Below, piece by piece: positions 1 through 64,000 of a DNA stretch of 64,000 bases. This DNA is from an uncultured Acidobacteriota bacterium (GTDB taxonomy: Bacteria > Acidobacteriota > Terriglobia > Terriglobales > Acidobacteriaceae), in contig CAINND010000092.1 in NCBI GenBank assembly GCA_903851035.1, positions 1 to 64,000 on the forward strand. The letters run 5' to 3'. The notes below the pieces were generated by a model. That model made no database searches. It was not told the origin of the DNA and saw nothing but the letters and a program-made list of their open reading frames with translations. Positions within the stretch are counted from its first letter, which is position 1; every line of letters starts with the position of its first letter. Position numbers and translations under genes: made by a program.

Positions 1-71
1 AGGTTACCAAGATTACGGTCGCGGAGGCCGCGACGGTCAACGCCGGGGATCTGCTGATGATTGTCGAGTAG
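1..71 (+). CDS. C-terminal end of a biotin/lipoyl-carrier domain protein (partial)
   Basis: Only the last 22 codons lie in the window, read from base 3 to the TAG at 69-71. The tail reads TKITVAEAATVNAGDLLMIV-E, which matches the final beta-strands of biotinyl/lipoyl domains: a K-I-x-V strand, then V-x-x-G-(D/Q)-x-L-(M/L)-x-(I/V)-E. In that family the carrier lysine lies about 35 residues upstream, so it is outside the window. The most likely parents are the biotin carboxyl carrier part of an acyl-CoA or oxaloacetate carboxylase; a lipoyl or membrane-fusion protein is less likely. The domain is well supported, the exact enzyme is not. Confidence 0.5.
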   Translation, partial: VTKITVAEAATVNAGDLLMIVE

Positions 72-90
72 TTTCAGTTGTTGGAGTGCA

Positions 91-119
91 AAGAGCGCCG
101 CTGTAGATGGCGCTCTTCT
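91..119 (+). terminator. Rho-independent terminator after the carrier-domain gene
   Basis: A perfect 9-bp stem (91-99 with 109-117, AAGAGCGCC/GGCGCTCTT) encloses a 9-nt loop and is followed by CTTCTT. It lies 20 nt after the stop codon of the upstream gene. The U-tract is short, so termination may be partial. Confidence 0.5.
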
Positions 120-144
120 TGCGGAAGGAAATGGCTTCAAAGTA

Positions 145-178
145 AAACGCCCGGCTCATCACCGGGCGTTTATTTTTA
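145..178 (+). terminator. Bidirectional intrinsic terminator
   Basis: A perfect 10-bp stem (145-154 with 162-171) has a 7-nt loop. It is followed by ATTTTT on the plus strand and preceded by A-rich sequence that gives a U-tract on the minus strand. It sits between two convergent genes and can serve both the carrier-domain gene and the foldase gene. Confidence 0.8.
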
Positions 179-200
179 CTAAAAAACTTGCAACCCGCTC

Positions 201-1259
201 CTACTGCGCGGTGGCCTTAAGAACCTGATCAGCCAGGTAGTTCTCAATGGAAGCGCTGTTGTGTAGAGACTCGTAGTAGGCGCTCTTCAGCAGCTGCTCG
301 CGCCGGTCGCGGAGCTGTTCGCGGATGGCCTGCTGCACGCGCGGATCGTTCAATTCGCGCTGGCCTGCCGGCTCCTTGCTGATCAGCTTGATGATGCGAT
401 AGCCGAAGATCTGGTGCGTGCCGTTGTCGGCCGCGGGCAGCGGAGGCGTAAACGTACCGGGCTTCAGCTTGCCAATGGCTTCAAAGGCCTGGCGGTCACT
501 CTGCAGCGAGCTCTCCGGAATGAAGCCGAGGTCACCGCCGGTGGCCGAGGTATCCGGATCTTCGCTGTAGTTCATGGCCACGGTGGCAAAGTCCTCGCCG
601 CTCTCCAGCCGGCTTTGCAGCATCTGCACCTTTTTCTTGGCCTCGGCCTCGTTCTGCGCCTTGTCGTTCTTCAGGTTGCGCACCTGCGGGCTGGGCTGCG
701 CGGTGATCAGGATCTGTGCCAGGTGATACTGCGGCACGATCAGGTTGAACTCCGCCTTGTGCTGGTTGTAGTAGCCGCTGATGTCGCCGTCGCTGATGTT
801 GATCTTGGAGGTAATCTCCTTGTTTAACACCTTTTCCACGGTGATGGAGCGGCGCAGGTCGCGCTTGAAGTCGTCGAGCGTAATGCCCCGCTCCTTCATG
901 CGTGCGTCGAACTCTTCCTTGGTAAAGGGCGCGCGAATCTCGCTCAGCTTGCTGTCGACTTCCTCGTCGGTGGCCAGCAGGCCGAGCTTTTCAGCCCGCT
1001 GCGCCAGAATTTCGTTTTCGATCAGCTCGCGCAGAATGCCCAACCGCAGTGCTTGTGCCTGCTCGTTGGAGCTGGGTGGCTGCCGCTCCGTCTGGTTGCG
1101 GTAGTACTTTTCCACCTCGGCGCGCATGATCTTGCGTCCGTTCACACGCGCCAGCACATCGTCGCCGCCCTTGCCGCCCTTGCAGGCGACTCCCGTGGCC
1201 AGGCTCAGCGCGGCCAGCGCCAGCAGCGCCACCGCCCATAACTTGTCAGTGCGTTTCAA
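201..1259 (-). CDS. SurA/PrsA-like periplasmic peptidyl-prolyl isomerase (parvulin), probable lipoprotein
   Basis: A 352-aa envelope foldase. It has an N-terminal hydrophobic segment ending ATGVAC, a slightly non-canonical lipobox, followed by a Gly/Lys linker. A SurA-N-like helical region with 'LARVNGRKI' comes next. A parvulin (PpiC) rotamase domain spans roughly residues 175-300, with HLAQILI, a SEDPDTSATGGDLGF segment and the closing YRIIKL strand. Such proteins bind unfolded outer-membrane or secreted proteins and catalyse prolyl cis/trans isomerisation. I chose TTG at 1259 because GGAGGG lies 7 nt upstream and the result is a compact signal peptide (MKRTDKLWAV...). A TTG at 1274 is possible but would overlap that ribosome site. 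The gene lies 85 nt downstream of a DsbA-like gene on the same strand, consistent with a folding operon. Confidence 0.85.
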   Translation of the reverse strand: MKRTDKLWAVALLALAALSLATGVACKGGKGGDDVLARVNGRKIMRAEVEKYYRNQTERQPPSSNEQAQALRLGILRELIENEILAQRAEKLGLLATDEEVDSKLSEIRAPFTKEEFDARMKERGITLDDFKRDLRRSITVEKVLNKEITSKINISDGDISGYYNQHKAEFNLIVPQYHLAQILITAQPSPQVRNLKNDKAQNEAEAKKKVQMLQSRLESGEDFATVAMNYSEDPDTSATGGDLGFIPESSLQSDRQAFEAIGKLKPGTFTPPLPAADNGTHQIFGYRIIKLISKEPAGQRELNDPRVQQAIREQLRDRREQLLKSAYYESLHNSASIENYLADQVLKATAQ

Positions 1260-1344
1260 TCGAAAACCCTCCAACTCTGCGAATAATGCGCGTCACAAGC
1301 AAAACAATCTGAAACCAATCAAACTCTATTGTAGCGCGATGAGC

Positions 1345-2232
1345 CTATTGACCGGCTCCGCCGACGGCCTTCAACTCTTTGTCCAGGATGAGACGGAATT
1401 CCTCGTCCGGAATGGCGCCATCCAGCTTCATGCCGTCAATGAAAATCACCGGTGTCGATTCCACGCCCAGGGTCTCGGCTTCCTTGACGCTGGCGTTCAG
1501 GTCGTCCTTGGTGGCGTGGGTCTGCACGCACTGGCCCAGCTTAGCCTCGTCCAGGCCGTGACGCTTGCCCACCTCCAGGGTGATCTTGTCCACCTCGGCA
1601 AGCTGGTCGGGCAGTGAGCGCTTATCGCCGCGGATGCGCTGCGGGTTGGCGTGCACGTAGTCGGCAAAGTCCCAATAGGCGTCGTCGCCCTGGCGCGCCA
1701 GGCAGCCGGAATCCAGCGCCGCGCGCTCCGACCAGGGGTGAATGTCGTAGAGCGGGTAATCTTTGTAGATGACCTTCACGCGGTCGCCGTAGCTCTGCAT
1801 CAGGCTCAAAAGGGTCTGGTGCACCTTGGAGCAGTACGGGCACTGGAAGTCGTCAAAGACGACAATGGTGACCTTGGCCGACTTGTTGCCGCGCACCGGG
1901 CGCCCGGCCAGGCTGATCTTGGCCATGGTCTCCGCCAGTGGGTCCTTGGTCAGGTCCATGCGGGTGACGGCGATCAGGCTCTGGCCGTCCTTGCTGATCA
2001 GCATCTTGCGCGTCTGTGCCTGGCCGCGGAAGCTGAGCGTGATGGTCACATCGTCGTATCCGGTAAAGTCCTTGCTGGGCTTGCGGTCGCCAACTGAAAC
2101 GTCCACATAAGGCGGGTAGTTGAAGGTGGCTCGTACCTGCTTCTCAATCTTTTGCTGCATGTCGGCCGGCACCGGAGCCTGCGCCCGGCAACCCACCACC
2201 AGCAACAATAAACACACAAAAATCCGCCGCAT
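1345..2232 (-). CDS. DsbA-like thioredoxin-fold lipoprotein (CPYC)
   Basis: A 295-aa exported thiol oxidoreductase of the DsbA/'thioredoxin_4' type. The N-terminus MRRIFVCLLLLVVGC is a lipoprotein signal with lipobox VVGC. About 100 residues of unassigned N-terminal domain follow, then a thioredoxin fold with FDDFQCPYCSKVH (active site CPYC) and the cis-Pro loop ESTPVIFIDG near the C-terminus. Family role: oxidation or isomerisation of disulfides in periplasmic proteins. ATG at 2232 was chosen because GGAGAG precedes it by 6 nt; an ATG at 2268 lacks a ribosome site and would bury the signal peptide. It is co-directional with the downstream SurA-like foldase gene. Confidence 0.85.
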   Translation of the reverse strand: MRRIFVCLLLLVVGCRAQAPVPADMQQKIEKQVRATFNYPPYVDVSVGDRKPSKDFTGYDDVTITLSFRGQAQTRKMLISKDGQSLIAVTRMDLTKDPLAETMAKISLAGRPVRGNKSAKVTIVVFDDFQCPYCSKVHQTLLSLMQSYGDRVKVIYKDYPLYDIHPWSERAALDSGCLARQGDDAYWDFADYVHANPQRIRGDKRSLPDQLAEVDKITLEVGKRHGLDEAKLGQCVQTHATKDDLNASVKEAETLGVESTPVIFIDGMKLDGAIPDEEFRLILDKELKAVGGAGQ

Positions 2233-2318
2233 CAGCCACTCTCCAATCCCTTTGGGATTCCATGACATACGTTAGGAAATTATCTCATGCGGAGGGGGAG
2301 CTCTGGCCCTGACCCCCG

Positions 2319-2834
2319 CTAATGCCCACACCGCCAAAGGTATAGACATTTTGCAGTGCGCGGACGTTTTGACAGTGTCCCTGCAGTGCAACAAGTGCAG
2401 AAAGGTTCAGCCTCAGTTGTAATTACAATTTGTCCAGGCGTGGGAGGTTCTGATGGATACTCTATTTTCTGGAAACTACCAGCACAACAGTCAATGATTT
2501 TTGCATTAATCCGGAAACGATATACAACGACGAACTCCTGAGGGGAAAGACACTCGTTGCATGCAAACTGTGCAGTTCTGGCGCTGTTCAAAACGGCTGG
2601 GGATAACAAGGGATTGCCGCTAACAACTTTGAAGGAAGCAATACTTCCATCTGGTTTGATGGTGAATGCGACTTTGACATCACCCGGGAGATTTGCTGAG
2701 TGTGCAAGTGGTGGATACTGAGGTGGCTCTGCCTTGACGACAGAGACACTGCCATTGTGGCCGATAGTGGATTGCCCAAAACACACAGCTACCGTCACAA
2801 GCGCGACCAGCAATACTCTATAGAGCCAATTCAT
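2319..2834 (-). CDS. Secreted TonB C-terminal-domain protein with Cys-rich tail
   Basis: A 171-aa protein: a signal peptide (residues 1-20, ending AVCFGQ), then a TonB C-terminal fold. Its typical pattern is visible as YPPLAHSANLPGDVKVAF, IKPDGSIASFKVVSGNPLL and AVLNSARTAQF. There is no cytoplasmic/TM anchor or proline-rich spacer, so it cannot be a classical energy transducer. The last 90 residues hold about ten cysteines (CNEC, DCC, CTCC, KCLYLWRCG). Base composition is lower in GC than the neighbouring genes. Function unknown; similar secreted TonB-fold proteins are frequent in Acidobacteria (from memory). No Shine-Dalgarno precedes the ATG, but TAAACT lies 7 nt upstream. Confidence 0.65.
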   Translation of the reverse strand: MNWLYRVLLVALVTVAVCFGQSTIGHNGSVSVVKAEPPQYPPLAHSANLPGDVKVAFTIKPDGSIASFKVVSGNPLLSPAVLNSARTAQFACNECLSPQEFVVVYRFRINAKIIDCCAGSFQKIEYPSEPPTPGQIVITTEAEPFCTCCTAGTLSKRPRTAKCLYLWRCGH

Positions 2835-2841
2835 GCCTGTC

Positions 2842-2847
2842 AGTTTA
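2842..2847 (-). promoter_or_regulatory. -10-like box TAAACT, possible leaderless start
   Basis: On the minus strand TAAACT ends 7 nt before the ATG of the TonB-domain gene, and no ribosome site lies between. This is the spacing expected if transcription starts at the start codon. No good -35 is visible. Confidence 0.35.
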
Positions 2848-2854
2848 CGTTCAT

Positions 2855-3712
2855 TTAGCGCTTTTGCAATATGTCTGCACTGATTAGCGCGTTCATCGAG
2901 CCGGAGCGGAAGCCCTCCAGGTCGAGGGTGACGAACTCAAAGCCGCAGGCCTTGATCTCCCGGCTCAGGCGCTCGAACATTTCGAGCGAAAGCGCGCGGC
3001 CTAGCTCCTCGCGGGCAATCTCTATGCGGGCCACCTGCCCGTGGTGGCGCAGGCGGAACTGTCGGAAGCCGAGGGCGCGCAGGGCATCCTCGCCGCGCTC
3101 AACCTGCTCCAATGCCTCACGGGTCACCGGGCGGCCATATTCGATGCGCGAGGACAAACAGGCCGAGGCGGGCTTATCCCACACGCGCAATCCGGCCTCG
3201 TGCGCCAACTGGCGAATGTCAGCCTTGGTCAGCCCGGCCTCCAGCAAGGGAGCAGCCACGCCATGCTGCGCGGCGGCCTTCTGCCCGGGACGCCAGTCGC
3301 CCTGGTCGTCAAGATTCACGCCGTAGGCCACGGCCTGCCAACCCTTCTCGGCGGTAAAGCGCTCCATCACGGCAAACAGCTCGTCCTTGCAGTGGAAGCA
3401 GCGCATGGCGTCGTTCTTCTGGTAGTCGGCGTTGTTGAGTTCTTCGGTCTGGATGACTTCGACGGGGAAGCCCTGCTCACGGGCAAAGGCCAGCGCGTCC
3501 TTCATCTGCGCGCGGGCCAGCGAGGGCGAGTCGGCCATCACGGCCAGCATCTGCTCGCCCAGCACCTGGTGTGCCGCCCAGGCAAGGTACGCCGAATCCA
3601 CTCCGCCGGAGTAGGCAACCAGCAGCCGCCCCAACCGACGCAGATGCGCGTAGAGCGCCTCGCGCTTGGCGGAAAGGTCGGCTTGTGAGACTACGGTTTC
3701 CATATTTTCCAT
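2855..3712 (-). CDS. larE: LarE-type ATP-dependent sulfur transferase
   Basis: A 285-aa PP-loop pyrophosphatase of the LarE family, which adenylylates and sulfurates the pincer precursor P2CMN for the nickel-pincer cofactor of lactate racemase-type enzymes. The PP-loop SGGVDS is at 35-40. CFHCKDEL gives Cys105 and Cys108, and PASACLSSR gives Cys185. This three-Cys arrangement matches the subgroup proposed to bind a [4Fe-4S] cluster that carries sulfide, rather than the single-Cys sacrificial type. No larA, larB or larC is visible in the window. The start was set at the ATG of MENMETVV; MET at 3703 is also possible, and a GTG/ATG further upstream would add an unlikely N-terminus. Confidence 0.85.
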   Translation of the reverse strand: MENMETVVSQADLSAKREALYAHLRRLGRLLVAYSGGVDSAYLAWAAHQVLGEQMLAVMADSPSLARAQMKDALAFAREQGFPVEVIQTEELNNADYQKNDAMRCFHCKDELFAVMERFTAEKGWQAVAYGVNLDDQGDWRPGQKAAAQHGVAAPLLEAGLTKADIRQLAHEAGLRVWDKPASACLSSRIEYGRPVTREALEQVERGEDALRALGFRQFRLRHHGQVARIEIAREELGRALSLEMFERLSREIKACGFEFVTLDLEGFRSGSMNALISADILQKR

Positions 3713-3847
3713 TCTACGAGCTTGAGCAAGGAAGCGGAAAGCACTCGCCATCCGGGGTTGTCCGAAATTGTTCCATGACGTTACTAGAGAGGGACTTACG
3801 TCCTCCCGCGGCCTCGGTACATCATGATGATTATCTCAGGAGGGCTC

Positions 3848-4459
3848 TTGGATACTAGTTTTCAGGAGCAGTATGCGGGGCTGAGCGACGACGAGCTATT
3901 GTTTGTTGCAGCCAGCCGCTCGGAGTTGACGGACGATGCATCTCTTGCCATGGATTCCGAGATGGCCCGTCGCGGACTGAGCTACGAACAGGCGCATGCG
4001 AAGAAGCGAGAGGTCGCACGCCTCACGGCCGAAGAAGAGCGAGAGCACCATCGGAAGCCGATACGCTCGAAGTACTTTGTAACCACCATCAATCTTTGGT
4101 GGCTCTTTCTTGGTATAGCTGGGCTTATCCCTTTGATGCTTCTGATGTGGCGTCCCCATCGCGTCTTCGATGAGTGGACCGAACCAGTGGCTGTGACGTA
4201 CACAGGAGCTGTGATGGCTTGCTCATATGTACAGCCTTGGTTGAGACGAACCTTTAGTTTCTGGTTTTCATTGATGGTTTCCGCCGTCCCCCAATTCTAT
4301 GTCAGCCGATGGCTCACCGTTTATCATCCGGCACATAATCGAAGCGGGAGCAAGGGCATATGGTTCTTGAGCATTCTTGTTGGATATGCGGTTGGTGGAG
4401 CATTGTTTCTGTTACTGCAGAAGCTCAAGCCAACGGAAGAAGAATCGCAAGTGCGCTAA
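3848..4459 (+). CDS. Membrane protein with acidobacterial 'LSDDELL' N-terminal motif
   Basis: A 203-aa protein of unknown function. The N-terminal ~60 residues are soluble and contain YAGLSDDELLFVAASRSEL...MARRGLS, a motif I associate with many acidobacterial proteins. A charged helix (KKREVARLTAEEEREHHRK) follows, then four hydrophobic segments (INLWWLFLGIAGLIPLMLLM, an Ala/Val segment, FSFWFSLMVSAVPQFYV, and IWFLSILVGYAVGGALFLLL). I placed the start at TTG 3848 because AGGAGGG lies immediately upstream (3838-3844). ATG 3824 or 3827 would put that site inside the gene. The gene is AT-richer than its neighbours. Confidence 0.55.
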   Translation: MDTSFQEQYAGLSDDELLFVAASRSELTDDASLAMDSEMARRGLSYEQAHAKKREVARLTAEEEREHHRKPIRSKYFVTTINLWWLFLGIAGLIPLMLLMWRPHRVFDEWTEPVAVTYTGAVMACSYVQPWLRRTFSFWFSLMVSAVPQFYVSRWLTVYHPAHNRSGSKGIWFLSILVGYAVGGALFLLLQKLKPTEEESQVR

Positions 4460-4467
4460 CAATAAGA

Positions 4468-4502
4468 ACGCCGCCCTCGACGGAGAGCGGCGTCTGAGTT
4501 TT
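4468..4502. terminator. Bidirectional terminator between convergent genes
   Basis: Stem ACGCCGC (4468-4474) pairs with GCGGCGT (4487-4493), extended inward by CTC/GAG after one mismatch. GAGTTTT follows on the plus strand and CTTATTG on the minus strand. It separates the membrane-protein gene from the end of hslU. Confidence 0.6.
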
Positions 4503-4509
4503 ATCCCAC

Positions 4510-5988
4510 CTACAGAATATACCGGCTTAAATCCTGGTCCTTGACGATGTCGGCCAGGGTGTCGTGCACGTACTTGCTGTCAATACGCACGTCCTTTTCC
4601 TTCATGTCAGGCGCCTCAAAGCTCACCTTGTCGAGCACCCGCTCCATGATGGTGTGCAGGCGGCGCGCGCCGATGTTTTCCGTCGTCTCATTCACCTTGG
4701 CGGCGAAGGTGGCAATCTCCACCAGCGCGTCGGGCGTGAATTCCAGCTTCAGGCCTTCCGTCTCCAGCAGCGCAATGTACTGCTTGGTCAGCGAACCCTT
4801 GGGCTCGGTCAGAATCTTGATGAAGTCCTCAACGGTCAGTGACTTTAGTTCTACGCGAATGGGGAAGCGGCCCTGCAATTCGGGGATCAGATCACTGGGC
4901 TTGCTGACGTGGAAGGCTCCGGCGGCGATGAACAGGATGTGATCCGTGCGCAGCATGCCGTAGCGCGTGTTGATCGTGGTGCCTTCGACGATGGGCAGAA
5001 TGTCGCGCTGCACGCCTTCGCGGCTTACGTCCGGGCCATGGCCGCTCTCGCGCCCGGCGATCTTGTCAATTTCGTCCAGGAAGATGATGCCGCTCTGCTC
5101 CACGCGGTCGAGGGCCGTCTTGGTCACTTGGTCCATGTCAATCAACCGCTGCTCTTCTTCGGCGATCAGGTAATCAAAGGCCTCGCTGACCTTCATCTTC
5201 CGCTTCTTGGTGCGCTGGCCGAAGATGCTGGGCAGCATGTCCTTGAAGTTGACGTCCATGTCCTCAATGCCCTGGTTGCTGATGATCTCAAACGAGGGCA
5301 TGTTCTTTTCGCGGACGTCGAGTTCCACCGTGCGCTCATCCAGCTTGCCTTCACGCAGTTGCTGGCGGAGCTTCTCCCGGCTGCGCGCGGCGCTGGCTTC
5401 ACTCGGTGCAGCCGGAGCATCGCCCAGCAGGGTGATGGGATCGCCCGTTGCGGCCGGGGGAACGGCAGAGATGGGCGTTACGTTGCTCTGGGCAGTGCTC
5501 TGGGCTGCGGGCGTGGTCTCAGCGGGCGTGGGCGGCAGTAGCAGGTCCAGGATGCGCTCTTCGGCGTTCATCTCGGCCTTTTCCGCCACGTCTTCCAGCT
5601 TCTCCTCGCGCACCATGTCGATGGCAATCTCGATGAGGTCGCGAATCATGGATTCCACGTCGCGGCCCACGTAGCCGACTTCGGTGAACTTGCTGGCCTC
5701 CACCTTGAGGAATGGCGAGTTGGCCAGCTTGGCCAGACGGCGGGCGATTTCGGTTTTACCCACGCCGGTCGGCCCCATCATGATGATGTTCTTGGGCATG
5801 ACCTCTTCGGCCATCTCCGGCGAGAGCTTTTGACGCCGCATGCGGTTGCGCAGGGCGATGGAGACGGCGCGCTTGGCGTCGTGCTGACCCACCACGTACT
5901 TGTCGAGCTCAGCCACAATCTCGCGCGGCGTCAACTCGTCCAGCGCAATCATCTCTTCTTCCACGGTCTGCGGCAGGTAAATGGCCAC
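4510..5988 (-). CDS. hslU: ATP-dependent protease ATPase subunit HslU (ClpY)
   Basis: A 492-aa AAA+ unfoldase that feeds substrates to HslV. It has Walker A GPTGVGKT (72-79), the pore loop GYVGRD (105-110), Walker [11 protein letters not shown], sensor/box motifs around [12 protein letters not shown], and the C-terminal ending DQDLSRYIL that docks into HslV. The intermediate (I) domain carries a Pro/Ala/Thr-rich insertion at about residues 150-205 ([12 protein letters not shown]... to [10 protein letters not shown]), making it longer than the usual 440-465 aa. The GTG start is supported by TAGGAG 5 nt upstream. The gene is last in hslV-DUF3052-hslU, 8 nt after the DUF3052 stop. Confidence 0.97.
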
Positions 5989-5996
5989 GATAACTC

Positions 5997-6437
5997 CTAA
6001 ACTTTCTGCTTACGAAGGGCGCCGCGCGGTGCGACCCGGGCGGCAACCGGAATAACAAACTTCAACCCTGACCATGTCTCGTCCACGGCGCATACTTTAA
6101 TGTCTACCAACCCAGCGCGAATTCCAGCTTCGCGAACCAGCTGTTCGCTTAAATCGGTAGCCACTCCCGAGGACTTTTTCGGCCATGAAACCCATAATAT
6201 TCCTGCCGGTGACAACGCTTTCTTCACTGCGGCAAAGGTCCTGTCCAGCCCGCTCCTGGACCTCAGAAAACTGATCGCAAAATCTATGGGAGCAATCACC
6301 GAGCCGAGCAATTGCAAGCCTTCGGGCAGCTTCCCCAGCAATTCGTCAAAATCGGCTGGCGCATTCAGGAATACCGCGCGCTGGCCCGTCTTGATCCCCA
6401 GCTTGGTGATGAGCGGCGTACCTGAGTAGCCGGCCAT
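5997..6437 (-). CDS. DUF3052-family protein between hslV and hslU
   Basis: A 146-aa soluble protein beginning [16 protein letters not shown]. It matches the DUF3052 pattern: G(Y/x)SGTPLxxKLGIK, an alpha/beta core with [17 protein letters not shown], and [20 protein letters not shown], and the ending [17 protein letters not shown]. No catalytic residues are recognised and the family function is unknown. The start was placed at ATG 6437 because AGGAG precedes it by 5 nt. It lies 16 nt after the hslV stop and 8 nt before the hslU start, so the three genes are surely co-transcribed. Confidence 0.8.
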
Positions 6438-6453
6438 GAGGGCTCCTTCTCGC

Positions 6454-7041
6454 TTACAGCTCCTCGATCGTAAATTTCTCATTGGTATAGATGCAGGTCT
6501 GCCCGGCAATGGTCATGGCCGCCTCGGCAATCTGGCGGGCGTCCATCTGGGTGTACTGCATCAGGGCGCGCGCGGCGCTCAGGGCAAAGGGGCCGCCGCT
6601 GCCAATGGCCGCAATGTTGTCGTCCGGCTCAATGACGTCGCCGTTGCCGCTCAGCAGGTAGGTCTGATGCTTGTCAGCCACCAGTAGCAGGGCTTCCAAC
6701 TGGCGCAGGCTCTTGTCGGTGCGCCAGTCCTTGGCCAGCTCCACGGCCGAGCGGCCCAGGTTGCCGGCAAACTGCTCCAGCTTGCTCTCAAAGCGGGCGA
6801 ACAGGCTGAAGGCGTCGGCGGTGCTGCCGGCAAAGCCGGCCAGTATCTTGTCTTGGTATAGACGGCGAATCTTACGCGCGCTGTGTTTGATGACGTGATC
6901 GCCGAGGGTCACCTGTCCGTCTCCGGCCATCACCACGTGGCCATCGCGGCGCACGCACAAAACGGTGGTGGAGCGGATTCTCTGCTGCTGCGGGGAAGGT
7001 GCCTCGAAGGAGTGCGGGCCACAGATAGATTTCTTCGACAT
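6454..7041 (-). CDS. hslV: ATP-dependent protease subunit HslV (ClpQ) with N-terminal extension
   Basis: A 195-aa proteasome-beta-like peptidase of the HslUV complex. The conserved start of the mature enzyme, [23 protein letters not shown], begins at Thr25, not right after the initiator Met as in E. coli. No ATG, GTG or TTG lies in the codons immediately before Thr25 (they read CGC-TCC-ACC-ACC), so a 24-residue leader ([20 protein letters not shown]...) must be removed to free the Thr nucleophile, unless an unusual start is used. The IGSGG strand, the ALSAARAL helix and the closing [11 protein letters not shown] are typical. It is the first gene of the operon with DUF3052 and hslU. There is no clear Shine-Dalgarno; a TATAAT lies 14 nt upstream of the ATG. 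Confidence 0.95.
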
Positions 7042-7055
7042 GGGCGTAGTCTTCG

Positions 7056-7061
7056 ATTATA
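7056..7061 (-). promoter_or_regulatory. Consensus -10 box of the hslV-DUF3052-hslU operon
   Basis: A perfect TATAAT on the minus strand ends 14 nt before the hslV ATG, predicting a 5' leader of only about 7 nt. No TTGACA-like -35 is seen at 16-18 nt. Confidence 0.5.
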
Positions 7062-7192
7062 GCAGCGCGCGGGGCTGGCGATTTTTCAGGATTTCCGCGA
7101 TTAATTCGCTTTTTCTTCGTATTTGTGTGGGCGTAAGTCCCACTAGTGCTCCGGCGGACAGGTACCAATGATGCCTAGGCACCCGCTTTCCA

Positions 7193-7221
7193 TTGACTCC
7201 CCTTGTCTGGGTTGGTACGCT
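7193..7221 (+). promoter_or_regulatory. Sigma70-like promoter for the M23 peptidase gene
   Basis: TTGACT (7193-7198), a 17-nt spacer, and TACGCT (7216-7221). The -35 matches 5 of 6 consensus bases and the -10 matches T1, A2 and T6. The predicted transcript has a leader of about 130 nt. Confidence 0.45.
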
Positions 7222-7359
7222 TTCAGGGTTGCTCCATATCAGTGTGAGCAGAATAGAGGGACGCACTCCCCCTGCTGCAGCGTCTGCGAAATTCGACAGC
7301 GCTGCGCGCGATCCTTCGACAGGACCCCGGTTTTTCACCACTCCCAGAGGAGACGGAAT

Positions 7360-8265
7360 TTGCGGAAGCGTTGGTACATCCTGTTTGTGGCGCGCGACGC
7401 CGAGGGACAGCTCCGCAAGATTCCCATTCCCGTTCACTACCTCTATGTCTTTCTGGCCGGTGCACTGATCGGCATGTTGACCATCAGCGGCATGGCCGGC
7501 TCCTATGCCCGCATGTTGTGGAAGGTGGAGCGCTTTAACGAGCTGCGGGCCGAAAAAGACCAGATCAAGCGCAATTACAATCAACTGGAACAGGTCAGCA
7601 AGGAAAAGGATGTGCAGGTGGCTTCGCTCGGCTCCATCGCCAGCGAGGTATCGGCCATCTACGGGTTGAAGAACGACTCCCGCCTGCTGCCAACCAACGA
7701 CAACATTCGTCCCGAGCAGTACCAGGCTTCGCTGGATACGCTCTACGCCCTGCGCGGATCGGCCATCACCGGCGCGGCCACGCTGGGCATGCAAGATCCC
7801 AGCCGCCGGCTGGCCTCGCTGGCGGATTGGAGCAAGTTGGCCGATGCGCCCTCCTTGTGGCCCGTGGAAGGCCGCCTGACCAGCAGCTTTGGCGAACGAG
7901 TGGATCCGTTCAATGGTGAAGGCGCGTTCCACAGCGGCATCGACATCAGCGTGCCCTATGGAACACCGGTACATGCCGCCGCCGACGGCGTGGTCACCTT
8001 TGCCGAGTTCTCCAGCGGCTACGGACGCCTGATTCACATTGATCACGGCCATGGCGTAACCAGCGGCTACGGTCACCTTTCGGGCTTTGCCATCAGTCCC
8101 GGCCAGCACGTTACCCGCGGGCAGGTGATTGGCTATGTGGGCACCACGGGACGCGCCACCTCGCCGCACCTGCACTACGAAGTTCGCATCCAGAACGTGC
8201 CGGTCAATCCTCACAAGTATCTGCGCAACACCTTGGCGCAAGTACCGGCACCGCACGCCAGCTAA
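7360..8265 (+). CDS. M23 (LytM/lysostaphin-type) metallopeptidase, membrane-anchored
   Basis: A 301-aa inner-membrane protein with a periplasmic peptidase domain acting on peptidoglycan cross-links or as an amidase activator. The order is a short cytoplasmic basic segment, one TM helix (VHYLYVFLAGALIGMLTISG), a coiled-coil region (ERFNELRAEKDQIKRNYNQ), then the LytM domain. Its zinc ligands are visible in FHSGIDISVPYGTPVHAAADG (H and D) and SPHLHYEVR (HxH); the GYGRLIHIDHGHG and GYGHLSGF strands are intact, so the enzyme is probably active. The TTG start is supported by AGGAGA 6 nt upstream; a longer frame from 7168 lacks such support. Confidence 0.88.
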   Translation: MRKRWYILFVARDAEGQLRKIPIPVHYLYVFLAGALIGMLTISGMAGSYARMLWKVERFNELRAEKDQIKRNYNQLEQVSKEKDVQVASLGSIASEVSAIYGLKNDSRLLPTNDNIRPEQYQASLDTLYALRGSAITGAATLGMQDPSRRLASLADWSKLADAPSLWPVEGRLTSSFGERVDPFNGEGAFHSGIDISVPYGTPVHAAADGVVTFAEFSSGYGRLIHIDHGHGVTSGYGHLSGFAISPGQHVTRGQVIGYVGTTGRATSPHLHYEVRIQNVPVNPHKYLRNTLAQVPAPHAS

Positions 8266-8339
8266 GCGGCTTCCTCTTACGATATTCCGCGCGATTCTTC
8301 CCTGAAAAATTGCTATTTACTGCAGAATTTTGCCCTCGG

Positions 8340-8367
8340 GGAACTTTTCCTCTCCACGGGCGTCTGT
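8340..8367 (+). promoter_or_regulatory. Candidate ECF-type promoter upstream of the CBS gene
   Basis: GGAACTT (8340-8346), 15 nt, then GTCTGT (8362-8367) resembles the extracytoplasmic-stress (RpoE-like) promoter pattern. It lies 33 nt upstream of the CBS-protein ATG. A TACTCT box at 8375 offers a competing sigma70 reading without a good -35. Confidence 0.3.
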
Positions 8368-8399
8368 ATAGGCGTACTCTTTTGTGAACTGGGAGAGCC

Positions 8400-8813
8400 A
8401 TGAGCATTCTCGACTATTGCGCCGCGAACCCGGCAAGTGTTCCACTGACCGCCACCGCCGCCGATGCCATTGAGGCTATGATGTCGCGCCGCATGGGCGC
8501 CTCCGCCATTGTGGATGAGCACGGCATCGTCGCCGGCGTCTTCACCGAGCGCGATGTGATGCAGCGCGTGGCCCTCAGCGGCCGCGATCCTCGCAAGCTG
8601 CCCATCACCGAGGTGATGACCACGCCCGTGCTGCTGGCCACCCGCTCCACTCCCATTGCGGAGGCGATGAGCGTGATGATCAACCACCAGAAGCGCCACT
8701 TGCCCGTGGTGGAAGATGACGGCCGCCTCATCGGCATCCTCAGCATTCGCCACGTGCTGGAGCGCCGCGTGGACGAGCTGACGGCGCAGATCAGCGAGAC
8801 GGCGCCGGCTTAG
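8400..8813 (+). CDS. Tandem CBS-domain protein
   Basis: A 137-aa protein made only of a CBS pair (Bateman module). The first CBS covers roughly residues 5-60 (ATAADAIEAMMSRRMGASAIV, VAGVFTERDVMQRV) and the second 70-125 (VMTTPVLLATRSTPIAEAMSVM, LPVVEDDGRLIGILSIRHVL). Such stand-alone pairs bind adenine nucleotides and act as energy or ligand sensors for unknown partners. The start is supported by GGGAGAG just upstream. The gene is monocistronic, followed by a strong terminator. Confidence 0.88.
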   Translation: MSILDYCAANPASVPLTATAADAIEAMMSRRMGASAIVDEHGIVAGVFTERDVMQRVALSGRDPRKLPITEVMTTPVLLATRSTPIAEAMSVMINHQKRHLPVVEDDGRLIGILSIRHVLERRVDELTAQISETAPA

Positions 8814-8852
8814 ACCGCGTTCAGCTATAGCCGGATTTCGAGTATGTTGCAG

Positions 8853-8884
8853 GCCGCTGCCCATCCGCAGCGGCTTTGTTTTTG
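8853..8884 (+). terminator. Intrinsic terminator after the CBS gene
   Basis: A perfect 8-bp stem GCCGCTGC/GCAGCGGC (8853-8860 with 8867-8874), a 6-nt loop, then TTTGTTTTTG. Confidence 0.85.
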
Positions 8885-8919
8885 CTGGCGCGCGCTTTGC
8901 CCGGCGCGCGCTTTCGCGC

Positions 8920-8925
8920 TACCCT
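8920..8925 (+). promoter_or_regulatory. -10-like box TACCCT, possible leaderless start of thiL
   Basis: TACCCT ends 9 nt before the thiL ATG, no ribosome site is present, and the strong terminator just upstream requires a promoter in this 50-nt space. Confidence 0.4.
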
Positions 8926-8934
8926 TCCTGCATT

Positions 8935-9927
8935 ATGCCGATCCCGGAAAATCATCTTGTAGAGCGCATCGCCCGCCTTAGCCGGGCCGCCGCACCCGCC
9001 GCGCGCCGCGGACAAATCGCGCGAATCGTGGAATCCATTGGCGACGACTGTGCCGTTGTGGCCGCCTCACCGGGCGAGGAGACGCTCATCACCACCGACC
9101 TCTGTCTGGAGGGCACGCACTTCCGCCGCGAATGGCATCCGGCGGACTCCGTGGGCCATCGCTGCCTGACCCGCGGCCTTAGCGACATTGCGGCCATGGG
9201 CGGCGTGCCGGTGGCGGCTTTTCTTTCACTCGCCCTGCCCGCCAAGTTGCCGCAGCGCTGGGTGGATCAGCTTTTTGCCGGGTTGCTGCACGTAGCCCGC
9301 GCCGCGCGCATCACGCTGGCCGGAGGTGACATTGCGCAGTCGCCCACGGGCATCATGGCCGATATCACCGTGATCGGTACGGTGGAGGTCGGACGGGCCA
9401 TCCGCCGCACGGGCGCCCAGGCGGGCGACGCCATCTATGTCAGCGGCGAACTGGGTGCGCCCGTGGCGTTGCTGGAGCAGATGTATGCCCTGCCCACGCG
9501 TAAGTTTCGCGCCGCCAGCTACCCCGCGCACTTCTATCCCAAGGCGCAGCTTGAGCTGGCGCGCTTTCTGGCCGCCCGTCAACTTCCCTCGGCCATGATG
9601 GACATCAGCGACGGCCTCAGCATGGACCTGCGGCGGCTCTGCCAGGCGAGCCATGTGGGCGCGACCATACAGGAAAACGCCGTGCCCGTGGCTTCGCTCA
9701 ATCGCCACGAGGTGGAGCTGCGTCACGCCCTGCACGGCGGAGACGAGTATCAACTGCTCTTCACCGTGCCACCGGGCCGCCGCGTACCCGCCGTGCACAA
9801 GGGCACGCCGCTCACGCTCATCGGCTACATCACGGATGGCGCGGAGATCAGCCTCGAACACGAGAACGGCTACACCACGGAGCTGGAGCCCGAAGGCTGG
9901 GAGCACTTCGCCAAAGGCGGACGCTGA
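8935..9927 (+). CDS. thiL: Thiamine-monophosphate kinase
   Basis: A 330-aa cytoplasmic enzyme of the PurM/ThiL family that phosphorylates thiamine monophosphate to thiamine diphosphate with ATP. Characteristic motifs in order: SIGDDCAVV (metal/nucleotide), TTDLCLEGTHF, GLSDIAAMGG, TLAGGDIAQSP, YVSGELGAP, MMDISDGLSMDLRRLC, HGGDEYQLLF and the C-terminal EGWEHF. All conserved Asp/Gly positions are present. No other thiamine genes are in the window. The ATG has no Shine-Dalgarno; a TACCCT lies 9 nt upstream. Confidence 0.95.
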   Translation: MPIPENHLVERIARLSRAAAPAARRGQIARIVESIGDDCAVVAASPGEETLITTDLCLEGTHFRREWHPADSVGHRCLTRGLSDIAAMGGVPVAAFLSLALPAKLPQRWVDQLFAGLLHVARAARITLAGGDIAQSPTGIMADITVIGTVEVGRAIRRTGAQAGDAIYVSGELGAPVALLEQMYALPTRKFRAASYPAHFYPKAQLELARFLAARQLPSAMMDISDGLSMDLRRLCQASHVGATIQENAVPVASLNRHEVELRHALHGGDEYQLLFTVPPGRRVPAVHKGTPLTLIGYITDGAEISLEHENGYTTELEPEGWEHFAKGGR

Positions 9928-9970
9928 GCTGCGCGCGATTTGTCGGCGTGGTTATTTGCAAGTATTCAGC

Positions 9971-10011
9971 GCAAGTAGAAGCGGCCCCATCGCAGGGCCG
10001 CTTCTTCTTGC
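9971..10011. terminator. Strong bidirectional terminator
   Basis: An 11-bp perfect stem (9977-9987 with 9995-10005) extends past a T/T mismatch by GCAAG/CTTGC (9971-9975 with 10007-10011). It lies between the convergent thiL and DsbA-like genes. The U-tract is interrupted (CTTCTTCTT) on the plus strand. Confidence 0.75.
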
Positions 10012-10032
10012 TGAAAATGTTTACTGAATGAG

Positions 10033-10686
10033 CTAGTAGCTCTTCGGACTCTTGCGGTTGTGGTTGACCGGAGCGGCGGGCGGCAGGTGGCTGCGCACGG
10101 CCTCGATGGTTTCAAAAAGCTTGTTGCTCTCCGGCACTTCAACGTAGGGTGTGCTGGGATTCACGCTGACAATATAGATGGTCGGCGTGCGGTGTATGCC
10201 CATGGACTTGCCCAGCTCGGTATCGGCTTCCACCTTTTTGCGCAGCGCGCCCGCCGGGTCGTAAAAGGCGGGCAGCGGCGCATGATGCGCGTTGGCAAAG
10301 CGGTCGGCCCAGTCGCGCAGGTTCGTCTTATAGATCGAAGCCTGGTTGTGGAAGATGTACTGGCGGAACTCCTCGCCCAGCTGCGGGCTGACCGTGTCAA
10401 AGTAGCGCGCCATGATGTGCGCTTCCTTGCTCCAGTGGTGAATCGGAATGATGAAGTCGTGGCGCACCAGTGGGATTCCGTAGTTGCGTTGAGCCTGTAG
10501 CAGCAGAGGATCGGTGCTGCCGCAGGCCGGGCACTCGAGGTCTTCAAAGACGACGATCGCCATGCGTTGGCCGGTCGGTGGGTGCAGCGCGCTGCTGTCA
10601 ATGGCGCGCAGGGGCATCGCCCAGGTCAGCATCAGGCAGGCGGCCACCAGCAGGGTGCGCGCAATGTTCGTGTTCCACTTCGTCAT
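10033..10686 (-). CDS. DsbA-like periplasmic thiol oxidoreductase, copy B (CPAC)
   Basis: A 217-aa exported protein. The signal peptide is TLLVAACLMLTWAMPLRA. The thioredoxin-fold motif FEDLECPACGST carries the active site CPAC, followed by the helical insertion with PIHHWSKEAHIMARYF and the cis-Pro loop RTPTIYIVS. It is paralogous to the gene just upstream (10715-11356): both share the SAL-PP-G lead-in, the FEDL-x-CP-x-C site, the PLVR-x-DF segment and the TPT loop. ATG 10686 has GGGAGAG 8 nt upstream; a further in-frame start at 10743 would overlap the upstream gene. Probable role: periplasmic disulfide formation, redundant with or specialised relative to copy A. Confidence 0.85.
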   Translation of the reverse strand: MTKWNTNIARTLLVAACLMLTWAMPLRAIDSSALHPPTGQRMAIVVFEDLECPACGSTDPLLLQAQRNYGIPLVRHDFIIPIHHWSKEAHIMARYFDTVSPQLGEEFRQYIFHNQASIYKTNLRDWADRFANAHHAPLPAFYDPAGALRKKVEADTELGKSMGIHRTPTIYIVSVNPSTPYVEVPESNKLFETIEAVRSHLPPAAPVNHNRKSPKSY

Positions 10687-10714
10687 CTTTGTCTCTCTCC
10701 CAGGTACGTAATGA

Positions 10715-11356
10715 TTATTTCTCAGCGGCCTGCAGTTCTTCAATCATGGCGAAGAGCTGCTCGCGATCCAACACCTCGATGAACGGCGCGCCACGGCGAT
10801 GCAGGCTTACGACGAAGACCGTGGGCGTATGGATGACGCCCGCCCGCTGGCCAGCTTCATAGTCGGCACGGACCAGCGTCTCCAGTCTTCCGGAGGGGTC
10901 CACGTTCTCCGGCAGCGTGACGTTGTGCTGATCGGCAAAGCGCTCGGCCATGCCGCGCAGGTTCTCTTTCTTGATCGAATCCTGATTGGCGTAACACCAG
11001 CGGCGGAACTGCTCGCCCAGTGGCAGGCCCTTGGCGCCGGGTTTACTGATCGAGTCAAAGAAACGTGCCAGCACGTGCGCGTCAAAGCTCCAATCGTGCT
11101 TGGGCAGCGGAAAATCCATGCGCACCAGCGGCACGTTGTACTTGGCGCTGGCTTCCAGCAGTAGAGTTTCGGCAGCGGCGCAGTCCGGGCACTGCAAATC
11201 TTCAAAGGCGATGATGGCGACCTTGGCCCCCCTGGGTGGGCGCAGCGCGCTGGTATCGGCGGCGTGCAGTACCAGCGGCAGCAACAGGGCGGCCACCAGC
11301 GCGGGCAGCAGAAGAAGGCCGTAGCGGCCATTTGAATTTGCAGTGAGCTTCTTCAT
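10715..11356 (-). CDS. DsbA-like periplasmic thiol oxidoreductase, copy A (CPDC)
   Basis: A 213-aa exported thioredoxin-fold protein with signal peptide GLLLLPALVAALLLPLVLHA. The active site is CPDC within FEDLQCPDCAAAE, with DFPLPKHDWSFDAHVLARFF in the helical insertion and the cis-Pro loop HTPTVFVVS. It precedes the CPAC paralogue by 28 nt, so the two are co-transcribed. ATG 11356 has GAGAGGAAGAG upstream. The acidic residue between the cysteines differs from the paralogue and from the CPYC copy at 1345-2232, suggesting different redox potentials. Confidence 0.85.
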   Translation of the reverse strand: MKKLTANSNGRYGLLLLPALVAALLLPLVLHAADTSALRPPRGAKVAIIAFEDLQCPDCAAAETLLLEASAKYNVPLVRMDFPLPKHDWSFDAHVLARFFDSISKPGAKGLPLGEQFRRWCYANQDSIKKENLRGMAERFADQHNVTLPENVDPSGRLETLVRADYEAGQRAGVIHTPTVFVVSLHRRGAPFIEVLDREQLFAMIEELQAAEK

Positions 11357-11531
11357 CGCTCTTCCTCTCCGCTGCATAAGCTGTGCCGGGCTGCCGCATA
11401 GGCCGTTGCAGAGGCCTTCCCCTGAACAGGCGCACGGGCGCTCAAGATGCTGTCCCTCATCATAGACGAGCGGCGGCGCGGCGGACAGTATGCGCCGGTG
11501 CTAATCCGGATGCAGGCCGCCAATTTCCGGG

Positions 11532-11566
11532 CAAAAAATAAGGGAGCGCATTTTGTGTGCGCTCCC
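11532..11566 (-). terminator. Orphan intrinsic terminator in the leader of the dsbA-like pair
   Basis: Read on the minus strand, a perfect 9-bp stem (11566-11558 with 11550-11542) has a 7-nt loop and is followed by TTATTTTTTG. It lies 185 nt upstream of the CPDC gene start and no gene ends before it, so it is either the end of a small RNA from 11567-11716 or an attenuator. Confidence 0.65.
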
Positions 11567-11701
11567 GAGCAGTGCAAGGAGGTTTCGGTGTATGCCTGTT
11601 GGACGCGGGAGGAAAGAAAGGGTAAGCAGGGGTGATGAAAATTTCTTAACGGCCTGCGCTTGCGCAAGCTGAAATACTCGGCGGCCCACCCGGCAGGCGA
11701 G

Positions 11702-11707
11702 TAAAAT
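11702..11707 (+). promoter_or_regulatory. -10-like box TAAAAT, possible leaderless start of ispE
   Basis: TAAAAT ends 9 nt before the ispE ATG, with no ribosome site between. Confidence 0.4.
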
Positions 11708-11716
11708 CATTCGGGT

Positions 11717-12688
11717 ATGGCTGCCACTGTCCGTTCCTTTGCCAAAATCAACCTCGGCCTCGCCATCGGGCCCTCGCGTCCGGATGGCTTTCACGCGCTG
11801 GAGACCATCTATCAGACGGTGGCGGCTCACGATCTGATTACCGTGGAGGCCGTTCCCGGCGACCGCATCGTCATTCACTGTGCCGATCCTCGCGTGCCCT
11901 GCGACGCCACCAACACCTGCTACCGCATCGTGGAGCGGGCCATGGCCGTGCTGGGCTGCCACCGCCAGGTGACCATCACAATTGACAAGCGGCTGCCCGT
12001 GCAGGGCGGCATGGGGGCGGGGTCGTCGAACGCCGTGGCGACTTTGTTCGGCCTGGAACGTGTTCTGGGAGAGGAGCTTACGGCCAAAGACCGGCTGCGT
12101 GTGGCGGCCGAAGTGGGCTCCGATGTACCGCTGTTTCTGCTGGGTGGCACGGTGCTGGGCGTGGGTCGCGGCGAGCAGGTTTACCCCCTGCCGGAGCTGC
12201 CCCCCCTGGCCTGCGTGCTGGTGACGCCAAGCATAGCCGTATCAACGCCCCAGGCCTTCCGCGATTGGGATGCACTGGTGGCCGATGCCGGGTTGACCGC
12301 ATCGAGGGGGTCAGCTACACTAAATGAGTTCAGTCTCTCGTCGTTTGAGTGGCTGAGCCACCTGAATACAACCGGTGTTCCCGCTGATAAAAGCGGGGAC
12401 CGGGCCGAGACACCGCTTCTCGACCTCGTCCGTGCCGGGATAGAGAACGACTTCGAAAGAGTCGTCTTTCCTCAGTATCCCGAACTGCGTGACGTGAAGC
12501 GAATGCTCGAGCGCTATGGCGCCGGGTATGCTTCGTTGTCCGGCTCCGGCTCGACGATGTACGGTCTGTACGCCAGCCTGGAGCTGGCCGAGCAGGCGGC
12601 GGCAAAGTTGACGGCCTCCGGTATGGCGGCACGGGCCACGCAAACCTTGACGCGCCAGCAGTATGGCGAACAGAGGTTTGTGGGCTAG
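11717..12688 (+). CDS. ispE: 4-(cytidine 5'-diphospho)-2-C-methyl-D-erythritol kinase
   Basis: A 323-aa GHMP kinase of the MEP isoprenoid pathway that phosphorylates CDP-ME at the 2-OH. It begins SFAKINLGLAIG with the catalytic-Lys region, then DGFHALETIYQTV. The ATP-binding glycine motif LPVQGGMGAGSSNA is at about 93-106, with GSDVPLFLLGGTVLG and the C-terminal SLSGSGSTMYG. It is somewhat longer than the usual 280-300 aa through a linker around 190-240. It lies upstream of tRNA-Gln, prs, bL25 and pth, an order also seen in other bacteria (ispE-prs-rplY-pth). Confidence 0.95.
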   Translation: MAATVRSFAKINLGLAIGPSRPDGFHALETIYQTVAAHDLITVEAVPGDRIVIHCADPRVPCDATNTCYRIVERAMAVLGCHRQVTITIDKRLPVQGGMGAGSSNAVATLFGLERVLGEELTAKDRLRVAAEVGSDVPLFLLGGTVLGVGRGEQVYPLPELPPLACVLVTPSIAVSTPQAFRDWDALVADAGLTASRGSATLNEFSLSSFEWLSHLNTTGVPADKSGDRAETPLLDLVRAGIENDFERVVFPQYPELRDVKRMLERYGAGYASLSGSGSTMYGLYASLELAEQAAAKLTASGMAARATQTLTRQQYGEQRFVG

Positions 12689-12712
12689 AAGGGTTCGGCG
12701 AGTCTTGCCCGT

Positions 12713-12786
12713 TGGGCGGTAGACTAATGGTAGGTCAAGTGCCTTTGGAGCACTTCGTCCAGGTTCGAATCCTGGCCGCCCAGCCA
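12713..12786 (+). tRNA. tRNA-Gln (anticodon TTG), CCA encoded
   Basis: A 74-nt cloverleaf: acceptor TGGGCGG pairs with CCGCCCA. The D stem is GAC/GTC with the TAATGGTAG loop, the anticodon stem is AGTGC/GCACT with loop CTTTGGA (anticodon TTG), the variable loop is TCGTC, and the T arm is CAGG-TTCGAAT-CCTG. Discriminator G and CCA are encoded. It lies 24 nt after the ispE stop, probably in the same transcript. Confidence 0.97.
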
Positions 12787-12916
12787 AACACTTCAGGTAC
12801 AGCAACATGGCAGCAACGGTTTCCGCGTGGAGCCCAGCGCAACGGCGCCGGTCAACGTGCGGAGTGGCACGCGAAGTTCGAACAGGGATCAACCAGTCCC
12901 TTTTACGGAGATAGCG

Positions 12917-13978
12917 ATGGACGCACCCACCAAACCGAATGAAGTGACGGCCGCAGCCGCGGAAGCGACGGCGGAAACCACGCAGGCCAAGACGGGCGAA
13001 CAGCCCAAGGGCGAGAAGAAGCAGACGCCGAGCCGCCGCGACGACAAGCTGCGGATCTTCTGCGGCACCTCCAACCCGGGGCTGGCCAAGGAAGTCTGCG
13101 ACTTTCTGGGGCTGCCGCTGGGGCAGACATTTTTAACGCAATTTTCTGATGGCGAAATTTATGTGCAGATTCTGGAGAACGTGCGCGGCGCGGATGTTTT
13201 TGTCATCCAGCCAACGTGCGATCCGGTCTCGCACAACCTGGTGCAGTTGCTGCTGATTATCGATGCCCTGAAGCGGGCGTCGGCGCGCCGCATCACCGTG
13301 GTAATTCCATATTTTGGCTACGCCCGTCAGGACCGCAAGGACAAGCCGCGCGTGCCGATCAGTTCCAAGCTGGTGGCAGACATTTTGACCACGGCGGGCG
13401 CCAATCGCGCCTTGGTGGTGGACTTGCACGCCCCGCAGATTCAGGGCTTTTTCAACATTCCGGTGGATCACCTGTTTGCCTCGCCGGTGCTGGTGGATCA
13501 CTTCCGCCGCCAGAACCTGCCGAACCTGACGGTGGTCTCGCCCGATGCCGGCGGCGTGGAGCGCGCCCGCTTCTTTGCCAAGAAGATGGATGCCCCGATG
13601 GCCATCGTGGACAAGCGCCGCACGGAGATCAACGTCACCGAGGTGATGAACGTCATCGGCGACGTGAACAACCGCACCTGCCTGATCCTGGATGACATTG
13701 TGGATACGGCCGGAACGCTGGTGAAGACCGCGCAGGCCTTGCTGGATGCCGGTGCGCTGAGCGTGTACGCCTGCGCTTCGCACGCCGTGCTGAGCGGCCC
13801 TGCGCTGGAGAGAATTTCCAAGTCGAACCTCAAGGAGCTGGTGGTGACCAACACCATCCCGTTGAGTGAAGCTGGACAGAAGGAACCGAAGATCAAGGTG
13901 CTCACGATTGCCGGACTGATCGCTCGCGCGATTCAGTCCATCCACGAAGAGACCTCGGTCAGCAAGTTGTTTAACTAG
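12917..13978 (+). CDS. prs: Ribose-phosphate pyrophosphokinase (PRPP synthetase)
   Basis: A 353-aa enzyme making PRPP from ribose-5-phosphate and ATP, feeding the purine genes elsewhere in the window. Motifs: LRIFCGTSNPGLA, FSDGEIYVQI, DVFVIQPTC, the ATP loop YFGYARQDRK, VDLHAPQIQGFF, the flexible loop VDKRR, and the PRPP-binding CLILDDIVDTAGT. The N-terminus carries about 40 extra Ala/Glu/Lys-rich residues before the conserved fold. ATG 12917 is preceded by GGAGAT. A GTG at 12827 would add 30 residues with no homology and is not preferred. Confidence 0.96.
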   Translation: MDAPTKPNEVTAAAAEATAETTQAKTGEQPKGEKKQTPSRRDDKLRIFCGTSNPGLAKEVCDFLGLPLGQTFLTQFSDGEIYVQILENVRGADVFVIQPTCDPVSHNLVQLLLIIDALKRASARRITVVIPYFGYARQDRKDKPRVPISSKLVADILTTAGANRALVVDLHAPQIQGFFNIPVDHLFASPVLVDHFRRQNLPNLTVVSPDAGGVERARFFAKKMDAPMAIVDKRRTEINVTEVMNVIGDVNNRTCLILDDIVDTAGTLVKTAQALLDAGALSVYACASHAVLSGPALERISKSNLKELVVTNTIPLSEAGQKEPKIKVLTIAGLIARAIQSIHEETSVSKLFN

Positions 13979-14033
13979 TTCCCCTCCAAGGCCACCGGCC
14001 GCGGCAGGGACCCAAGACGTAGAAGGAACTTCA

Positions 14034-14729
14034 ATGATGGCAACCGCAACTGAAACCAACACCGTGGAAGCAAAGCTGCGCGAAGCTTCCGACAAGAACG
14101 CCGCGCGCCGTTTGCGCACCACCGGAATGATTCCGGGCGTGCTCTACGGCGCCAAAAAGGAACCGCGCGCCATTGCCGTGGACCCCAAGCAGATTCTCAA
14201 GATTCTGCGCTCGGGCAGCGGCCATAACACGATTTTCGATGTCAACCTGGATGGCCAGCTGGACAAGGCCATGGTGGTGGACTGGCAGTATGAGCCCCTG
14301 AAGGGCAGCCTGCTGCACGTCGACCTGAAGCGCATTGCCATGGATCAGAAGATGCGCCTGTCAATTCCCGTGCATCTGGAAGGCGATGCCAAGGCCGCCA
14401 AGGAAGCCGGTGGACTGGTGGACCTGGTGCTGCGCGAGATTCAGATCGAGTGCCTGCCCGCAGACATTCCCAGCCATATCGCGGTGAACGTGACGGAGCT
14501 GAGCGCCGGTCAGGGTATCCGCGTGGGCGACCTGCCGAAGTCGGACAAGGTGAAGTACCTGAACGACGAGGACGCGACCGTGGTGCACATCACGTATGTT
14601 CGCGAAGAGGCTGCTCCGGCGGTCGACGCTACCGCTGCCGCTGCACCCGCCGAGCCCGAGGTCATCAAGAAGGGCAAGACGGAAACCGCAGAGGCCGATG
14701 CGATCGGCAAGGACGCGAAGAAGAAATAA
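14034..14729 (+). CDS. rplY: Large ribosomal subunit protein bL25 (CTC/TL5 type)
   Basis: A 231-aa two-domain bL25 that binds 5S rRNA. The N-terminal L25 domain shows RRLRTTGMIPGVLYGAKKEP and LLHVDLKRI. The C-terminal TL5 beta domain shows SIPVHLEGDAKAAKEAGGL, VDLVLREIQIECLPADIP and ATVVHITYVREE. An Ala/Pro/Glu/Lys-rich tail of about 35 residues follows. AAGGA precedes the ATG. It lies 55 nt downstream of prs and 55 nt upstream of pth. Confidence 0.95.
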   Translation: MMATATETNTVEAKLREASDKNAARRLRTTGMIPGVLYGAKKEPRAIAVDPKQILKILRSGSGHNTIFDVNLDGQLDKAMVVDWQYEPLKGSLLHVDLKRIAMDQKMRLSIPVHLEGDAKAAKEAGGLVDLVLREIQIECLPADIPSHIAVNVTELSAGQGIRVGDLPKSDKVKYLNDEDATVVHITYVREEAAPAVDATAAAAPAEPEVIKKGKTETAEADAIGKDAKKK

Positions 14730-14784
14730 CTGCCGCGGTTGGGTGGGGCGTTTGTTCCACCAGCCAGGCGAGGAGAGACGCGCG

Positions 14785-15381
14785 GTGAAACTGATTGTCG
14801 GGCTCGGAAATCCGGGCATCGAATACCAGTTCACCCCGCACAACATGGGGTTTCTGGCCGTGGACCGGCTGGCCGGGCAGTGCGGGGTGAAAGTCACCAA
14901 CCGCCACTGCCGGGCGGTGACGGCCCGGGCCATTCTGGAAGGTCAGGAAGTGCTGCTGGCCAAGCCGGAAACCTACATGAATCACAGCGGTGAGAGTGTA
15001 CGCGAGCTGCTGGAGCGGTATGAGGCGGACCCGGAGCGGGACCTGATTGTGCTGTACGACGATCTGGCCCTGCCCTTCGGCTCCATCCGGGTTCGTGAGC
15101 GCGGCAGCGCGGGCGGGCATAACGGGATGAAGTCGATCATCGCCGGCCTGGGTGGATCGCAGGAGTTTCTGCGCATCCGGCTGGGAATCGCTCCGGATCA
15201 CGCGCTGACAAGCGGCAAGGATTATGTGCTGTCGCCGATTCGCAAGGCGCAGCTGCCCACGGCCGATGAGGCCCTGGACAAGAGCAGTGAAGCGGTACGG
15301 GTGATTTTGACGCTGGGAGCGGCGGCCGCAATGAACCGTTACAACCAAAAGGTTGACGGTGAGGCCGGGCAGGCGGAGTAA
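14785..15381 (+). CDS. pth: Peptidyl-tRNA hydrolase
   Basis: A 198-aa enzyme that releases peptides from stalled peptidyl-tRNA. It starts VKLIVGLGNPGIEYQFTPHN (GTG start) with the catalytic Asn10 and His20 region, then KPETYMNHSGESV, LYDDLALPFGSIRVR (catalytic Asp) and GSAGGHNGMKSI. The GTG is preceded by AGGAGAGACGCG. A longer open frame upstream has no supporting homology. It lies between rplY and rpsF in a translation operon. Confidence 0.95.
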   Translation: MKLIVGLGNPGIEYQFTPHNMGFLAVDRLAGQCGVKVTNRHCRAVTARAILEGQEVLLAKPETYMNHSGESVRELLERYEADPERDLIVLYDDLALPFGSIRVRERGSAGGHNGMKSIIAGLGGSQEFLRIRLGIAPDHALTSGKDYVLSPIRKAQLPTADEALDKSSEAVRVILTLGAAAAMNRYNQKVDGEAGQAE

Positions 15382-15423
15382 GGGATTGAGGGCTGGCGCA
15401 AGCGCGGCCCAGGAGAAGAAGAG

Positions 15424-15882
15424 ATGGATCGCAAATATGAAGTGATGTTTATCCTTCGTCCGGACACCTCTGAAGAGGATTTGGAGAAGTTGCTGAAGAC
15501 GATGGAGACCAACGTGGCGGCCACCGGCGGCAAGGTGACCAGCTTTGACCGCTCGCTGGGCAAGCGCCGTCTGGCCTACACGGTAAAGAAGTTCATCGAT
15601 GGCATCTACATCCTGGCCTTCGTCGAGGGTCCGGGCACGGTGCTGAAGGAACTGGAGCGCCGCCTGCGTGTGCAGGAACTGGTGATCAAGTTCATCACCG
15701 TGCGTACGGACGTGGAAGAGAAGCGTCTGGCCAAGGTCAAGAAGCTGCGCGACAGCAAGCAGCGCGGCCAGGGCACGCAGGGTCAGGCAGCAGCAGCCGC
15801 ACAGGCGGCGGCAGCAGCAGCCCAGGCCGAGGCGGCCGAAGCGGCTCCAGTCCCGGCAGCGGTTCCTCCGGCAACGGTGTAA
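15424..15882 (+). CDS. rpsF: Small ribosomal subunit protein bS6
   Basis: A 152-aa S6 with the RRM-like fold: MDRKYEVMFILRPDTSEEDL, GKRRLAYTVKKFIDGIYIL, VLKELERRLRVQELVIKFIT. The last ~45 residues are an Ala/Gln-rich tail absent from most homologues (usual length 95-135). AGGAGAAGAAGAG precedes the ATG. It is the first of the conserved rpsF-rpsR-rplI trio; S6 and S18 form a heterodimer in the 30S platform. Confidence 0.96.
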   Translation: MDRKYEVMFILRPDTSEEDLEKLLKTMETNVAATGGKVTSFDRSLGKRRLAYTVKKFIDGIYILAFVEGPGTVLKELERRLRVQELVIKFITVRTDVEEKRLAKVKKLRDSKQRGQGTQGQAAAAAQAAAAAAQAEAAEAAPVPAAVPPATV

Positions 15883-15995
15883 CCCGCCGGCCCGACGCGG
15901 CAAGAACGCGGCGGGCCATCGGCAAAGGCGAATTTGGCCGCCACCACGGCCAGCAAGTTCCGGCGCCCCACAGGCGGCGCCAGTGAAGGAGAGTT

Positions 15996-16364
15996 ATGGC
16001 AGACGAGATCACCAAACAGGCAGCTCCGGCCGAGGGCGCTTCCACGGAAGCCGCTCCGGCGTCGGCACGGCCCTCAGGGCCGCGTCCCGGCGGCGGACCG
16101 CGTCAGGGCGGACGTCCCGGCGGCAGCGGCCGCGATGGCGGACGCAAGTTCTTCCGGCGCAAGAAGGTTTGCAAGTTCTGCACCGAGAAGATTGACAACA
16201 TCAACTACAAGGACGTGCGCCTGCTGAGCGGCTTCGTGGCCGAGAGCGGCAAGATCACGCCGCGCCGCTTGACGGGCGTTTGCACGCCCCACCAGCGCCG
16301 CGTCACCGAGGCCATCAAGCAGGCACGCAACATCGCTCTGCTGCCCTTCGCGGCGAGCCGCTAA
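15996..16364 (+). CDS. rpsR: Small ribosomal subunit protein bS18 with Gly/Arg-rich N-terminal extension
   Basis: A 122-aa S18. The conserved core starts near residue 50: [61 protein letters not shown]. Cys residues in KVCKFC and TGVC plus the following His suggest the zinc-binding (C+) form. The first ~48 residues are low-complexity (Ala/Glu then [15 protein letters not shown]), making it longer than the usual 75-90 aa. AAGGAG precedes the ATG. Confidence 0.96.
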
Positions 16365-16387
16365 ACCGCACAGAGAGGATCTGAATC

Positions 16388-16852
16388 ATGGAAGTCATTC
16401 TGAAAGAGGATGTAGCCAATCTGGGCGCGCGCGGTGAAGTGGTGACCGTGGCCGAAGGCTATGGCCGCAACTACCTGTTGCCCAAGAAGCTGGCCGTCAA
16501 GGCCACGGCGGCCAACAAGGCCGTGATTGAGCAGATGAAGGCCGCGTCCGTACGCAAGTCGGCCAAAGAGAAGGCGGATGCCGAGCTGCTGGCCAAGCAG
16601 TTTGACGGTGTCAGCCTGCTGTTTACCCGCAAAGCCGGCGAGAACGATGCGCTGTTCGGTTCCGTTACTTCGGCCGACATCGCACACGAGCTCGAGGGCC
16701 GCGGCTTTAACATCGATCGTCGCAAGATCGAACTGGATCAGCCGCTCAAGAGCCTGGGCGAGTTCGAAGTGCCGATCAAGCTGCACAAGGAGGTCACCGT
16801 CAAGATCAAGGTGGCCGTCACCAAGGAAGCCGGCGAAGAGACGGTTACATAA
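16388..16852 (+). CDS. rplI: Large ribosomal subunit protein bL9
   Basis: A 154-aa L9: N-terminal domain MEVILKEDVANLGARGEVVTVAEGYGRNYLLPKKLA, a connecting helix (ANKAVIEQMKAASVRKSAKEKADA), and the C-terminal domain with LFGSVTSADIAHEL and KLHKEVTVKIKVAV. Normal length. It is the last gene of the operon, followed by a strong terminator. Confidence 0.97.
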   Translation: MEVILKEDVANLGARGEVVTVAEGYGRNYLLPKKLAVKATAANKAVIEQMKAASVRKSAKEKADAELLAKQFDGVSLLFTRKAGENDALFGSVTSADIAHELEGRGFNIDRRKIELDQPLKSLGEFEVPIKLHKEVTVKIKVAVTKEAGEETVT

Positions 16853-16885
16853 GCAATCGGAAGCCGGTAATCCGGATTTCCAAAG

Positions 16886-16917
16886 AAGGCTGGCGCCGAT
16901 TGGCGCTGGCCTTTTTT
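16886..16917 (+). terminator. Intrinsic terminator of the ribosomal-protein operon
   Basis: A 12-bp stem (16886-16897 with 16902-16913, two G-U pairs), a 4-nt loop and a T run (16912-16917) directly after the hairpin. Confidence 0.9.
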
Positions 16918-17056
16918 ATCTCTGAAACCGCAAAATAGACGCTAACGGACCGCGAGCTAGACCGTCCAACCCAATGTACCTCCCCAACCGGCAGTTCCGG
17001 CGGGAGAGCGGCAAGGGTGAGTCGGTTACGGCAGCGGGTCCCCACGGAAGGATTGC

Positions 17057-17647
17057 ATGGTGGGCCAGGGCTCCAGCCGGGTGAACGACGCCGAACTGAT
17101 CCGCGCCGCGCAGCAGGGTGACAAGGCTGCGTTCGAGGAGTTGGTGCGGCAGTACGACCAGCAGGTGTTGCGGCTGGCCCTGCACCTGACCGGAAGCGAG
17201 CACGAGGCCCAGGATATTTACCAGGAGGCGTTCCTCAAGGCCTACCGTAACCTGGCGAGTTTTCGCTTCGAGTGTTCGTTTTACACCTGGGTCTACCGCA
17301 TCGTCACCAACCTCTGCATGGACGCCTTGCGGCGCAAGAAGGTTCGGCGGGAAGAGTCCTCGATTCGGACGGGCGAAGACGGCGAAAGCATCGATCTGCT
17401 GGATCAGGTGGCGGATGGGCGAGCCGGTCCTGAGCACGAGCTGCAAAGCAAGCAGATTGGGATCCGCCTGCAGCAGGCTTTGAGTAAGCTCAGCCCGCGC
17501 GAACGGATGGTTTTTGAGATGAAGCACTACCAGGGTCTGAAGCTGAAGACAATCGGCGAGGCCCTGAACACCACGGAGGAGACGGCCAAGAACACCCTCT
17601 TCCGCGCCACCCAGAAGTTGCGAGTGGCGCTGGCCGACCTGAGGTAG
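17057..17647 (+). CDS. ECF-family RNA polymerase sigma factor (RpoE-like)
   Basis: A 196-aa group 4 sigma factor. Region 2 is seen in AFEELVRQYDQQVLRLALHL, EAQDIYQEAFLKAYRNL and SFYTWVYRIVTNLCMDALRR. Region 4 is seen in ALSKLSPRERMVFEMKHYQ and KLKTIGEALNTTEETAKNTLFRATQKLR. GGAAGGATTGC precedes the ATG. It is followed 28 nt later by its likely anti-sigma gene and then a DUF4097 gene, so it probably controls an envelope-stress response. No clear autoregulatory promoter is visible upstream. Confidence 0.93.
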   Translation: MVGQGSSRVNDAELIRAAQQGDKAAFEELVRQYDQQVLRLALHLTGSEHEAQDIYQEAFLKAYRNLASFRFECSFYTWVYRIVTNLCMDALRRKKVRREESSIRTGEDGESIDLLDQVADGRAGPEHELQSKQIGIRLQQALSKLSPRERMVFEMKHYQGLKLKTIGEALNTTEETAKNTLFRATQKLRVALADLR

Positions 17648-17675
17648 GCGCGCCGCGCGCGTCAGGACATAGCGA

Positions 17676-18590
17676 ATGAACTGTGATTGGGTCCGCGAAA
17701 ATATCTCGCTGTATCTGTACCAGGAGCTGGCCGACGATGCCCGCCACGAACTGGAAGGCCACGTCTCCCGCTGCGCCGAGTGCGCCGAAGAGCTGACGGC
17801 AATGCGTCGTCTGCATGAGGAGATGAGCCAGTTGCCGGTGATGGAACCGTCGCCGAATCTGCTGGCCGACTCGCGCATCCGCCTTTCGCGCGCGTTGGAG
17901 TCCATGGAGCAGCGTCGCGGCTGGCGCTGGGTGCTGGATCCGATGGCTCTGCTGCGCCAGGCAAAATTCTCGCCGGCACTGGCGGCCATCATCTTCGTCG
18001 TGGGCTTCGGCGGCGGAATCGGTTCGATGTACAAGTTGAACGCCGCATTGCATTCCGGCTCGGGCTCCGCGCAGGAAGCTTCAATCGCCAACATTCGCAG
18101 CATTGTGAAGGACCCCACGGGCGACCGCGTGCGCATTGAGTACGAGCGCGCCCTGCCGGAGACCATGCAGGGTTCGATCAACGATCCGCAGATTCAAGCG
18201 TTGCTTGTGATGGCCTCGCGCTCCACGGCCAACAGCGGATTGCGTATGGATTCGGTGGGCCTGTTGAAGCAACGGCCGGACGATCCCGCGGTGCGTGAGA
18301 GCCTGGTATTCAGCCTGCGCAGTGACAGCAATCCCGGCGTGCGGCTGAAGGCCGAAGAGGCGCTGGCGCCTATGGTGAAAGATGATGTGCGCGTGCGCAA
18401 CGCCATGCTGGAAGCGCTGCTCAATGACAACAATCCCGGCGTGCGCTCCGGAGCCCTGAAGGCCCTGGCCGTGGTGCCCAACGACACCAGCGTGCATCAG
18501 GCCCTGGCGCAACTGGCCAAGGAAGACCCCAACGAATTCATTCGCGGCGAATCCTCTCGCCTGCTGGCCACGGCACAGGAGAAGCAGTAG
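17676..18590 (+). CDS. Zinc-finger anti-sigma factor with periplasmic HEAT-like repeats
   Basis: A 304-aa predicted inner-membrane protein. The cytoplasmic zf-HC2 anti-sigma domain has H29-x3-C33-x2-C36 (GHVSRCAEC). A single TM helix is at about 99-118 (SPALAAIIFVVGFGGGIGSM). The C-terminal 180 residues contain HEAT-like repeats (VRESLVFSLRSDSNPGVRLK, VRNAMLEALLNDNNPGVRSG, VHQALAQLAKEDPNEFIRGE). By family analogy it sequesters the upstream sigma factor, and the HEAT part would sense an envelope protein. It is 28 nt after the sigma gene and 4 nt before the DUF4097 gene. Confidence 0.85.
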   Translation: MNCDWVRENISLYLYQELADDARHELEGHVSRCAECAEELTAMRRLHEEMSQLPVMEPSPNLLADSRIRLSRALESMEQRRGWRWVLDPMALLRQAKFSPALAAIIFVVGFGGGIGSMYKLNAALHSGSGSAQEASIANIRSIVKDPTGDRVRIEYERALPETMQGSINDPQIQALLVMASRSTANSGLRMDSVGLLKQRPDDPAVRESLVFSLRSDSNPGVRLKAEEALAPMVKDDVRVRNAMLEALLNDNNPGVRSGALKALAVVPNDTSVHQALAQLAKEDPNEFIRGESSRLLATAQEKQ

Positions 18591-18594
18591 CCTG

Positions 18595-19803
18595 ATGCAA
18601 AGCAGTCTGCATCTGCGGCGGAGCGCCACCGCGACCTTGCTGGTCGCGCTTGTGGTGGCCTTTGCCATGCCCGCAGCGGCCACCAGCAAATCCGCGCCCA
18701 GTGTGGTGCGCGAAGGCAACGGCTGGGTTCAGGAGAGCCAGGGCGCGCTGGGCAACGTCAAACTGGTTCAGGTGATGCGCTTTATCGGTTCGGTGCGGGT
18801 GTTGCCCAGCCGTGGCAAGGGCAGCTACCTGTTGCGTCTGCATTCCGCCGAAAGCGACGAGGCGGCAGCGCGCCGCCAGTTTGCATCCTTCCGCTTCATC
18901 GCCGGTAATGATGGCAATCAGGACATTCTGCATCCCCTGGGCGACGTGGATATCAAGCTGCGCGCCGAGCTGGTGCTGGAACTGCCGGCGCGTGCGGAAG
19001 TGCTCCACGTGGAGACCATGGCGGGAAAAATGATCGTCCACGGTCACGTGCACCGGCTGGAGCTACACACCCACGGCGGAGACATTGAAGTCGATGATGC
19101 CGACGAGTTGCAGGCCATAACATCCGGCGGCTCGGTGCAGGTCAATCATCGTGTCGGCAACGCCTTCATCCATACCGACGGCGGAGATATTCGCGTTGAG
19201 GCGGCCGTGGGCGATCTGCAGATTGCCTCCATGGCGGGCAGTATAGGATTGAAGGCCATCACGCGCGCGCGCATTGAAAGCGGCGGCGGCAACATCGAAA
19301 TCATGCGCTGCCTGGGCGAACTGGCGCTGCGCACCGCCGGAGGCAACATCAGCCTGGGCGAAATGGGCGGACCGGTCACCATAGAGAGCGGCGGCGGCAA
19401 CATCCGCGTTGGAGTGGCGCACGGCACAGTGGCGGTCAACAGCACGATGGGCGATATTGAGCTTTGGAAGCTGGCTCAGGGCGTGCGCGCCCACACCGGC
19501 ATGGGACGCATCACGGCGGAATTCGTTGCCGTGCACGGCGCGCTGCTGCCCAGCGAACTGATAACCGCCATGGGCGATATCGTGATCTTCTTTGGTGGAG
19601 ATACCTCGGGCTACCTTCGCGCCGTTACCGGCGTCAGCCCCACGCACCGGGTCATCAGCGATTTTCCTGAGCTGCACATCAGCAATGGGTTGGCGCAGTA
19701 TGGTCCGCGCAGCATTCTGCTGGAAGGCCCCATTCACGGCGGCGGCCCTGGCATAGAGGCACGCACCATGGTCGGACAAATCGAAGTACACCCCGCGCGC
19801 TAA
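18595..19803 (+). CDS. Exported DUF4097 beta-solenoid-like protein
   Basis: A 402-aa protein with signal peptide (ATATLLVALVVAFAMPAAA). The body has repeated strands of about 20 residues with a (S/T)-x-GG-x-I pattern (HGGDIEV, SGGSVQV, DGGDIRV, SGGGNIEI, AGGNISL, SGGGNIRV, TMGDIEL, GMGRITA), typical of DUF4097. The periplasmic function is unknown. It lies 4 nt after the anti-sigma gene, so it could be the sensed ligand or the output of the sigma system. Confidence 0.8.
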   Translation: MQSSLHLRRSATATLLVALVVAFAMPAAATSKSAPSVVREGNGWVQESQGALGNVKLVQVMRFIGSVRVLPSRGKGSYLLRLHSAESDEAAARRQFASFRFIAGNDGNQDILHPLGDVDIKLRAELVLELPARAEVLHVETMAGKMIVHGHVHRLELHTHGGDIEVDDADELQAITSGGSVQVNHRVGNAFIHTDGGDIRVEAAVGDLQIASMAGSIGLKAITRARIESGGGNIEIMRCLGELALRTAGGNISLGEMGGPVTIESGGGNIRVGVAHGTVAVNSTMGDIELWKLAQGVRAHTGMGRITAEFVAVHGALLPSELITAMGDIVIFFGGDTSGYLRAVTGVSPTHRVISDFPELHISNGLAQYGPRSILLEGPIHGGGPGIEARTMVGQIEVHPAR

Positions 19804-19836
19804 CGAACGCAGCGCCGTCTGTAAAACACTCCACTT

Positions 19837-20310
19837 CTAGTCATCGTCGGTATCACTGTCGTCTCCGTCGCCCGGGTGAGTCGTCATCTCCGGCTGCACG
19901 CTGATGGCGTGACGCTGGCGAGCGCCATGCCAGCCTCTTTCCACAACCACGTCCACGGTCCATTCGGTGGCCTCCGCAAGCTGCGTGCGCGCCTCGTAGT
20001 CGCCCTTGCCCAGCTCATGCATTGGCACTCGCCGCATGGACTGCTGCCCACTGGGCACAAAAGCCTGGAGCTCCACATGTGCTCCGTCGACGGGGCGTCC
20101 GTCGGAATCAGAAACGTTGGCGCGGAAGATGATCGTGTCATTGCTGGCCGGTGGATTGGGACTCACGGCGAGTGCAATACGATACTCCGGAATCTGGTTG
20201 CGTACGCGCAGGATCCACGTCATCGGATTCGGCGCCGCGCTGCGATGCGACCAGAGCCAGGGAAACGCCAGAGCCAGAAACACAATCACAGCCAGCCATC
20301 GCAGGCGCAC
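19837..20310 (-). CDS. YtkA/FixH-like periplasmic domain protein
   Basis: A 157-aa protein with an N-terminal hydrophobic anchor or signal (LAVIVFLALAFPWLW). An Ig-like YtkA-type domain follows: FRANVSDSDGRPVDGAHVEL, HELGKGDYEARTQL and EWTVDVVVERG. The tail is very acidic (PGDGDDSDTDDD). It is the last gene of a three-gene minus-strand unit (CDF transporter, YtkA-like lipoprotein, this gene), 17 nt after the paralogous lipoprotein. The family is often found near metal-handling genes; function unproven. Confidence 0.6.
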   Translation of the reverse strand: MRLRWLAVIVFLALAFPWLWSHRSAAPNPMTWILRVRNQIPEYRIALAVSPNPPASNDTIIFRANVSDSDGRPVDGAHVELQAFVPSGQQSMRRVPMHELGKGDYEARTQLAEATEWTVDVVVERGWHGARQRHAISVQPEMTTHPGDGDDSDTDDD

Positions 20311-20327
20311 GCAGATTTTCCCGGTGG

Positions 20328-20765
20328 CTAGTTGCCAACCTCAATGTTGAGCCGCTGCTGCTTGTTGCGTTCGCCCTGCTTGGCGCTCAAGTCCACGTCC
20401 CAGTTGCCGGGCGCTTCCAGTGTGACCTGGGCTTCGTAGTCACCCTTGCCGCGGTCGTCAAAGCGAACCTGCATGGCGCCGTTGGCTCCGCCGCTCATGC
20501 TGACGTCGGCCTTCAATTCCACGCCCTCCGCTGGTTCGCCCGCGCCGTCAATGATGTGTACCTTGAGCAGGATGGGGCCGCTGGCCTTGGGCCAGGTGGG
20601 ATCGGTCGTCAGCGTCATGCGGAAGGGGTTCACGCGGTTGCGTGTGCCGTTGATCAGCGAAACCGGGCTGGGCGGCAGCTCGCCGCTCTTGCATCCCACG
20701 GCCGGGGCAAGCGTGGCGAGTACAGCCAGGGTAAGTGCGGCAAAGGCCATGGGGCGAAGTTGCAT
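20328..20765 (-). CDS. YtkA/FixH-like lipoprotein
   Basis: A 145-aa lipoprotein: signal AFAALTLAVLATLAPAVGC (lipobox AVGC), then the YtkA-like pattern LLKVHIIDGAGEPAEGVELK, FDDRGKGDYEAQVTL and GNWDVDLSA. It resembles the neighbouring 19837-20310 product (shared GKGDYEA and W-x-VD motifs). ATG 20765 has AGAGGA 6 nt upstream; a longer frame to 20834 overlaps the transporter gene. It lies 11 nt after the CDF transporter stop. Confidence 0.65.
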   Translation of the reverse strand: MQLRPMAFAALTLAVLATLAPAVGCKSGELPPSPVSLINGTRNRVNPFRMTLTTDPTWPKASGPILLKVHIIDGAGEPAEGVELKADVSMSGGANGAMQVRFDDRGKGDYEAQVTLEAPGNWDVDLSAKQGERNKQQRLNIEVGN

Positions 20766-20776
20766 GATGTGTCCTC

Positions 20777-21724
20777 TCAGTGTGGCCCGTGGGTGTGCGG
20801 CGCAGGCAGCACGCATCCGTCGCTGAGCGCGCACTGCTGGCTCTCAAACTGAATCGTGGTGTGGTGGATGTGGTGGCGGCGGGCGAGCATCAGACGCATC
20901 GCATCCAGTATGGCCGTGCTCTCCGACGGAGGAATGTCTGCGATGGTGATGTGCGAAGCCAGGGCGTGCGTGTCGCTGCCGATGCTCCACACATGCAGGT
21001 CATGCACGTCCAGCACGCCGGGAACGGCGCGCAGATCGGCGTCAATGGATGTAAGCTCCATGCCGCGCGGCGCGCCCTCCAACAGAATATTCAGACTCTC
21101 GCGCGCGATGCTGATGCTGGACCAGAAGATGACGACGGCAATCACCACGGAGAGCCCGGGGTCGATCCACTGCCGTCCGCTGGCCAGGATGAGCCAGCCG
21201 CCAAGGATGACCGCCGCGGTGGAGAGCGTGTCTCCGATTTCGTGCACCAGCACGCTGCGCACGTTCAGGTCACGGCCACCGCGCAACAGCATCCAGGTGA
21301 TGGCGCCGTTCAGCACCACTCCGGCGGCGGCCACCCACATCATCAGGCCGGCCTCGACGGGCTCTGGATGCAGCATTCTTTGTACGGCGCTGGCGACGAT
21401 GACCACGGCGATCACCACCAGCAGAATGGCGTTGATGAAGGCGGCCAGCACTCCGGCGCGGCGCCAGCCGAAGGTCTTGGTGCTGGTGGCGGGGCGCTCG
21501 CCCAGGTAGGCGGCAACCCAGCTCAGCAGCAGGGCAAAAAAATCGCTCAGGTTATGCCCGGCCTCGCTGAGCAGCGCCAGGCTGTGGGCTCGCACTCCGG
21601 CCACGGCCAGCAGAATAATGTAGGCCGCGGTAAAGCCCAGGGCCAGGCGCAGCATGCTCGCCGTCAGCGCGGGATGCGAGTGGCCATGACCGTCTCCGTG
21701 TGAGTGACCGGCGTGCGAGTGCAT
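20777..21724 (-). CDS. Cation diffusion facilitator (CDF) metal efflux transporter
   Basis: A 315-aa inner-membrane divalent-cation/proton antiporter of the ZitB/CzcD type. The N-terminus is His-rich (MHSHAGHSHGDGHGHSH). Six TM helices follow, with metal-site motifs SEAGHNLSDFFALLLSWVA in TM2 and VHEIGDTLSTAAVILGGWLI in TM5, and GWRRAGVLAAFINA between. A cytoplasmic ferredoxin-like C-domain has DVHDLHVWSIGSDTHALASH. I chose ATG 21724 because the His-rich start is typical; a TTG further upstream would overlap ogt. It is first in the unit with two YtkA-like proteins. Confidence 0.88.
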   Translation of the reverse strand: MHSHAGHSHGDGHGHSHPALTASMLRLALGFTAAYIILLAVAGVRAHSLALLSEAGHNLSDFFALLLSWVAAYLGERPATSTKTFGWRRAGVLAAFINAILLVVIAVVIVASAVQRMLHPEPVEAGLMMWVAAAGVVLNGAITWMLLRGGRDLNVRSVLVHEIGDTLSTAAVILGGWLILASGRQWIDPGLSVVIAVVIFWSSISIARESLNILLEGAPRGMELTSIDADLRAVPGVLDVHDLHVWSIGSDTHALASHITIADIPPSESTAILDAMRLMLARRHHIHHTTIQFESQQCALSDGCVLPAPHTHGPH

Positions 21725-21791
21725 AGCAGGAGTGTACGGCCCGGCGGGCGGGGTCAGCAAGAAGGATGCAGGTGCCGGGGCAGCGGTAGTA

Positions 21792-22346
21792 CTAGCCCGC
21801 CAGTTCGCCAAAAAGTGATGGCTGCAGGGCCGACGAATGGCGGAAGCTCGCGCCCTCCAGCGTCAGCAGAAATTCCTTGGTCTGCAATCCGCCGGCATAG
21901 CCCGCCAACGAGCCGTTGCTGGCGATAACGCGATGGCAGGGCACGATGATGGCGACAGGATTGTGATGATTGGCCTGACCCACGGCACGCGAGGCGAGCG
22001 GTGAACCCAGCTCAGCGGCCAGCCGCGCATAGCTCCAGGTTTGCCCATAGGGAATGCCGAGCAGTGCCTGCCAGCAGCGCATGTGGAACTCCGGCCCACG
22101 CAGGTCGAGCGGCAGATCGAACTCGCGGCGCTCACCGGCAAAGTATTCGTCTAACTGCGAGATGACCGTGCGCAGCCGCCGCGGCTCTTCAATCCAGCGC
22201 GCATCGTTCGTGCCATAGGGAGCGACCCAGCGACCCTGGAAGGCGACCACGGCCAGCCCACGCTCACTCATGGCAAGGTCGAGGTGGCCGATGGGCGACT
22301 CGTATCCGGCGGTAAAGAAAAATTCGCTGGGTTCAGTGAAAAGCAT
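21792..22346 (-). CDS. ogt: Methylated-DNA--protein-cysteine methyltransferase
   Basis: A 184-aa DNA repair protein that transfers the methyl group from O6-methylguanine to its own cysteine. The active-site motif IVPCHRVIAS has Cys137. The helix-turn-helix region LLGIPYGQTWSYARLAAELG and the closing GYAGGLQTKEFLL are typical. The alkylated cysteine and its PCHRV context are intact, so it should be active. Confidence 0.92.
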   Translation of the reverse strand: MLFTEPSEFFFTAGYESPIGHLDLAMSERGLAVVAFQGRWVAPYGTNDARWIEEPRRLRTVISQLDEYFAGERREFDLPLDLRGPEFHMRCWQALLGIPYGQTWSYARLAAELGSPLASRAVGQANHHNPVAIIVPCHRVIASNGSLAGYAGGLQTKEFLLTLEGASFRHSSALQPSLFGELAG

Positions 22347-22398
22347 ACTTAGGGCAAAGATAACACGAAACAGGTATAAAACACCCGTGAAACCCGAA

Positions 22399-23535
22399 CT
22401 AGCGCTTCAGCAGGCGGCGGTGCTGGTCCAGGATGTAGTTGTCGGTCATGCCGGCAATGTAGTCGCAAATCACGCGCGGCGCGCCCTGCTCCACGGCGCG
22501 CTTCTGATAGCTGGCGGGCAGCGCCTCGGGATGCTCCAGCCAATAGGCGAAGAGGTCGCCGACAATCTTTTCGCCATCGGCCTTTTGCGGACGCAGTGTT
22601 TCACTGTGATACAGGTTGCGGTAGAGGAACTGCTTGGCCTCCGCGCGTCCGGCGTCGGTGGCGGGACTGAATGCGGCCAGCCGCTCCGGCAGTTGGCGCA
22701 CGTCGTCCACCGTGGCCACGCCGCTCTGCCGGATGCGCTCTTTGGTGTGGTCAATCAGGTCGGTGACCAGGTGGTTGAGCATGCGCTTGAGCGCCTCGTT
22801 GAATTTGAGTTTGGCTGAGGCTGCGGTGAACTCCGCTTCCACCTGGCGCAGGTAGCGGTCAAACAGGCTGACGCCGCGGCGCACCTCCTCCAGCTTTAGC
22901 AGCCCCGCCTCAAAGCCGTCGTCGAGGTCGGCCGTGTTGTAGGCAATCTCGTCGGTGTGGTCGATGAGTTGCGCTTCCAGCGGCGGACGCAGGTCGAGCA
23001 GGTATTCGGCAAGTTCGGGATGCTCGGCGGCGGAGTAATCATGCGAGTGCTTGATGATGCCCTCGCGCACCTCAAAGGTCAGGTTGAGGCCGGGATGCGA
23101 GGCGTAGCGCTGCTCGAAGCTCTCCACGATGCGCAGGGCGTGCAGGTTGTGGTCAAAGTACAGGCCGTGCGGCCGCATCGCCTTGTCCAGCGCCTGCTCG
23201 CCGGAGTGTCCAAAGGGCGGATGGCCGATGTCGTGGGCCAGCGCCAGAGTCTCTACCAGGCTCTCATTCAGATGCAGTGCGGCGGCGATGGTGCGCGAGA
23301 TCTGCGCCACCTCGATGGTGTGGGTCAGGCGGGTGCGGAAGTGGTCGCTGAGGCGGCGGGTAAAGACCTGCGTCTTGTTTTCCAGCCGGCGAAAGGCGCG
23401 GGCATGGATGATGCGATCGCGGTCGCGCTGGAAGTCATCGCGGTAGGGGTGTGGCGGCTCGGGATAACGCCGCCCGCGGGATGCTTCCACCGGCAATGCG
23501 TAGCTGGCCAGCATGGGGAAAAGTGTAGCACTCAC
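22399..23535 (-). CDS. dGTPase-like HD-domain dNTP triphosphohydrolase
   Basis: A 378-aa enzyme of the deoxyguanosinetriphosphate triphosphohydrolase-like family, which splits dNTPs into nucleoside and triphosphate. Metal-binding HD residues are in RTRLTHTIEV (His72) and ALAHDIGHPPFGHSG (His101, Asp102), with the later Asp in EIAYNTADLDDG. The FRRLENKTQVF nucleotide motif and EGIIKHSHDYS are present. The GTG start at 23535 is 20 nt after the TPR gene stop; ATG at 23514 is an alternative. Confidence 0.88.
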   Translation of the reverse strand: MSATLFPMLASYALPVEASRGRRYPEPPHPYRDDFQRDRDRIIHARAFRRLENKTQVFTRRLSDHFRTRLTHTIEVAQISRTIAAALHLNESLVETLALAHDIGHPPFGHSGEQALDKAMRPHGLYFDHNLHALRIVESFEQRYASHPGLNLTFEVREGIIKHSHDYSAAEHPELAEYLLDLRPPLEAQLIDHTDEIAYNTADLDDGFEAGLLKLEEVRRGVSLFDRYLRQVEAEFTAASAKLKFNEALKRMLNHLVTDLIDHTKERIRQSGVATVDDVRQLPERLAAFSPATDAGRAEAKQFLYRNLYHSETLRPQKADGEKIVGDLFAYWLEHPEALPASYQKRAVEQGAPRVICDYIAGMTDNYILDQHRRLLKR

Positions 23536-23555
23536 CGCCTACGGCTGCCGCCGGA

Positions 23556-25667
23556 TTACTTTGCCTGTAGCTCGCCGTGCTTGGCCAGCTTGACCTTGGC
23601 GCTGTCCAGCTTCTTCTGCACCTTGGCAATTTCGCCCGGGTCCTGGTCGGCGGGGACGCTCTTCTTCCATTCTTCCAGCGAGCGCTCCCACTCGGTGACG
23701 GCCAGCTTCAGGCGGTTGGTCTTCTGGTAGGCCTCGCCGAGATGCTCATGCACCGTGGGATCGCTATCCAGCCGCTCCATGGCCTTGCGCAGCGCGGCCT
23801 CGGCCTCCTCGTAGCGTCCCAGGCGGTAGTACGCCCAGCCCAGCGAGTCGAGGTAAGCGCCGTTCTGCGGATCGAGCGCGACGGCCTTGCGGACCATGGT
23901 GAGCGCCTCCTCCAGCCGCGTGCCGTGATCGGCAAGCATGTAGCCCAGGTAGTTCAGGGCCGTGGCGTTGCGAGGGTCGTCGGTGAGCACCTTGCGGAAG
24001 TAAGCCTCGGCCTCGTCGTACTTCTTCTGGCGCTCGTAAACGCTGCCGGCCAGGAAGTTGACGAATACGCGCTCCTCGGGCTTCTGAGAGAGTTCGAGCG
24101 CGTGGGCAACGGCCTTTTCTGCCTCGCTAAAACGGCGCACACGGCTGTACATCTGTGCCAGGTTGATCCACACCTCGCGGTCATCGGCGGGCTTGCCGTC
24201 CAGCATGGCGCGCACGCGGGCGATGGCCTCATCGGGCTTGCCGCCGTCTGCCTCCTGCTGGGCAAGGGCCATTTGCAGGTTGCGGTCATTGGGCAGCCGT
24301 TTGACGCCTTCGCGTGCGGCCTCCGTGGCCGCCGTCCAATCATGTGCGTCGCGGTAGGTCTCAATGATCTGCTGAAAACCGCGCGCGGCGAGCTCGTCGG
24401 TGAGCTCGGTCATCTGGTGGAAGGTGTCCACTGCGGGCTTGGTCTTGTTCTGCTCGCGATAGACGGTGCCCAGCCGCTCCAGGAAGATGGCGCGGTTATT
24501 GGTCTCGTGCTCGTCGAGCTTGCCGCCCGGATGGTCGCTCTTCAGCAGCAGCTCGCGCAGCAGGCTGGCAGCCTCGTCAAACTGTCCCATCGCCTCGTCC
24601 ACCACGGCCAGGTTGTACTTGGCTTCCATGGAATCGGGTGCGGCAGCCACGGCCTTCTTCAGCGCGTCGTAGGCCTTGTCGTAGCGGCCCTCGTGGCGAT
24701 GAATTTCACTGATGCGCATAAAAGTCTGCGCATCCTGCGGGTCGCTGGCGGCAATTAGGTTGAGCTGCTCGAGCGCGGCTTCGGGCTGATTATCGTAGAG
24801 CAGGTTTTCGGCCAGCCCGCGAACGGCGTCCAAATTGTCCGGGTCGAGCTTGACGGCCTGGCGATAGGCGTCCACGGCCTTCTTGAATTCCTTGCGCTGC
24901 TCCAGCGTGTAGCCCAGCACGGTGTAAATGCGCGGCGAACGCTGATCCTCCGGCACCGAGCTGAGTATGTCGGCGGCGCGCGTCGTGTCACCCTCCTCGT
25001 TGTAGAGGATGGCCAGCGTGGTCACCGCCTCTTCACTGGAAGGCTGCAACTTGACGGCGGCGCGAATCTCAACTTCAGCCTTGGCCGTCTCGTTATTCAG
25101 CCGGTACAGGCGGCCCAGCAGCAGGTGATCTTCCATGCTCTTCGGGTCCAGGCGAACGATGGCCTCATACTGCTCAATGGCCAGGTGCAGTATGTTGGCA
25201 GATTCCTTACTGGAGCCCTGCTGATCGCCGATGGAGCGCAGATAAATGCGGCCCAGCAGGCGCCGCGCTTCCAGATTCCCAGGATCGCGCGCGATAACGT
25301 CACTGGCGGCCAGTACAGCGTCGCGAATCTGTCCGGCGCGCGCGTAAATCTCCGCCAGCGCACTGGCCAGGTAGCTGGAGTTGGGATCGGCTTCCACGGC
25401 CAGCTTGTATTCTGCAATGGCCTTGGCGGCGTCTTCGCTGCGCCCGGTGGTGGCAGCCATCTCCTCGTACATGTGGCCCAGTTGGAAGTGGTAATAGGCC
25501 TCGGTGCGGTCGGGCACCTTCTCCGCCTTGGTAGCCGGGGCAGCCGCCGGGGATGTTGCCGGGGCCACTGCCGGACTGGCCGCAGGCTGTGGTGCCGGAG
25601 CCTGCGCAAATAAAACGGAGGATGCTGCGATCACTACAAGGACGGTCAGGCTGCGAAGGCTCTTCAT
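23556..25667 (-). CDS. Large secreted TPR-repeat protein
   Basis: A 703-aa exported protein. The signal peptide MKSLRSLTVLVVIAASSVLFAQ is followed by a Pro/Ala linker and then about a dozen or more tetratricopeptide repeats to the C-terminus (for example YTVLGYTLEQRKEFKKAVDAYR, YLGYMLADHGTRLEEALTMV, LDSLGWAYYRLGRYEEAEAA). It ends with a Lys-rich coiled segment. Likely a periplasmic or outer-membrane scaffold; the partner is unknown. ATG 25667 was chosen because it begins a clear signal peptide; the open frame to 25868 has no supporting feature. Confidence 0.8.
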   Translation of the reverse strand: MKSLRSLTVLVVIAASSVLFAQAPAPQPAASPAVAPATSPAAAPATKAEKVPDRTEAYYHFQLGHMYEEMAATTGRSEDAAKAIAEYKLAVEADPNSSYLASALAEIYARAGQIRDAVLAASDVIARDPGNLEARRLLGRIYLRSIGDQQGSSKESANILHLAIEQYEAIVRLDPKSMEDHLLLGRLYRLNNETAKAEVEIRAAVKLQPSSEEAVTTLAILYNEEGDTTRAADILSSVPEDQRSPRIYTVLGYTLEQRKEFKKAVDAYRQAVKLDPDNLDAVRGLAENLLYDNQPEAALEQLNLIAASDPQDAQTFMRISEIHRHEGRYDKAYDALKKAVAAAPDSMEAKYNLAVVDEAMGQFDEAASLLRELLLKSDHPGGKLDEHETNNRAIFLERLGTVYREQNKTKPAVDTFHQMTELTDELAARGFQQIIETYRDAHDWTAATEAAREGVKRLPNDRNLQMALAQQEADGGKPDEAIARVRAMLDGKPADDREVWINLAQMYSRVRRFSEAEKAVAHALELSQKPEERVFVNFLAGSVYERQKKYDEAEAYFRKVLTDDPRNATALNYLGYMLADHGTRLEEALTMVRKAVALDPQNGAYLDSLGWAYYRLGRYEEAEAALRKAMERLDSDPTVHEHLGEAYQKTNRLKLAVTEWERSLEEWKKSVPADQDPGEIAKVQKKLDSAKVKLAKHGELQAK

Positions 25668-25887
25668 AATCACCACGCCAATGCTGTTGAAATCGATCTC
25701 TACAAGGGTTGGATGCGCCAAATCGGCGCGCGGCGGCAAGTTCTTATTGTAGCCAACAAAGCTGCCTGCCCGCCGTCCCACGGGGGGTAAAAACACGCTT
25801 CCGGCTTGCGAAATGCCACTCCGGGAGGTCGCCGGTGGCAAGGGGCGTGGCGATTGCGCCTCCGGCAAGGAGAAACGACAGCGAGAG

Positions 25888-27324
25888 TTACTTGCTCACG
25901 ACCTCCACCGGCCGCACCTGGTGCAGGTCCACATATCCGGTGGGATAGTGCCCGGTGTAGCAGCTGGTGCAGTAGTGGCTTTCGCCCTTTGGCTCGCCGC
26001 AACTGAGCCGCAGGCCTTCCAGCGAAAGATAGGACAGCGAGTCGGCGCCAATAAACTCACGCACCTCGTCCACCGTTTTTTGTGCAGCGATCAGGTGGCG
26101 GCGCTCGGGAGTGTCCACGCCGTAATAGCATGGCGAGGTGGTGGGCGGGCAGCTGATGCGCATGTGCACCTCGGTGGCACCGGCGTCGCGCACCAGGCGG
26201 ACGATCTTCTGGCTGGTGGTGCCGCGCACAATCGAGTCGTCAATCAGGATGACGCGCTTGCCCTTGAGCAGATGGCGCACGGGATTCAGCTTGAGCTTGA
26301 CGCCGAAGTCGCGCACGCGCTGTTCGGGTTCGATGAAAGTGCGGCCCACGTAGTGATTGCGCACCAGGCCAAACTGCAGGGGGATGCCGCTCTCGCTGGC
26401 ATAACCCAGCGCGGCGGTCAGGCCGCTATCCGGCACGCCGACAACCAGATCGGCTTCCACCGGCGCCTCGCGCGCCAACTGGCGGCCCATCTGCTCGCGA
26501 GCCGCCTGCACGCTGCCGCCGAATACCAGTGAGTCCGGCCGAGCAAAATACACCTGCTCGAAGATGCACTGCGACTGCTCCAGCGCCGGAGCGTAAAAGT
26601 GTGATTGGATGCCATCGGCACCGACGACGATCAGCTCGCCGGGCTTTACGTCGCGAATGTACTCGGCACCCACCAGGTCGAAGGCGCACGTCTCACTGGC
26701 AAAGACGATGGCGTCGGCAGCACCATCCTTGCCCGGGATGCGGCCCATGGCCAGCGGGCGGAAGCCCCTGGGATCGCGGGCGGCGAAGATGTGGTCGTAG
26801 GTGGCCAGCACAAAACTGAAGGCGCCCACGATGCGGCGCAGGGCATCGGCCATGGCATCGGCCAGCGTCGTTTCACGCGATTGCGCAATCAGGTGCAGCA
26901 CAATCTCCGTATCGCTGGAGGTCTGGAAGATGGAGCCGGCCAGCTCGAACTTTTTGCGCAGCTCGGCTGCGTTCACCAGGTTGCCGTTGTGCGCAATGGC
27001 AATCTGTCCCTTGTTGCAGTCCACCTGGATGGGCTGGGCGTTGAGCAGCGCCGAGTCGCCGGCCGTGGAGTAGCGCGTGTGTCCGATGGCGTGTGTGCCG
27101 GGCAGCTTTTGCAGAGTGGTGCCGCTGAAGATGTCTGCCACCAGCCCCATGGCCTTGTAACAATTCAGGCGATGGCCGTCGCTGGCGGCAATGCCGGCAG
27201 ACTCCTGCCCGCGGTGCTGCAGCGCGTGCAATCCGAGATAACACAGCTTGGCCGCCTCTGAGTGGCCAAACACGGCCACCACGCCGCACTCCTCGTGAAG
27301 CTTATCCAGCTCGATCTCGATCAT
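25888..27324 (-). CDS. purF: Amidophosphoribosyltransferase
   Basis: A 478-aa first enzyme of purine synthesis, making phosphoribosylamine from PRPP and glutamine. A short propeptide MIEIELDKLHEE precedes the N-terminal nucleophile Cys13 (ECGVVAVFGH). The glutaminase domain has HALQHRGQESAGIA, and the PRPP loop is VILIDDSIVRGTTSQ. Cysteines in SCPPTTSPCYYG and SHYCTSCYTGHYP mark the [4Fe-4S]-containing B. subtilis-type enzyme. ATG 27324 was chosen for the propeptide; the ribosome site is weak. It is downstream of purL on the same strand. Confidence 0.95.
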   Translation of the reverse strand: MIEIELDKLHEECGVVAVFGHSEAAKLCYLGLHALQHRGQESAGIAASDGHRLNCYKAMGLVADIFSGTTLQKLPGTHAIGHTRYSTAGDSALLNAQPIQVDCNKGQIAIAHNGNLVNAAELRKKFELAGSIFQTSSDTEIVLHLIAQSRETTLADAMADALRRIVGAFSFVLATYDHIFAARDPRGFRPLAMGRIPGKDGAADAIVFASETCAFDLVGAEYIRDVKPGELIVVGADGIQSHFYAPALEQSQCIFEQVYFARPDSLVFGGSVQAAREQMGRQLAREAPVEADLVVGVPDSGLTAALGYASESGIPLQFGLVRNHYVGRTFIEPEQRVRDFGVKLKLNPVRHLLKGKRVILIDDSIVRGTTSQKIVRLVRDAGATEVHMRISCPPTTSPCYYGVDTPERRHLIAAQKTVDEVREFIGADSLSYLSLEGLRLSCGEPKGESHYCTSCYTGHYPTGYVDLHQVRPVEVVSK

Positions 27325-27380
27325 TGCACCCGCCTGAAAAACTTGCGTTGTGCCGCCCGGGCGGCAGTGATAAGGCAAAT

Positions 27381-27400
27381 GGCACGGCCGGAGCCGTGCC
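27381..27400. repeat. Perfect hairpin in the purL-purF gap, part of a dispersed element
   Basis: GGCACGGC (27381-27388) and GCCGTGCC (27393-27400) form an 8-bp stem with loop CGGA. The surrounding bases from AAGGCAAAT at 27373 resemble 56233-56260 upstream of ddl, which also continues into GGCCGGAGCCGTGC. Confidence 0.45.
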
Positions 27401-27474
27401 CAATCGCTGTGAAAAACCTGTTTACCGCAAGCCGTCAATTACACGGCCGCACGGCAAAAACCTTAAAACAAAAG

Positions 27475-29778
27475 CTAAACGTGCGCGGCCTCAGTCTCCG
27501 ATTGCAAGGCCTCCACCAGCGCCTCCCGCCATATCCTGCGGAATGAGTTGGCGTCGCCTTCCACCACCGGCAGGCTGTCAACACGCAGAGCAAAGTGCGA
27601 CTCCGTGGTCAGCCCAATCACCTGTGCGTGCACACCATAGTTTACCGCACTCGCCTCAATGGCTCGCACCTGTTTGGCGTCGCAGGTCACCAGCGCGCGC
27701 GATGCGTCTTCGCCAAACAACACGCATTCCACGGGCAGCCCGCCGCCGATCAGTTCCACCTCTGCTCCCAGGCCCTTTGTAAACACCATCTTGGCCACGG
27801 CCACGGCGATGCCGCCTTCGGCCACGTCGCGGGCAGATTCCACGAGTTGTTCGGCCGCCAGATGCTGCAACAGATCCTGCAAGGCTTTTTCCGCCTTCAA
27901 GTCCAGGGCCGGAGGCGCGCCCCACAGCTCGCCCAGCACATGCACGGCAAATTCGCTGCTGCCGAACTCGCGCTGCGTATTAGCCGACGGAGCCTTGGGA
28001 GTAAGCAGCACAATGGTCCGCCCTGCGGCGCGTGTGTGCGCCCCCACGGCGCGGGTTACATCCTGCAGGATGCCCACCACACCCAGCACCGGAGTGGGGT
28101 AAATGCCCTCGCCAAGAGTCTCGTTGTAGAAGCTGACGTTGCCGCCGGTGATCGGCGTTTCAAGCGCGGTGCAGGCCTCGCTCAGTCCGTCAATCACCTG
28201 CGAGAACTGCGCCATGATGGGCGGCTTCTCCGGGTTGCCGAAGTTCAAACAGTTGGTGGCCGCCACCGGCTGCGCGCCCGTGCAGGCCACCATGCGGGAG
28301 GCCCTTGCCACGTTGTGCGCCGCACCCAGCTTCGGGTTCAAGTAACACCAGCGCCCGTTGCCATACAGCGCCATGCCCAGCGCGCGCTCCGTGCCTTTTA
28401 CGCGAATCACTCCGGCCAATCCGCCGGGACCCTGCATGGTGTTGGTCTGCACCATGCTGTCGTACTGCTCATACACCCACTGCTTGCCGCAGATGTTCGG
28501 GCTGGCCAGCAGCTTTTCAAACTCCGTGTTGAGATGCTTTTTGCCGCCCAGCACGATTGCCGCAGGCTTTTCCGTCGGCACCGGTGCCACCCAGGTTCCC
28601 ACCTCGCGGTGGTAGAGCGGTGCGTCGTCGGTCAATGCTTCGTTGGGAATCTCCGCCACCACCACGCCATGGTGTTTGACCCGCATGGTGTTTTCCGGGA
28701 TGACCTCGCCGACGGTGGCCGCGTCCAGTCCCCACTTGCGGAAGACCGAAAAGACCTCTTCTTCGCGGCCTTTTTCGGCCACCAGCAGCATGCGCTCCTG
28801 GCTCTCGCTCAGCATGATCTCGTAGCTGCTCATACCGGTCTCGCGCTGCGGCACCAGGTCCAGCTCAATCTCCAAACCCACACCGCCGCGTCCGCCTAGC
28901 TCGCAGGTGGAGCAGGTCAAACCGGCCGCTCCCATGTCTTGTATGCCGACGATCGCGCCGGTCTGCATCGCCTCAAGGCATGCCTCCAGCAGCAGCTTTT
29001 CCATGAAGGGATCGCCCACCTGCACGTTGGGGCGCTTGGCCTCGCTGCCCTCGCTGAACTCTTCGCTGGCCATGGTCGCGCCGTGAATGCCATCCTTGCC
29101 GGTCTTGGAGCCGACGTAGATCACCGGGTTGCCCGCGCCACTGGCCGAGGCGTAGAAGATCTCGTTCTTCTTCACCAGCCCAAGGGCAAAGGCATTCACC
29201 AGCGGATTGCCGTTGTAGCAGCTTTCAAAGCGCGTCTCGCCGCCCAGGTTGGGCACGCCAAAGCAGTTGCCATAGCTGGCCACGCCGCCCACCACGCCAT
29301 CCACCACCGCGTGGTTTTTGTGCAGCCCGGCCTGGTCGAGCGTCTTATCGTGCTCGCGCGCAATGTGGCCAAAGCGCAGGCTATCCATCACCGCCACGGG
29401 ACGCGCGCCCATGGTGAAGATGTCGCGCAGAATGCCGCCCACGCCGGTGGTCGCGCCCTGAAAGGGTTCGACGAACGAGGGATGGTTGTGCGATTCGATC
29501 TTGAAGGCGCAGGCCCACTCGCCGCCAATGTCAATGACTCCGGCGTTCTCGCCCGGACCCTGCATCACCAGCTTGCTCTTGGTGGGCAGCCGCTTCAGGT
29601 GCACGCGCGAGGATTTATACGAGCAGTGCTCGCTCCACATCACGCTGAAGATGCCCAGCTCGGTCAGGGTGGGCGTGCGACCCAGCCACTTCAGGATGCG
29701 TGCGTACTCTTCCGTGGTCACACCGTGACTGCGGATAATTTCGGGCGTAATCTGCGGCTCTTTTTCAGGGGAAGTCAT
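27475..29778 (-). CDS. purL: Phosphoribosylformylglycinamidine synthase, PurL subunit
   Basis: A 767-aa small-type FGAM synthase subunit that works with PurS and PurQ. Motifs: [116 protein letters not shown] and [15 protein letters not shown]. Length fits smPurL (700-800) rather than the 1,300-aa fused form. It is followed 150 nt later by purF. Confidence 0.96.
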
Positions 29779-29899
29779 AGGCGGATACAGCTATTTTCGC
29801 ACGGCTGGCAGCAGGGCGAAAGGGAGAACCTTCTGAATTCAATATCTAGCCGGGGCATTGCACCCCTGAGTGAAAAAGTACCGAAGGCTATATGCCGAG

Positions 29900-30499
29900 C
29901 TAGTCAGAATCAAGCAACTGAGCCTTCAGCAGCCCGGAGAGATAATCCGCTAGTTGGTTTACGTCGAACCGGCCCTCATGCCACGCACGATCTGCGGATT
30001 GAAGAGCTGCGTAGTAAGGTTCGCGGTTCTCTCGTATTCTCTCGGGGACAATTTTCCTTCCACCAAGCAACCCGCCCTGTTTGACACAGATGAGGTAATA
30101 GCACGCTGCCCTGGCGGTCCGTCCATTACCCTCGACAAACGGGTGAATCCAATTTAGCCGCCAGAGAGTATATGCGGCTAAAAGGGTGGGGTGGTCTGAT
30201 AATGTCCAATTTTCATGAACAACCGAGAAGAACCTATCCATTTCATTCGGGACGTCCTTGAAATGGGGAGGGGTATGGTTACCAACGTAAATAGGTTCTT
30301 CTCTAAACCTTCCCCCAAACTGAGAAATATTCGAAACTGCGGCGTAGTTCAGGGTCCAGAGCGTGTACTTGTCGAAAGATTCAATCCCTTTCTCGAGACC
30401 AATTTCGATACAGTTTGACAATAGGTCATACTGCCGTAAAAGGTTCTGTTCTTGTATCTTGGCGAATAGGGAAGGGTTATCTTTCTCTCGAACCGACAT
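29900..30499 (-). CDS. Fic/DOC-family protein (probable AMPylating toxin)
   Basis: A 199-aa Fic protein. The active-site loop HPFVEGNGRTAR is complete (residues 119-130, catalytic His119), preceded by the substrate-clamping flap GRFREEPIYVGNHTPPHF. Fic enzymes transfer AMP from ATP to hydroxyl side chains of target proteins. No (S/T)xxxE(G/N) inhibitory helix is seen inside this protein, so inhibition would have to come in trans, probably from the 68-aa product encoded 18 nt upstream. The region is visibly AT-rich, consistent with acquisition. Confidence 0.85.
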   Translation of the reverse strand: MSVREKDNPSLFAKIQEQNLLRQYDLLSNCIEIGLEKGIESFDKYTLWTLNYAAVSNISQFGGRFREEPIYVGNHTPPHFKDVPNEMDRFFSVVHENWTLSDHPTLLAAYTLWRLNWIHPFVEGNGRTARAACYYLICVKQGGLLGGRKIVPERIRENREPYYAALQSADRAWHEGRFDVNQLADYLSGLLKAQLLDSD

Positions 30500-30503
30500 A
30501 GAC

Positions 30504-30516
30504 AGGAGAATATCTC
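30504..30516. promoter_or_regulatory. Palindrome between antitoxin and fic
   Basis: GGAGA-ATA-TCTCC lies between the antitoxin stop and the fic ATG. On the minus strand it contains the only Shine-Dalgarno-like AGGAG, 14 nt from the ATG, so it could be an operator or a hairpin that limits toxin translation. Confidence 0.3.
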
Positions 30517-30517
30517 C

Positions 30518-30724
30518 TTATGATAGGAGTCTGATTTTTTGGGAGGCGAGACGCACGCTCTCCTTGGTGATCAAATGGGATGCAGGAGCATTACCAAATG
30601 CGAAGCTAATGCGCTGCTCTCTAAGTTCTTCCTCGCTGATCACCTTACCTCGAAGCGAATCCAGTGCTCGCATCAGTTCTGGATCTGGCTTGCTAACATT
30701 TTCGAATTGCTTGCGATCAGCCAT
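30518..30724 (-). CDS. Small putative antitoxin of the Fic protein
   Basis: A 68-aa protein encoded directly upstream of the Fic gene. It is helical and charged, with EEELREQRISFAFGNAP at 31-47. Its position and size match VbhA-type antitoxins, whose inhibitory helix carries (S/T)xxxE(G/N). Here the matching stretch reads S40-FAF-G44-N45, so Glu is replaced by Gly. It has a good ribosome site (GAGGTG, 5 nt) and a TACAAT box about 16 nt upstream of the ATG. Assignment rests on context and motif resemblance. Confidence 0.55.
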   Translation of the reverse strand: MADRKQFENVSKPDPELMRALDSLRGKVISEEELREQRISFAFGNAPASHLITKESVRLASQKIRLLS

Positions 30725-30993
30725 AGTGCCACCTCACATATTGTAAATATTCCTCGTGATCATAACCCTATGAACGTCGTCATAGAATACGAAAATTCAC
30801 TGAGTACAGTATTAAATTTTTCTTAGACGATTATCGGGGTTTTACTTTCAATCACTTATGCAATTCTTCTCAATTCGCAAAGTATTGCTCAGGGTTATTA
30901 ATTATCGAGGTTCGTCCTTATTGGGACACTTCTTGAAGCAAGAATGCTTGCACAAACTCATCGCTTCCTGCCAGCCTTGGTATTTGACGCGCT

Positions 30994-31488
30994 CTACCAG
31001 CGATCGCCTCCCGAAGGCGGCGGCCAGCTTCCCAAGAGCTGTCGCAGCAATACGATGCGGCCCAGATGATAGGCATTGTGCGCCGCCAGGTTCTCCAGTT
31101 GTTCCAGCACGGTCATGTGCCGCACGGGATGCCCGGGGCGGGAAGCACAGACGATCCTGCGGCCTAGTTCGGCATCATCCTCTGCCAGTCGCGCAGCCAG
31201 CGCAACTCCGGCAAAGAACCGGCGATGCAGCTCCGACCATGGAGTGGAAGCCGCATCCTCAGCCGAGGGAAAGCCCTGGGAAGAGTGCTCGGGATAATCT
31301 ACCGGCTTGCTGGCGATCCAGCGCAGGCTGATCTCCTGCCAATAGACGATGTGCCAGAGCTCGGCGTAGATACCTTGTGGCGCACCAGTTGGCACAGTAT
31401 GGACGAGCGGCTCCGCCAGACCCTCCAGAATGTGCGCGGGCGTTGCCGAGTAGCCGTCATCCGCCAACAATTTGGCAAGCTCACGCAT
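30994..31488 (-). CDS. DinB/YfiT-like superfamily protein
   Basis: A 164-aa four-helix-bundle protein of the DinB-like metalloenzyme superfamily. Putative metal-binding histidines are in ELWHIVYWQEISL near residue 46 and in AAHNAYHLGRIVLLRQLLG at about 135-142. Some relatives are thiol-dependent transferases (bacillithiol/mycothiol S-transferases); the substrate here is unknown. It has an excellent ribosome site (AGGAGG, 5 nt) and follows the DUF3891 gene by 9 nt, so it is the last gene of a DUF488-DUF3891-DinB operon. Confidence 0.75.
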   Translation of the reverse strand: MRELAKLLADDGYSATPAHILEGLAEPLVHTVPTGAPQGIYAELWHIVYWQEISLRWIASKPVDYPEHSSQGFPSAEDAASTPWSELHRRFFAGVALAARLAEDDAELGRRIVCASRPGHPVRHMTVLEQLENLAAHNAYHLGRIVLLRQLLGSWPPPSGGDRW

Positions 31489-31497
31489 GCACGCCTC

Positions 31498-32295
31498 CTA
31501 CTGCACCTTTACCGGAACGATATCGCGCTCAAAGCGGCCATCCTTGTAGCGCAGGCAGGGAATCTCCAATATGACGACGTTATCCAGGATTCCGGGCTGC
31601 ACCCGGAAGGAGCCGTTTTCATAGCGCATCTGCAACTGCCCGCCACCCAACGACATAGGCATCTCCACCGGCACCGTGGGGTTGCTGCAAATGTAGAGCG
31701 AGGCCAGGTCGCAGAACTGCAGCACCCACAGCAGTTGTTCGATCTCTTCCAGCGTCGGCGGGTTTTGCTGCTTCTGTACCAGCGTAAGTTGGCGGTCCAC
31801 CCGCTCCGCCTCGCGGATCACAAACTGCTGGGCCTGCGCGCGCAGTTCGGGCGGATACTTTTCATCCTGCACATAAAGCTGCGCCAGGCGGGCAAAGTGC
31901 GCGCTTACCAGCAGTCCGCCCAGCGGGCCGGTGGATTGCGCCGTCTGGATGGAGCCGGTCCAGGCGGAGAGCACCGTCTCCGGCGGGCCATTGACGAAAC
32001 TGATGATGCGGCCATCCTGGCCCACCTTGGGCTTCATGGGAGCCTTGAACGCGCCGTCAAAGGGCATCCAGCCCATGTCGTGCAGGCGAATGGCCTCCAC
32101 AACATCCTTGCTGACGTTGGGAACCTTGTGGGGGGCAATCGCCGCGGCCAGGTCGCCGCTCAGTTGCGCGTGGTCCACCTGGCTGACGAACCAATCCTCG
32201 GCCGTGACGCCGTCCTGGGTGGCGGAGATAGCTTCAAAGGCGGGCTGCACAGGGCCTTCAGTTGCCTGCGTGGAAAGAGTACGGCGAAAGATCAA
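31498..32295 (-). CDS. DUF3891-family protein
   Basis: A 265-aa protein with the DUF3891 pattern: FVSQVDHAQLSGDLAAAI near the start, VEAIRLHDMGWMPFDGA in an HD-like helical region, and QLLWVLQFCDLASLYICSN in the middle. His/Asp pairs (VDHA, LHDMGW) suggest a metal-binding site as in HD phosphohydrolases; no activity is known to me. The start is TTG 32295, supported by GGAGG 5 nt upstream; it overlaps the TGA of the upstream DUF488 gene (TTGA), implying translational coupling. The open frame continues upstream to 32541 but there it only shadows DUF488. Confidence 0.7.
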   Translation of the reverse strand: MIFRRTLSTQATEGPVQPAFEAISATQDGVTAEDWFVSQVDHAQLSGDLAAAIAPHKVPNVSKDVVEAIRLHDMGWMPFDGAFKAPMKPKVGQDGRIISFVNGPPETVLSAWTGSIQTAQSTGPLGGLLVSAHFARLAQLYVQDEKYPPELRAQAQQFVIREAERVDRQLTLVQKQQNPPTLEEIEQLLWVLQFCDLASLYICSNPTVPVEMPMSLGGGQLQMRYENGSFRVQPGILDNVVILEIPCLRYKDGRFERDIVPVKVQ

Positions 32296-32720
32296 CGTTG
32301 CCTCCGGGCGCGCTGCCTGCCTGCGGCCACGGCGCGTTGCGGGCCGGTGCTTGCAGGAGGCTTGCGCACGCCGCTCAGCAGGTCGCGCAGCACGGCCGCA
32401 TGGCTGTGCTCGGGATCCTTGGCGGCGGTTAAAAGCGTTATGCGGCGCGAGCCTTGCGCCAGTTCTTCCAGCTCTAACAACGCATCCAGCATCGCGGGTT
32501 CTTCCAACCCCGCCAAATAGCGGCGGCGAAACGTCACCCACATTGCGGGCCGTGAGCGGAACCAGCGGGCCAGTTCGGCCGAAGGTGCCAGCACCGGCAT
32601 ATGACTGGCCAGCGCAAGCTCGTCGCGCTGGGTGCCGCGCGGCAGGCGGCGATCCACCAGCACGCGCCGTCCATCCATACGCGAGGGCGGCTTGGACACG
32701 GGTTTGAGCTGAACTGCCAC
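32292..32720 (-). CDS. DUF488-family protein
   Basis: A 142-aa protein with the typical DUF488 pattern: LKPVSKPPSRMDGRRVLVDR-LPRG, a VLAPSAELARWF segment, WVTFRRRYLAGL, and RITLLTAAKDPEHSHAAVL. The family is of unknown function. GTG 32720 gives the conserved N-terminus, although no ribosome site precedes it. It is the first gene of the operon and divergent from the cytochrome c gene with only 39 nt between starts. Confidence 0.8.
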   Translation of the reverse strand: MAVQLKPVSKPPSRMDGRRVLVDRRLPRGTQRDELALASHMPVLAPSAELARWFRSRPAMWVTFRRRYLAGLEEPAMLDALLELEELAQGSRRITLLTAAKDPEHSHAAVLRDLLSGVRKPPASTGPQRAVAAGRQRARRQR

Positions 32721-32759
32721 GGCGAATAAGATGGTAAACGATTCCTACCAGGACTGTTT

Positions 32760-33116
32760 ATGACGCCGCGCACTTTTCGCCTGATTCTGATTGCCGCCCT
32801 TGCGCTTGTGCTTACCTCCTGCTGGCAGCAGCGCAAAACCGACGCCGAGCTTGGCCTTACCGCGCACCAGTCGGCGGGCCGCCGCGTTTTTGACGACAAC
32901 TGCGCGCGCTGTCATGAGGCGTATTCCACCCGCGGATTGCAAGGGCCCAGCCTGCACCGTCTCTTTAAGAAGCAGTATCTGCCCAGCGGCGCCCCCGCCA
33001 ACGACGAGCGCATCACTTCCACCATTCTGGGCGGGCGGGCCAAGATGCCAGCCTTCGGCAACACGCTCAGCCGCGCGCAACTCGACGCACTGCTCGACTA
33101 CTTGAAAACGCTTTAG
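32760..33116 (+). CDS. Monoheme c-type cytochrome lipoprotein
   Basis: A 118-aa lipoprotein: signal with lipobox LTSC (Cys21), heme-binding CARCH (48-52), and an axial Met in KMPAFG (Met96). The spacing fits a class I cytochrome c domain similar to soluble or anchored c-type cytochromes of respiratory chains. It likely carries electrons at the membrane surface; the partner is unknown. It is followed 66 nt later by lipA. Confidence 0.88.
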   Translation: MTPRTFRLILIAALALVLTSCWQQRKTDAELGLTAHQSAGRRVFDDNCARCHEAYSTRGLQGPSLHRLFKKQYLPSGAPANDERITSTILGGRAKMPAFGNTLSRAQLDALLDYLKTL

Positions 33117-33182
33117 TCGGCGGCGATCCACCCTTTTCGAATCCCCCGCCCGCCGCCGGGCATCGTACACTTAGGTAGAGCC

Positions 33183-34094
33183 ATGTCCGCACCCGATTTG
33201 ATTCAGATACAGACCGTTGCCGCCAAGCCCGCGCCCAAGCCGCGCTGGCTGCGCGCCAAGGCCCCCATGGGCGAGGAGTATCACGCCCTCAAGAAGCTTG
33301 CCCGCGGACTGGATCTGCACACCGTCTGCGAGAGCGCGCAGTGCCCCAACATCGGCGAATGCTGGAACCATAAAACCGCCACATTCATGCTGCTGGGCAA
33401 CCTCTGCACCCGGCGCTGCGGCTTCTGCGCCGTGCCCAAGGGACGGCCGCTCCCCATTGATCGTGATGAGCCGCGCCGCGTGGCCGAGGCCGTGGCCAGC
33501 CTGGGACTGAAGTTCGCCGTCGTCACCAGCGTGGACCGCGATGACGACAACCTGGGTGGTGCTGAAATCTTCGCAGAGACCATCCGCGAAATTCGCCGCC
33601 TCCAGCCGGAGTGCTCGGTCGAAGTGCTCATCCCGGATTTTCAGGGCCGCGAGGATTGCCTGCGCACGGTTCTCGACGCCAGGCCCGACATCCTGAACCA
33701 CAACACGGAGACCGTGCCACGCCTCTATCGCGTGGCGCGCAGCGGAGCCCGCTACCAGCGCACCCTCGACCTGCTGGAGAAGGCCAAGCAGATTTCGCCC
33801 ACCACGGTCACCAAGACGGGCATCATGGCCGGCCTGGGCGAAACCATGGACGAGCTGGTCGAAGTCTGCCGCGACCTAGGCCAGCGCCGGGTGGACATCC
33901 TCACCATCGGCCAGTACCTTGCGCCCTCGCGCAATCACCTGCCGGTCAAGCGCATGTATCCGCCGGAGGATTTCGCCTACCTGAAAGAGCAGGCCATGAC
34001 GATGGGCTTCAAACACGTGGAGAGCGGCCCGCTGGTGCGCTCCAGCTACCACGCCCACGAACAGGCGGAGAGCACGAAGAGCGCCGGGGTGTAG
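33183..34094 (+). CDS. lipA: Lipoyl synthase
   Basis: A 303-aa radical SAM enzyme that inserts two sulfurs into octanoyl groups on lipoyl domains. The auxiliary cluster motif is Cys49-x4-Cys54-x5-Cys60 (CESAQCPNIGEC), and the radical SAM motif is Cys75-x3-Cys79-x2-Cys82 (CTRRCGFC). It also shows SVDRDDDNLGGAEIFAETI, NHNTETVPRLYR, KTGIMAGLGET and the C-terminal VESGPLVRSSYHA, which includes the conserved RSSY serine ligand. AGGTAGAGCC precedes the ATG. Confidence 0.96.
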   Translation: MSAPDLIQIQTVAAKPAPKPRWLRAKAPMGEEYHALKKLARGLDLHTVCESAQCPNIGECWNHKTATFMLLGNLCTRRCGFCAVPKGRPLPIDRDEPRRVAEAVASLGLKFAVVTSVDRDDDNLGGAEIFAETIREIRRLQPECSVEVLIPDFQGREDCLRTVLDARPDILNHNTETVPRLYRVARSGARYQRTLDLLEKAKQISPTTVTKTGIMAGLGETMDELVEVCRDLGQRRVDILTIGQYLAPSRNHLPVKRMYPPEDFAYLKEQAMTMGFKHVESGPLVRSSYHAHEQAESTKSAGV

Positions 34095-34147
34095 GTTGAA
34101 TAGTCTAAATAGGTAGAAAGGTTTAACTCAGTTTTACCTAACGGTGC

Positions 34148-34153
34148 TATTCT
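34148..34153 (+). promoter_or_regulatory. -10-like box TATTCT, possible leaderless start
   Basis: TATTCT ends 7 nt before the ATG at 34161; there is no Shine-Dalgarno and no clear -35 at 16-18 nt. Confidence 0.35.
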
Positions 34154-34160
34154 TTGCCGC

Positions 34161-34880
34161 ATGCGGCGCGCTCATCTTCAATTCCTATTCTCACTCCTAT
34201 TACTTATACCCAGCAGGTTGTTTGCCCAGAGTGACAATATGGTTTACTGGCTCAATACTGGGCCCATGGAGCAGCAGGTTCAGCGACTCATCGCTGTTGG
34301 TGTAGCTCCCGAAATGGCCAAGACATATGACAACGAATTGCAACAAGTTACTTGGTTGCAGTTTCAGAAATCTAAGTCTGCAGTATTGTTCATTCCGTGT
34401 CGGCCAGATCATGATTCGGCTATGTTGTATCTGCTTTCCAGTATTGAGGGAAATTGGCACGCTGTAGATAACGCGGAGTTTGACTGTCATTACGATAGTA
34501 GTGTCAATGTCGAAACAGCAATCATTCGCGATAGTCGCAATCCAGAGATATTAGTTCACCATGCTGGTACAGGGCATGGGACTGGATATTTTCGACAAAA
34601 TTTCAAACTATTGAATGTCATTCATGGGAAGCTGGTTACTGTTCTAGATAGAGATGAAATACGACGTGAGCATTCGGTACCTGAAGGGGAACGAGATATT
34701 GATCAGTCTAGTACCTTCACCGTTGTGCCATCCGCTACAGGGCGCACCCGCCAAATTGAAGAAACTCGCAGCACAATTTTGAATGGAAAGAAGTTAACGG
34801 TGCAACGCCGTTATTTCCATTGGTCAAACTCGCGGCAGCGATATGTTGCAGGTAAGTTCTCTCTGGTCAGTGCACCCTAA
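34161..34880 (+). CDS. Secreted hypothetical protein
   Basis: A 239-aa protein with an N-terminal signal peptide (FLFSLLLLIPSRLFAQ). The mature part has no domain I recognise. It contains a paired Cys region (FIPCRPDHD, FDCHYDSS), a HHAGTGHGTGYF segment and RQIEETRSTI before a basic C-terminal strand (RRYFHWSNSRQRYVAGKF). It is AT-rich compared with lipA upstream, and isolated by a terminator downstream. Confidence 0.5.
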   Translation: MRRAHLQFLFSLLLLIPSRLFAQSDNMVYWLNTGPMEQQVQRLIAVGVAPEMAKTYDNELQQVTWLQFQKSKSAVLFIPCRPDHDSAMLYLLSSIEGNWHAVDNAEFDCHYDSSVNVETAIIRDSRNPEILVHHAGTGHGTGYFRQNFKLLNVIHGKLVTVLDRDEIRREHSVPEGERDIDQSSTFTVVPSATGRTRQIEETRSTILNGKKLTVQRRYFHWSNSRQRYVAGKFSLVSAP

Positions 34881-34904
34881 TTGTTAGTCCATAAGTAACG
34901 CAAC

Positions 34905-34933
34905 GAGGCCCGCGATTACTCGCGGGCCTCTTT
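34905..34933. terminator. Bidirectional terminator, copy 1 of an identical hairpin pair
   Basis: Perfect 10-bp stem (34905-34914 with 34921-34930), loop ATTACT, then TTTGT. The same 26 bases recur at 37844-37869 on the other side of the beta-helix gene. Confidence 0.75.
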
Positions 34934-34965
34934 GTATGCTGGGAGTCAATCTATGTCATCTACAA

Positions 34966-37707
34966 CTACTGGACATTAATCGTCAGGCTGAGGGAGTGTG
35001 TCTCCCCATTACTGGTGGAATTGAGAGTAGCGTAGTAGCTCCCCGTAGGTGTGCCGGGGTTGGAGGTAGTTGAACTGCCACCGCCGCCACAAGAGGACAT
35101 GCCCATCGCGAGGATGGCGCAAATAACTAGCAGAAGCGCGCTGAGGGTATGTCCACGCCGCCGGTTTCTCCACGTACATGGAACACTCAGACAGGCACAA
35201 AGCAGGAAAGTGATGCCAGCCATCATGCGCTCTGATTTGCTTGTCTTTTCCCTGGAACTGGCAGCCTGTGTTGTAACGATCAGAGTAGGGCTTTGTGCGC
35301 CGCTTCCATTCAGCGATACCGACGCAGCCGAGCAACTTGCTCCAGTCATGAGTGTCGGCAAAGCACAACTGTAGGTAACCGTGCCAGTAAAGCCTGCGAG
35401 TGGTGTAGCTGTAAGGGTTGTGCTCACACTCTGCCCGGCAGTCACGCTCAAAGTAGAAGAGGTAAGTGCAATCGAATAATCCTGCACGTTGACTTGCGTC
35501 GGAGCCGAGGTGGAAGGCGCGAATGTAGGGTCGCCAACATAGTAAGCCGTCATGTTGTGCGTGCCTGCACTGAGGTATGTGGTGGAGATCGACGCAGCTC
35601 CCGAAACAAGAGTTGCCGAGACGATATTGACGGTGTCTTCCATGATGCCCAGCGTGCCGGTCGGCGTGCCACCGGAGCCCTGCACACTAGCATTGAATGT
35701 GATGCTCTGCCCGGCCAGAATTGTGGTCGGCGAAACCGTCATTGTGCTGGTGGTGGCCAGTTTGTTGACTGTAACTTGATACACCGTTGAAGTTGATGAG
35801 AGATATCCCCCCTGAAGAGGATAAATTGCCTGCACGGCGTTATCGCCGGCCGGGAGATTGGTGGTGTATGTTGCCGTGCCGCTGGCATCCAGCGCGACGC
35901 TGACCGTGGTTACAGTACCGCTCGGTGGAGTGAGTATGAAGTTGACATGCCCTGTTGGAGTGCCATTTGCGGACGTCATAGTGGCGGTCATAGTTAATGC
36001 TTGCGTCACCGGGAGAGACGTAGCCGAAATATGGAAACTCATGCTGGTGCTGAATCCCGAGATGAAAACGTGCTGCGTTGTAGAGATGCTTTGATCGTCG
36101 ACGGCGTTTCCGTTATAGGCGGCAATCAGCCAATGATCGCCCACGGCCAGGGAGTTGCTGGTAAAGGTGGCGTTTCCGTATTCATCAACGGATGTCGAGG
36201 CGATGGTTGTCCAGTCGTCAAGGAAATTGATGGTTCCGGAAGTAACCGTGTCAAGAGAGGTTGTTGCGGCATTGAACTGCACCGGGCTGCCATAGGGCGT
36301 AAATGAGGTTGAGAGCGACAGGTTGGATTGGGTTGAGGCACGCAGGTTAGGCGTTCCACTGTATTCGTAGGCGCCCATGTCGGCCATGGCATAACTGGCG
36401 CCGCTTCCATTCTGGATGCGGGCGTTGCCATCGAGGTCGTCTGTTAGCATGCCGGGCGCCGCGTTATATCCCGCGTCAATCGCAGGGCTGCCACTTTCCA
36501 GGTGAAAATTGCTTCCCGAGCTTACGAACTTCGGATCAGCGCTGATGTTATGGCCGTCACCGGCAGGGTTTGTGCACCAGCCACTATAATTTGATCCCTT
36601 GGAGTTTAGGTTGATGATGTCGTTGTACATAACGACGGGAGGATCATCGCTTAAATACGCGTAGGTGATATCGCAAGCTATGGCGCCGAAGTAAGGATCA
36701 TTGGCAACAATGATGTTATTGAAGATGCCAGTGCCGGATACGTAACCTGGAAGGGCTATTTGCGATCCGTCAAACCAATCATCAGCGAGCTCACCATTCC
36801 CCGATATCATGTTATTGGCGATAGTGTTATTCGTGATGATGCTGTAGAGCGGGCTTGAATAATAGTCGTCACTGCCATTGGACAGGAAGATTCCAGCCCC
36901 CGCCGCCCCAGATGTGTTGTTATAAATCAAGTTCTGCGACAGTGTCAGCAATCCGCCCGACACGGAAATCCCGCCGCCTTCACCCAGCGAGACATTGTTG
37001 CGAATAATGTTATTTTGAATGATTTGCGATGGGGCGCCACCGAGTTGCAGGCCGCCGCCCTGGCATTGAGCATAGTTTTTTTCAATTAAATTGTTGATAA
37101 CCACAAGGTCGTAGCCTGCATTATTGGCAGCGCCAAAATAAATGCCAGAGCCATCGATCCAGTCGCAGCCGTAGTTGACCTCGTTGATAGCAGTCGTAGT
37201 GTTGCTGATCGTATTGCCCTGTATCAGCGCACCACCATAATCCATGTAAATTCCATAGCCAAGATTCCCGCTGATGATGTTGTTCAAGATGCTGGGATTG
37301 GCATTGTTGATAAAAACTCCATATCCCACCGCATTCTGAACAGTGAAGCCCTTCAAGATCGAGCTGCGCGTTTCTCCGGTATGGAAGGAGACAGCCTTGG
37401 CGGCCTTTCCTGCGTCCAGGATCGTGACGCTGGCACCACCGGAGGAAGCAACCGTGATGTTCTTTCCCAGAAAGTCGAGTGATTCGCTGTATGTGCCCGG
37501 TGCCACCAGCACGGTGTCGCCATCGCTTGCCGCGTTGATGCCACCTTGAATGGTGCTGACAGCACTCGGCACCAGAATCGTGTTTCCGCTTTGGTTGTTG
37601 TGTGTTGAAAGCTGTGGGAGGCCGAATCCCATGCCGGGGCAGAGTAGAACCGATAGGACAATATAGAGGCTTATAGACAGTCCACCGCATGCTAGATGAG
37701 ACTTCAT
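34966..37707 (-). CDS. Secreted beta-helix / Ig-like repeat surface protein
   Basis: A 913-aa exported protein. A signal segment (SISLYIVLSVLLCPGMGFG) is followed by a right-handed parallel beta-helix of about 350 residues with Asn-rich turns (NNIISGNLGYGI, QNNIIRNNVSLGEGGG). The helix closes with the 'choice-of-anchor Q' style ending SPAIDAGYN...ADMGAYEYSG. Three to four Ig-like domains follow (each with TPTG or SGT-I strands and an AYYVGD/AAYNGN motif). The C-terminus has two hydrophobic segments flanking RNRRRG, then SSCGGGGS and a final strand GETHSLSLTINVQ, an arrangement I associate with acidobacterial surface proteins. Likely role: adhesion or polysaccharide binding. ATG 37707 has GGGAG 8 nt upstream. 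Base composition is AT-shifted. Confidence 0.75.
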   Translation of the reverse strand: MKSHLACGGLSISLYIVLSVLLCPGMGFGLPQLSTHNNQSGNTILVPSAVSTIQGGINAASDGDTVLVAPGTYSESLDFLGKNITVASSGGASVTILDAGKAAKAVSFHTGETRSSILKGFTVQNAVGYGVFINNANPSILNNIISGNLGYGIYMDYGGALIQGNTISNTTTAINEVNYGCDWIDGSGIYFGAANNAGYDLVVINNLIEKNYAQCQGGGLQLGGAPSQIIQNNIIRNNVSLGEGGGISVSGGLLTLSQNLIYNNTSGAAGAGIFLSNGSDDYYSSPLYSIITNNTIANNMISGNGELADDWFDGSQIALPGYVSGTGIFNNIIVANDPYFGAIACDITYAYLSDDPPVVMYNDIINLNSKGSNYSGWCTNPAGDGHNISADPKFVSSGSNFHLESGSPAIDAGYNAAPGMLTDDLDGNARIQNGSGASYAMADMGAYEYSGTPNLRASTQSNLSLSTSFTPYGSPVQFNAATTSLDTVTSGTINFLDDWTTIASTSVDEYGNATFTSNSLAVGDHWLIAAYNGNAVDDQSISTTQHVFISGFSTSMSFHISATSLPVTQALTMTATMTSANGTPTGHVNFILTPPSGTVTTVSVALDASGTATYTTNLPAGDNAVQAIYPLQGGYLSSTSTVYQVTVNKLATTSTMTVSPTTILAGQSITFNASVQGSGGTPTGTLGIMEDTVNIVSATLVSGAASISTTYLSAGTHNMTAYYVGDPTFAPSTSAPTQVNVQDYSIALTSSTLSVTAGQSVSTTLTATPLAGFTGTVTYSCALPTLMTGASCSAASVSLNGSGAQSPTLIVTTQAASSREKTSKSERMMAGITFLLCACLSVPCTWRNRRRGHTLSALLLVICAILAMGMSSCGGGGSSTTSNPGTPTGSYYATLNSTSNGETHSLSLTINVQ

Positions 37708-37843
37708 AAAGAGCACTCCCAATCGATACAGAAAGGATGAGGCGCGTGGGGGGATCGCGCGGAAATAAAGAAAAATCTTACTCTTAATTTATATTTTTAT
37801 AAATTAATTGCCGATCAAACTTTCAGGCATGCTGTAACAACAC

Positions 37844-37869
37844 GAGGCCCGCGATTACTCGCGGGCCTC
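37844..37869. terminator. Bidirectional terminator, copy 2 of the identical hairpin pair
   Basis: Same 10-bp stem and ATTACT loop as 34905-34930. T-rich sequence lies on both sides. It serves the M13 peptidase gene on the minus strand and lies 137 nt upstream of the beta-helix gene start. Confidence 0.7.
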
Positions 37870-37891
37870 GTTGTTTCAACTCCAAAACAAC

Positions 37892-39937
37892 TTACCAAAC
37901 GTGGCAGGCGCTGACGGGAACCATCGGGTCGCCCTTCTTGCAGCCAAAGGCCCCGGCGAACTCGTCGGCGTTCTGGATGGTGCCGATGACGCGGTAGCGT
38001 CCCGGCGAGTGCGGATCGGTCAGTGCCAGTTCGCGTGCGCGCTGCGGAGTGACATTCTCACACCACACCTGCGCAAAGCCGATGAAGAAGCGCTGCGCCG
38101 CCGTAAAGCCATCGGTCTTCTGCTGCACGTCGCCCTTCAACTGCTTGCTCATGGACATATACGCCAGCTTGATGCCGCCGTTGTCCGCCGTGTTTTCACC
38201 CAGCGTCAGCTTGCCGTTCAGGTGCACTTCGCCCTTGTCGTCCTTCACGGCCACAAAGCTGGAATACTCGTCGGCCACGCAGGCGGCGCGCTTCTCAAAC
38301 TCGGGACCATCCTTCGGCCCCCACCAGTTGGTGAAGTTGCCGTCGCCGTCGAACTTGCGGCCCTGGTCGTCAAAGCCGTGGGTCAGCTCGTGGCCAATCA
38401 CCACGCCAATGCCGCCGTAGTTCACCGGCTCGTCCACCTTGGCGCTGAAGAACGGAGGCTGCAGGATGCCGGCCGGGAAGTTGATGTTGTTGTCGCTGGA
38501 GCTGTAGTAGGCGTTCACGGTGGGCGGCGTCATGCCCCACTCGCTGCGGTCCACGGGCTTGCCCAGCTTGGCCAGGTTGCGCTTGTGCTCGAACAGGGTG
38601 GTGGCCTGCACGTTGGCCATAAAGTCTCCGCGCTCAACCTTTACCTTGTTGTAGTTCTTCCACTTGGCCGGATAGCCGATCTTGTTGGTCACCTTGTGCA
38701 GCTTGTCCTCGGCGGCCTTCTTGGTTTCGGGATTCATCCACTCCAGGCCCTGTATGTCTGTGCCCATGGACTCCTCAATGGCCGCCACCAGCACGTCCAT
38801 GCGGTCCTTAGCTTCCTTGGGGAAGGCCTTGGCCACGTACATCGGGCCCAGGGCCTCGCCCAGGCCAAAGTCGGTCATGCTGGTGCAGCGCTTCCAGCGC
38901 GCTTCCAGTTCCTTCTGGCCGCTCAGGTACTTGCCCTGGAACTCAAAGTTCTCGTTGACGAAGTCCTTGGTCAACAGCGTGGCCGAGCTCTTGATGACGC
39001 GCCAGCGCAGGTAGGTCTTCCAGCTCTCCAGCGGCTCGCTGGCCAGCAGCCCGTTCAGCTTCTCAAAAAACACCGGGTTGCCCACGTTCAGCGAGTCGAA
39101 CTCGCCGCTGCCCATCAGCTTGAAGTACCGGGGGAAGTCAATGCCCGGCGCCAGCTTCTGCAACTCGTCAAGGCTCATCTTGTGGTCGTGGTTCTTGGGA
39201 TCCCGGCGCAGGGTGCGGTCCATGTTGGCCTCGGCCAGCTTGGTCTCCAAGGCGAGGATGGTCTTGGCGTCCGCCGCGGCCTTGTCGGATTTCTCACCGG
39301 CCAGCACCAGCATCTTCTGGATGTGCTCCAGGTACTTGGCGCGGACTTCGGTCATCTTGGCATTCTGGTTCAGGTAGTAGTCGCGGTCGGAGAGCGTCAG
39401 CCCGCCCTGATCCACATGCGCAATGTTCATGGTGGAGTTATGCAGGTCGGCGCCAATGTAGAACATGAAGAAGCCGGCGCGCAGTCCGTTGGCCTGCAGG
39501 CGCGCGCTCAGGCTCACAACCTCTGCCGGAGTGCTGATGGCGTCCACCTTCTTCAGCCACTTTTGGATGGGCTGTGTGCCCTTGGCCTCGATGGTGTCTT
39601 CGTCCATGCAGGCGGCGTAGAAGTCGCCCACCTTTTTGGCCGTGGCGCTGTGCTGGCCGGGCTTGGAGGCGTCCACCAGGATGCCGTTCAGCACATACAG
39701 GTTGTACTCGCGCAGCTCGTCAAAGCGGCCAAAGCGGGCCTTGTCGGCGGGCACCGGATGCGAAGCGCGCCATCCGCCGCAGGCGTACTGGTAAAAGTCC
39801 TTGCAGGGGTCCGCCGTGGTGTCCATGGCGGAGCGATCAAAGCTGACGGGGGCAGCCGGAGCGGCCGGAGCGGCAGCCTGGGCAAACACTGCGCCGCAAA
39901 GCAGCAGCACAGCACAGAAAGTGGCAAGAGTACGCAT
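37892..39937 (-). CDS. M13 (neprilysin/PepO) family metalloendopeptidase
   Basis: A 681-aa secreted zinc endopeptidase. Signal peptide TLATFCAVLLLCGAVFAQ; N-domain start DPCKDFYQYACGGW. The catalytic motif HELTH is at 516-520 in VIGHELTHGFDDQGRKFDGDG. The zinc-binding Glu motif ENTADNGGI and the invariant C-terminal CHVW are present, so all catalytic residues are intact. Members degrade peptides up to about 40 residues in the periplasm or outside the cell. ATG 39937 has GAGG 5 nt upstream. Confidence 0.95.
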   Translation of the reverse strand: MRTLATFCAVLLLCGAVFAQAAAPAAPAAPVSFDRSAMDTTADPCKDFYQYACGGWRASHPVPADKARFGRFDELREYNLYVLNGILVDASKPGQHSATAKKVGDFYAACMDEDTIEAKGTQPIQKWLKKVDAISTPAEVVSLSARLQANGLRAGFFMFYIGADLHNSTMNIAHVDQGGLTLSDRDYYLNQNAKMTEVRAKYLEHIQKMLVLAGEKSDKAAADAKTILALETKLAEANMDRTLRRDPKNHDHKMSLDELQKLAPGIDFPRYFKLMGSGEFDSLNVGNPVFFEKLNGLLASEPLESWKTYLRWRVIKSSATLLTKDFVNENFEFQGKYLSGQKELEARWKRCTSMTDFGLGEALGPMYVAKAFPKEAKDRMDVLVAAIEESMGTDIQGLEWMNPETKKAAEDKLHKVTNKIGYPAKWKNYNKVKVERGDFMANVQATTLFEHKRNLAKLGKPVDRSEWGMTPPTVNAYYSSSDNNINFPAGILQPPFFSAKVDEPVNYGGIGVVIGHELTHGFDDQGRKFDGDGNFTNWWGPKDGPEFEKRAACVADEYSSFVAVKDDKGEVHLNGKLTLGENTADNGGIKLAYMSMSKQLKGDVQQKTDGFTAAQRFFIGFAQVWCENVTPQRARELALTDPHSPGRYRVIGTIQNADEFAGAFGCKKGDPMVPVSACHVW

Positions 39938-40072
39938 GGAAACCTCGCAGTCCAAACCGCCGGGGGCCTCCAGCACAGGGTGCGGAGCAGCCGCCACGGG
40001 GGAATTGCTGCGAAGTTAGCAGGATTGCCCGCGAATTGCGAGCAACGTAATGCTTCTTAACACTTTTGTCGT

Positions 40073-41158
40073 CTAGAAGATGTGCAATTTGATGCTGAGG
40101 TACTTCTTGGGATCCTGCCGGATGGCCTTCACCAAGCCCTGGCTCTCGACCATCATCTTGTCCGCGTTGTTATACAGCGACTCGTCCTTCAGCAACTTGC
40201 CTGCCGTGCCCTTGCCCTGCTGCAACTGCTCGGTAATCTGCGCCAGGTTGGTCACCATCAGGTCGAGCTTTCTCGCAAACTCCGGATCCTTGGCAAACTT
40301 GCCCAGTCCGCCTTCGCCGCGGTTGATGCTGTCCATCAACTGGTTGGCCTTGGCCAGCGTCTGGTTGGCGTTGTTGTACAGCGAATCGTCCTTTACCAGC
40401 TTGCCCACCGAGCCCTTGCCCTGGCTGATGCCGTCGGCGATCGAGTTCAGCTTATCCACCGTGGCGTTGGCCTTTTCGTAGAAGCTGTCATCGGTAATCA
40501 GCTTGCCCAGGCTGCCGCGCCCGTTACTCAGGTCGTTGAACAGCGTATTTGCCTGCGCCACCGAGCTGTTCAGGTTGTTGTAAAGCTGCTGGTCGTAGAT
40601 CAGCTTGCCAACCGAGCCCTTCTGGTCTTCCACGGCGGTCAACACGCGGTCCAGGCGGTTGACCAGGGTGCCCACGTTGATCAGCGTGGATTGCGATGAG
40701 CGCACAACGTCCTGAATGTCCGGCACCATCTCACTGGGCAGATCGGCGCCATTCTGCGCCACCGGCCCCTTGGCCTGGTTGGAGTTGATGTCCACAAAGG
40801 ATTCGCCCAGCACGCCTGAAGTGGAGAGCAGAACCTTGGAGTCCGTGTGTATAAAAGGCTGGAACTTGGCATTGATCTGCATGCGCAGCTCCACCGGCGT
40901 GCTGTTGCCCAGCTTGTCATGGTGATTGACGATGTGGATGCTTCGCACGTTGCCGATGTCCACGTTGGAGAGGCGCACGGGTGCTCCGGTGCGCAGGCCG
41001 TTGGCGTTGTCCACATAGCAGTAAACATCAATGGTGCGGGAAAACAGTCCGGAGGTGCCACTCATCAAAAAGATGAGGAAGCCCATCACCAGGATGGCGA
41101 AGACGACGGTCAGCCCAACCCTCAGTCGGGCCCAGCGCAGTTGATTTTGGCTTGGCAC
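40073..41158 (-). CDS. MCE/MlaD-family lipid-transport protein with C-terminal repeats
   Basis: A 361-aa periplasmic protein with an N-terminal TM anchor (VGLTVVFAILVMGFLIFLM). One MCE domain (GLRTGAPVRLSNVDIGNVRSI, VLGESFVDIN) follows. The C-terminal half is built of about five ~41-residue repeats with G-x-G-(S/T/G)-x-GK(L/F)-x-x-D-x-x-(L/F) signatures (GSVGKLIYDQQLY, GSLGKLITDDSFY, GSVGKLVKDDSLY, GGLGKFAKDPEFA, GTAGKLLKDESLY). The partners MlaE/MlaF are not adjacent. The GTG start has GGAGAG 3 nt upstream. Confidence 0.85.
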   Translation of the reverse strand: MPSQNQLRWARLRVGLTVVFAILVMGFLIFLMSGTSGLFSRTIDVYCYVDNANGLRTGAPVRLSNVDIGNVRSIHIVNHHDKLGNSTPVELRMQINAKFQPFIHTDSKVLLSTSGVLGESFVDINSNQAKGPVAQNGADLPSEMVPDIQDVVRSSQSTLINVGTLVNRLDRVLTAVEDQKGSVGKLIYDQQLYNNLNSSVAQANTLFNDLSNGRGSLGKLITDDSFYEKANATVDKLNSIADGISQGKGSVGKLVKDDSLYNNANQTLAKANQLMDSINRGEGGLGKFAKDPEFARKLDLMVTNLAQITEQLQQGKGTAGKLLKDESLYNNADKMMVESQGLVKAIRQDPKKYLSIKLHIF

Positions 41159-41240
41159 GTTCTCTCCAATCGCCTTAGAGCCGAATGATAGCAAACCCGG
41201 AGGCATCGCGGATGAAGGAATCCGCAGCCATGCATCCGGC

Positions 41241-41621
41241 TCAAACGGATTCCATCACAACCTGGGCCATTGCCGTGGCCTCCGTGTGGGTAATGCTGAC
41301 CAGTGCGCGGCTGACGCCCATCTGAAGGGCAATCTGCTGGGCCACGCCGTGCAGGGCAATGGCCGGTTGGCCACTGGCCAGCCGGACAACCTCAAAGTCG
41401 CGCCACGCAACGCCGCGCCGCCAGCCCGTGCCCAGGGCCTTCATGGCCGCCTCCTTGGCGGCAAAGCGGCCGGCAAAGCGCTCCATTTTATTCAGCTTGC
41501 TCTCGCAGTAAGCCCGCTCGGCCGGTGTGTAGATGCGCGACAGGAAGCGCTCGCCGTGGCGCGTAATCGCCTGCTCAATGCGCTCCACCTCGCACAGGTC
41601 CACGCCAATGCCCAGAATCAT
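41241..41621 (-). CDS. acpS: Holo-[acyl-carrier-protein] synthase
   Basis: A 126-aa phosphopantetheinyl transferase that activates acyl carrier protein with CoA. It begins MILGIGVDLCEVERIEQAI, with Asp8 of the Mg site. RFAGRFAAKEAAMKALGTG carries the Glu/Lys residues, and VSITHTEATAMAQVV is the C-terminal strand. Length is typical. It lies 34 nt downstream of the recG stop on the same strand. Confidence 0.95.
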   Translation of the reverse strand: MILGIGVDLCEVERIEQAITRHGERFLSRIYTPAERAYCESKLNKMERFAGRFAAKEAAMKALGTGWRRGVAWRDFEVVRLASGQPAIALHGVAQQIALQMGVSRALVSITHTEATAMAQVVMESV

Positions 41622-41655
41622 GTCATTTAGCCTACACCCGGTGCGTCGGCAGCGG

Positions 41656-43818
41656 CTAGCCGACCTCCACCAGTCCGTAGCGGCGGTTCCAGTGCGTTCG
41701 TAGATAGTCCACGGCGGCGCGCTTTTCTGTGTCCGTGATCTCCGGGGTCTTCTCTTCCAGCAGCGCGCGAGCCTCGCGCTTGGCCAACTCCAGCAGCTTG
41801 CGGTCGCGGATGAGGTTTGCCACGCGCAGGCTGGGCATTCCCGCCTGACGCGTGCCGAAAAACTCGCCCGGGCCGCGCAGTTCCAGGTCTTTTTCCGCCA
41901 CCTCAAAGCCGTCCGTGGTGCTCACCATGGTGTCCAGCCGCTGCTGCGCCTCTTCGCTCACCTTGCCGCCGGTCATCAGGATGCAGTAGGAGCGGGCCGC
42001 GCCACGGCCGATGCGTCCGCGCAACTGGTGCATCTGCGAGAGGCCAAAACGCTCGGCATGCTCAATCACCATCACCGAGGCGTTCGGCACATCCACGCCC
42101 ACCTCAATCACCGTGGTGGAAACCAGCACCTGCACCTCGTTCTGCTTGAAGCGGCGCATCATCAGCTCTTTTTCTTCGGCCGTCATGCGTCCGTGCAGCA
42201 GACCGACTTTCAGGTCGGGCAATATCTTCTTGCGCAGCTCGTCGTACATCTTGATGGCCGCCTTCAGTCCGGTGTCTTTCTCCTCGTTTTCTTCAATCAC
42301 GGGATAGACGACGTAGGCCTGCTGGCCGCCGTTGACCACCTTGCGCACAAACTCCCAGACCTCCTCGGCGCGCTCGTCGCTCACCACGCGCGTAGCCACC
42401 GGAGTGCGTCCCGGCGGCAGCTCGTCGAGCACACTGACGTCGAGATCGCCATAAAGCGTCAGGGCCAGCGTGCGCGGAATCGGCGTCGCGGTCATCACCA
42501 GCACGTCCGGCTGCACGTCGCTGTTCTTGCGCATCAGCTTCATGCGCTGCAACACGCCAAAGCGGTGCTGCTCGTCCACGATGACCAGCCCCAGGCGGTC
42601 GAACTCGACCTTGTCCTCTAGCAGGGCGTGGGTGCCGATGACCATCTGCGCCGTGCCGCGTGCCACATGGCGGCGAATGTCTTTTTTCTGCTGCTGGTCC
42701 AGCGATCCGGTCAGCAGCACCACGCGGTAGCCGGCGGGCTCCAGCACGGCGCGGGCGGAGAGGTAATGCTGCGTGGCAAGAATCTCCGTGGGCGCCATCA
42801 TCGCCACCTGGTAGTGGTTCTCCATGGCCAGCACGGCGGCCTCAAAGGCCACAATCGTCTTGCCGCTGCCCACGTCGCCCTGCAACAGTCGTCGCATCGG
42901 CGAAGGATGGGCCATGTCGGTGGCAATCTCCTTGAAGACCTTCTTCTGCGCCCCTGTGGGATGAAAGGGAAGAATCTTTTTCAGCGCCGCGCGAACTTTT
43001 TCCGACGGCACAAAGCCGATGCCGGGCTGGCTGCGCGCCCGCCGCCGCTTCAGCTCCAGACCAAGCTCAAGAAAGAAAAGCTCTTCGAAGATCAGTCTCC
43101 GGTGCGCCGGGGTGGCCGCCACCTGCAGGGCCATAAAGCTCTCACCGGCATCCGGCCAGTGCACCTGCCACAGCGCCTCGGCCCGTGGCACCAGCCCCAG
43201 ACGCTCGCGGATGGCCTTCGGGATGGCGTCGCCCACCTCGGGAGGCATCAACTCCAGGGCAGTGCGGATAATCCTGCGGAACCAGCGTGCGTTCAGCTTG
43301 CCGGTGGCCTCGTAGATGGGCACAATGCGCCCGGTCTCCAGTGAATCGAAGCGCTGCTGCTCCTCCGTCGGTGGCTGGCCATCCTCCGCGGGCTCATGGA
43401 GGATTTCGAATTGCGGCTGGTGCATCTGCAGCCCGCCGCCACGGCCAAAGGTGGAGAACTCCACCTTGCCGTACAGCGCCACCAGGGCGCCGGGCTTAAA
43501 CTTGCCTTCCAGGTAGCCGCCGCGGAACCACAGGCATTTCAACTTGTTACGGCCCTGCCCGGCGGTCATTTCAAACACGGGCATGCGTCGGGTGCGGAAC
43601 AATCCGCTGCCGCGCACCTCGGCGATGACCGAAGCCATTTCTCCCGGCTGGAGCTGCTCAATCGAGCGGGGATTCAGCCGGTCTTCGTAGCGGAATGGCA
43701 GGTAATAGAGCAGGTCCTCAATGGTATGGATGCCCTTGGCGGCCAGGGTCAGTGCCACCCGCGGTCCCACGCCCTTCAGGAACTGCACCTCGCTCGATAG
43801 CTCCGGCATTCCCCGCAT
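41656..43818 (-). CDS. recG: ATP-dependent DNA helicase RecG
   Basis: A 720-aa branch-migration helicase that reverses stalled forks. The N-terminal wedge/OB region is VQFLKGVGPRVALTLAAKGI and YLPFRYEDR. Helicase motifs: GDVGSGKTIVAF (Walker A), VIGTHALLEDKV, IVDEQHRFGV (DEQH), TATPIPRTLAL, VYPVIEENEEK, VEVGVDVPNASVMVIEHAERFGLSQ-type motif V, and QLRGRIGRG (motif VI). The start is uncertain between ATG 43818 and ATG 43809 because neither has a clear ribosome site. Confidence 0.95.
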   Translation of the reverse strand: MRGMPELSSEVQFLKGVGPRVALTLAAKGIHTIEDLLYYLPFRYEDRLNPRSIEQLQPGEMASVIAEVRGSGLFRTRRMPVFEMTAGQGRNKLKCLWFRGGYLEGKFKPGALVALYGKVEFSTFGRGGGLQMHQPQFEILHEPAEDGQPPTEEQQRFDSLETGRIVPIYEATGKLNARWFRRIIRTALELMPPEVGDAIPKAIRERLGLVPRAEALWQVHWPDAGESFMALQVAATPAHRRLIFEELFFLELGLELKRRRARSQPGIGFVPSEKVRAALKKILPFHPTGAQKKVFKEIATDMAHPSPMRRLLQGDVGSGKTIVAFEAAVLAMENHYQVAMMAPTEILATQHYLSARAVLEPAGYRVVLLTGSLDQQQKKDIRRHVARGTAQMVIGTHALLEDKVEFDRLGLVIVDEQHRFGVLQRMKLMRKNSDVQPDVLVMTATPIPRTLALTLYGDLDVSVLDELPPGRTPVATRVVSDERAEEVWEFVRKVVNGGQQAYVVYPVIEENEEKDTGLKAAIKMYDELRKKILPDLKVGLLHGRMTAEEKELMMRRFKQNEVQVLVSTTVIEVGVDVPNASVMVIEHAERFGLSQMHQLRGRIGRGAARSYCILMTGGKVSEEAQQRLDTMVSTTDGFEVAEKDLELRGPGEFFGTRQAGMPSLRVANLIRDRKLLELAKREARALLEEKTPEITDTEKRAAVDYLRTHWNRRYGLVEVG

Positions 43819-44087
43819 GGTAACCCATCTGGCGGCGATCTGGAGGATGGGCTGGAAACACACTGGCCGCCTGTGCGGAAAAGCCAATCCAGAGGCACGC
43901 CGAATGCCGCAATGGGGTGTTGCCTGTTTGCAAGTTAGGAACACTGGCTAAATTACAGAAAACGAATAGGTATCGATTGGGGATTACCGTTGTACCCCGG
44001 GGTGTCAAATTAAGCAGCCCACCATGCAAGCTGATGTAGAATAATGCGATTTGGTAGCTGTTAAGTTCCGTTGACTCAGGACTGAGA

Positions 44088-45572
44088 ATGCAGCGGGTTG
44101 CCATACTCTACGACGCCAGCCAGGCGGTCTTGTCCACGTTCGATCTCGACGAGGTCCTGAATCAGGTCCTTGCCATCGTGCGTGACTATTTTCATTTGCA
44201 GCATGGCAGCATCATGTTGCTGGATGAGACCAAGCAGAACCTGGTGGTGCGCGCTCATTTTGGCGACCAGTTGCCGGACGATTTTTCCGTGCCCTTCGGC
44301 AAGGGCATCAGTGGCGCGGCGGCCAAGGCGCGGCGCCCCATCTACTCTCCTGATGTAGGCACCGACCCCCGCTATATCAAAAATATCCAGAGCACGCGCA
44401 GCGAGCTGGCCGTGCCCCTGATGGTGCGTGACGAGGTGGTGGGCGTGCTGGACTGCCAGAGCGATCTGCCCGCCTTCTTCGACAATGAGACGGTGGATTT
44501 GCTCACGCTGTTTGCCACCCAGGCCAGCATTGGATTGCAGAACGCCAAGCTGTACTCGCAGTTGCAGAGCCGCGCCGCGCAGATGGAGGCCATCAACGCC
44601 ATTGCCAAGCGCACCACGGTTGAGCTTGACCTGAAAGAGCTGCTCGACCGTCTTTGCACGCAACTGCCGCAGTCGTTCCCCATTGAGGCGGTTACGGTTT
44701 TTCTGCGCGACGAAGAAGGCGACCTGGTGCTGCGCGCGCAGCAGGGTGAGATGGAATGCAGCATGAAGCTGGGCGACGTGCTCCCCGGCAACTTTGGATG
44801 CAGCATGCATTTGGATTCGCAGCGTCCCTACACGGGCGACCCGCGCGGCTGCCCCAATGCCTGCTATCCCAAGGGAAAAACCGAGGTCTGCCTGCCGCTG
44901 GTCAGCTTTGGCGAAAACATTGGCCTGCTGGTGTGCGCCAGTGAAAAAGAAAGCAAGATTCCGCCCAGTGACATTCAGGCATTGGAGTCGGTGGCCGACA
45001 TTCTGGCCACGGCCACGCAGAACGCCCGCTATGTGGATCGCGTCCGCCAGTTGGCCTATCGCGACGGGTTGACCGGCGTCTTCAACCGCCGCTACTTTGA
45101 GTCGCGCCTGGTGGATGAAGTCACGCGCGCGGCCCGCTACGGCGGCGGCGTCAGCGTGCTGATGATCGATCTGGATCACTTCAAAAAGATCAACGACGAC
45201 TTTGGACACATGCTGGGCGATGACGTGCTGCGGGCCGTCAGCAGCCTGTTTGTGCGCTACCTGCGCAAGGTGGACGTGGTTTGCCGCTACGGTGGCGAGG
45301 AATTTGCCATTGTGCTGCCGGCTACGCAGGGCGCCAGCGCCGCGGCGGTGGCCAACAAGCTGCGCCGCGCCGTGGCCAGCCATCATTTCCCCGGCGTGCC
45401 CTATCCGGTCACGGTCAGCATCGGCGTCAGCGAGTTTCCCTCCAACGGCATTACCCGCGATGACATTGTGCGGGCGGCCGATGCGGCCCTGTACGAGGCC
45501 AAGGAGGGTGGCCGCAACCGCGTCTGCCTGGCCAGTACGGCGACGGCAAATACAAGTGCCGGCGAGGGTTAG
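44088..45572 (+). CDS. GAF-GAF-GGDEF diguanylate cyclase
   Basis: A 494-aa soluble sensor cyclase making c-di-GMP. GAF1 covers about residues 5-150 (GISGAAAKARRPIYSPDV, SELAVPLMVRDEVVGVLD). GAF2 covers about 165-310 and is unusual in having Cys224, 238, 255, 259 and 268. The GGDEF domain has DGLTGVFNRRYF, MIDLDHFKKINDDFGH, the inhibitory I-site R393-KV-D396, and GGEEF at 402-406. All catalytic residues are intact, so it should be an active, product-inhibited cyclase. It is divergent from recG. No receiver or TM domain is present. Confidence 0.92.
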   Translation: MQRVAILYDASQAVLSTFDLDEVLNQVLAIVRDYFHLQHGSIMLLDETKQNLVVRAHFGDQLPDDFSVPFGKGISGAAAKARRPIYSPDVGTDPRYIKNIQSTRSELAVPLMVRDEVVGVLDCQSDLPAFFDNETVDLLTLFATQASIGLQNAKLYSQLQSRAAQMEAINAIAKRTTVELDLKELLDRLCTQLPQSFPIEAVTVFLRDEEGDLVLRAQQGEMECSMKLGDVLPGNFGCSMHLDSQRPYTGDPRGCPNACYPKGKTEVCLPLVSFGENIGLLVCASEKESKIPPSDIQALESVADILATATQNARYVDRVRQLAYRDGLTGVFNRRYFESRLVDEVTRAARYGGGVSVLMIDLDHFKKINDDFGHMLGDDVLRAVSSLFVRYLRKVDVVCRYGGEEFAIVLPATQGASAAAVANKLRRAVASHHFPGVPYPVTVSIGVSEFPSNGITRDDIVRAADAALYEAKEGGRNRVCLASTATANTSAGEG

Positions 45573-45611
45573 AGGCCTTCCGTCGTTGCACCTTCGTTCT
45601 GCCGGAGGGGT

Positions 45612-45640
45612 TTGACAGCCTCTTCCGTGCGCCTTACCCT
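45612..45640 (+). promoter_or_regulatory. Sigma70-like promoter of the DUF1385 / prfA unit
   Basis: Perfect TTGACA (45612-45617), 17-nt spacer, TACCCT (45635-45640; T1, A2 and T6 match). It lies about 50 nt upstream of the DUF1385 start. Confidence 0.5.
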
Positions 45641-45689
45641 TAAAGAGACACGATCCCCGCGGCATCCGAAACCCCGAGTAGTGCGTCTA

Positions 45690-46679
45690 ATGATTATGAA
45701 GTCCTTACGAACCCATCTGCGCTTTCATACCCTTCTGCAACTGCTACCCGCATTGGAGAACGCCGAGGAGACCCTTGTCGGCGGCCAGGCGGTGCTGGAA
45801 GGCGTCATGATGCGTTCGCCGCACGCCTGGGGAATTGCCGTGCGCCGTCCTGACGGTGAGCTCGCCCTGCACAGCGAGCCGCTGGCCAGCGCCAAGGAAA
45901 AGAGTCCGTGGAAGGGCTGGCCCTTTATTCGCGGCATCATGACCCTGGGTTCGGCCATGGTGCTGGGCTTCAAGGCCCTGCGCTATTCGGCCGACGTTGC
46001 GTTGGAAGACGAAAAGACCGAGAGCGGCGAAAAGCTGGAGATTCCCGGCTGGATTGCGGCCCTGAACATTGCGGTTTCGCTGGGCTTCTTCATCTTCATG
46101 TACAAGTTTCTGCCCTTTGCCGCCGCGCGCGCCCTGCGCAGCCGCTACGGGAGTAGCAACAACTCCTTTCTGTTTGCGCTGGTGGAAGGCGTCATCCGGC
46201 TGGCCATTTTCCTGGCCTTCATCTGGCTGACCTCGCGCTGGAAGGACATTCGCCGCGTGTACCAGTACCACGGCGCCGAGCACAAGACGGTCTTCGCCTT
46301 TGAGAATCACGACCCGCTGACGGCGGCCAATGTGCAGCGCTACTCCACGTTTCACCCGCGCTGCGGCACCAGCTTCCTGATGACCGTGATGATCCTCTCC
46401 ATTGCCGTGTACGCGATGGTGCCGGTGCACGGCTTCTGGATGGGCTTTGCCATGCGCCTGCTTCTGCTGCCGGTGATTGCCGGAACAAGTTATGAGATTA
46501 TTCGCTACGCGGCCAAGCGGCGCAGCTCGCTGTTTGCGCTGATGACCGCGCCGGGCTTGTGGCTGCAGCGCATCACCACGCAGCCGCCCGATGACAGCCA
46601 GGTGGAGTGCGCGATTGTGGCCCTGGAGCGCGCCATGGAGTTGGAAGCCGTGCATGGCGGAGAGATGGTCATCGCATGA
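45690..46679 (+). CDS. DUF1385-family membrane protein (YqhQ-like)
   Basis: A 329-aa inner-membrane protein. The conserved N-terminus LVGGQAVLEGVMMRSPHAWGIAVRRPDG is followed by KGWPFIRGIMTLGSAMVLGFKAL. About five TM segments follow, with the signature QYHGAEHKTVFAFEN and STFHPRCGTSFLM. The function is unknown. In several phyla the gene precedes prfA, as here. I chose ATG 45690 (ATG 45696 possible); the more upstream TTG at 45612 is part of a promoter. Confidence 0.85.
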   Translation: MIMKSLRTHLRFHTLLQLLPALENAEETLVGGQAVLEGVMMRSPHAWGIAVRRPDGELALHSEPLASAKEKSPWKGWPFIRGIMTLGSAMVLGFKALRYSADVALEDEKTESGEKLEIPGWIAALNIAVSLGFFIFMYKFLPFAAARALRSRYGSSNNSFLFALVEGVIRLAIFLAFIWLTSRWKDIRRVYQYHGAEHKTVFAFENHDPLTAANVQRYSTFHPRCGTSFLMTVMILSIAVYAMVPVHGFWMGFAMRLLLLPVIAGTSYEIIRYAAKRRSSLFALMTAPGLWLQRITTQPPDDSQVECAIVALERAMELEAVHGGEMVIA

Positions 46680-46851
46680 CGAACCTTTGCAACACGATGT
46701 TGAGCGTTGCGCCCTGGGCGGCGCAGCGCCACCTCTAGCGGCCCATCCTCAACGCCGCCGGCGCCCGTGCGCGCCCATAAGATTTCACTTTAAAACTCAT
46801 TTTCCCGGCCCCGCGTGAGCACTCCGCGCGGCCTGAAAGCACAGGCCCAAA

Positions 46852-47928
46852 ATGTTTGACCGCCTCGATCAGATTGAAGCCCGCTACGCAGAGCTGAACG
46901 CGCAGCTCTCCAGCCCGGAGATCGTCAACGACTCCGCCAACTACCAGAAGACGGCCAAGGCGCAGGGCGAGCTGACGCCCATCGTCGAAAAATATCAGGA
47001 GTACAAGAAGCTGAAGAAGGGCATTGTGGACAGCCGGGCCATGATGGCTGCCGAGACCGATCCCGAGATGGTGGCCATGGCCACCGAGGAACTGCAGGAA
47101 CTGGAGGCGCGGCTTACGGTGGTGGAAGAAGAGATGAAGCTGTTGCTGCTGCCCAAGGATCCCAACGACGAGAAGAACGTCATCCTGGAAATCCGCGCCG
47201 GAACCGGAGGCGACGAGGCCACGCTGTTTGCCGCCGAAATCTTCCGCATGTACACGCGCTTTGCGGAGACGCACCGCTGGAAGGTGGAAGTGCTGTCCAG
47301 CTCAGACAGCTCGGTGGGCGGACTGAAGGAAGTCATCGCCATCATCGAAGGCAAGGGCGTGTACTCGCAGATGAAATATGAGAGCGGCGTGCATCGCGTG
47401 CAGCGCGTGCCAGACACGGAGACCCAGGGGCGCGTGCACACCTCCGCCGTAACGGTGGCCGTGCTGCCGGAGGCCGAAGACGTGGACGTGAAAATTGAGG
47501 CCAAGGACATTCGCATTGACACCTTCTGCTCCAGTGGCCCCGGCGGACAGTCGGTGAACACCACGTATTCGGCGGTGCGCATCACCCACCTGCCCACGAT
47601 GACCGTGGTGAGCTGCCAGGATGAAAAGTCACAGATTAAGAACCGCGAAAAAGGCATGCGCGTGTTGCGCTCCCGCCTGTATGAGCTGGAGCAGGCCAAG
47701 CAGCAGGAGGCGCTGGCCAAAGAGCGCCGCTCGCAGGTGGGCACGGGTGACCGCAGCGAAAAGATCCGCACCTACAACTTCCCGCAGAACCGCGTGACGG
47801 ACCATCGCATCGGACTAACGGTGCACCAGCTCGACCAGGTGATGGAAGGCAAGCTGCAACCCTTTGTGGATGGATTGGTCAGCCACTTCCAGGCGGAGAA
47901 GCTGAAGGCGGAGATGACGAACGCGTAA
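46852..47928 (+). CDS. prfA: Peptide chain release factor 1
   Basis: A 358-aa class I release factor for UAA/UAG. The codon-recognition tripeptide is in [19 protein letters not shown] (PDT, the PxT motif of RF1 rather than RF2's SPF). The catalytic GGQ is in [23 protein letters not shown]. Its methylase gene prmC, often adjacent, lies 3.6 kb downstream here. Confidence 0.96.
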
Positions 47929-47932
47929 GAGC

Positions 47933-47975
47933 AGGTTTCAAGGTTTCAGAGGTTTCAAAGTTGAAAGTTTCAATC
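47933..47975 (+). repeat. Tandem AGGTTTCA octamers after prfA
   Basis: AGGTTTCA occurs at 47933-47940, 47941-47948 and 47950-47957, with a variant AAGTTTCAA shortly after. They sit between the prfA stop and the left REP. Confidence 0.5.
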
Positions 47976-48001
47976 ACAAAGAAATCACTGTAAAACGGGT
48001 G

Positions 48002-48034
48002 CCCCATTCAAGCCTTCTTTTGGCTTGAGTGGGG
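48002..48034 (+). repeat. Left REP hairpin of the RAYT unit
   Basis: CCCCATTCAAGCC (48002-48014) pairs with GGCTTGAGTGGGG (48022-48034), one G-U pair, with a 7-nt loop. The right copy (48615-48647) is its inverted repeat; identity extends to about 40 bases including the flanking TAGTT. Confidence 0.85.
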
Positions 48035-48089
48035 TAGTTGAATTTGTCTTCTCTTGCACCGTTTTCCACTCTACGGTACTCTTCCGCCC

Positions 48090-48641
48090 ATGCCGTGGAG
48101 CTTGGAGCGCTTTCACGAATCCGGACAGACACACTTCCTCACATTCTCCTGCTATTGCCGACGCCCACTGCTTGCGCAACTCGGCGCGCCGCAGGTTTTT
48201 GAGAAAGCTCTGGAGCGTGTGCGGCGAAAGTTTGCCCTCAGCGTTTTTGGATATGTGGTGATGCCGGAGCACGTTCACCTGCTGTTGAGCGAGCCGGAGG
48301 GAGCGCCGCTGGCAGATGCCGTGAAGAGTCTTAAGCAGGGCGTCGCCCGCCGCATGATCGGAGAGGAAGAACACTTCTGGCAACAGCGCTACTACGACTT
48401 CAACGTACGGAATCGCAGCCAGTTCGAGGAGAAGTTGCGCTATCTTCATCGCAACCCAGTGAGCCGCGGCCTATGTGCGCATCCGGAGGATTGGCCCTGG
48501 AGCAGTTTCCGTCATTACGCCACGGGAAGCGAGTGCGCGGTGGAAATCGAATCCGAGTGGACGGCGCGGGCAAGGGAGCGGCAGGCCGGGCGTCTTGTTC
48601 CAGCGGTTGAACTACCCCACTCAAGCCAAAAGAAGGCTTGA
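48090..48641 (+). CDS. REP-associated tyrosine transposase (RAYT, Y1/HUH family)
   Basis: A 183-aa single-domain HUH nuclease of the Transposase_17/RAYT family. It shows HFLTFSCYCRRPLL at the start, YVVMPEHVHLLLSEP with the HUH pair His61-x-His63, and FWQQRYYDFNVRN with the nucleophile candidates Tyr101/Tyr102, then LRYLHRNPVSRGLC and DWPWSSFRHYATG. RAYTs cut single-stranded REP hairpins and are domesticated relatives of IS200 transposases. It is bracketed by inverted REPs; the last eight codons (PHSSQKKA plus TGA) lie inside the right REP. ATG 48090 was chosen by homology (MPWSLERFHESGQ); no ribosome site is evident. Confidence 0.92.
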   Translation: MPWSLERFHESGQTHFLTFSCYCRRPLLAQLGAPQVFEKALERVRRKFALSVFGYVVMPEHVHLLLSEPEGAPLADAVKSLKQGVARRMIGEEEHFWQQRYYDFNVRNRSQFEEKLRYLHRNPVSRGLCAHPEDWPWSSFRHYATGSECAVEIESEWTARARERQAGRLVPAVELPHSSQKKA

Positions 48642-48647
48642 ATGGGG
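48615..48647 (-). repeat. Right REP hairpin, overlapping the 3' end of the RAYT gene
   Basis: CCCCACTCAAGCC (48615-48627) pairs with GGCTTGAATGGGG (48635-48647), with a 7-nt loop. It is the inverted copy of 48002-48034 and contains the RAYT stop codon at 48639-48641. Confidence 0.85.
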
Positions 48648-48749
48648 TACACGCAGGTGTGCTGGCGGACGATGCATGCGGCGAAATAAGCTGGCGGGGA
48701 ATAAAGGCATTTTTCGCGTATAGCCTCGGAGCCGGAAGCCAATGGTTGC

Positions 48750-48778
48750 TTGACACAGCTTCTCTCCACGAGTAATTT
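48750..48778 (+). promoter_or_regulatory. Sigma70-like promoter for the glycosyltransferase pair
   Basis: Perfect TTGACA (48750-48755), 17-nt spacer, TAATTT (48773-48778). About 95 nt upstream of the glycosyltransferase ATG. Confidence 0.5.
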
Positions 48779-48873
48779 GCAGCTACGAAGCGGGGCAGAT
48801 GAATACTCTCCTTTCCGTCCCGTAGCCGAAGCGCTGCGGGTAGCTTCAATTCGCTCTTCTTTCTAAGGCTGGA

Positions 48874-50100
48874 ATGCCGCTCACCGCAAACGAATCCGTG
48901 GCGCAGAAGTGGGAGAACTCTCCGCATCCGGAGATTTCCGTTGTCATGCCCTGCCTGAATGAGGCGGAGACGCTTGGCCTATGCATCGAGCAGGCAGCCC
49001 GTGCTCTACGGGAGAATGGCATCGTCGGCGAGATTGTCATCGCCGATAACGGCAGCACCGATGGCTCCTGTGAGATTGCCGAAAAGCTGGGCGCAAGGGT
49101 GGTTCATGTTTCCAGCAGGGGTTACGGCAGCGCGCTGCGCGGTGGCTTCATGGCAGCCCGCGGTCATTACCTGATCATGGGCGACGCCGACAGCAGTTAC
49201 GACTTCAGCCAGATTCCGCGCTTTCTGGAAAAGCTCCATGAAGGCTGGGACGTGGTTATGGGCAACCGCTTCCAGGGCGGCATTCAGCCTGGCGCCATGC
49301 CGCTGTTGCACCGTTATCTTGGCAACCCGGTGCTTACCGGCGTGGGAAGGCTCTTCTTTCACAGTCCCAGCGGCGATTTTCACTGCGGGCTGCGCGCTCT
49401 CAGCCGTGAGGCATTCCTGAGGATGGATTTGCGCAGCACCGGCATGGAGTTTGCCAGCGAGATGGTGGTGCGGGCCACCTTGTTGAAAATGCGGATCGCC
49501 GAGGTTCCAGCCAGCCTCGCTCCGGATGGCCGAAGCCGTCCGCCACACTTGCGCACCTGGCGGGATGGCTGGCGGCATCTGCGCTTCTTGCTGCTCTACA
49601 GTCCGCGCTGGCTCTTTCTCTATCCTGGGATTGCCGCGATGGCCGTGGGACTGGCTGTTATGCTCTGGTTGCTGCCGCACTCACGCATGGTGGGACGCGT
49701 GGTTTTTGACATTCATACCCTGACCTTTGCTTCCATGCTGGTGCTGGCCGGCTTTCAGTCGATCGCCTTTGCGCTGTTTGCCAAAATTCTCGGCATTACC
49801 CAGGGACTGTTGCCCCCGGATCCACGCCTGGATCGCATCTCCCGCAAATTGAATATGGAGGCTGGCCTGCTTATCGGCGTGCTTCTAATTCTTGGGGGAG
49901 CATGCGGCTCGCTCTTTGCGCTCACCCACTGGTACTCCATGAGCTTTGGCCAGCTTGATCCCGCACATGTGGAGCGAATCGTCATACCCTCCATCTGCGC
50001 GCTGATTCTCGGCCTTGAGGTTATCCTCGCCAGTTTCTTCCTTAGCCTGCTGAGCCTAACTTGCCGGGAAAATTTAAACACCGGGGCGCCAAAGGCGTGA
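48874..50100 (+). CDS. GT2 glycosyltransferase (dolichyl-phosphate-mannose-synthase-like) with TM domain
   Basis: A 408-aa protein. The GT-A fold has ISVVMPCLNEAETLGLCIEQA, IVIADNGSTDGSCEIAEKLG, the metal/nucleotide-sugar motif MGDADSSYDFSQIP, GNRFQGGIQPGAMPLLHRYLGN and DFHCGLRALSREAF. Four C-terminal TM segments follow. Such enzymes load a sugar onto a polyprenyl phosphate. CTAAGG lies upstream of the ATG. The stop overlaps or abuts the start of a GT-C-like gene, suggesting donor-maker plus transferase. Confidence 0.85.
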   Translation: MPLTANESVAQKWENSPHPEISVVMPCLNEAETLGLCIEQAARALRENGIVGEIVIADNGSTDGSCEIAEKLGARVVHVSSRGYGSALRGGFMAARGHYLIMGDADSSYDFSQIPRFLEKLHEGWDVVMGNRFQGGIQPGAMPLLHRYLGNPVLTGVGRLFFHSPSGDFHCGLRALSREAFLRMDLRSTGMEFASEMVVRATLLKMRIAEVPASLAPDGRSRPPHLRTWRDGWRHLRFLLLYSPRWLFLYPGIAAMAVGLAVMLWLLPHSRMVGRVVFDIHTLTFASMLVLAGFQSIAFALFAKILGITQGLLPPDPRLDRISRKLNMEAGLLIGVLLILGGACGSLFALTHWYSMSFGQLDPAHVERIVIPSICALILGLEVILASFFLSLLSLTCRENLNTGAPKA

Positions 50101-50102
50101 CG

Positions 50103-51548
50103 ATGCGCACTCGCCCGGCATGGAAGATTCTGGCTGCATTTCTTCACCGTGCGGCTTTCTTGCCGGGCGCCGTACTGCTTGCCTGGCCTGCCATCTACAA
50201 CCGCTATCCTCTTCTGTTTCCGGATTCGATCAGCTATATCAACAGTGGAGCGCCGGTTGCACGCGCACTCTTCCTTCGCCAGCCATCAGACTATTATGGG
50301 ATGCGCTCGCTCCTCTACGCCCTGGGTATTGCGCCCTTTCATCCGGGCGGGAACCTTTGGCCGGTAATTGCCCTGCAGGCGGTTCTCATTGCATACGTCC
50401 TCTGGTTTGTGGTGCAGTCCTTTGCGCCGGGCCGTACCGCAGTTGTTTACTACGCCATCGTCATTCCCCTTGCACTGTTCACCGGGCTGGGATGGGTGGC
50501 GAGCATTGTGATGCCGGACGCTCTCGGCGCCTTGCTTTACCTGGTCATCTACCTGCTGGTCTTTGGATGGAAAAGCGGCGTTTGGGAAAGCGGCTCACGC
50601 TGGCAGCGGCTTGTTCTTATGGTGATCGCCTGGTGGGGAGCAACGGCGCATATTACCCACATCATGCTGGGCGCGGGACTGTGTCTATTTCTGCTGGCAG
50701 CGCTGCTTGTGACTCGCTCGGCGACCAAACAGCGGCTGCGCGGACTGGCTGTTTCGGCGGGCATCATTGTGGCCGCGATTTTGGCACACATGGCCGTGCA
50801 TGGCGTTCTTTATGGCAAACCTACGCTCAACGGCGAACGTCCAGCTTACCTCTCTGCCAGGCTGCTGGCCGACGGCACCGGCAGACAGTACTTGCGTGAA
50901 TACTGCCCGCAGGCAGGGCTTGCACTGTGCGACTATGTGCAGCATCTTCCCGAAAGCCCCGACGGCTTCCTTTGGGATGACGATGGGATATGGCAGACAG
51001 CCTCGCCGGAAAAGCAGGCGCTGATTTTGCGGCAGGAGACAGCATTTGCCCGCGGCGTCATACGCGCTTATCCCCGGCAGCAATTGGCAATTTCGGGCGC
51101 AGCATTTTGGAATCAGCTCCACAATTTCGACATCAACAACACTCCCAGCCCCTGGCTCTCCGAGGCCGTGGCGGCCTCCCTGCCCAGTCAGACGTACGCC
51201 TACGAACATAGCCGCCAAGCAGAGGGCACGCTGCCCAACGAGTTGCTCTCGACGATCCAGAATTGGACGGTTGGCTCCGCACTGGCACTGGCGGTGATTC
51301 TGGTGCCGTTTATCTGGAGGCGGCGCGCCGTAAGAATCGTTGGCTTGGCCGCCGTGGTTTTTCCCATCCTCGTGGCCAATGCGTTGATAACGGGCGTCCT
51401 CGCCGAGGTCGATGATCGCTATCAGGATCGCGTGATCTGGCTGCTGCCGTTCTTTGCCGGGATGGTAGTTGTTGAATTCATCAATCAGCGGAGATTCGCC
51501 CGGACGGCCACTAGCCTGCCGGCGCAGCTATCCGAAATCCAGCGATAA
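50103..51548 (+). CDS. Polytopic membrane protein, possibly a GT-C-type glycosyltransferase
   Basis: A 481-aa protein with about ten hydrophobic segments. After the first TM, the exposed loop contains YNRYPLLFPDSISYINSGAP, whose acidic residue after TM1 resembles the catalytic-loop position of GT-C enzymes. A large hydrophilic loop (about residues 250-390) with GIWQTASPEKQALILRQE follows, and a Trp/Arg-rich C-terminus. The start is ATG 50103, or GTG 50097 overlapping the upstream TGA. No family match is certain; the GT-C idea rests on topology, this loop and the GT2 neighbour. Confidence 0.5.
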   Translation: MRTRPAWKILAAFLHRAAFLPGAVLLAWPAIYNRYPLLFPDSISYINSGAPVARALFLRQPSDYYGMRSLLYALGIAPFHPGGNLWPVIALQAVLIAYVLWFVVQSFAPGRTAVVYYAIVIPLALFTGLGWVASIVMPDALGALLYLVIYLLVFGWKSGVWESGSRWQRLVLMVIAWWGATAHITHIMLGAGLCLFLLAALLVTRSATKQRLRGLAVSAGIIVAAILAHMAVHGVLYGKPTLNGERPAYLSARLLADGTGRQYLREYCPQAGLALCDYVQHLPESPDGFLWDDDGIWQTASPEKQALILRQETAFARGVIRAYPRQQLAISGAAFWNQLHNFDINNTPSPWLSEAVAASLPSQTYAYEHSRQAEGTLPNELLSTIQNWTVGSALALAVILVPFIWRRRAVRIVGLAAVVFPILVANALITGVLAEVDDRYQDRVIWLLPFFAGMVVVEFINQRRFARTATSLPAQLSEIQR

Positions 51549-51558
51549 CCTTGGCGCG

Positions 51559-51564
51559 TACAAT
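51559..51564 (+). promoter_or_regulatory. -10-like box TACAAT, possible leaderless start of prmC
   Basis: TACAAT ends 7 nt before GTG 51572 and no ribosome site is present. This would place the transcription start at or next to the GTG. Confidence 0.4.
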
Positions 51565-51571
51565 ACTCTCC

Positions 51572-52474
51572 GTGCAACTAAGGCAGGCATTACACGATGG
51601 GCTGGCCCGGCTGGAGGCCGCTCGGCTGGTTGGCGTGGACATTGACGCCGTGCGCCTCAGCGCCGAAGTGCTGCTCTTTCATGTGGCGCACTGCGACCGC
51701 GCCCATCTCTACGCGCATCCCGAGCGCGAACTGACGACGGATGAGCACCAGCAGTACGAGGCGCTCATCGCGCGCCGAGCCGCGGGCGAGCCTCTGCAAT
51801 ACATCACAGGGCATCAGGAGTTCTGGCGGATGGACTTCTGCGTCACTCCGGCCGTTCTGATTCCGCGCCCGGAAACCGAGCACCTTGTCGAGCAGACCTT
51901 GGTGCTGGCCCGCAAGTTTCATCCAGAGGCATTTGCAGATGGCGCGCGAGGGAAAAAATTGCAGGGAGACGCTCTGCGGCTGATTGATGTCGGCACCGGC
52001 TCGGGAGCCATCGCCGTCGCGCTGGCCTGTGAACTGCCCGGGGCCGAGGTGGCCGCCGTGGACCTGTCTCCTGAGGCACTAGACGTGGCCCGCCAGAACG
52101 CCCAGCGGCTGGGAGCCAGGGTGCAGTTCACGGTCAGCGATGTGCTGGAGGCCGTGCCCGAAGAGCCTACCTTCGACTTTGTGGTCAGCAACCCTCCCTA
52201 CGTCGGGCTGGACGAGGCGGACAAGGTGCAACAGGTGGTTCTGCAGAATGAGCCGCACCTAGCGCTCTTTGCCGGGGCGGAGGGGTTGGCCGTGATCCGA
52301 CGGCTGATTCCGCAGTCTCATGCGCGGCTGAAGCCCGGCGGCTGGCTGCTGATGGAGATTGGCTGGTCGCAGTCTGAGGCGGTGAAGGCGCTACTTGTGG
52401 GATGGCATAACATCCACGTCATCAACGACTTGGCCGGAGTTCCGCGCATCGTTGCCGCGCGAAAAACGTTGTAA
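51572..52474 (+). CDS. prmC: Peptide chain release factor N5-glutamine methyltransferase
   Basis: A 300-aa SAM methyltransferase that methylates the GGQ glutamine of release factors. The N-terminal helical domain has LSAEVLLFHVAHCDRAHLYA and GEPLQYITGHQEFW, then VLIPRPETEHLVEQ. The SAM site is IDVGTGSGAIAVALA, the catalytic motif NPPYV is in DFVVSNPPYVGL, and GGWLLMEIGW closes the fold. I prefer GTG 51572 because TACAAT lies 7 nt upstream; TTG 51551, 2 nt after the previous stop, is possible. Its target gene prfA lies 3.6 kb upstream. Confidence 0.93.
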   Translation: MQLRQALHDGLARLEAARLVGVDIDAVRLSAEVLLFHVAHCDRAHLYAHPERELTTDEHQQYEALIARRAAGEPLQYITGHQEFWRMDFCVTPAVLIPRPETEHLVEQTLVLARKFHPEAFADGARGKKLQGDALRLIDVGTGSGAIAVALACELPGAEVAAVDLSPEALDVARQNAQRLGARVQFTVSDVLEAVPEEPTFDFVVSNPPYVGLDEADKVQQVVLQNEPHLALFAGAEGLAVIRRLIPQSHARLKPGGWLLMEIGWSQSEAVKALLVGWHNIHVINDLAGVPRIVAARKTL

Positions 52475-52475
52475 T

Positions 52476-52955
52476 TTACAGATATCTTGCAGGAACTATT
52501 CGACTGACTCGTGAAAGCAGACCCTGTTCGTCATCGTGATAAGTCTTGCCTGCCACTATTGATCGCTTCCACCCAAAATCATATGCGTTTAGAGCGTGCT
52601 CATCGGTGAATGCAATGAAATCGTCAACTATGATGCAACCTACCTGCTTATCGCCGGGCCATTTCTCACGCAGCGAATTCAATGCGCTCATAAGCTCAAA
52701 TTCATTCCGATAGCCTGAGCGCTCCCTATATTTTGTCCAAATCTCATTGATGCTATGAACCTCATAACGAACAAATTTGGAAACACCTACAATCCTGTCG
52801 TCAGGAGAGTGCAATTTAAATAAGAACGGCTCACCAGGCTGAAGGCAGCGAAATAATCTACTGGTTGGCCTCCAGAAATTGAACTCACCATTCAGACCAC
52901 ATGTAGATACATAGCGGAACCAGTTGTTTTGGGTGACAGCAACATACATATTCAT
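52476..52955 (-). CDS. Stand-alone N-terminal domain of an HNH-endonuclease-type protein
   Basis: A 159-aa protein whose pattern (MYVAVTQNNWFRYVS, EFNFWRPTSRLFRCLQPGEP, FLFKLHSPDDRIVGVSKF, VGCIIVDDFIAF, SIVAGKTYHDDE) I recognise as the N-terminal module of certain putative HNH restriction endonucleases. In those proteins the HNH nuclease follows the GK-x-Y segment; here the protein ends about 20 residues later. It may be a truncated gene or a free DNA-reading module. It converges on prmC with 1 nt between stops and is AT-rich. The start is uncertain (ATG 52955 or 52949, or GTG 52991). Confidence 0.5.
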   Translation of the reverse strand: MNMYVAVTQNNWFRYVSTCGLNGEFNFWRPTSRLFRCLQPGEPFLFKLHSPDDRIVGVSKFVRYEVHSINEIWTKYRERSGYRNEFELMSALNSLREKWPGDKQVGCIIVDDFIAFTDEHALNAYDFGWKRSIVAGKTYHDDEQGLLSRVSRIVPARYL

Positions 52956-53184
52956 GATGGAAATTACCCGTGCCTGGCTGGCGTAAGTCACTGATCAAAA
53001 ACATAGTACTGCAAAGCACATTCCTGCGAGAGGATTAATCGAACTCGGCGGCTAATGCTACACTGCATCCCCCTCCCGGCTACCCATCCCCCTGCCTGCG
53101 GCTTACAATCGGATGTTGCCGCGCGCGGCCCGGATGGCAGCTTTCGTCCGGGAATTTCTATGCGACGCGGGGCGTTGAGGATTC

Positions 53185-53228
53185 ACCCAAGAAATACCCG
53201 AAGAATCACCCAGGGATTTACCCAAGGA
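53185..53228 (+). repeat. Four tandem ACCC-purine units upstream of asnS
   Basis: ACCC cores start at 53185, 53196, 53208 and 53220 (period 11-12), each followed by a purine run such as AAGAA, GAAGAA, AGGGA or AAGGA. The last unit supplies the asnS ribosome site. Confidence 0.55.
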
Positions 53229-53235
53229 AGCATTC

Positions 53236-54558
53236 ATGGCACCCATTACCACCATCGAACACCTCGGCCAGTTTGACGGCCAGGAGGTGACCCTGCGCGG
53301 CTGGCTCTACAACCTGCGCGAGAGCGGCAAACTGCTTTTCCCCATCTTTCGCGACGGCACCGGACAGGTGCAGGGCGTCATGTTCAAAAAGGCCGTCAGC
53401 GAGGAACTGTTTGAGAGCGTGAAGAGCCTGACGCAGGAGAGTTCGGTCATTGTGACCGGCAAAGTTCGGGCGGAAAAGCGCGCGCCGGGCGGCTTTGAGC
53501 TGGACCTGCTGAACGTGGAAGTTATGCAGCGCGTGCCGGAGGATTCGCCCTACCCGATCTCGCTGAAGGATCACGGCGTTGAATTCCTGATGGAGCATCG
53601 CCACCTGTGGCTGCGTTCGCCGCGCCAGGTGGCCATCCTGCGCATCCGCTCGGAGATTGAGCGCGCCATGCACGACTTTTTCTACGAGCATGACTTCACC
53701 CGGGCCGATCCACCAATTCTTACGCCGGCCGCCTGCGAAGGCACCAGCACTCTATTCCCCGTGGATTACTTCGACGACCAGGCCTACCTGACGCAGAGCG
53801 GACAGCTTTACATGGAAGCCGCCGCCATGGCCCTAGGCAAGGTGTACAGCTTCGGCCCCACCTTCCGCGCGGAGAAGAGCAAGACGCGCCGCCATTTGAC
53901 CGAGTTCTGGATGGTGGAGCCCGAGGTTGCCTACGCCACTCTGGAAGACATCATGAAGCTGGCTGAGGACTTCATCAGCTTTATCGTCGCCCGGGTGTTG
54001 GAGACGCGCCGCCACGAGCTGGGCGTACTGGGCCGCGACGTGGCGCTGCTGGAAAACATCAAGGCACCCTTCCCGCGGCTGAGCTACGACGAAGCGGCGG
54101 CCATGCTGAACGAAGGCTTTGCCAAGGGCGAGCTGGAAAATGCGTTCGAATATGGCAACGACTTCGGCTCGCCGGATGAGACCTACATTTCATCCAAGTT
54201 TGACCGCCCCGTGATGATTCATCGTTATCCTGCGGCAGTGAAGGCCTTTTACATGGAGCCCGACCCGAACGACCTGACGAAGGCTCTTTGCGTGGACGTG
54301 CTGGCCCCTGAAGGCTACGGCGAAGTCATCGGCGGCTCGCAGCGTATGGGCGACTACACAAAGCTGCTGGAGCGCATTCATCAGCACGAACTGCCGGAAG
54401 AAGCCTTCCAGTGGTATCTCGACCTGCGCAAGTTTGGCGGCGTTCCGCACTCCGGCTTTGGCATGGGCCTGGAGCGCGCCGTGGCCTGGATCTGCAAGCT
54501 GGATCACGTGCGGGAGACGATTCCGTTCCCGCGCATGCTGCACAAGATGTATCCGTAA
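53236..54558 (+). CDS. asnS: Asparaginyl-tRNA synthetase
   Basis: A 440-aa class IIb synthetase. The N-terminal OB anticodon-binding domain has [22 protein letters not shown]. Class II motifs: motif 1 in [20 protein letters not shown], motif 2 in [25 protein letters not shown], motif 3 in [24 protein letters not shown] with MVEPEVA distinguishes AsnRS from AspRS. AAGGAAG precedes the ATG. The gene is followed 95 nt later by an arginase gene. Confidence 0.95.
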
Positions 54559-54653
54559 ACTTCTCGCAATCGGGCGGAGCGGCCGCGCGCTGCTTCGCCC
54601 GGTGGCAAACAAACACCGTCGTTCGTATCATTGCAAGGCGAAAGGCGCGTGCC

Positions 54654-55655
54654 ATGACCGTGCGCGACGAAACAGGCAACAAAACAGGCAGCAAAATGGA
54701 TTCCCCTATGGTCAGCATTCCCGCATCGTTTCCCGACATCATCAAGAAGCAGATTCGTCTCATTGGCGTGCCGCTCGATTTGGGCCAGCAGCGCCGCGGC
54801 GTGGACATGGGCCCTTCGGCCGTGCGCGTCGCCGGGCTGGAGGCCAAGCTCGAATCGCTGGGCCACCAGGTGGAAGACGCCGGCAACATCAACGTCACCC
54901 TGCCGGAGCAGAAGAACTTTGGCGATCCCCACGCGCGCTATTTGAAGGAGATCACCGCCACCTGCAAAAAGCTGGCGGAAGAGACCTTGAAGACGCTGGG
55001 CGAAAACAAAGTTCCGCTCACCATCGGCGGCGACCACTCCATCGCCGCAGGCAGCGTCAGCGGCGTGGCCGAGCACTATCACCGGCTGGGACAGCACGTC
55101 GGACTGATCTGGATTGACGCGCACGCCGACATCAATTCTCCCGGCACCTCGCCCAGCGGCAACGTACACGGCATGCCCCTGGGCGCGCTGATGGGCCTGG
55201 GCGGGCTCGACTCGCTGGCGCATCTCTACGACTGGATGCCCAAGGTGCGTCCGGAAAACTGCGTGCTGGTTGGCATCCGCGACGTGGACATGGCGGAGAA
55301 GGAAAACATTCGCAAGTCCGGCATCGAATTCTTCACCATGCGCGACATTGACGAGCGTGGCATGCGCACCGTGATGGAAGAAGCACTGCGCATGGCCGGC
55401 CGCGGAACCGTGGGATATCACATCAGCCTGGACATGGATTGGGTGGACCCCGAAGACGCTCCCGGCGTAGGCACCCGCGTGCCCGGCGGAGCCACCTATC
55501 GCGAGGCGCACCTGGCCATGGAGATAATCGCCGACCACGGACGCATGACCAGCATGGACATCGTCGAAGTGAATCCGGTGATTGACGAGTACAACCGCAC
55601 CGCCGAGCTTGCGGTGGAGCTGGCCAGCTCGGCCTTCGGCAAGAAAATTCTGTAA
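54654..55655 (+). CDS. rocF: Arginase / agmatinase-family hydrolase, most like arginase
   Basis: A 333-aa binuclear manganese enzyme hydrolysing arginine to ornithine and urea. Metal ligands: TIGGDHSIAAGSVSG, WIDAHADINSPGTSPSGNVHGMPL and SLDMDWVDPEDAPGVGTRV (usual SFDVDGLDP), with SMDIVEVNPVIDE near the end. The NVHGMPL pattern favours arginase over agmatinase. ATG 54654 has AAAGG upstream; ATG 54693 is an alternative that would remove a polar extension. It is followed 18 nt later by a DinB-like gene. Confidence 0.88.
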   Translation: MTVRDETGNKTGSKMDSPMVSIPASFPDIIKKQIRLIGVPLDLGQQRRGVDMGPSAVRVAGLEAKLESLGHQVEDAGNINVTLPEQKNFGDPHARYLKEITATCKKLAEETLKTLGENKVPLTIGGDHSIAAGSVSGVAEHYHRLGQHVGLIWIDAHADINSPGTSPSGNVHGMPLGALMGLGGLDSLAHLYDWMPKVRPENCVLVGIRDVDMAEKENIRKSGIEFFTMRDIDERGMRTVMEEALRMAGRGTVGYHISLDMDWVDPEDAPGVGTRVPGGATYREAHLAMEIIADHGRMTSMDIVEVNPVIDEYNRTAELAVELASSAFGKKIL

Positions 55656-55673
55656 GCGTTACGGAGCATTGCC

Positions 55674-56141
55674 ATGGACGAAAAACGCGCGCTGCTGCGT
55701 CACCTGATTGCCACCATCGCCTATCGCACCACGCGCGCCGTCAGCGATGCGCCGGAGGACTTTGGCGGCTTTGATTTTGCCGGGCGCACGCCGGTGGAGA
55801 TACTGGCGCACATGGGCGACCTCTTCGACTGGTCGCTGACCATTGCCGAAGGGAAGTCTGCATGGCACACCTCCGCGCCGCTTACTTGGCCGGAAGAACA
55901 GCGCAGATTTTTCGCCGCGCTTGCAAAGTTCGACGCCTTTCTCGAATCCGATGTGCCCATGCACGCGGAGATCGATCGGCTGGTGCAGGGGCCGGTGGGA
56001 GACGCGCTGACCCACATTGGGCAACTGGCCATGCTGCGGCGCATTTTCGGCAATCCAACGCTGCGGGAGAACTTTTACATCGCGCCGGTGGTGGTGGGGC
56101 GCGTGGGAGCCGAACAGTCCATGCCGGAGAAGAAGAAATAG
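55674..56141 (+). CDS. DinB-like superfamily protein
   Basis: A 155-aa predicted four-helix bundle. Metal-type histidines are in VEILAHMGDLFDWSL and DALTHIGQLAMLRRIFG, the arrangement typical of DinB/YfiT proteins. The substrate is unknown. It lies 18 nt after the arginase gene and is probably co-transcribed. It is distinct in sequence from the DinB-like protein at 30994-31488. Confidence 0.7.
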   Translation: MDEKRALLRHLIATIAYRTTRAVSDAPEDFGGFDFAGRTPVEILAHMGDLFDWSLTIAEGKSAWHTSAPLTWPEEQRRFFAALAKFDAFLESDVPMHAEIDRLVQGPVGDALTHIGQLAMLRRIFGNPTLRENFYIAPVVVGRVGAEQSMPEKKK

Positions 56142-56212
56142 GCTTGGCCAGGCTGGTGTCCGCGAAACAAGCTCTGCCCGGCGCTGCCTGGGTGGGGCTT
56201 TTCTTAATATTT

Positions 56213-56260
56213 CAAGGCAAATTCGGGTAATGCAAGGCAAATACGGGCCGGAGCCGTGCG
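56213..56260 (+). repeat. Direct repeat and GC hairpin upstream of ddl
   Basis: CAAGGCAAATTCGGG (56213-56227) recurs with one change at 56233-56247, period 20. The second unit runs into GGCCGGAGCCGTGC, matching the purL-purF intergenic element at 27373-27400. Confidence 0.5.
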
Positions 56261-56305
56261 CGACGCCGCGCTGATATAAACTGTTAACAGAGGGAATTTC
56301 ACTTC

Positions 56306-57529
56306 ATGCCATCCAAGAAGCTCCGTGTCGGTGTTCTTTTTGGCGGTCGCAGCGGCGAACACGAAGTTTCGCTGCTCTCCGCCGCCTCGGTCATGCAGGC
56401 CATGGACCCCACCAAGTATGAGGTTGTGCCCATCGGCATCACCAAGCAGGGCGTGTGGGTTACGGGCGCGCAGGCCGAAAAGTTGCTGCACGGCGAAAGC
56501 GCCGCATCGAAGAACAAGGCCGCTAGGGCTGCCGCTAAATCGGCGGCCAAGGGATCACCAAAAACGGAGGCCAAGACCACGGCCAAGCCGGGCACGGCGC
56601 GCCTTACGGCCGGTGAGCTGACCTTTGCTCCGCCTTCACCCAACGAGCATGGATTTACTCCCTTTGCCGCGCCGCGCTCTGCCGCCGCGGGCGCCATTGC
56701 CGTGGACGTGATCTTCCCCGTGCTGCACGGCACCTTTGGCGAAGATGGCACCATCCAGGGACTGCTCGAACTGGCCGACATTCCATATATAGGCAGCGGC
56801 GTGCTGGGCAGCGCGGCGGGCATGGACAAGGACATCATGAAGCGGCTCTTTGCCGACTCGCGCCTGCCGCTGGTCAAACACGTTACCGTCTCTCGCGCGC
56901 AGTGGGAGCGGCAGCCCAAGCAGGTGCAGAAGGATGTGGAGTCGGCGCTGAAGTATCCCGTGTTTGTGAAGCCGGCGAACCTGGGCAGTTCGGTGGGCAT
57001 CAGCAAGGCGCACGACGCCAGCGAGCTGCCGGCGGCCATCAACGAGGCGGCGCTCTACGACCGCAAGATCGTCATCGAGCAGGGCGTGGGCGGCAAGCGC
57101 TACAAGGCGCGTGAGATTGAATGCAGCGTGCTGGGCAACGACGATCCGGTGGCCAGCATCTGCGGTGAGATTGTGCCGGCCAAAGAGTTTTACGACTACG
57201 ACGCCAAGTACAACAACTCGGCCAGCGAGCTGCTGATTCCCGCGCGTTTGGACCACACGCAGAGCCGCCAGGTGCAGGAGATGGCCATCCGCGCCTTCCA
57301 GAGCGTGGAGTGCCGCGGCCTGGCCCGCGTGGACTTCCTGATGGACCCGTTGACCGGGCACTTTTACCTGAATGAAGTGAACACCATGCCGGGCTTCACC
57401 AGCATCAGCATGTATCCCAAGCTGTGGGCGGCCAGCGGCCTGGAATACCCCGCGCTGATTGATAAGCTGATCGAGCTGGCGCTGGAGCGCCACATGGACA
57501 AAAAGCGCAACAAGTACAGCAAAGACTAG
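56306..57529 (+). CDS. ddl: D-alanine--D-alanine ligase
   Basis: A 407-aa ATP-grasp ligase making the D-Ala-D-Ala dipeptide of peptidoglycan. Motifs: [81 protein letters not shown] and [19 protein letters not shown]. The YDYDAKY loop indicates D-Ala, not D-lactate, specificity. An Ala/Lys-rich low-complexity insertion (about residues 63-100) is unusual. There is no strong ribosome site (AGAGGGAATTTCACTTC). Confidence 0.95.
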
Positions 57530-57661
57530 CCCAGCATTGCCAAATATTTCAGCCGGTAGCCGCCGAAGGTTAATTTTTCCTTCGGCTTGCCGTGCTGCCT
57601 TCCCCGCGGCCCGGCCTTTGCAGTATGTTGACAGGGAACATAAAGGGATGGACGGGCGCCT

Positions 57662-58726
57662 ATGAATCCAAAATATCGCGTCTTCGCCATGCTGGGAGTG
57701 GTCTTCCTGCTCTCGCTGGCCTTTTACTTCTACTCCACGCGCGGCACCGGCGAGCAGGTGCTGATTGGCACGGTGGACGCCAATCAGGTCATCGTGAGCA
57801 GCAAGGTGGCCGGGCGCATTGAAAAGCTGCTGGTGGACGAAGGCCAGCGGGTAAAGGCCGGCGACCTGATTGCACAGATCGACAGCCAGGACCTGGCTGC
57901 CGAGCGCGACAGCGCGCGGGCAACCATGGAGAGCTTACAGTCGCAGGTGCGGCAGAGCGGAGAGACCTCGGCCAGCACCAGCGGCGAAACCGACGCGCAG
58001 GTAAAGAACGCCAGTGCCGCGCTGGCCAGCGCCCGGGCAACACTGGAAGAGAGCGAGGCCAACCTGCGCCAGCAGCAGTTGGATACTCCGCGCACCGTGA
58101 CCCTGGCGAATGAAGGCGTGGCCAGCCAGCAGGATCGCGACCACGCCGTGCAGACGCTGGCGGCCTTGGAGGCTCGAGTGAAGGCCAACCGCGAGCAGGT
58201 GGCAGCCGCGCAGGCCACGCTGAACACCATGCGCGCGCGACTGAATCAGGCGGCGGCGGCGCGCAGTAACGTGGCCGTGAACCGTGGGCAGATGATCTCC
58301 GCGCAGGCCAAGCTCGATGAGGCCGAAGTGAGGCTGGGTTACACGCGCATCGTTGCGCCGGTCACCGGAACGGTCAGCGTGAGGGCCGCGCGCCAGGGCG
58401 AAGTGGTCAGCGTGGGCACGCCCATTGTGACCCTGGTGGACCTGACGCAAACCTGGGTGTACGCCTCCATCCCGGAGACGCAGGAGCAGTACGTCAAGCT
58501 GGATGACGTGCTGGACGTGCGCATGCCCGGCGGTGAAAAAGTGAAGGGCAAGGTCATCGCCAAGGCCACAGAGACCGACTTTGCCACGCAGCGCGACTTC
58601 AGCCGCAGCAAGCGCGACATCCGTACCGTACGCCTGAAATTCCTGATTGATAATCCGCGTGAAACCTATGTTCCCGGCATGACCGCCGAAGTCCTGCTGC
58701 CGAAGAGTGTAGCGGGCAGCCGCTAG
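57662..58726 (+). CDS. HlyD/EmrA-type membrane fusion protein
   Basis: A 354-aa periplasmic adaptor anchored by one N-terminal TM helix (VFAMLGVVFLLSLAFYFYS). A biotin/lipoyl-like half domain (VIVSSKVAGRIEKLLVDEGQRVKAGDLIAQID), a long coiled-coil hairpin (about residues 80-215), the second half (LGYTRIVAPVTGTVSVRAARQGEVVSVGTPIVTLVD) and a beta-barrel domain follow. It is 12 nt upstream of an ABC ATPase gene, so it is the adaptor of a tripartite exporter. Confidence 0.88.
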   Translation: MNPKYRVFAMLGVVFLLSLAFYFYSTRGTGEQVLIGTVDANQVIVSSKVAGRIEKLLVDEGQRVKAGDLIAQIDSQDLAAERDSARATMESLQSQVRQSGETSASTSGETDAQVKNASAALASARATLEESEANLRQQQLDTPRTVTLANEGVASQQDRDHAVQTLAALEARVKANREQVAAAQATLNTMRARLNQAAAARSNVAVNRGQMISAQAKLDEAEVRLGYTRIVAPVTGTVSVRAARQGEVVSVGTPIVTLVDLTQTWVYASIPETQEQYVKLDDVLDVRMPGGEKVKGKVIAKATETDFATQRDFSRSKRDIRTVRLKFLIDNPRETYVPGMTAEVLLPKSVAGSR

Positions 58727-58738
58727 GAGCGCGGGCCG

Positions 58739-59779
58739 ATGAGCATCCTGAGCCGACAGAAGGGGCCGGACGCGGCGTATGCCGGCGTGGCCATAGCCGT
58801 GGAAAATATCGTCAAGCGCTACGGCCAGTTTGAGGCCGTCAAGGGCGTCACCTTTGACGTGAAGGATGGCGAAATCTTCGGGCTGCTCGGGCCCAACGGC
58901 GCCGGCAAAAGCACGCTCATCCGCATGATGACCACGCTCATCCCCATCACCAGCGGACGGGCGTTCATCGCCGGTTACAACGTGGCGGAAAACCCGGACG
59001 CGGCGCGCCACACCATGGGCGTCATACCACAGGCCATGACCAGCGACATCGACCTGACGGTGGAAGAGAACATGAGCATCTACGCCAAGCTCTACGGCGT
59101 GCCGCGGGCCGAACGCAAGCACAACATTGAAGAGCTGCTGGAGGCCGTGGACTTGACCAAATGGCGCGATGCGCAGGTGAAAACGCTCAGTGGCGGTATG
59201 CGTCGGCGCGCGGAGATTGCGCGCGGACTGGTGCACAACCCGCGCATCTTCTTCCTGGACGAGCCGACCACGGGGCTGGACCCGGTGAGCCGCGTGGCGG
59301 TGTGGGAGATGCTGAACACGCTCAAGAGCCGCCGCAAGCTCACCATCCTCATTACAACGCATTACATGGACGAAGCCGACCGCCTGTGCGACCGCATTGC
59401 CATCGTGGATCATGGCAAGCTGGTGGCCCTGGATACGCCGATGGCTCTGAAAGCCAGCATCCCCGGCAACAACGTGATCGAGGTGCAGTTTGTCTCCCCG
59501 CCCGCGGACTGGGAGCAACGGCTGCAAGGGCTACCGGGCATTGAGAGCGTGCATGACGAGGGCAACCACATGTTCCGGCTGATGACCTCGACGGGCTCGC
59601 AGACGACGACCGCGCTGGTGGAGATGTCGGTAGCCGCGGCCGTGGAGATCAAGACGCTGAGCGTGCAGAACACCACGCTCGACGATGTATTTGTGCACTA
59701 CACAGGACGCCAGTTGCGCGATGAGCAGGTGAAGGCCTTTGGCTACGTGATGCCGCCACGGCCGGGGATGAACGCATGA
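58739..59779 (+). CDS. ABC transporter ATP-binding protein (DrrA/YbhF-like)
   Basis: A 346-aa ATPase. Walker A is GLLGPNGAGKSTLIRMM, the signature is TLSGGMRRRAEIARGL, Walker B is IFFLDEPTTGLDPVSR, and the H-loop is LITTHYMDEADRLCDR. The C-terminal ~90 residues form the extension common to drug/ABC-2 exporters. Its stop overlaps the permease start (ATGA at 59776), so the two are translationally coupled. Confidence 0.93.
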   Translation: MSILSRQKGPDAAYAGVAIAVENIVKRYGQFEAVKGVTFDVKDGEIFGLLGPNGAGKSTLIRMMTTLIPITSGRAFIAGYNVAENPDAARHTMGVIPQAMTSDIDLTVEENMSIYAKLYGVPRAERKHNIEELLEAVDLTKWRDAQVKTLSGGMRRRAEIARGLVHNPRIFFLDEPTTGLDPVSRVAVWEMLNTLKSRRKLTILITTHYMDEADRLCDRIAIVDHGKLVALDTPMALKASIPGNNVIEVQFVSPPADWEQRLQGLPGIESVHDEGNHMFRLMTSTGSQTTTALVEMSVAAAVEIKTLSVQNTTLDDVFVHYTGRQLRDEQVKAFGYVMPPRPGMNA

Positions 59780-60891
59780 ACCGCATGATGGCCATCATCG
59801 AGCGCGAGATGCGCAAGTTCTTCCGCTCGCCCACCCTCATGGTCACCGCCATGATTATGCCGCTGGTGCAGCTCATCATCCTTGGCAACGCCTTCGGCGG
59901 CAAGATTCACGACGCGCGCGTGGCCCTGGTGGATGAAGACCACGGCACGCAGGCGGTGCGCGTGATTGAGGCCTTCCACTCGGTGGAAGCCAACGTGAAG
60001 ACCTTCGTGCTGGTGCCGTACACCGACGAGGTGAAGGCCCGCAACGATGTGCGCGAAGGCCGCCTGGAAGGTGCGCTGATTATTCCGCCGCAGTTTTCGC
60101 GCCGCGTCTATGCCGGAGAAAATCCGCAGCTCGGCATGGTGGTGGATAACAGCGACCAGTTCATGGCCAGCAGCGTGCAAAGCAAGATGCAGGAGCTGAC
60201 CGATTCGCTCAATCAACCGGCGGCCTCGGCGCAGCGCATCAGCACGCAGGTGGCGCTGGAGGTGGTCGAGCTCTATCCCTACATCGAATACCTCAAGTAC
60301 CTGCTGCCCGGCTCCATTACGCTCGCCATGTTCGTCAGCGTGATGATCGGCGGCGGCATGCTATACATCGACGATAAGGCGCGCGGCGTGGTGGAAGGCT
60401 ATCTGGTCACGCCCATCACCGCCCTGGAGATGGTGCTGGGGCTGAACCTGGCGGGCTCGCTGAAGGCCATCCTCAGCGGCGTCACGCTGACCGTGCTGGG
60501 CTCGCTGATTGCCGGGCTGGGCACGTCGTTTTATCCCACGCGCGTGCTGCAGTGGTTTTTGCTGGTGTGCGCCACATCGTTTGCCTTCAACGGCATGATG
60601 TTTCTGATGATGGTACGGGTGGAAGACCCCCTGGTGCCGCGCGCCATGTTCGGCATCCTCAACACGCTGCTCTACTTCCCCAGCGGAGCGATTTATCCAG
60701 TGCAGGCCTTCCCCAAATGGCTGCGCATGATCAGCTACGTGGACCCCTTCAGCTATGCCGTGCACGGGCTTAAGGCAACGCTGCTGAAGGAGGCAAGCTG
60801 GGCCGCTGTCAGCTACGACCTGACCTTCCTGCTGATTTTTGGCGCCGTCAGCCTGATTGCCTCCACGTTGCTGTTCAAGCGCACGCTGTAA
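59776..60891 (+). CDS. ABC-2 type transporter permease
   Basis: A 371-aa inner-membrane permease: TM1 near the N-terminus (SPTLMVTAMIMPLVQLIIL), a periplasmic domain of about 130 residues, then five TM segments. YLVTPITALEMVLGLNLAGS and PSGAIYPVQAFPKWLRMISYVDPFSYAVHGLK are typical ABC-2 signatures. With the HlyD adaptor and ATPase it forms an exporter, substrate unknown. Confidence 0.92.
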   Translation: MNRMMAIIEREMRKFFRSPTLMVTAMIMPLVQLIILGNAFGGKIHDARVALVDEDHGTQAVRVIEAFHSVEANVKTFVLVPYTDEVKARNDVREGRLEGALIIPPQFSRRVYAGENPQLGMVVDNSDQFMASSVQSKMQELTDSLNQPAASAQRISTQVALEVVELYPYIEYLKYLLPGSITLAMFVSVMIGGGMLYIDDKARGVVEGYLVTPITALEMVLGLNLAGSLKAILSGVTLTVLGSLIAGLGTSFYPTRVLQWFLLVCATSFAFNGMMFLMMVRVEDPLVPRAMFGILNTLLYFPSGAIYPVQAFPKWLRMISYVDPFSYAVHGLKATLLKEASWAAVSYDLTFLLIFGAVSLIASTLLFKRTL

Positions 60892-60968
60892 GGCGGGCGC
60901 GACAAGGGCACAGTCTGTGGAGTTCCACTGCACATTCAATTGAGGGTTGTTGCGGCCAGCGCGTGATT

Positions 60969-61589
60969 TCAGCGTGGGCGGGACGACAGTGCTTGCAGCT
61001 CCTGCCAGATGCGATCCACCTGCTCGGCCAGCTCTTCACGCGTGCTGCTGTTGTCGATGACGTAGTTGGCGAGGCGGGCTTTTTCCTGCTCTGGCATCTG
61101 GGCGGCCATGCGGCGTGTTACCTCCGCGCGGGCGGCTTCGAGCGTTAATCCGCTGCGTTGCGCAAAGCGCTCCACGCGCTGCTCCTCGGTGCAGGTGACG
61201 ACGATCAGCCGGTCGTAACGGTGGTGGCCGCCGGCCTCGATCATCAGCGCCGCCTCGCAGATGGTGACCGCCCCGGGGTCGGCCTCGCCAATGTCGCGCA
61301 TCCATTCATCTTCATAGGCGAGCACCGCCGGATGCACGATGGCGTTGAGTTCCTGTATGCGATTGGGGAAGGCCAGCGCGGCCAGTTTGGCGCGCTCCAC
61401 GCGGCCGTCGGGGCCAAGAATTCCACGGCCAAAGCTGGCGACGATCGCATCAAAGACCTGCTGGCCGGGCTCCATCAACTGATGGGCGACCAGGTCGGCG
61501 CGCAGCACATGGGCTCCGCGCGCGGCAAACATCTCCAGCACGGTGCTTTTTCCGCAGGCGATTCCGCCGGTCAGTCCCACTTTCAGCAT
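60969..61589 (-). CDS. coaE: Dephospho-CoA kinase
   Basis: A 206-aa P-loop kinase, last step of CoA synthesis. It has MLKVGLTGGIACGKSTVLEM (Walker A 8-15), LRADLVAHQLMEPGQ with the substrate Asp, ELNAIVHPAVLAYEDEW, EAALMIEAGGHHRYDRLIVV and a C-terminal lid RRMAAQMPEQEKARLANYVI. Converges with the ABC exporter genes, divergent from the secreted protein at 61769. Confidence 0.94.
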   Translation of the reverse strand: MLKVGLTGGIACGKSTVLEMFAARGAHVLRADLVAHQLMEPGQQVFDAIVASFGRGILGPDGRVERAKLAALAFPNRIQELNAIVHPAVLAYEDEWMRDIGEADPGAVTICEAALMIEAGGHHRYDRLIVVTCTEEQRVERFAQRSGLTLEAARAEVTRRMAAQMPEQEKARLANYVIDNSSTREELAEQVDRIWQELQALSSRPR

Positions 61590-61768
61590 GGCAACAGTTT
61601 CCTCATCGGCGTGCTTCAGCGCAAGTGCCGGGCGTACGATGGATTCACGGTTTTGTAATCAACCGGTGCCATGCTCAAAACAGAGTGTCGGGATGGGTCT
61701 TCACCTAGACCGCTTCGCCGGGTAGGATAGGGGATGGGTTTGGAGACCATCCCCACAGAGAGGTTCTC

Positions 61769-62407
61769 ATGCGCTATCTTTCGTTCGCCACGCGTTACGC
61801 CATTATTCTGCTGGCCGCCGCCCTGCTGCTGGCCCCATCCGCGTGGGCGCAGTCGGCACCCATACCTTCGCAATTGCTGACGGCCAAGACGGCATTCCTC
61901 TCCAACGGCGGCAGCACCTCGCCCCTGGTTACATCGGCGGACCTGTACTCGGGGATGTATTCAGCCCTGCGCATTTGGGGCCGGTACTTGCTGGTGAACA
62001 CACCGGAAGAAGCCGACCTGATCTTTGTGGTCACCTTCTCCACGCCCTCAACGGACGTCACCGACGGCAACAGCTTCCGGCGTCCCACCCTGACCGTGAC
62101 CGTGCAGGACGCCAAGTCGCACGTCGCCCTGTGGACGGAGAGTGAATACAGCTTCCCCAACGCCAAGAAGGGCAATGAGAAGGCCTACGACAACGTCATC
62201 GGCGAGATCCGCGCCCTGACCGAGGCCAAGCACATCGACAAGGCCGCCGAGGCGGCGAAGGCACCGGCCGCGGCTCCCGAGGCCAAGGCGGACGTGAAGG
62301 CCGATGCCCCGGCCCCTGCCGCCGATAGCAAGCCCGTCTCCAAGAAGGACGCGAAGAAGGACGCCAAGAAAGACGACGACACCAAAAAGTCGCATCGCAT
62401 CTGGTAG
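61769..62407 (+). CDS. Secreted protein with Ala/Lys-rich tail
   Basis: A 212-aa protein with signal peptide AIILLAAALLLAPSAWAQ. The mature domain (about 30-150) contains QLLTAKTAFLSNGGSTSPLV, YSGMYSALRIWGRYLLVNTP, EEADLIFVVTFSTPS and LTVTVQDAKSHVALWTESEY, a pattern I have seen in acidobacterial exported proteins of unknown function. The last 60 residues are Ala/Lys/Asp-rich (KKDAKKDAKKDDDTKK). GAGAGGTTCTC precedes the ATG. Confidence 0.6.
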   Translation: MRYLSFATRYAIILLAAALLLAPSAWAQSAPIPSQLLTAKTAFLSNGGSTSPLVTSADLYSGMYSALRIWGRYLLVNTPEEADLIFVVTFSTPSTDVTDGNSFRRPTLTVTVQDAKSHVALWTESEYSFPNAKKGNEKAYDNVIGEIRALTEAKHIDKAAEAAKAPAAAPEAKADVKADAPAPAADSKPVSKKDAKKDAKKDDDTKKSHRIW

Positions 62408-62500
62408 TTGCGCTTTTGTAGCAATGTCTTAAGCGTGTGTATTCGCCCGGTGGGATGACAGAATCGTCTGCAAGGGGGCCTTATGAGGCCGCCCCGGGGT

Positions 62501-62530
62501 TTGACACCGCTTGGGCTGCGACTTTATTCT
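62501..62530 (+). promoter_or_regulatory. Sigma70-like promoter of the yceD-rpmF-plsX operon
   Basis: Perfect TTGACA (62501-62506), 18-nt spacer, TATTCT (62525-62530; 4 of 6). The predicted leader is about 140 nt. Confidence 0.55.
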
Positions 62531-62675
62531 TATAGTCTGTCCTGAGGAGTGTTTCCCGCCAGGAGTAGGGTGCCGTTACGGCTTGCCGACCGAGCCGGCG
62601 AATCCCTTGCGTTTCATTCGCTTACGCGCAATGCGGGAATGCCGGCCTGGCCGGACTTCGGGAGTAATGGTTGTC

Positions 62676-63224
62676 ATGAAGATTCGCATCCAAGACCTGG
62701 AACTGCGCAAGCAGGAGTTCGAGCTCGCATTCCAGCCCGGAGAAATTGACTTCGGCGTGGACGTTCGACAGGTTGGCGCGCTCCGTACCGAGGGGCACGC
62801 CGAGCTGATTCGGGAGCACCACGGCGGGCAGCACACGGTGGATGATATCCGCCTGATCGGCAAGCTGGAAGGCCGCATCAGCCTGTGCTGCGCGCGATGC
62901 CTGGAGACGGTGGAAATTCCGCTCTCCCGCTCTTTCGATCTTTTGTACCGGCCGCTGGAGAAAGAGCGCGGCGCCGACGAAGTGGCCATCCACGAGGCGG
63001 ACACCGAGATCGGTTTTTACTCCGGCGACGGAATGGAGCTGGAGGATTCCCTGCGCGAGCAGGTGCTTCTGGCGGTTCCCATCAAGGCCTTGTGCCAGCC
63101 GGATTGCAAGGGCCTGTGCCCGGTGTGCGGGGCCAATCGCAATCAGCAGGCCTGCGCATGCAACAGTGGCCCGAGTGATCCGCGATGGGCGGCCCTGGGT
63201 GATTTGAAGAAGAAATTGCAGTAG
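62676..63224 (+). CDS. yceD: DUF177 / YceD-family protein
   Basis: A 182-aa protein of the family linked to 23S rRNA accumulation, usually upstream of rpmF. It shows CCARCLETVEIPLSRSFDLLY in the middle and the C-terminal QVLLAVPIKALCQPDCKGLCPVCGAN with CxxxC and CxxC likely to bind zinc. The start may be ATG 62676 (GGGAG 11 nt upstream) or ATG 62667 (2 nt); neither is ideal. It is followed 67 nt later by rpmF. Confidence 0.9.
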   Translation: MKIRIQDLELRKQEFELAFQPGEIDFGVDVRQVGALRTEGHAELIREHHGGQHTVDDIRLIGKLEGRISLCCARCLETVEIPLSRSFDLLYRPLEKERGADEVAIHEADTEIGFYSGDGMELEDSLREQVLLAVPIKALCQPDCKGLCPVCGANRNQQACACNSGPSDPRWAALGDLKKKLQ

Positions 63225-63291
63225 CGCCCACGGGCGTACACTGAAAGTTCGCGGCATTTATGGCCGCAATGAATTGGAAAGGTAGTTTGCA

Positions 63292-63477
63292 ATGGCAAAT
63301 CCTAAACGGCGACACTCCAAGCAGCGCACGGCTCTCCGTCGCGCCCACGACCATCTGACCGCGGTAACCACCAGCGAGTGCCCCAACTGTCACGAAGCGA
63401 AGTTGCCGCACCGCGCCTGCGCCAAGTGCGGACACTACAAGGGACGCGAAATCGTTGAGGTCGAAAAGGCCGGCTAA
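63292..63477 (+). CDS. rpmF: Large ribosomal subunit protein bL32
   Basis: A 61-aa protein [20 protein letters not shown] with a zinc ribbon CPNC...[11 protein letters not shown], all four cysteines present (C+ form). It is preceded by yceD and followed 17 nt later by plsX, the common order. Confidence 0.97.
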
Positions 63478-63494
63478 GCCGGTCTTTCAGCACA

Positions 63495-64000
63495 ATGCCC
63501 ATTACCATCGCGGTGGACGCCATGGGCGCGGACCGCGCGCCTCGTCCTGAAATTGAGGGCGCGATTCTTGCCGCCCGGCAATACGACGTACGGGTTCTCC
63601 TTGTGGGGCATCAGGATGTGGTGCGCGCAGAACTGGCGCATCATCCCGAGGCTGCAAGGCTGCCCATCGAAGTCGTCCACGCCAGCGAGTTCATTGGCAT
63701 GGACGAGAAGGCCGCGCTGGCCGTCAAGCAGAAGCGCGACTCCTCGATGCGCGTTGGGCTGCGACTGGTAAAGGACGGCACGGCCGCCGGATTCGTTTCC
63801 GCCGGCAACACGGGCGCCGCCATGGTTACGGCCAAGCTGGTGCTGGGCGTGCTGCCGGGCGTGGATCGTCCGGCGCTGGCCTCGGTCTTCCCGACGGCGG
63901 CCAACACAGCCACCATCATGCTGGACGTGGGCGCCAACGTGGACTGCAAGCCGCAAAACCTGCAGCAGTTCGCCATCATGGGCGACATCTACTTCCGCAA
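63495..64000 (+). CDS. plsX: Phosphate acyltransferase PlsX (partial, runs off the window)
   Basis: The first 168 codons of the enzyme that makes acyl-phosphate from acyl-ACP for phospholipid synthesis. It starts [20 protein letters not shown], with [40 protein letters not shown] and [20 protein letters not shown], all typical. The frame is open to the last base. Confidence 0.95.

Follow-up and report, generated by a model that had tools for sequence, protein, structure and literature searches.

A REP-bracketed RAYT transposase gene in an acidobacterial genome and signs that units of its family move as wholes

We analyzed a stretch of 64,000 nucleotides from an uncultured soil member of the Acidobacteriaceae (hereafter, the window). 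On its plus strand, positions 48090-48641 hold a gene that encodes, from its ATG, a RAYT transposase of 183 amino acids, with an in-frame TTG upstream at 48054. The gene lies between two 33-bp REPs in inverted orientation, the left at 48002-48034 (plus strand) and the right at 48615-48647 (minus strand). An earlier note on this DNA had described a complete RAYT gene between two such hairpins, and its coordinates hold to the base. Each hairpin of this type, REP-A, is built of 13-bp stems and a 7-nt loop and keeps one mismatch position, seen as T.G on one strand and as A.C on the opposite strand. Beyond the REPs themselves, inverted complementarity continues over 47 nt in all (94%), and the folding of all four REP single strands outdoes that of 200 of 200 shuffles. 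On the left, the outer foot CGGGTG (47996-48001, plus strand) is intact and is shared by most of the dispersed copies listed, and the inner foot reads TAGTTG (48035-48040, plus strand). The right outer foot (48648-48653, plus strand) reads TACACG and is degenerate relative to CACCCG. With respect to the canonical 5' foot tetranucleotide GT[AG]G, the left foot reads GGTGC before CCC; GGTGG is found in some REP copies of the same genome and in several relatives.

The identity of the protein is supported by profile, alignment and model. It matches the NCBIfam RAYT model NF047646 (E 7.9e-32; 110 bits against a cut-off of 80) and Pfam Y1_Tnp (E 6.2e-10), while the NCBIfam model transpos_IS200 gives 29 bits, under its cut-off of 55. 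An AlphaFold model built from 33 aligned relatives (pLDDT 84.5) has as its best PDB match 4er8, the structure of a RAYT in complex with a REP hairpin (E 2.5e-11), to which the sequence also aligns (E 1.2e-14). These alignments uphold the HUH motif proposed in the earlier note, His61 and His63, encoded as H61-V62-H63 at 48270-48278 (plus strand). They do not uphold Tyr101/Tyr102 as the catalytic residues, whose counterparts in E. coli TnpAREP are Phe/Trp and which are ruled out as the nucleophile. Instead, Y118 (codon 48441-48443, plus strand; motif YLHRNP), invariant in the 33 sequences, aligns with Y115 of the E. coli enzyme, which we take to be its catalytic residue. Y118 sits in a Y---NP motif, given as the signature of this RAYT class in the available text of PMC6006769, and is the likely catalytic tyrosine of the window protein. 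The protein thus has the core of a Y1 transposase, including both the HUH and the Y---NP motif, and the Y---Q motif of IS200/IS605 is absent.

To the left of the unit is prfA, encoding peptide chain release factor 1 (46852-47928, plus strand; Pfam PCRF and RF-1), and to its right, outside the unit, is a gene for a family 2 glycosyltransferase (48874-50100, plus strand; open reading frame list and Pfam). The unit had been placed between prfA and prmC, yet prmC (51572-52465, plus strand; tblastn extent) is not the next gene, since the glycosyltransferase and a membrane-protein gene intervene. Among 29 prfA loci of relatives, prmC starts at most 140 nt from prfA in 20, including those of three genomes of the window's own genus (G001, G002, G003); another gene lies between the two in G016 (636 nt), one locus has them 1321 nt apart, and the remaining seven lack a prmC within reach. 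The gap in the window contains an insertion of about 3.6 kb that holds the RAYT unit, the glycosyltransferase and the membrane protein. In G002, the glycosyltransferase and membrane-protein pair (window 48874-51548) sits together on contig C219, away from prfA, which argues that a segment larger than the RAYT unit was inserted between prfA and prmC, and the unit's own insertion is not isolable because the gap holds those two genes as well. The search for empty prfA-prmC sites proposed in the earlier note thus returned relatives that lack the unit here (the 20 closed loci of 29) but no clean empty site. In a separate observation, prmC of G001 (L126; G001:C47:1-9000), an essential gene, carries in mid-protein an in-frame, stop-free insert of several REP-like hairpins.

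REP-A is plentiful elsewhere in the genome (assembly of 3.26 Mb in 121 contigs). The genome-wide stem count that the earlier note had suggested gave 20 exact sites and 32 sites with at most 3 mismatches, both including the unit's two, and a reversed-pattern control gave none in either case. We therefore reject the reading that this REP is unique, while its reported absence from the rest of the 64 kb is borne out: the window's contig (C92) has only the unit's two sites. The note had also held that a REP with no other copy, in a unit present at this locus in all relatives, would point to a fixed gene; neither was found. A looser pattern based on shared feet (GGGTGSCCYA ... TGGGGTAGTT) has 48 sites genome-wide, one of them on C92, against none for the control, and these fall into several stem families. 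Contig C37 carries a second intact RAYT gene, enclosed by two inverted REPs of another family; the frame of this gene crosses the right REP and stops just past the stem (L012; G000:C37:72059-72738). Of the third RAYT only a remnant is present, which contains a REP-A and has two further REP families beside it (L013, L061; G000:C94:21889-25176). Contig C24 has four copies of REP-A, all pointing the same way and spaced about 2.1-2.7 kb apart, with other REP families between them (G000:C24:4569-11517). RAYTs whose end is REP-A group in a single clade (12 rows; SH-aLRT 98).

The right REP of the window unit also encodes the end of the protein. It enters the frame at codon 176 and supplies the last eight codons (48615-48638) and the TGA (48639-48641), as the earlier note had read from the sequence: CCC CAC TCA AGC CAA AAG AAG GCT TGA, or PHSSQKKA and stop (48615-48641, plus strand), an end also seen in the open reading frame list and the tail comparison. 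To see how general this is, we collected the uninterrupted RAYT frames of the fetched loci, 102 in all and 96 after identical ends were merged, of which 75 are bracketed by an inverted REP pair and 21 have no such pair detected. Of these 75, 35 have their stop within the downstream REP, 13 past its stem and 27 ahead of the REP, and this last class includes a few pairings with a distant REP (for example, L200); translation thus runs into the downstream REP in 48 of 75. The REP type and the reading frame vary between RAYT clades. A conserved tryptophan is recognizable in 66 of the 75, and its distance from the REP varies little (quartiles 49 and 67 nt; n = 66). In the 55 that passed a distance filter, 28 stops fall inside the REP, against 17.3 expected when the linker is shuffled and 6.5 when the frame is randomized too. 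We reject pure chance on the basis of this excess, with shared ancestry as a caveat: the tree shows at least 11 changes, and the rows are related and not phylogenetically independent. The enrichment suggests a preference for a stop inside the REP and, because the rows share ancestry, is a hint of such a preference and not proof.

Within the window's own clade we compared 22 REP-A tails, after 10 of 32 rows were set aside as other REPs. In 20 of these, translation enters the REP in the same frame, across linkers of 46, 52, 55 or 58 nt; L216 and, in L151, the first of its two REPs depart from this. For 14 REP-A RAYTs (two of which, L146 and L148, have no normal N-terminus), dN/dS is 1.06 in the REP-coded codons, 0.30 in the linker and 0.20 in the core. 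The linker, codons 159-174 in the window gene (48564-48611, plus strand), overlaps in part the final helix of the model (156-168). Synonymous change (pS) is 0.28 in the REP-coded codons, compared with 0.68-0.70 in the rest of the gene, and change is near-equal at all three codon positions in the REP-coded part. A conserved peptide is rejected by the dN/dS of 1.06, and together with the low synonymous change this value means that the tail is conserved as DNA. Residues 169-183 of the window RAYT have a pLDDT below 50, and the REP-coded tail is accordingly modeled as disordered. On these comparisons, the REP-encoded protein end looks like a passenger, not a special device, and the peptide has no function that could be detected. 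Additional REPs occur within the genes of this clade: 6 of the 14 carry one or two extra in-frame copies, placed after the HUH motif, before an EHFW motif or in the linker. In L140 (L140:1294-1380), a 24-nt stretch of the gene (CCTGCTGAGCGAACCACAACAGGA) is directly duplicated on the two sides of a REP-A within the RAYT gene, a feature not expected of single-strand HUH transposition; L145 has a similar and less exact duplication.

We next asked whether entire units occur in more than one place. A survey of 101 RAYT loci in 30 related genomes, 22 of which have at least 2 loci, was searched for pairs with at least 80% identity over at least 300 bp of RAYT-unit sequence and unrelated flanks; tandem-repeat matches inside one G035 locus were dropped. 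Such pairs are present in 9 of the 30 genomes (9 of the 22), at identities of 98.1% (G001), 88.7% (G003), 95.4% (G004), 87.8% (G008), 84.1% (G009), 98.2% (G016, where one contig holds both copies), 98.7% (G018), 92.7% (G028) and 92.8% (G033). In six of the nine (G001, G003, G004, G008, G016, G033), an end of the alignment coincides with the outer foot (GGTGGCCC/GGGTGCCC) or falls no more than about 10 nt from it. In the other three no end sits at the foot: the alignment overruns it by about 24 nt (G018) or ends in the gene on one side (G009, G028). Most genomes with unit copies are metagenome assemblies, and contig ends are involved in both G001 and G018 pairs and in one copy each in G004 and G016. 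In G018, a third contig end (G018:C28:1-125) is identical to the start of the unit, which suggests that this genome may hold more than two copies. Named records from Acidobacteriaceae and other Terriglobia, mostly metagenome-assembled and of which the best 80 of 140 were used, add pairs in SRVP_7 (92.7% over 657 bp), palsa_352 (85.9%) and Acidicapsa dinghuensis (83.4%), and all three have both ends at the outer feet. No pair was found in the other 13 of the 22 genomes, nor in the window genome, whose three RAYT loci include a single full copy of the unit studied here.

Shortened and damaged forms accompany the full units. In G003, of the window's genus, a pair of 376 and 381 bp (94.5%) lacks the middle of the gene and has REP-A at both ends, and a stretch on contig C16 of Acidicapsa matches both unit ends with the middle absent. 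Among damaged copies, the right REP of L138 has an extra base and the stop is lost, and L014, among the best matches listed, has an internal TAG. Clean empty sites were not seen when the SRVP_7 unit with its flanks was compared with 12 genomes or the Acidicapsa unit with its flanks with 15, each of which matched the unit or one flank only. In two cases with orthologous surroundings, the unit is more alike than its flank (96.1% versus 81.9% for L193/L198; 96.6% versus 92.3% for L208/L210), which hints at conversion or transfer.

Several known systems resemble the window unit. The REPtrons of E. coli, Stenotrophomonas and Pseudomonas combine a RAYT/TnpAREP having HUH and Y---NP motifs with inverted and dispersed cognate REPs, as does the window, and the REP-bound E. 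coli RAYT is the top structural match of the window protein. Inverted REPs around RAYTs are already known (PMC2817692, in the parts available), and RAYTs are described, in the accessible portions of PMC2817692 and PMC6006769, as having no similar copies or internally deleted forms. In contrast, the Acidobacteriaceae units occur as two similar copies with different flanks and in internally deleted forms; the window unit differs further in that its right REP lies within the reading frame, and it may differ at its foot, which reads GTGC against the canonical GT[AG]G. The HUH/Y1 fold and a minimal element with hairpins at its ends are shared with the IS200/IS605 elements IS608 and ISDra2, but those have a Y---Q motif, while the window unit has Y---NP and inverted-REP ends. 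The single-copy habit of RAYTs holds in the window genome; the multiple similar copies typical of IS200/IS605 are absent there, and paired copies are present in 9 of the 30 relatives. Acidobacterial tyrosine transposases with terminal inverted repeats, some of them repeated, have been described as TIRYT/TIRtrons (Di Nocera et al. 2013, PMC3733652). In the text available from that paper, repeats that overlap the gene are labeled 3'ov in the key to a figure, GTAG REPs are said often to give flanking ORFs a TAG stop, so that REP-supplied stops are in print, and movement of whole TIRtron units is not among the reported results. Most of those terminal repeats carry GGGGWSAS, whereas the window repeat lacks it on both strands. 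Finally, the part of PMC6006769 available calls REP insertions within tnpAREP genes a unique trait of subclass 2.4, which abounds in Cyanobacteria and Bacteroidetes; here, in-gene, in-frame REPs are present in an acidobacterial clade (6 of 14 REP-A RAYTs).

Based on these data, we propose, with a probability of roughly two in three, that the window contains a REP-ended transposable unit (REPtron) of the RAYT/TnpAREP family. In such a unit, a single HUH/Y1 transposase gene would have on either side, in inverted orientation, the hairpin that is most likely its recognition target. The second RAYT of the genome, with its own inverted pair of another REP, and the grouping of REP-A-ended RAYTs in a single clade support this cognate pairing. 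By analogy with the family, the enzyme would bind the single-stranded REP at each end and cut near the REP foot through Y118, with H61 and H63 holding the metal; both the cutting and the choice of strand would be the work of the RAYT. Whole units, internally deleted versions and solo REPs could all be moved by this enzyme. The gene extends into the REP, where the TGA ends the reading frame within the element. Because the REP is the element's end, it would be kept as DNA, and a TGA inside the element would make the protein end independent of the landing site. The likeliest rationale for the stop is thus that the REP, kept anyway as an end, also closes the gene inside the element. The earlier note had suggested that the unit, with target sites at both ends, could be mobile. 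That idea gains from family members in different flanks, and judged by their sequences the Acidobacteriaceae units do show signs of moving as wholes; the mobility of the window copy is unproven, because it is single, its right outer foot is degenerate and there is no clean empty site. With TACACG in place of CACCCG, this copy may be stranded. Our wider proposal, on which we are evenly divided, is that Acidobacteriaceae carry self-mobile RAYT elements of about 650 bp with REP ends and a stop codon inside an end, that deleted forms were moved in trans, that such elements were ancestors of domesticated RAYTs and of solo REPs and REPINs, and that decay of the right foot stranded the window copy.

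The textbook view is that of a domesticated REPtron: the RAYT serves as a fixed gene of its host, copying REPs in trans, and the unit itself is immobile. The window genome alone would fit this, with one full copy, about 30 further REP-A sites and a degenerate right foot, and the view may hold for the window copy itself. As a general account we consider it unlikely, given that 9 of the 30 related genomes have copies of a unit in different flanks and that in 20 of 29 loci prfA and prmC are adjacent and the unit is missing. Alternatively, the spread of units could be due to homologous recombination, or to gene conversion, between REPs at different sites, with a unit overwriting a solo REP, in which case homology would also end at REPs. 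REPs are indeed abundant and near-identical, and the units of L193/L198 and L208/L210 are more alike than their flanks. Yet the shared arms are only about 35-50 bp, and a REP-cutting enzyme explains units, deletion derivatives, solo REPs and in-gene REP insertions as one pattern; we infer that the transposase made the unit copies and regard recombination as rather improbable.

A different proposal concerns the REP-encoded C-terminus, which could have a function of its own in the protein or the mRNA, such as an autoregulatory hairpin at the stop or a binding peptide. Despite varied linker length, 20 of 22 tails enter REP-A in the same frame, stops fall in the REP in 28 of 55 units against 17.3 or 6.5 expected, and E. 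coli TnpAREP is reported to be more active once 13 C-terminal residues are removed, suggesting a regulatory role (PMC8266576, in the portion available). Against this, the REP-coded codons have a dN/dS of 1.06 and flat codon positions, the tail is modeled as disordered, and other clades stop before (27 of 75) or after (13 of 75) their REP. The stop enrichment comes from rows that are not phylogenetically independent and is also compatible with selection for a frame that closes within the element. We hold a working C-terminus to be very improbable.

RAYTs are described as domesticated genes that copy short REPs and not themselves, and a self-moving RAYT ancestor is only inferred (PMC3116915, PMC8049555 and PMC6006769, in the sections available). 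We found no report of self-moving RAYT units in the open-licence literature searched, including the accessible text of PMC3686654. Bracketing REPs, the 3' overlap and REP stops are already known, and the new point is the acidobacterial unit copies in new flanks. In a family that has whole REP-RAYT units in new surroundings, the step from transposon to domesticated gene would become directly testable, and the compact units of Acidobacteriaceae would be suited to learning what a RAYT needs for moving DNA. In the REP-coded protein end, one stretch of DNA serves both as the terminus of an element and as the stop of its gene.
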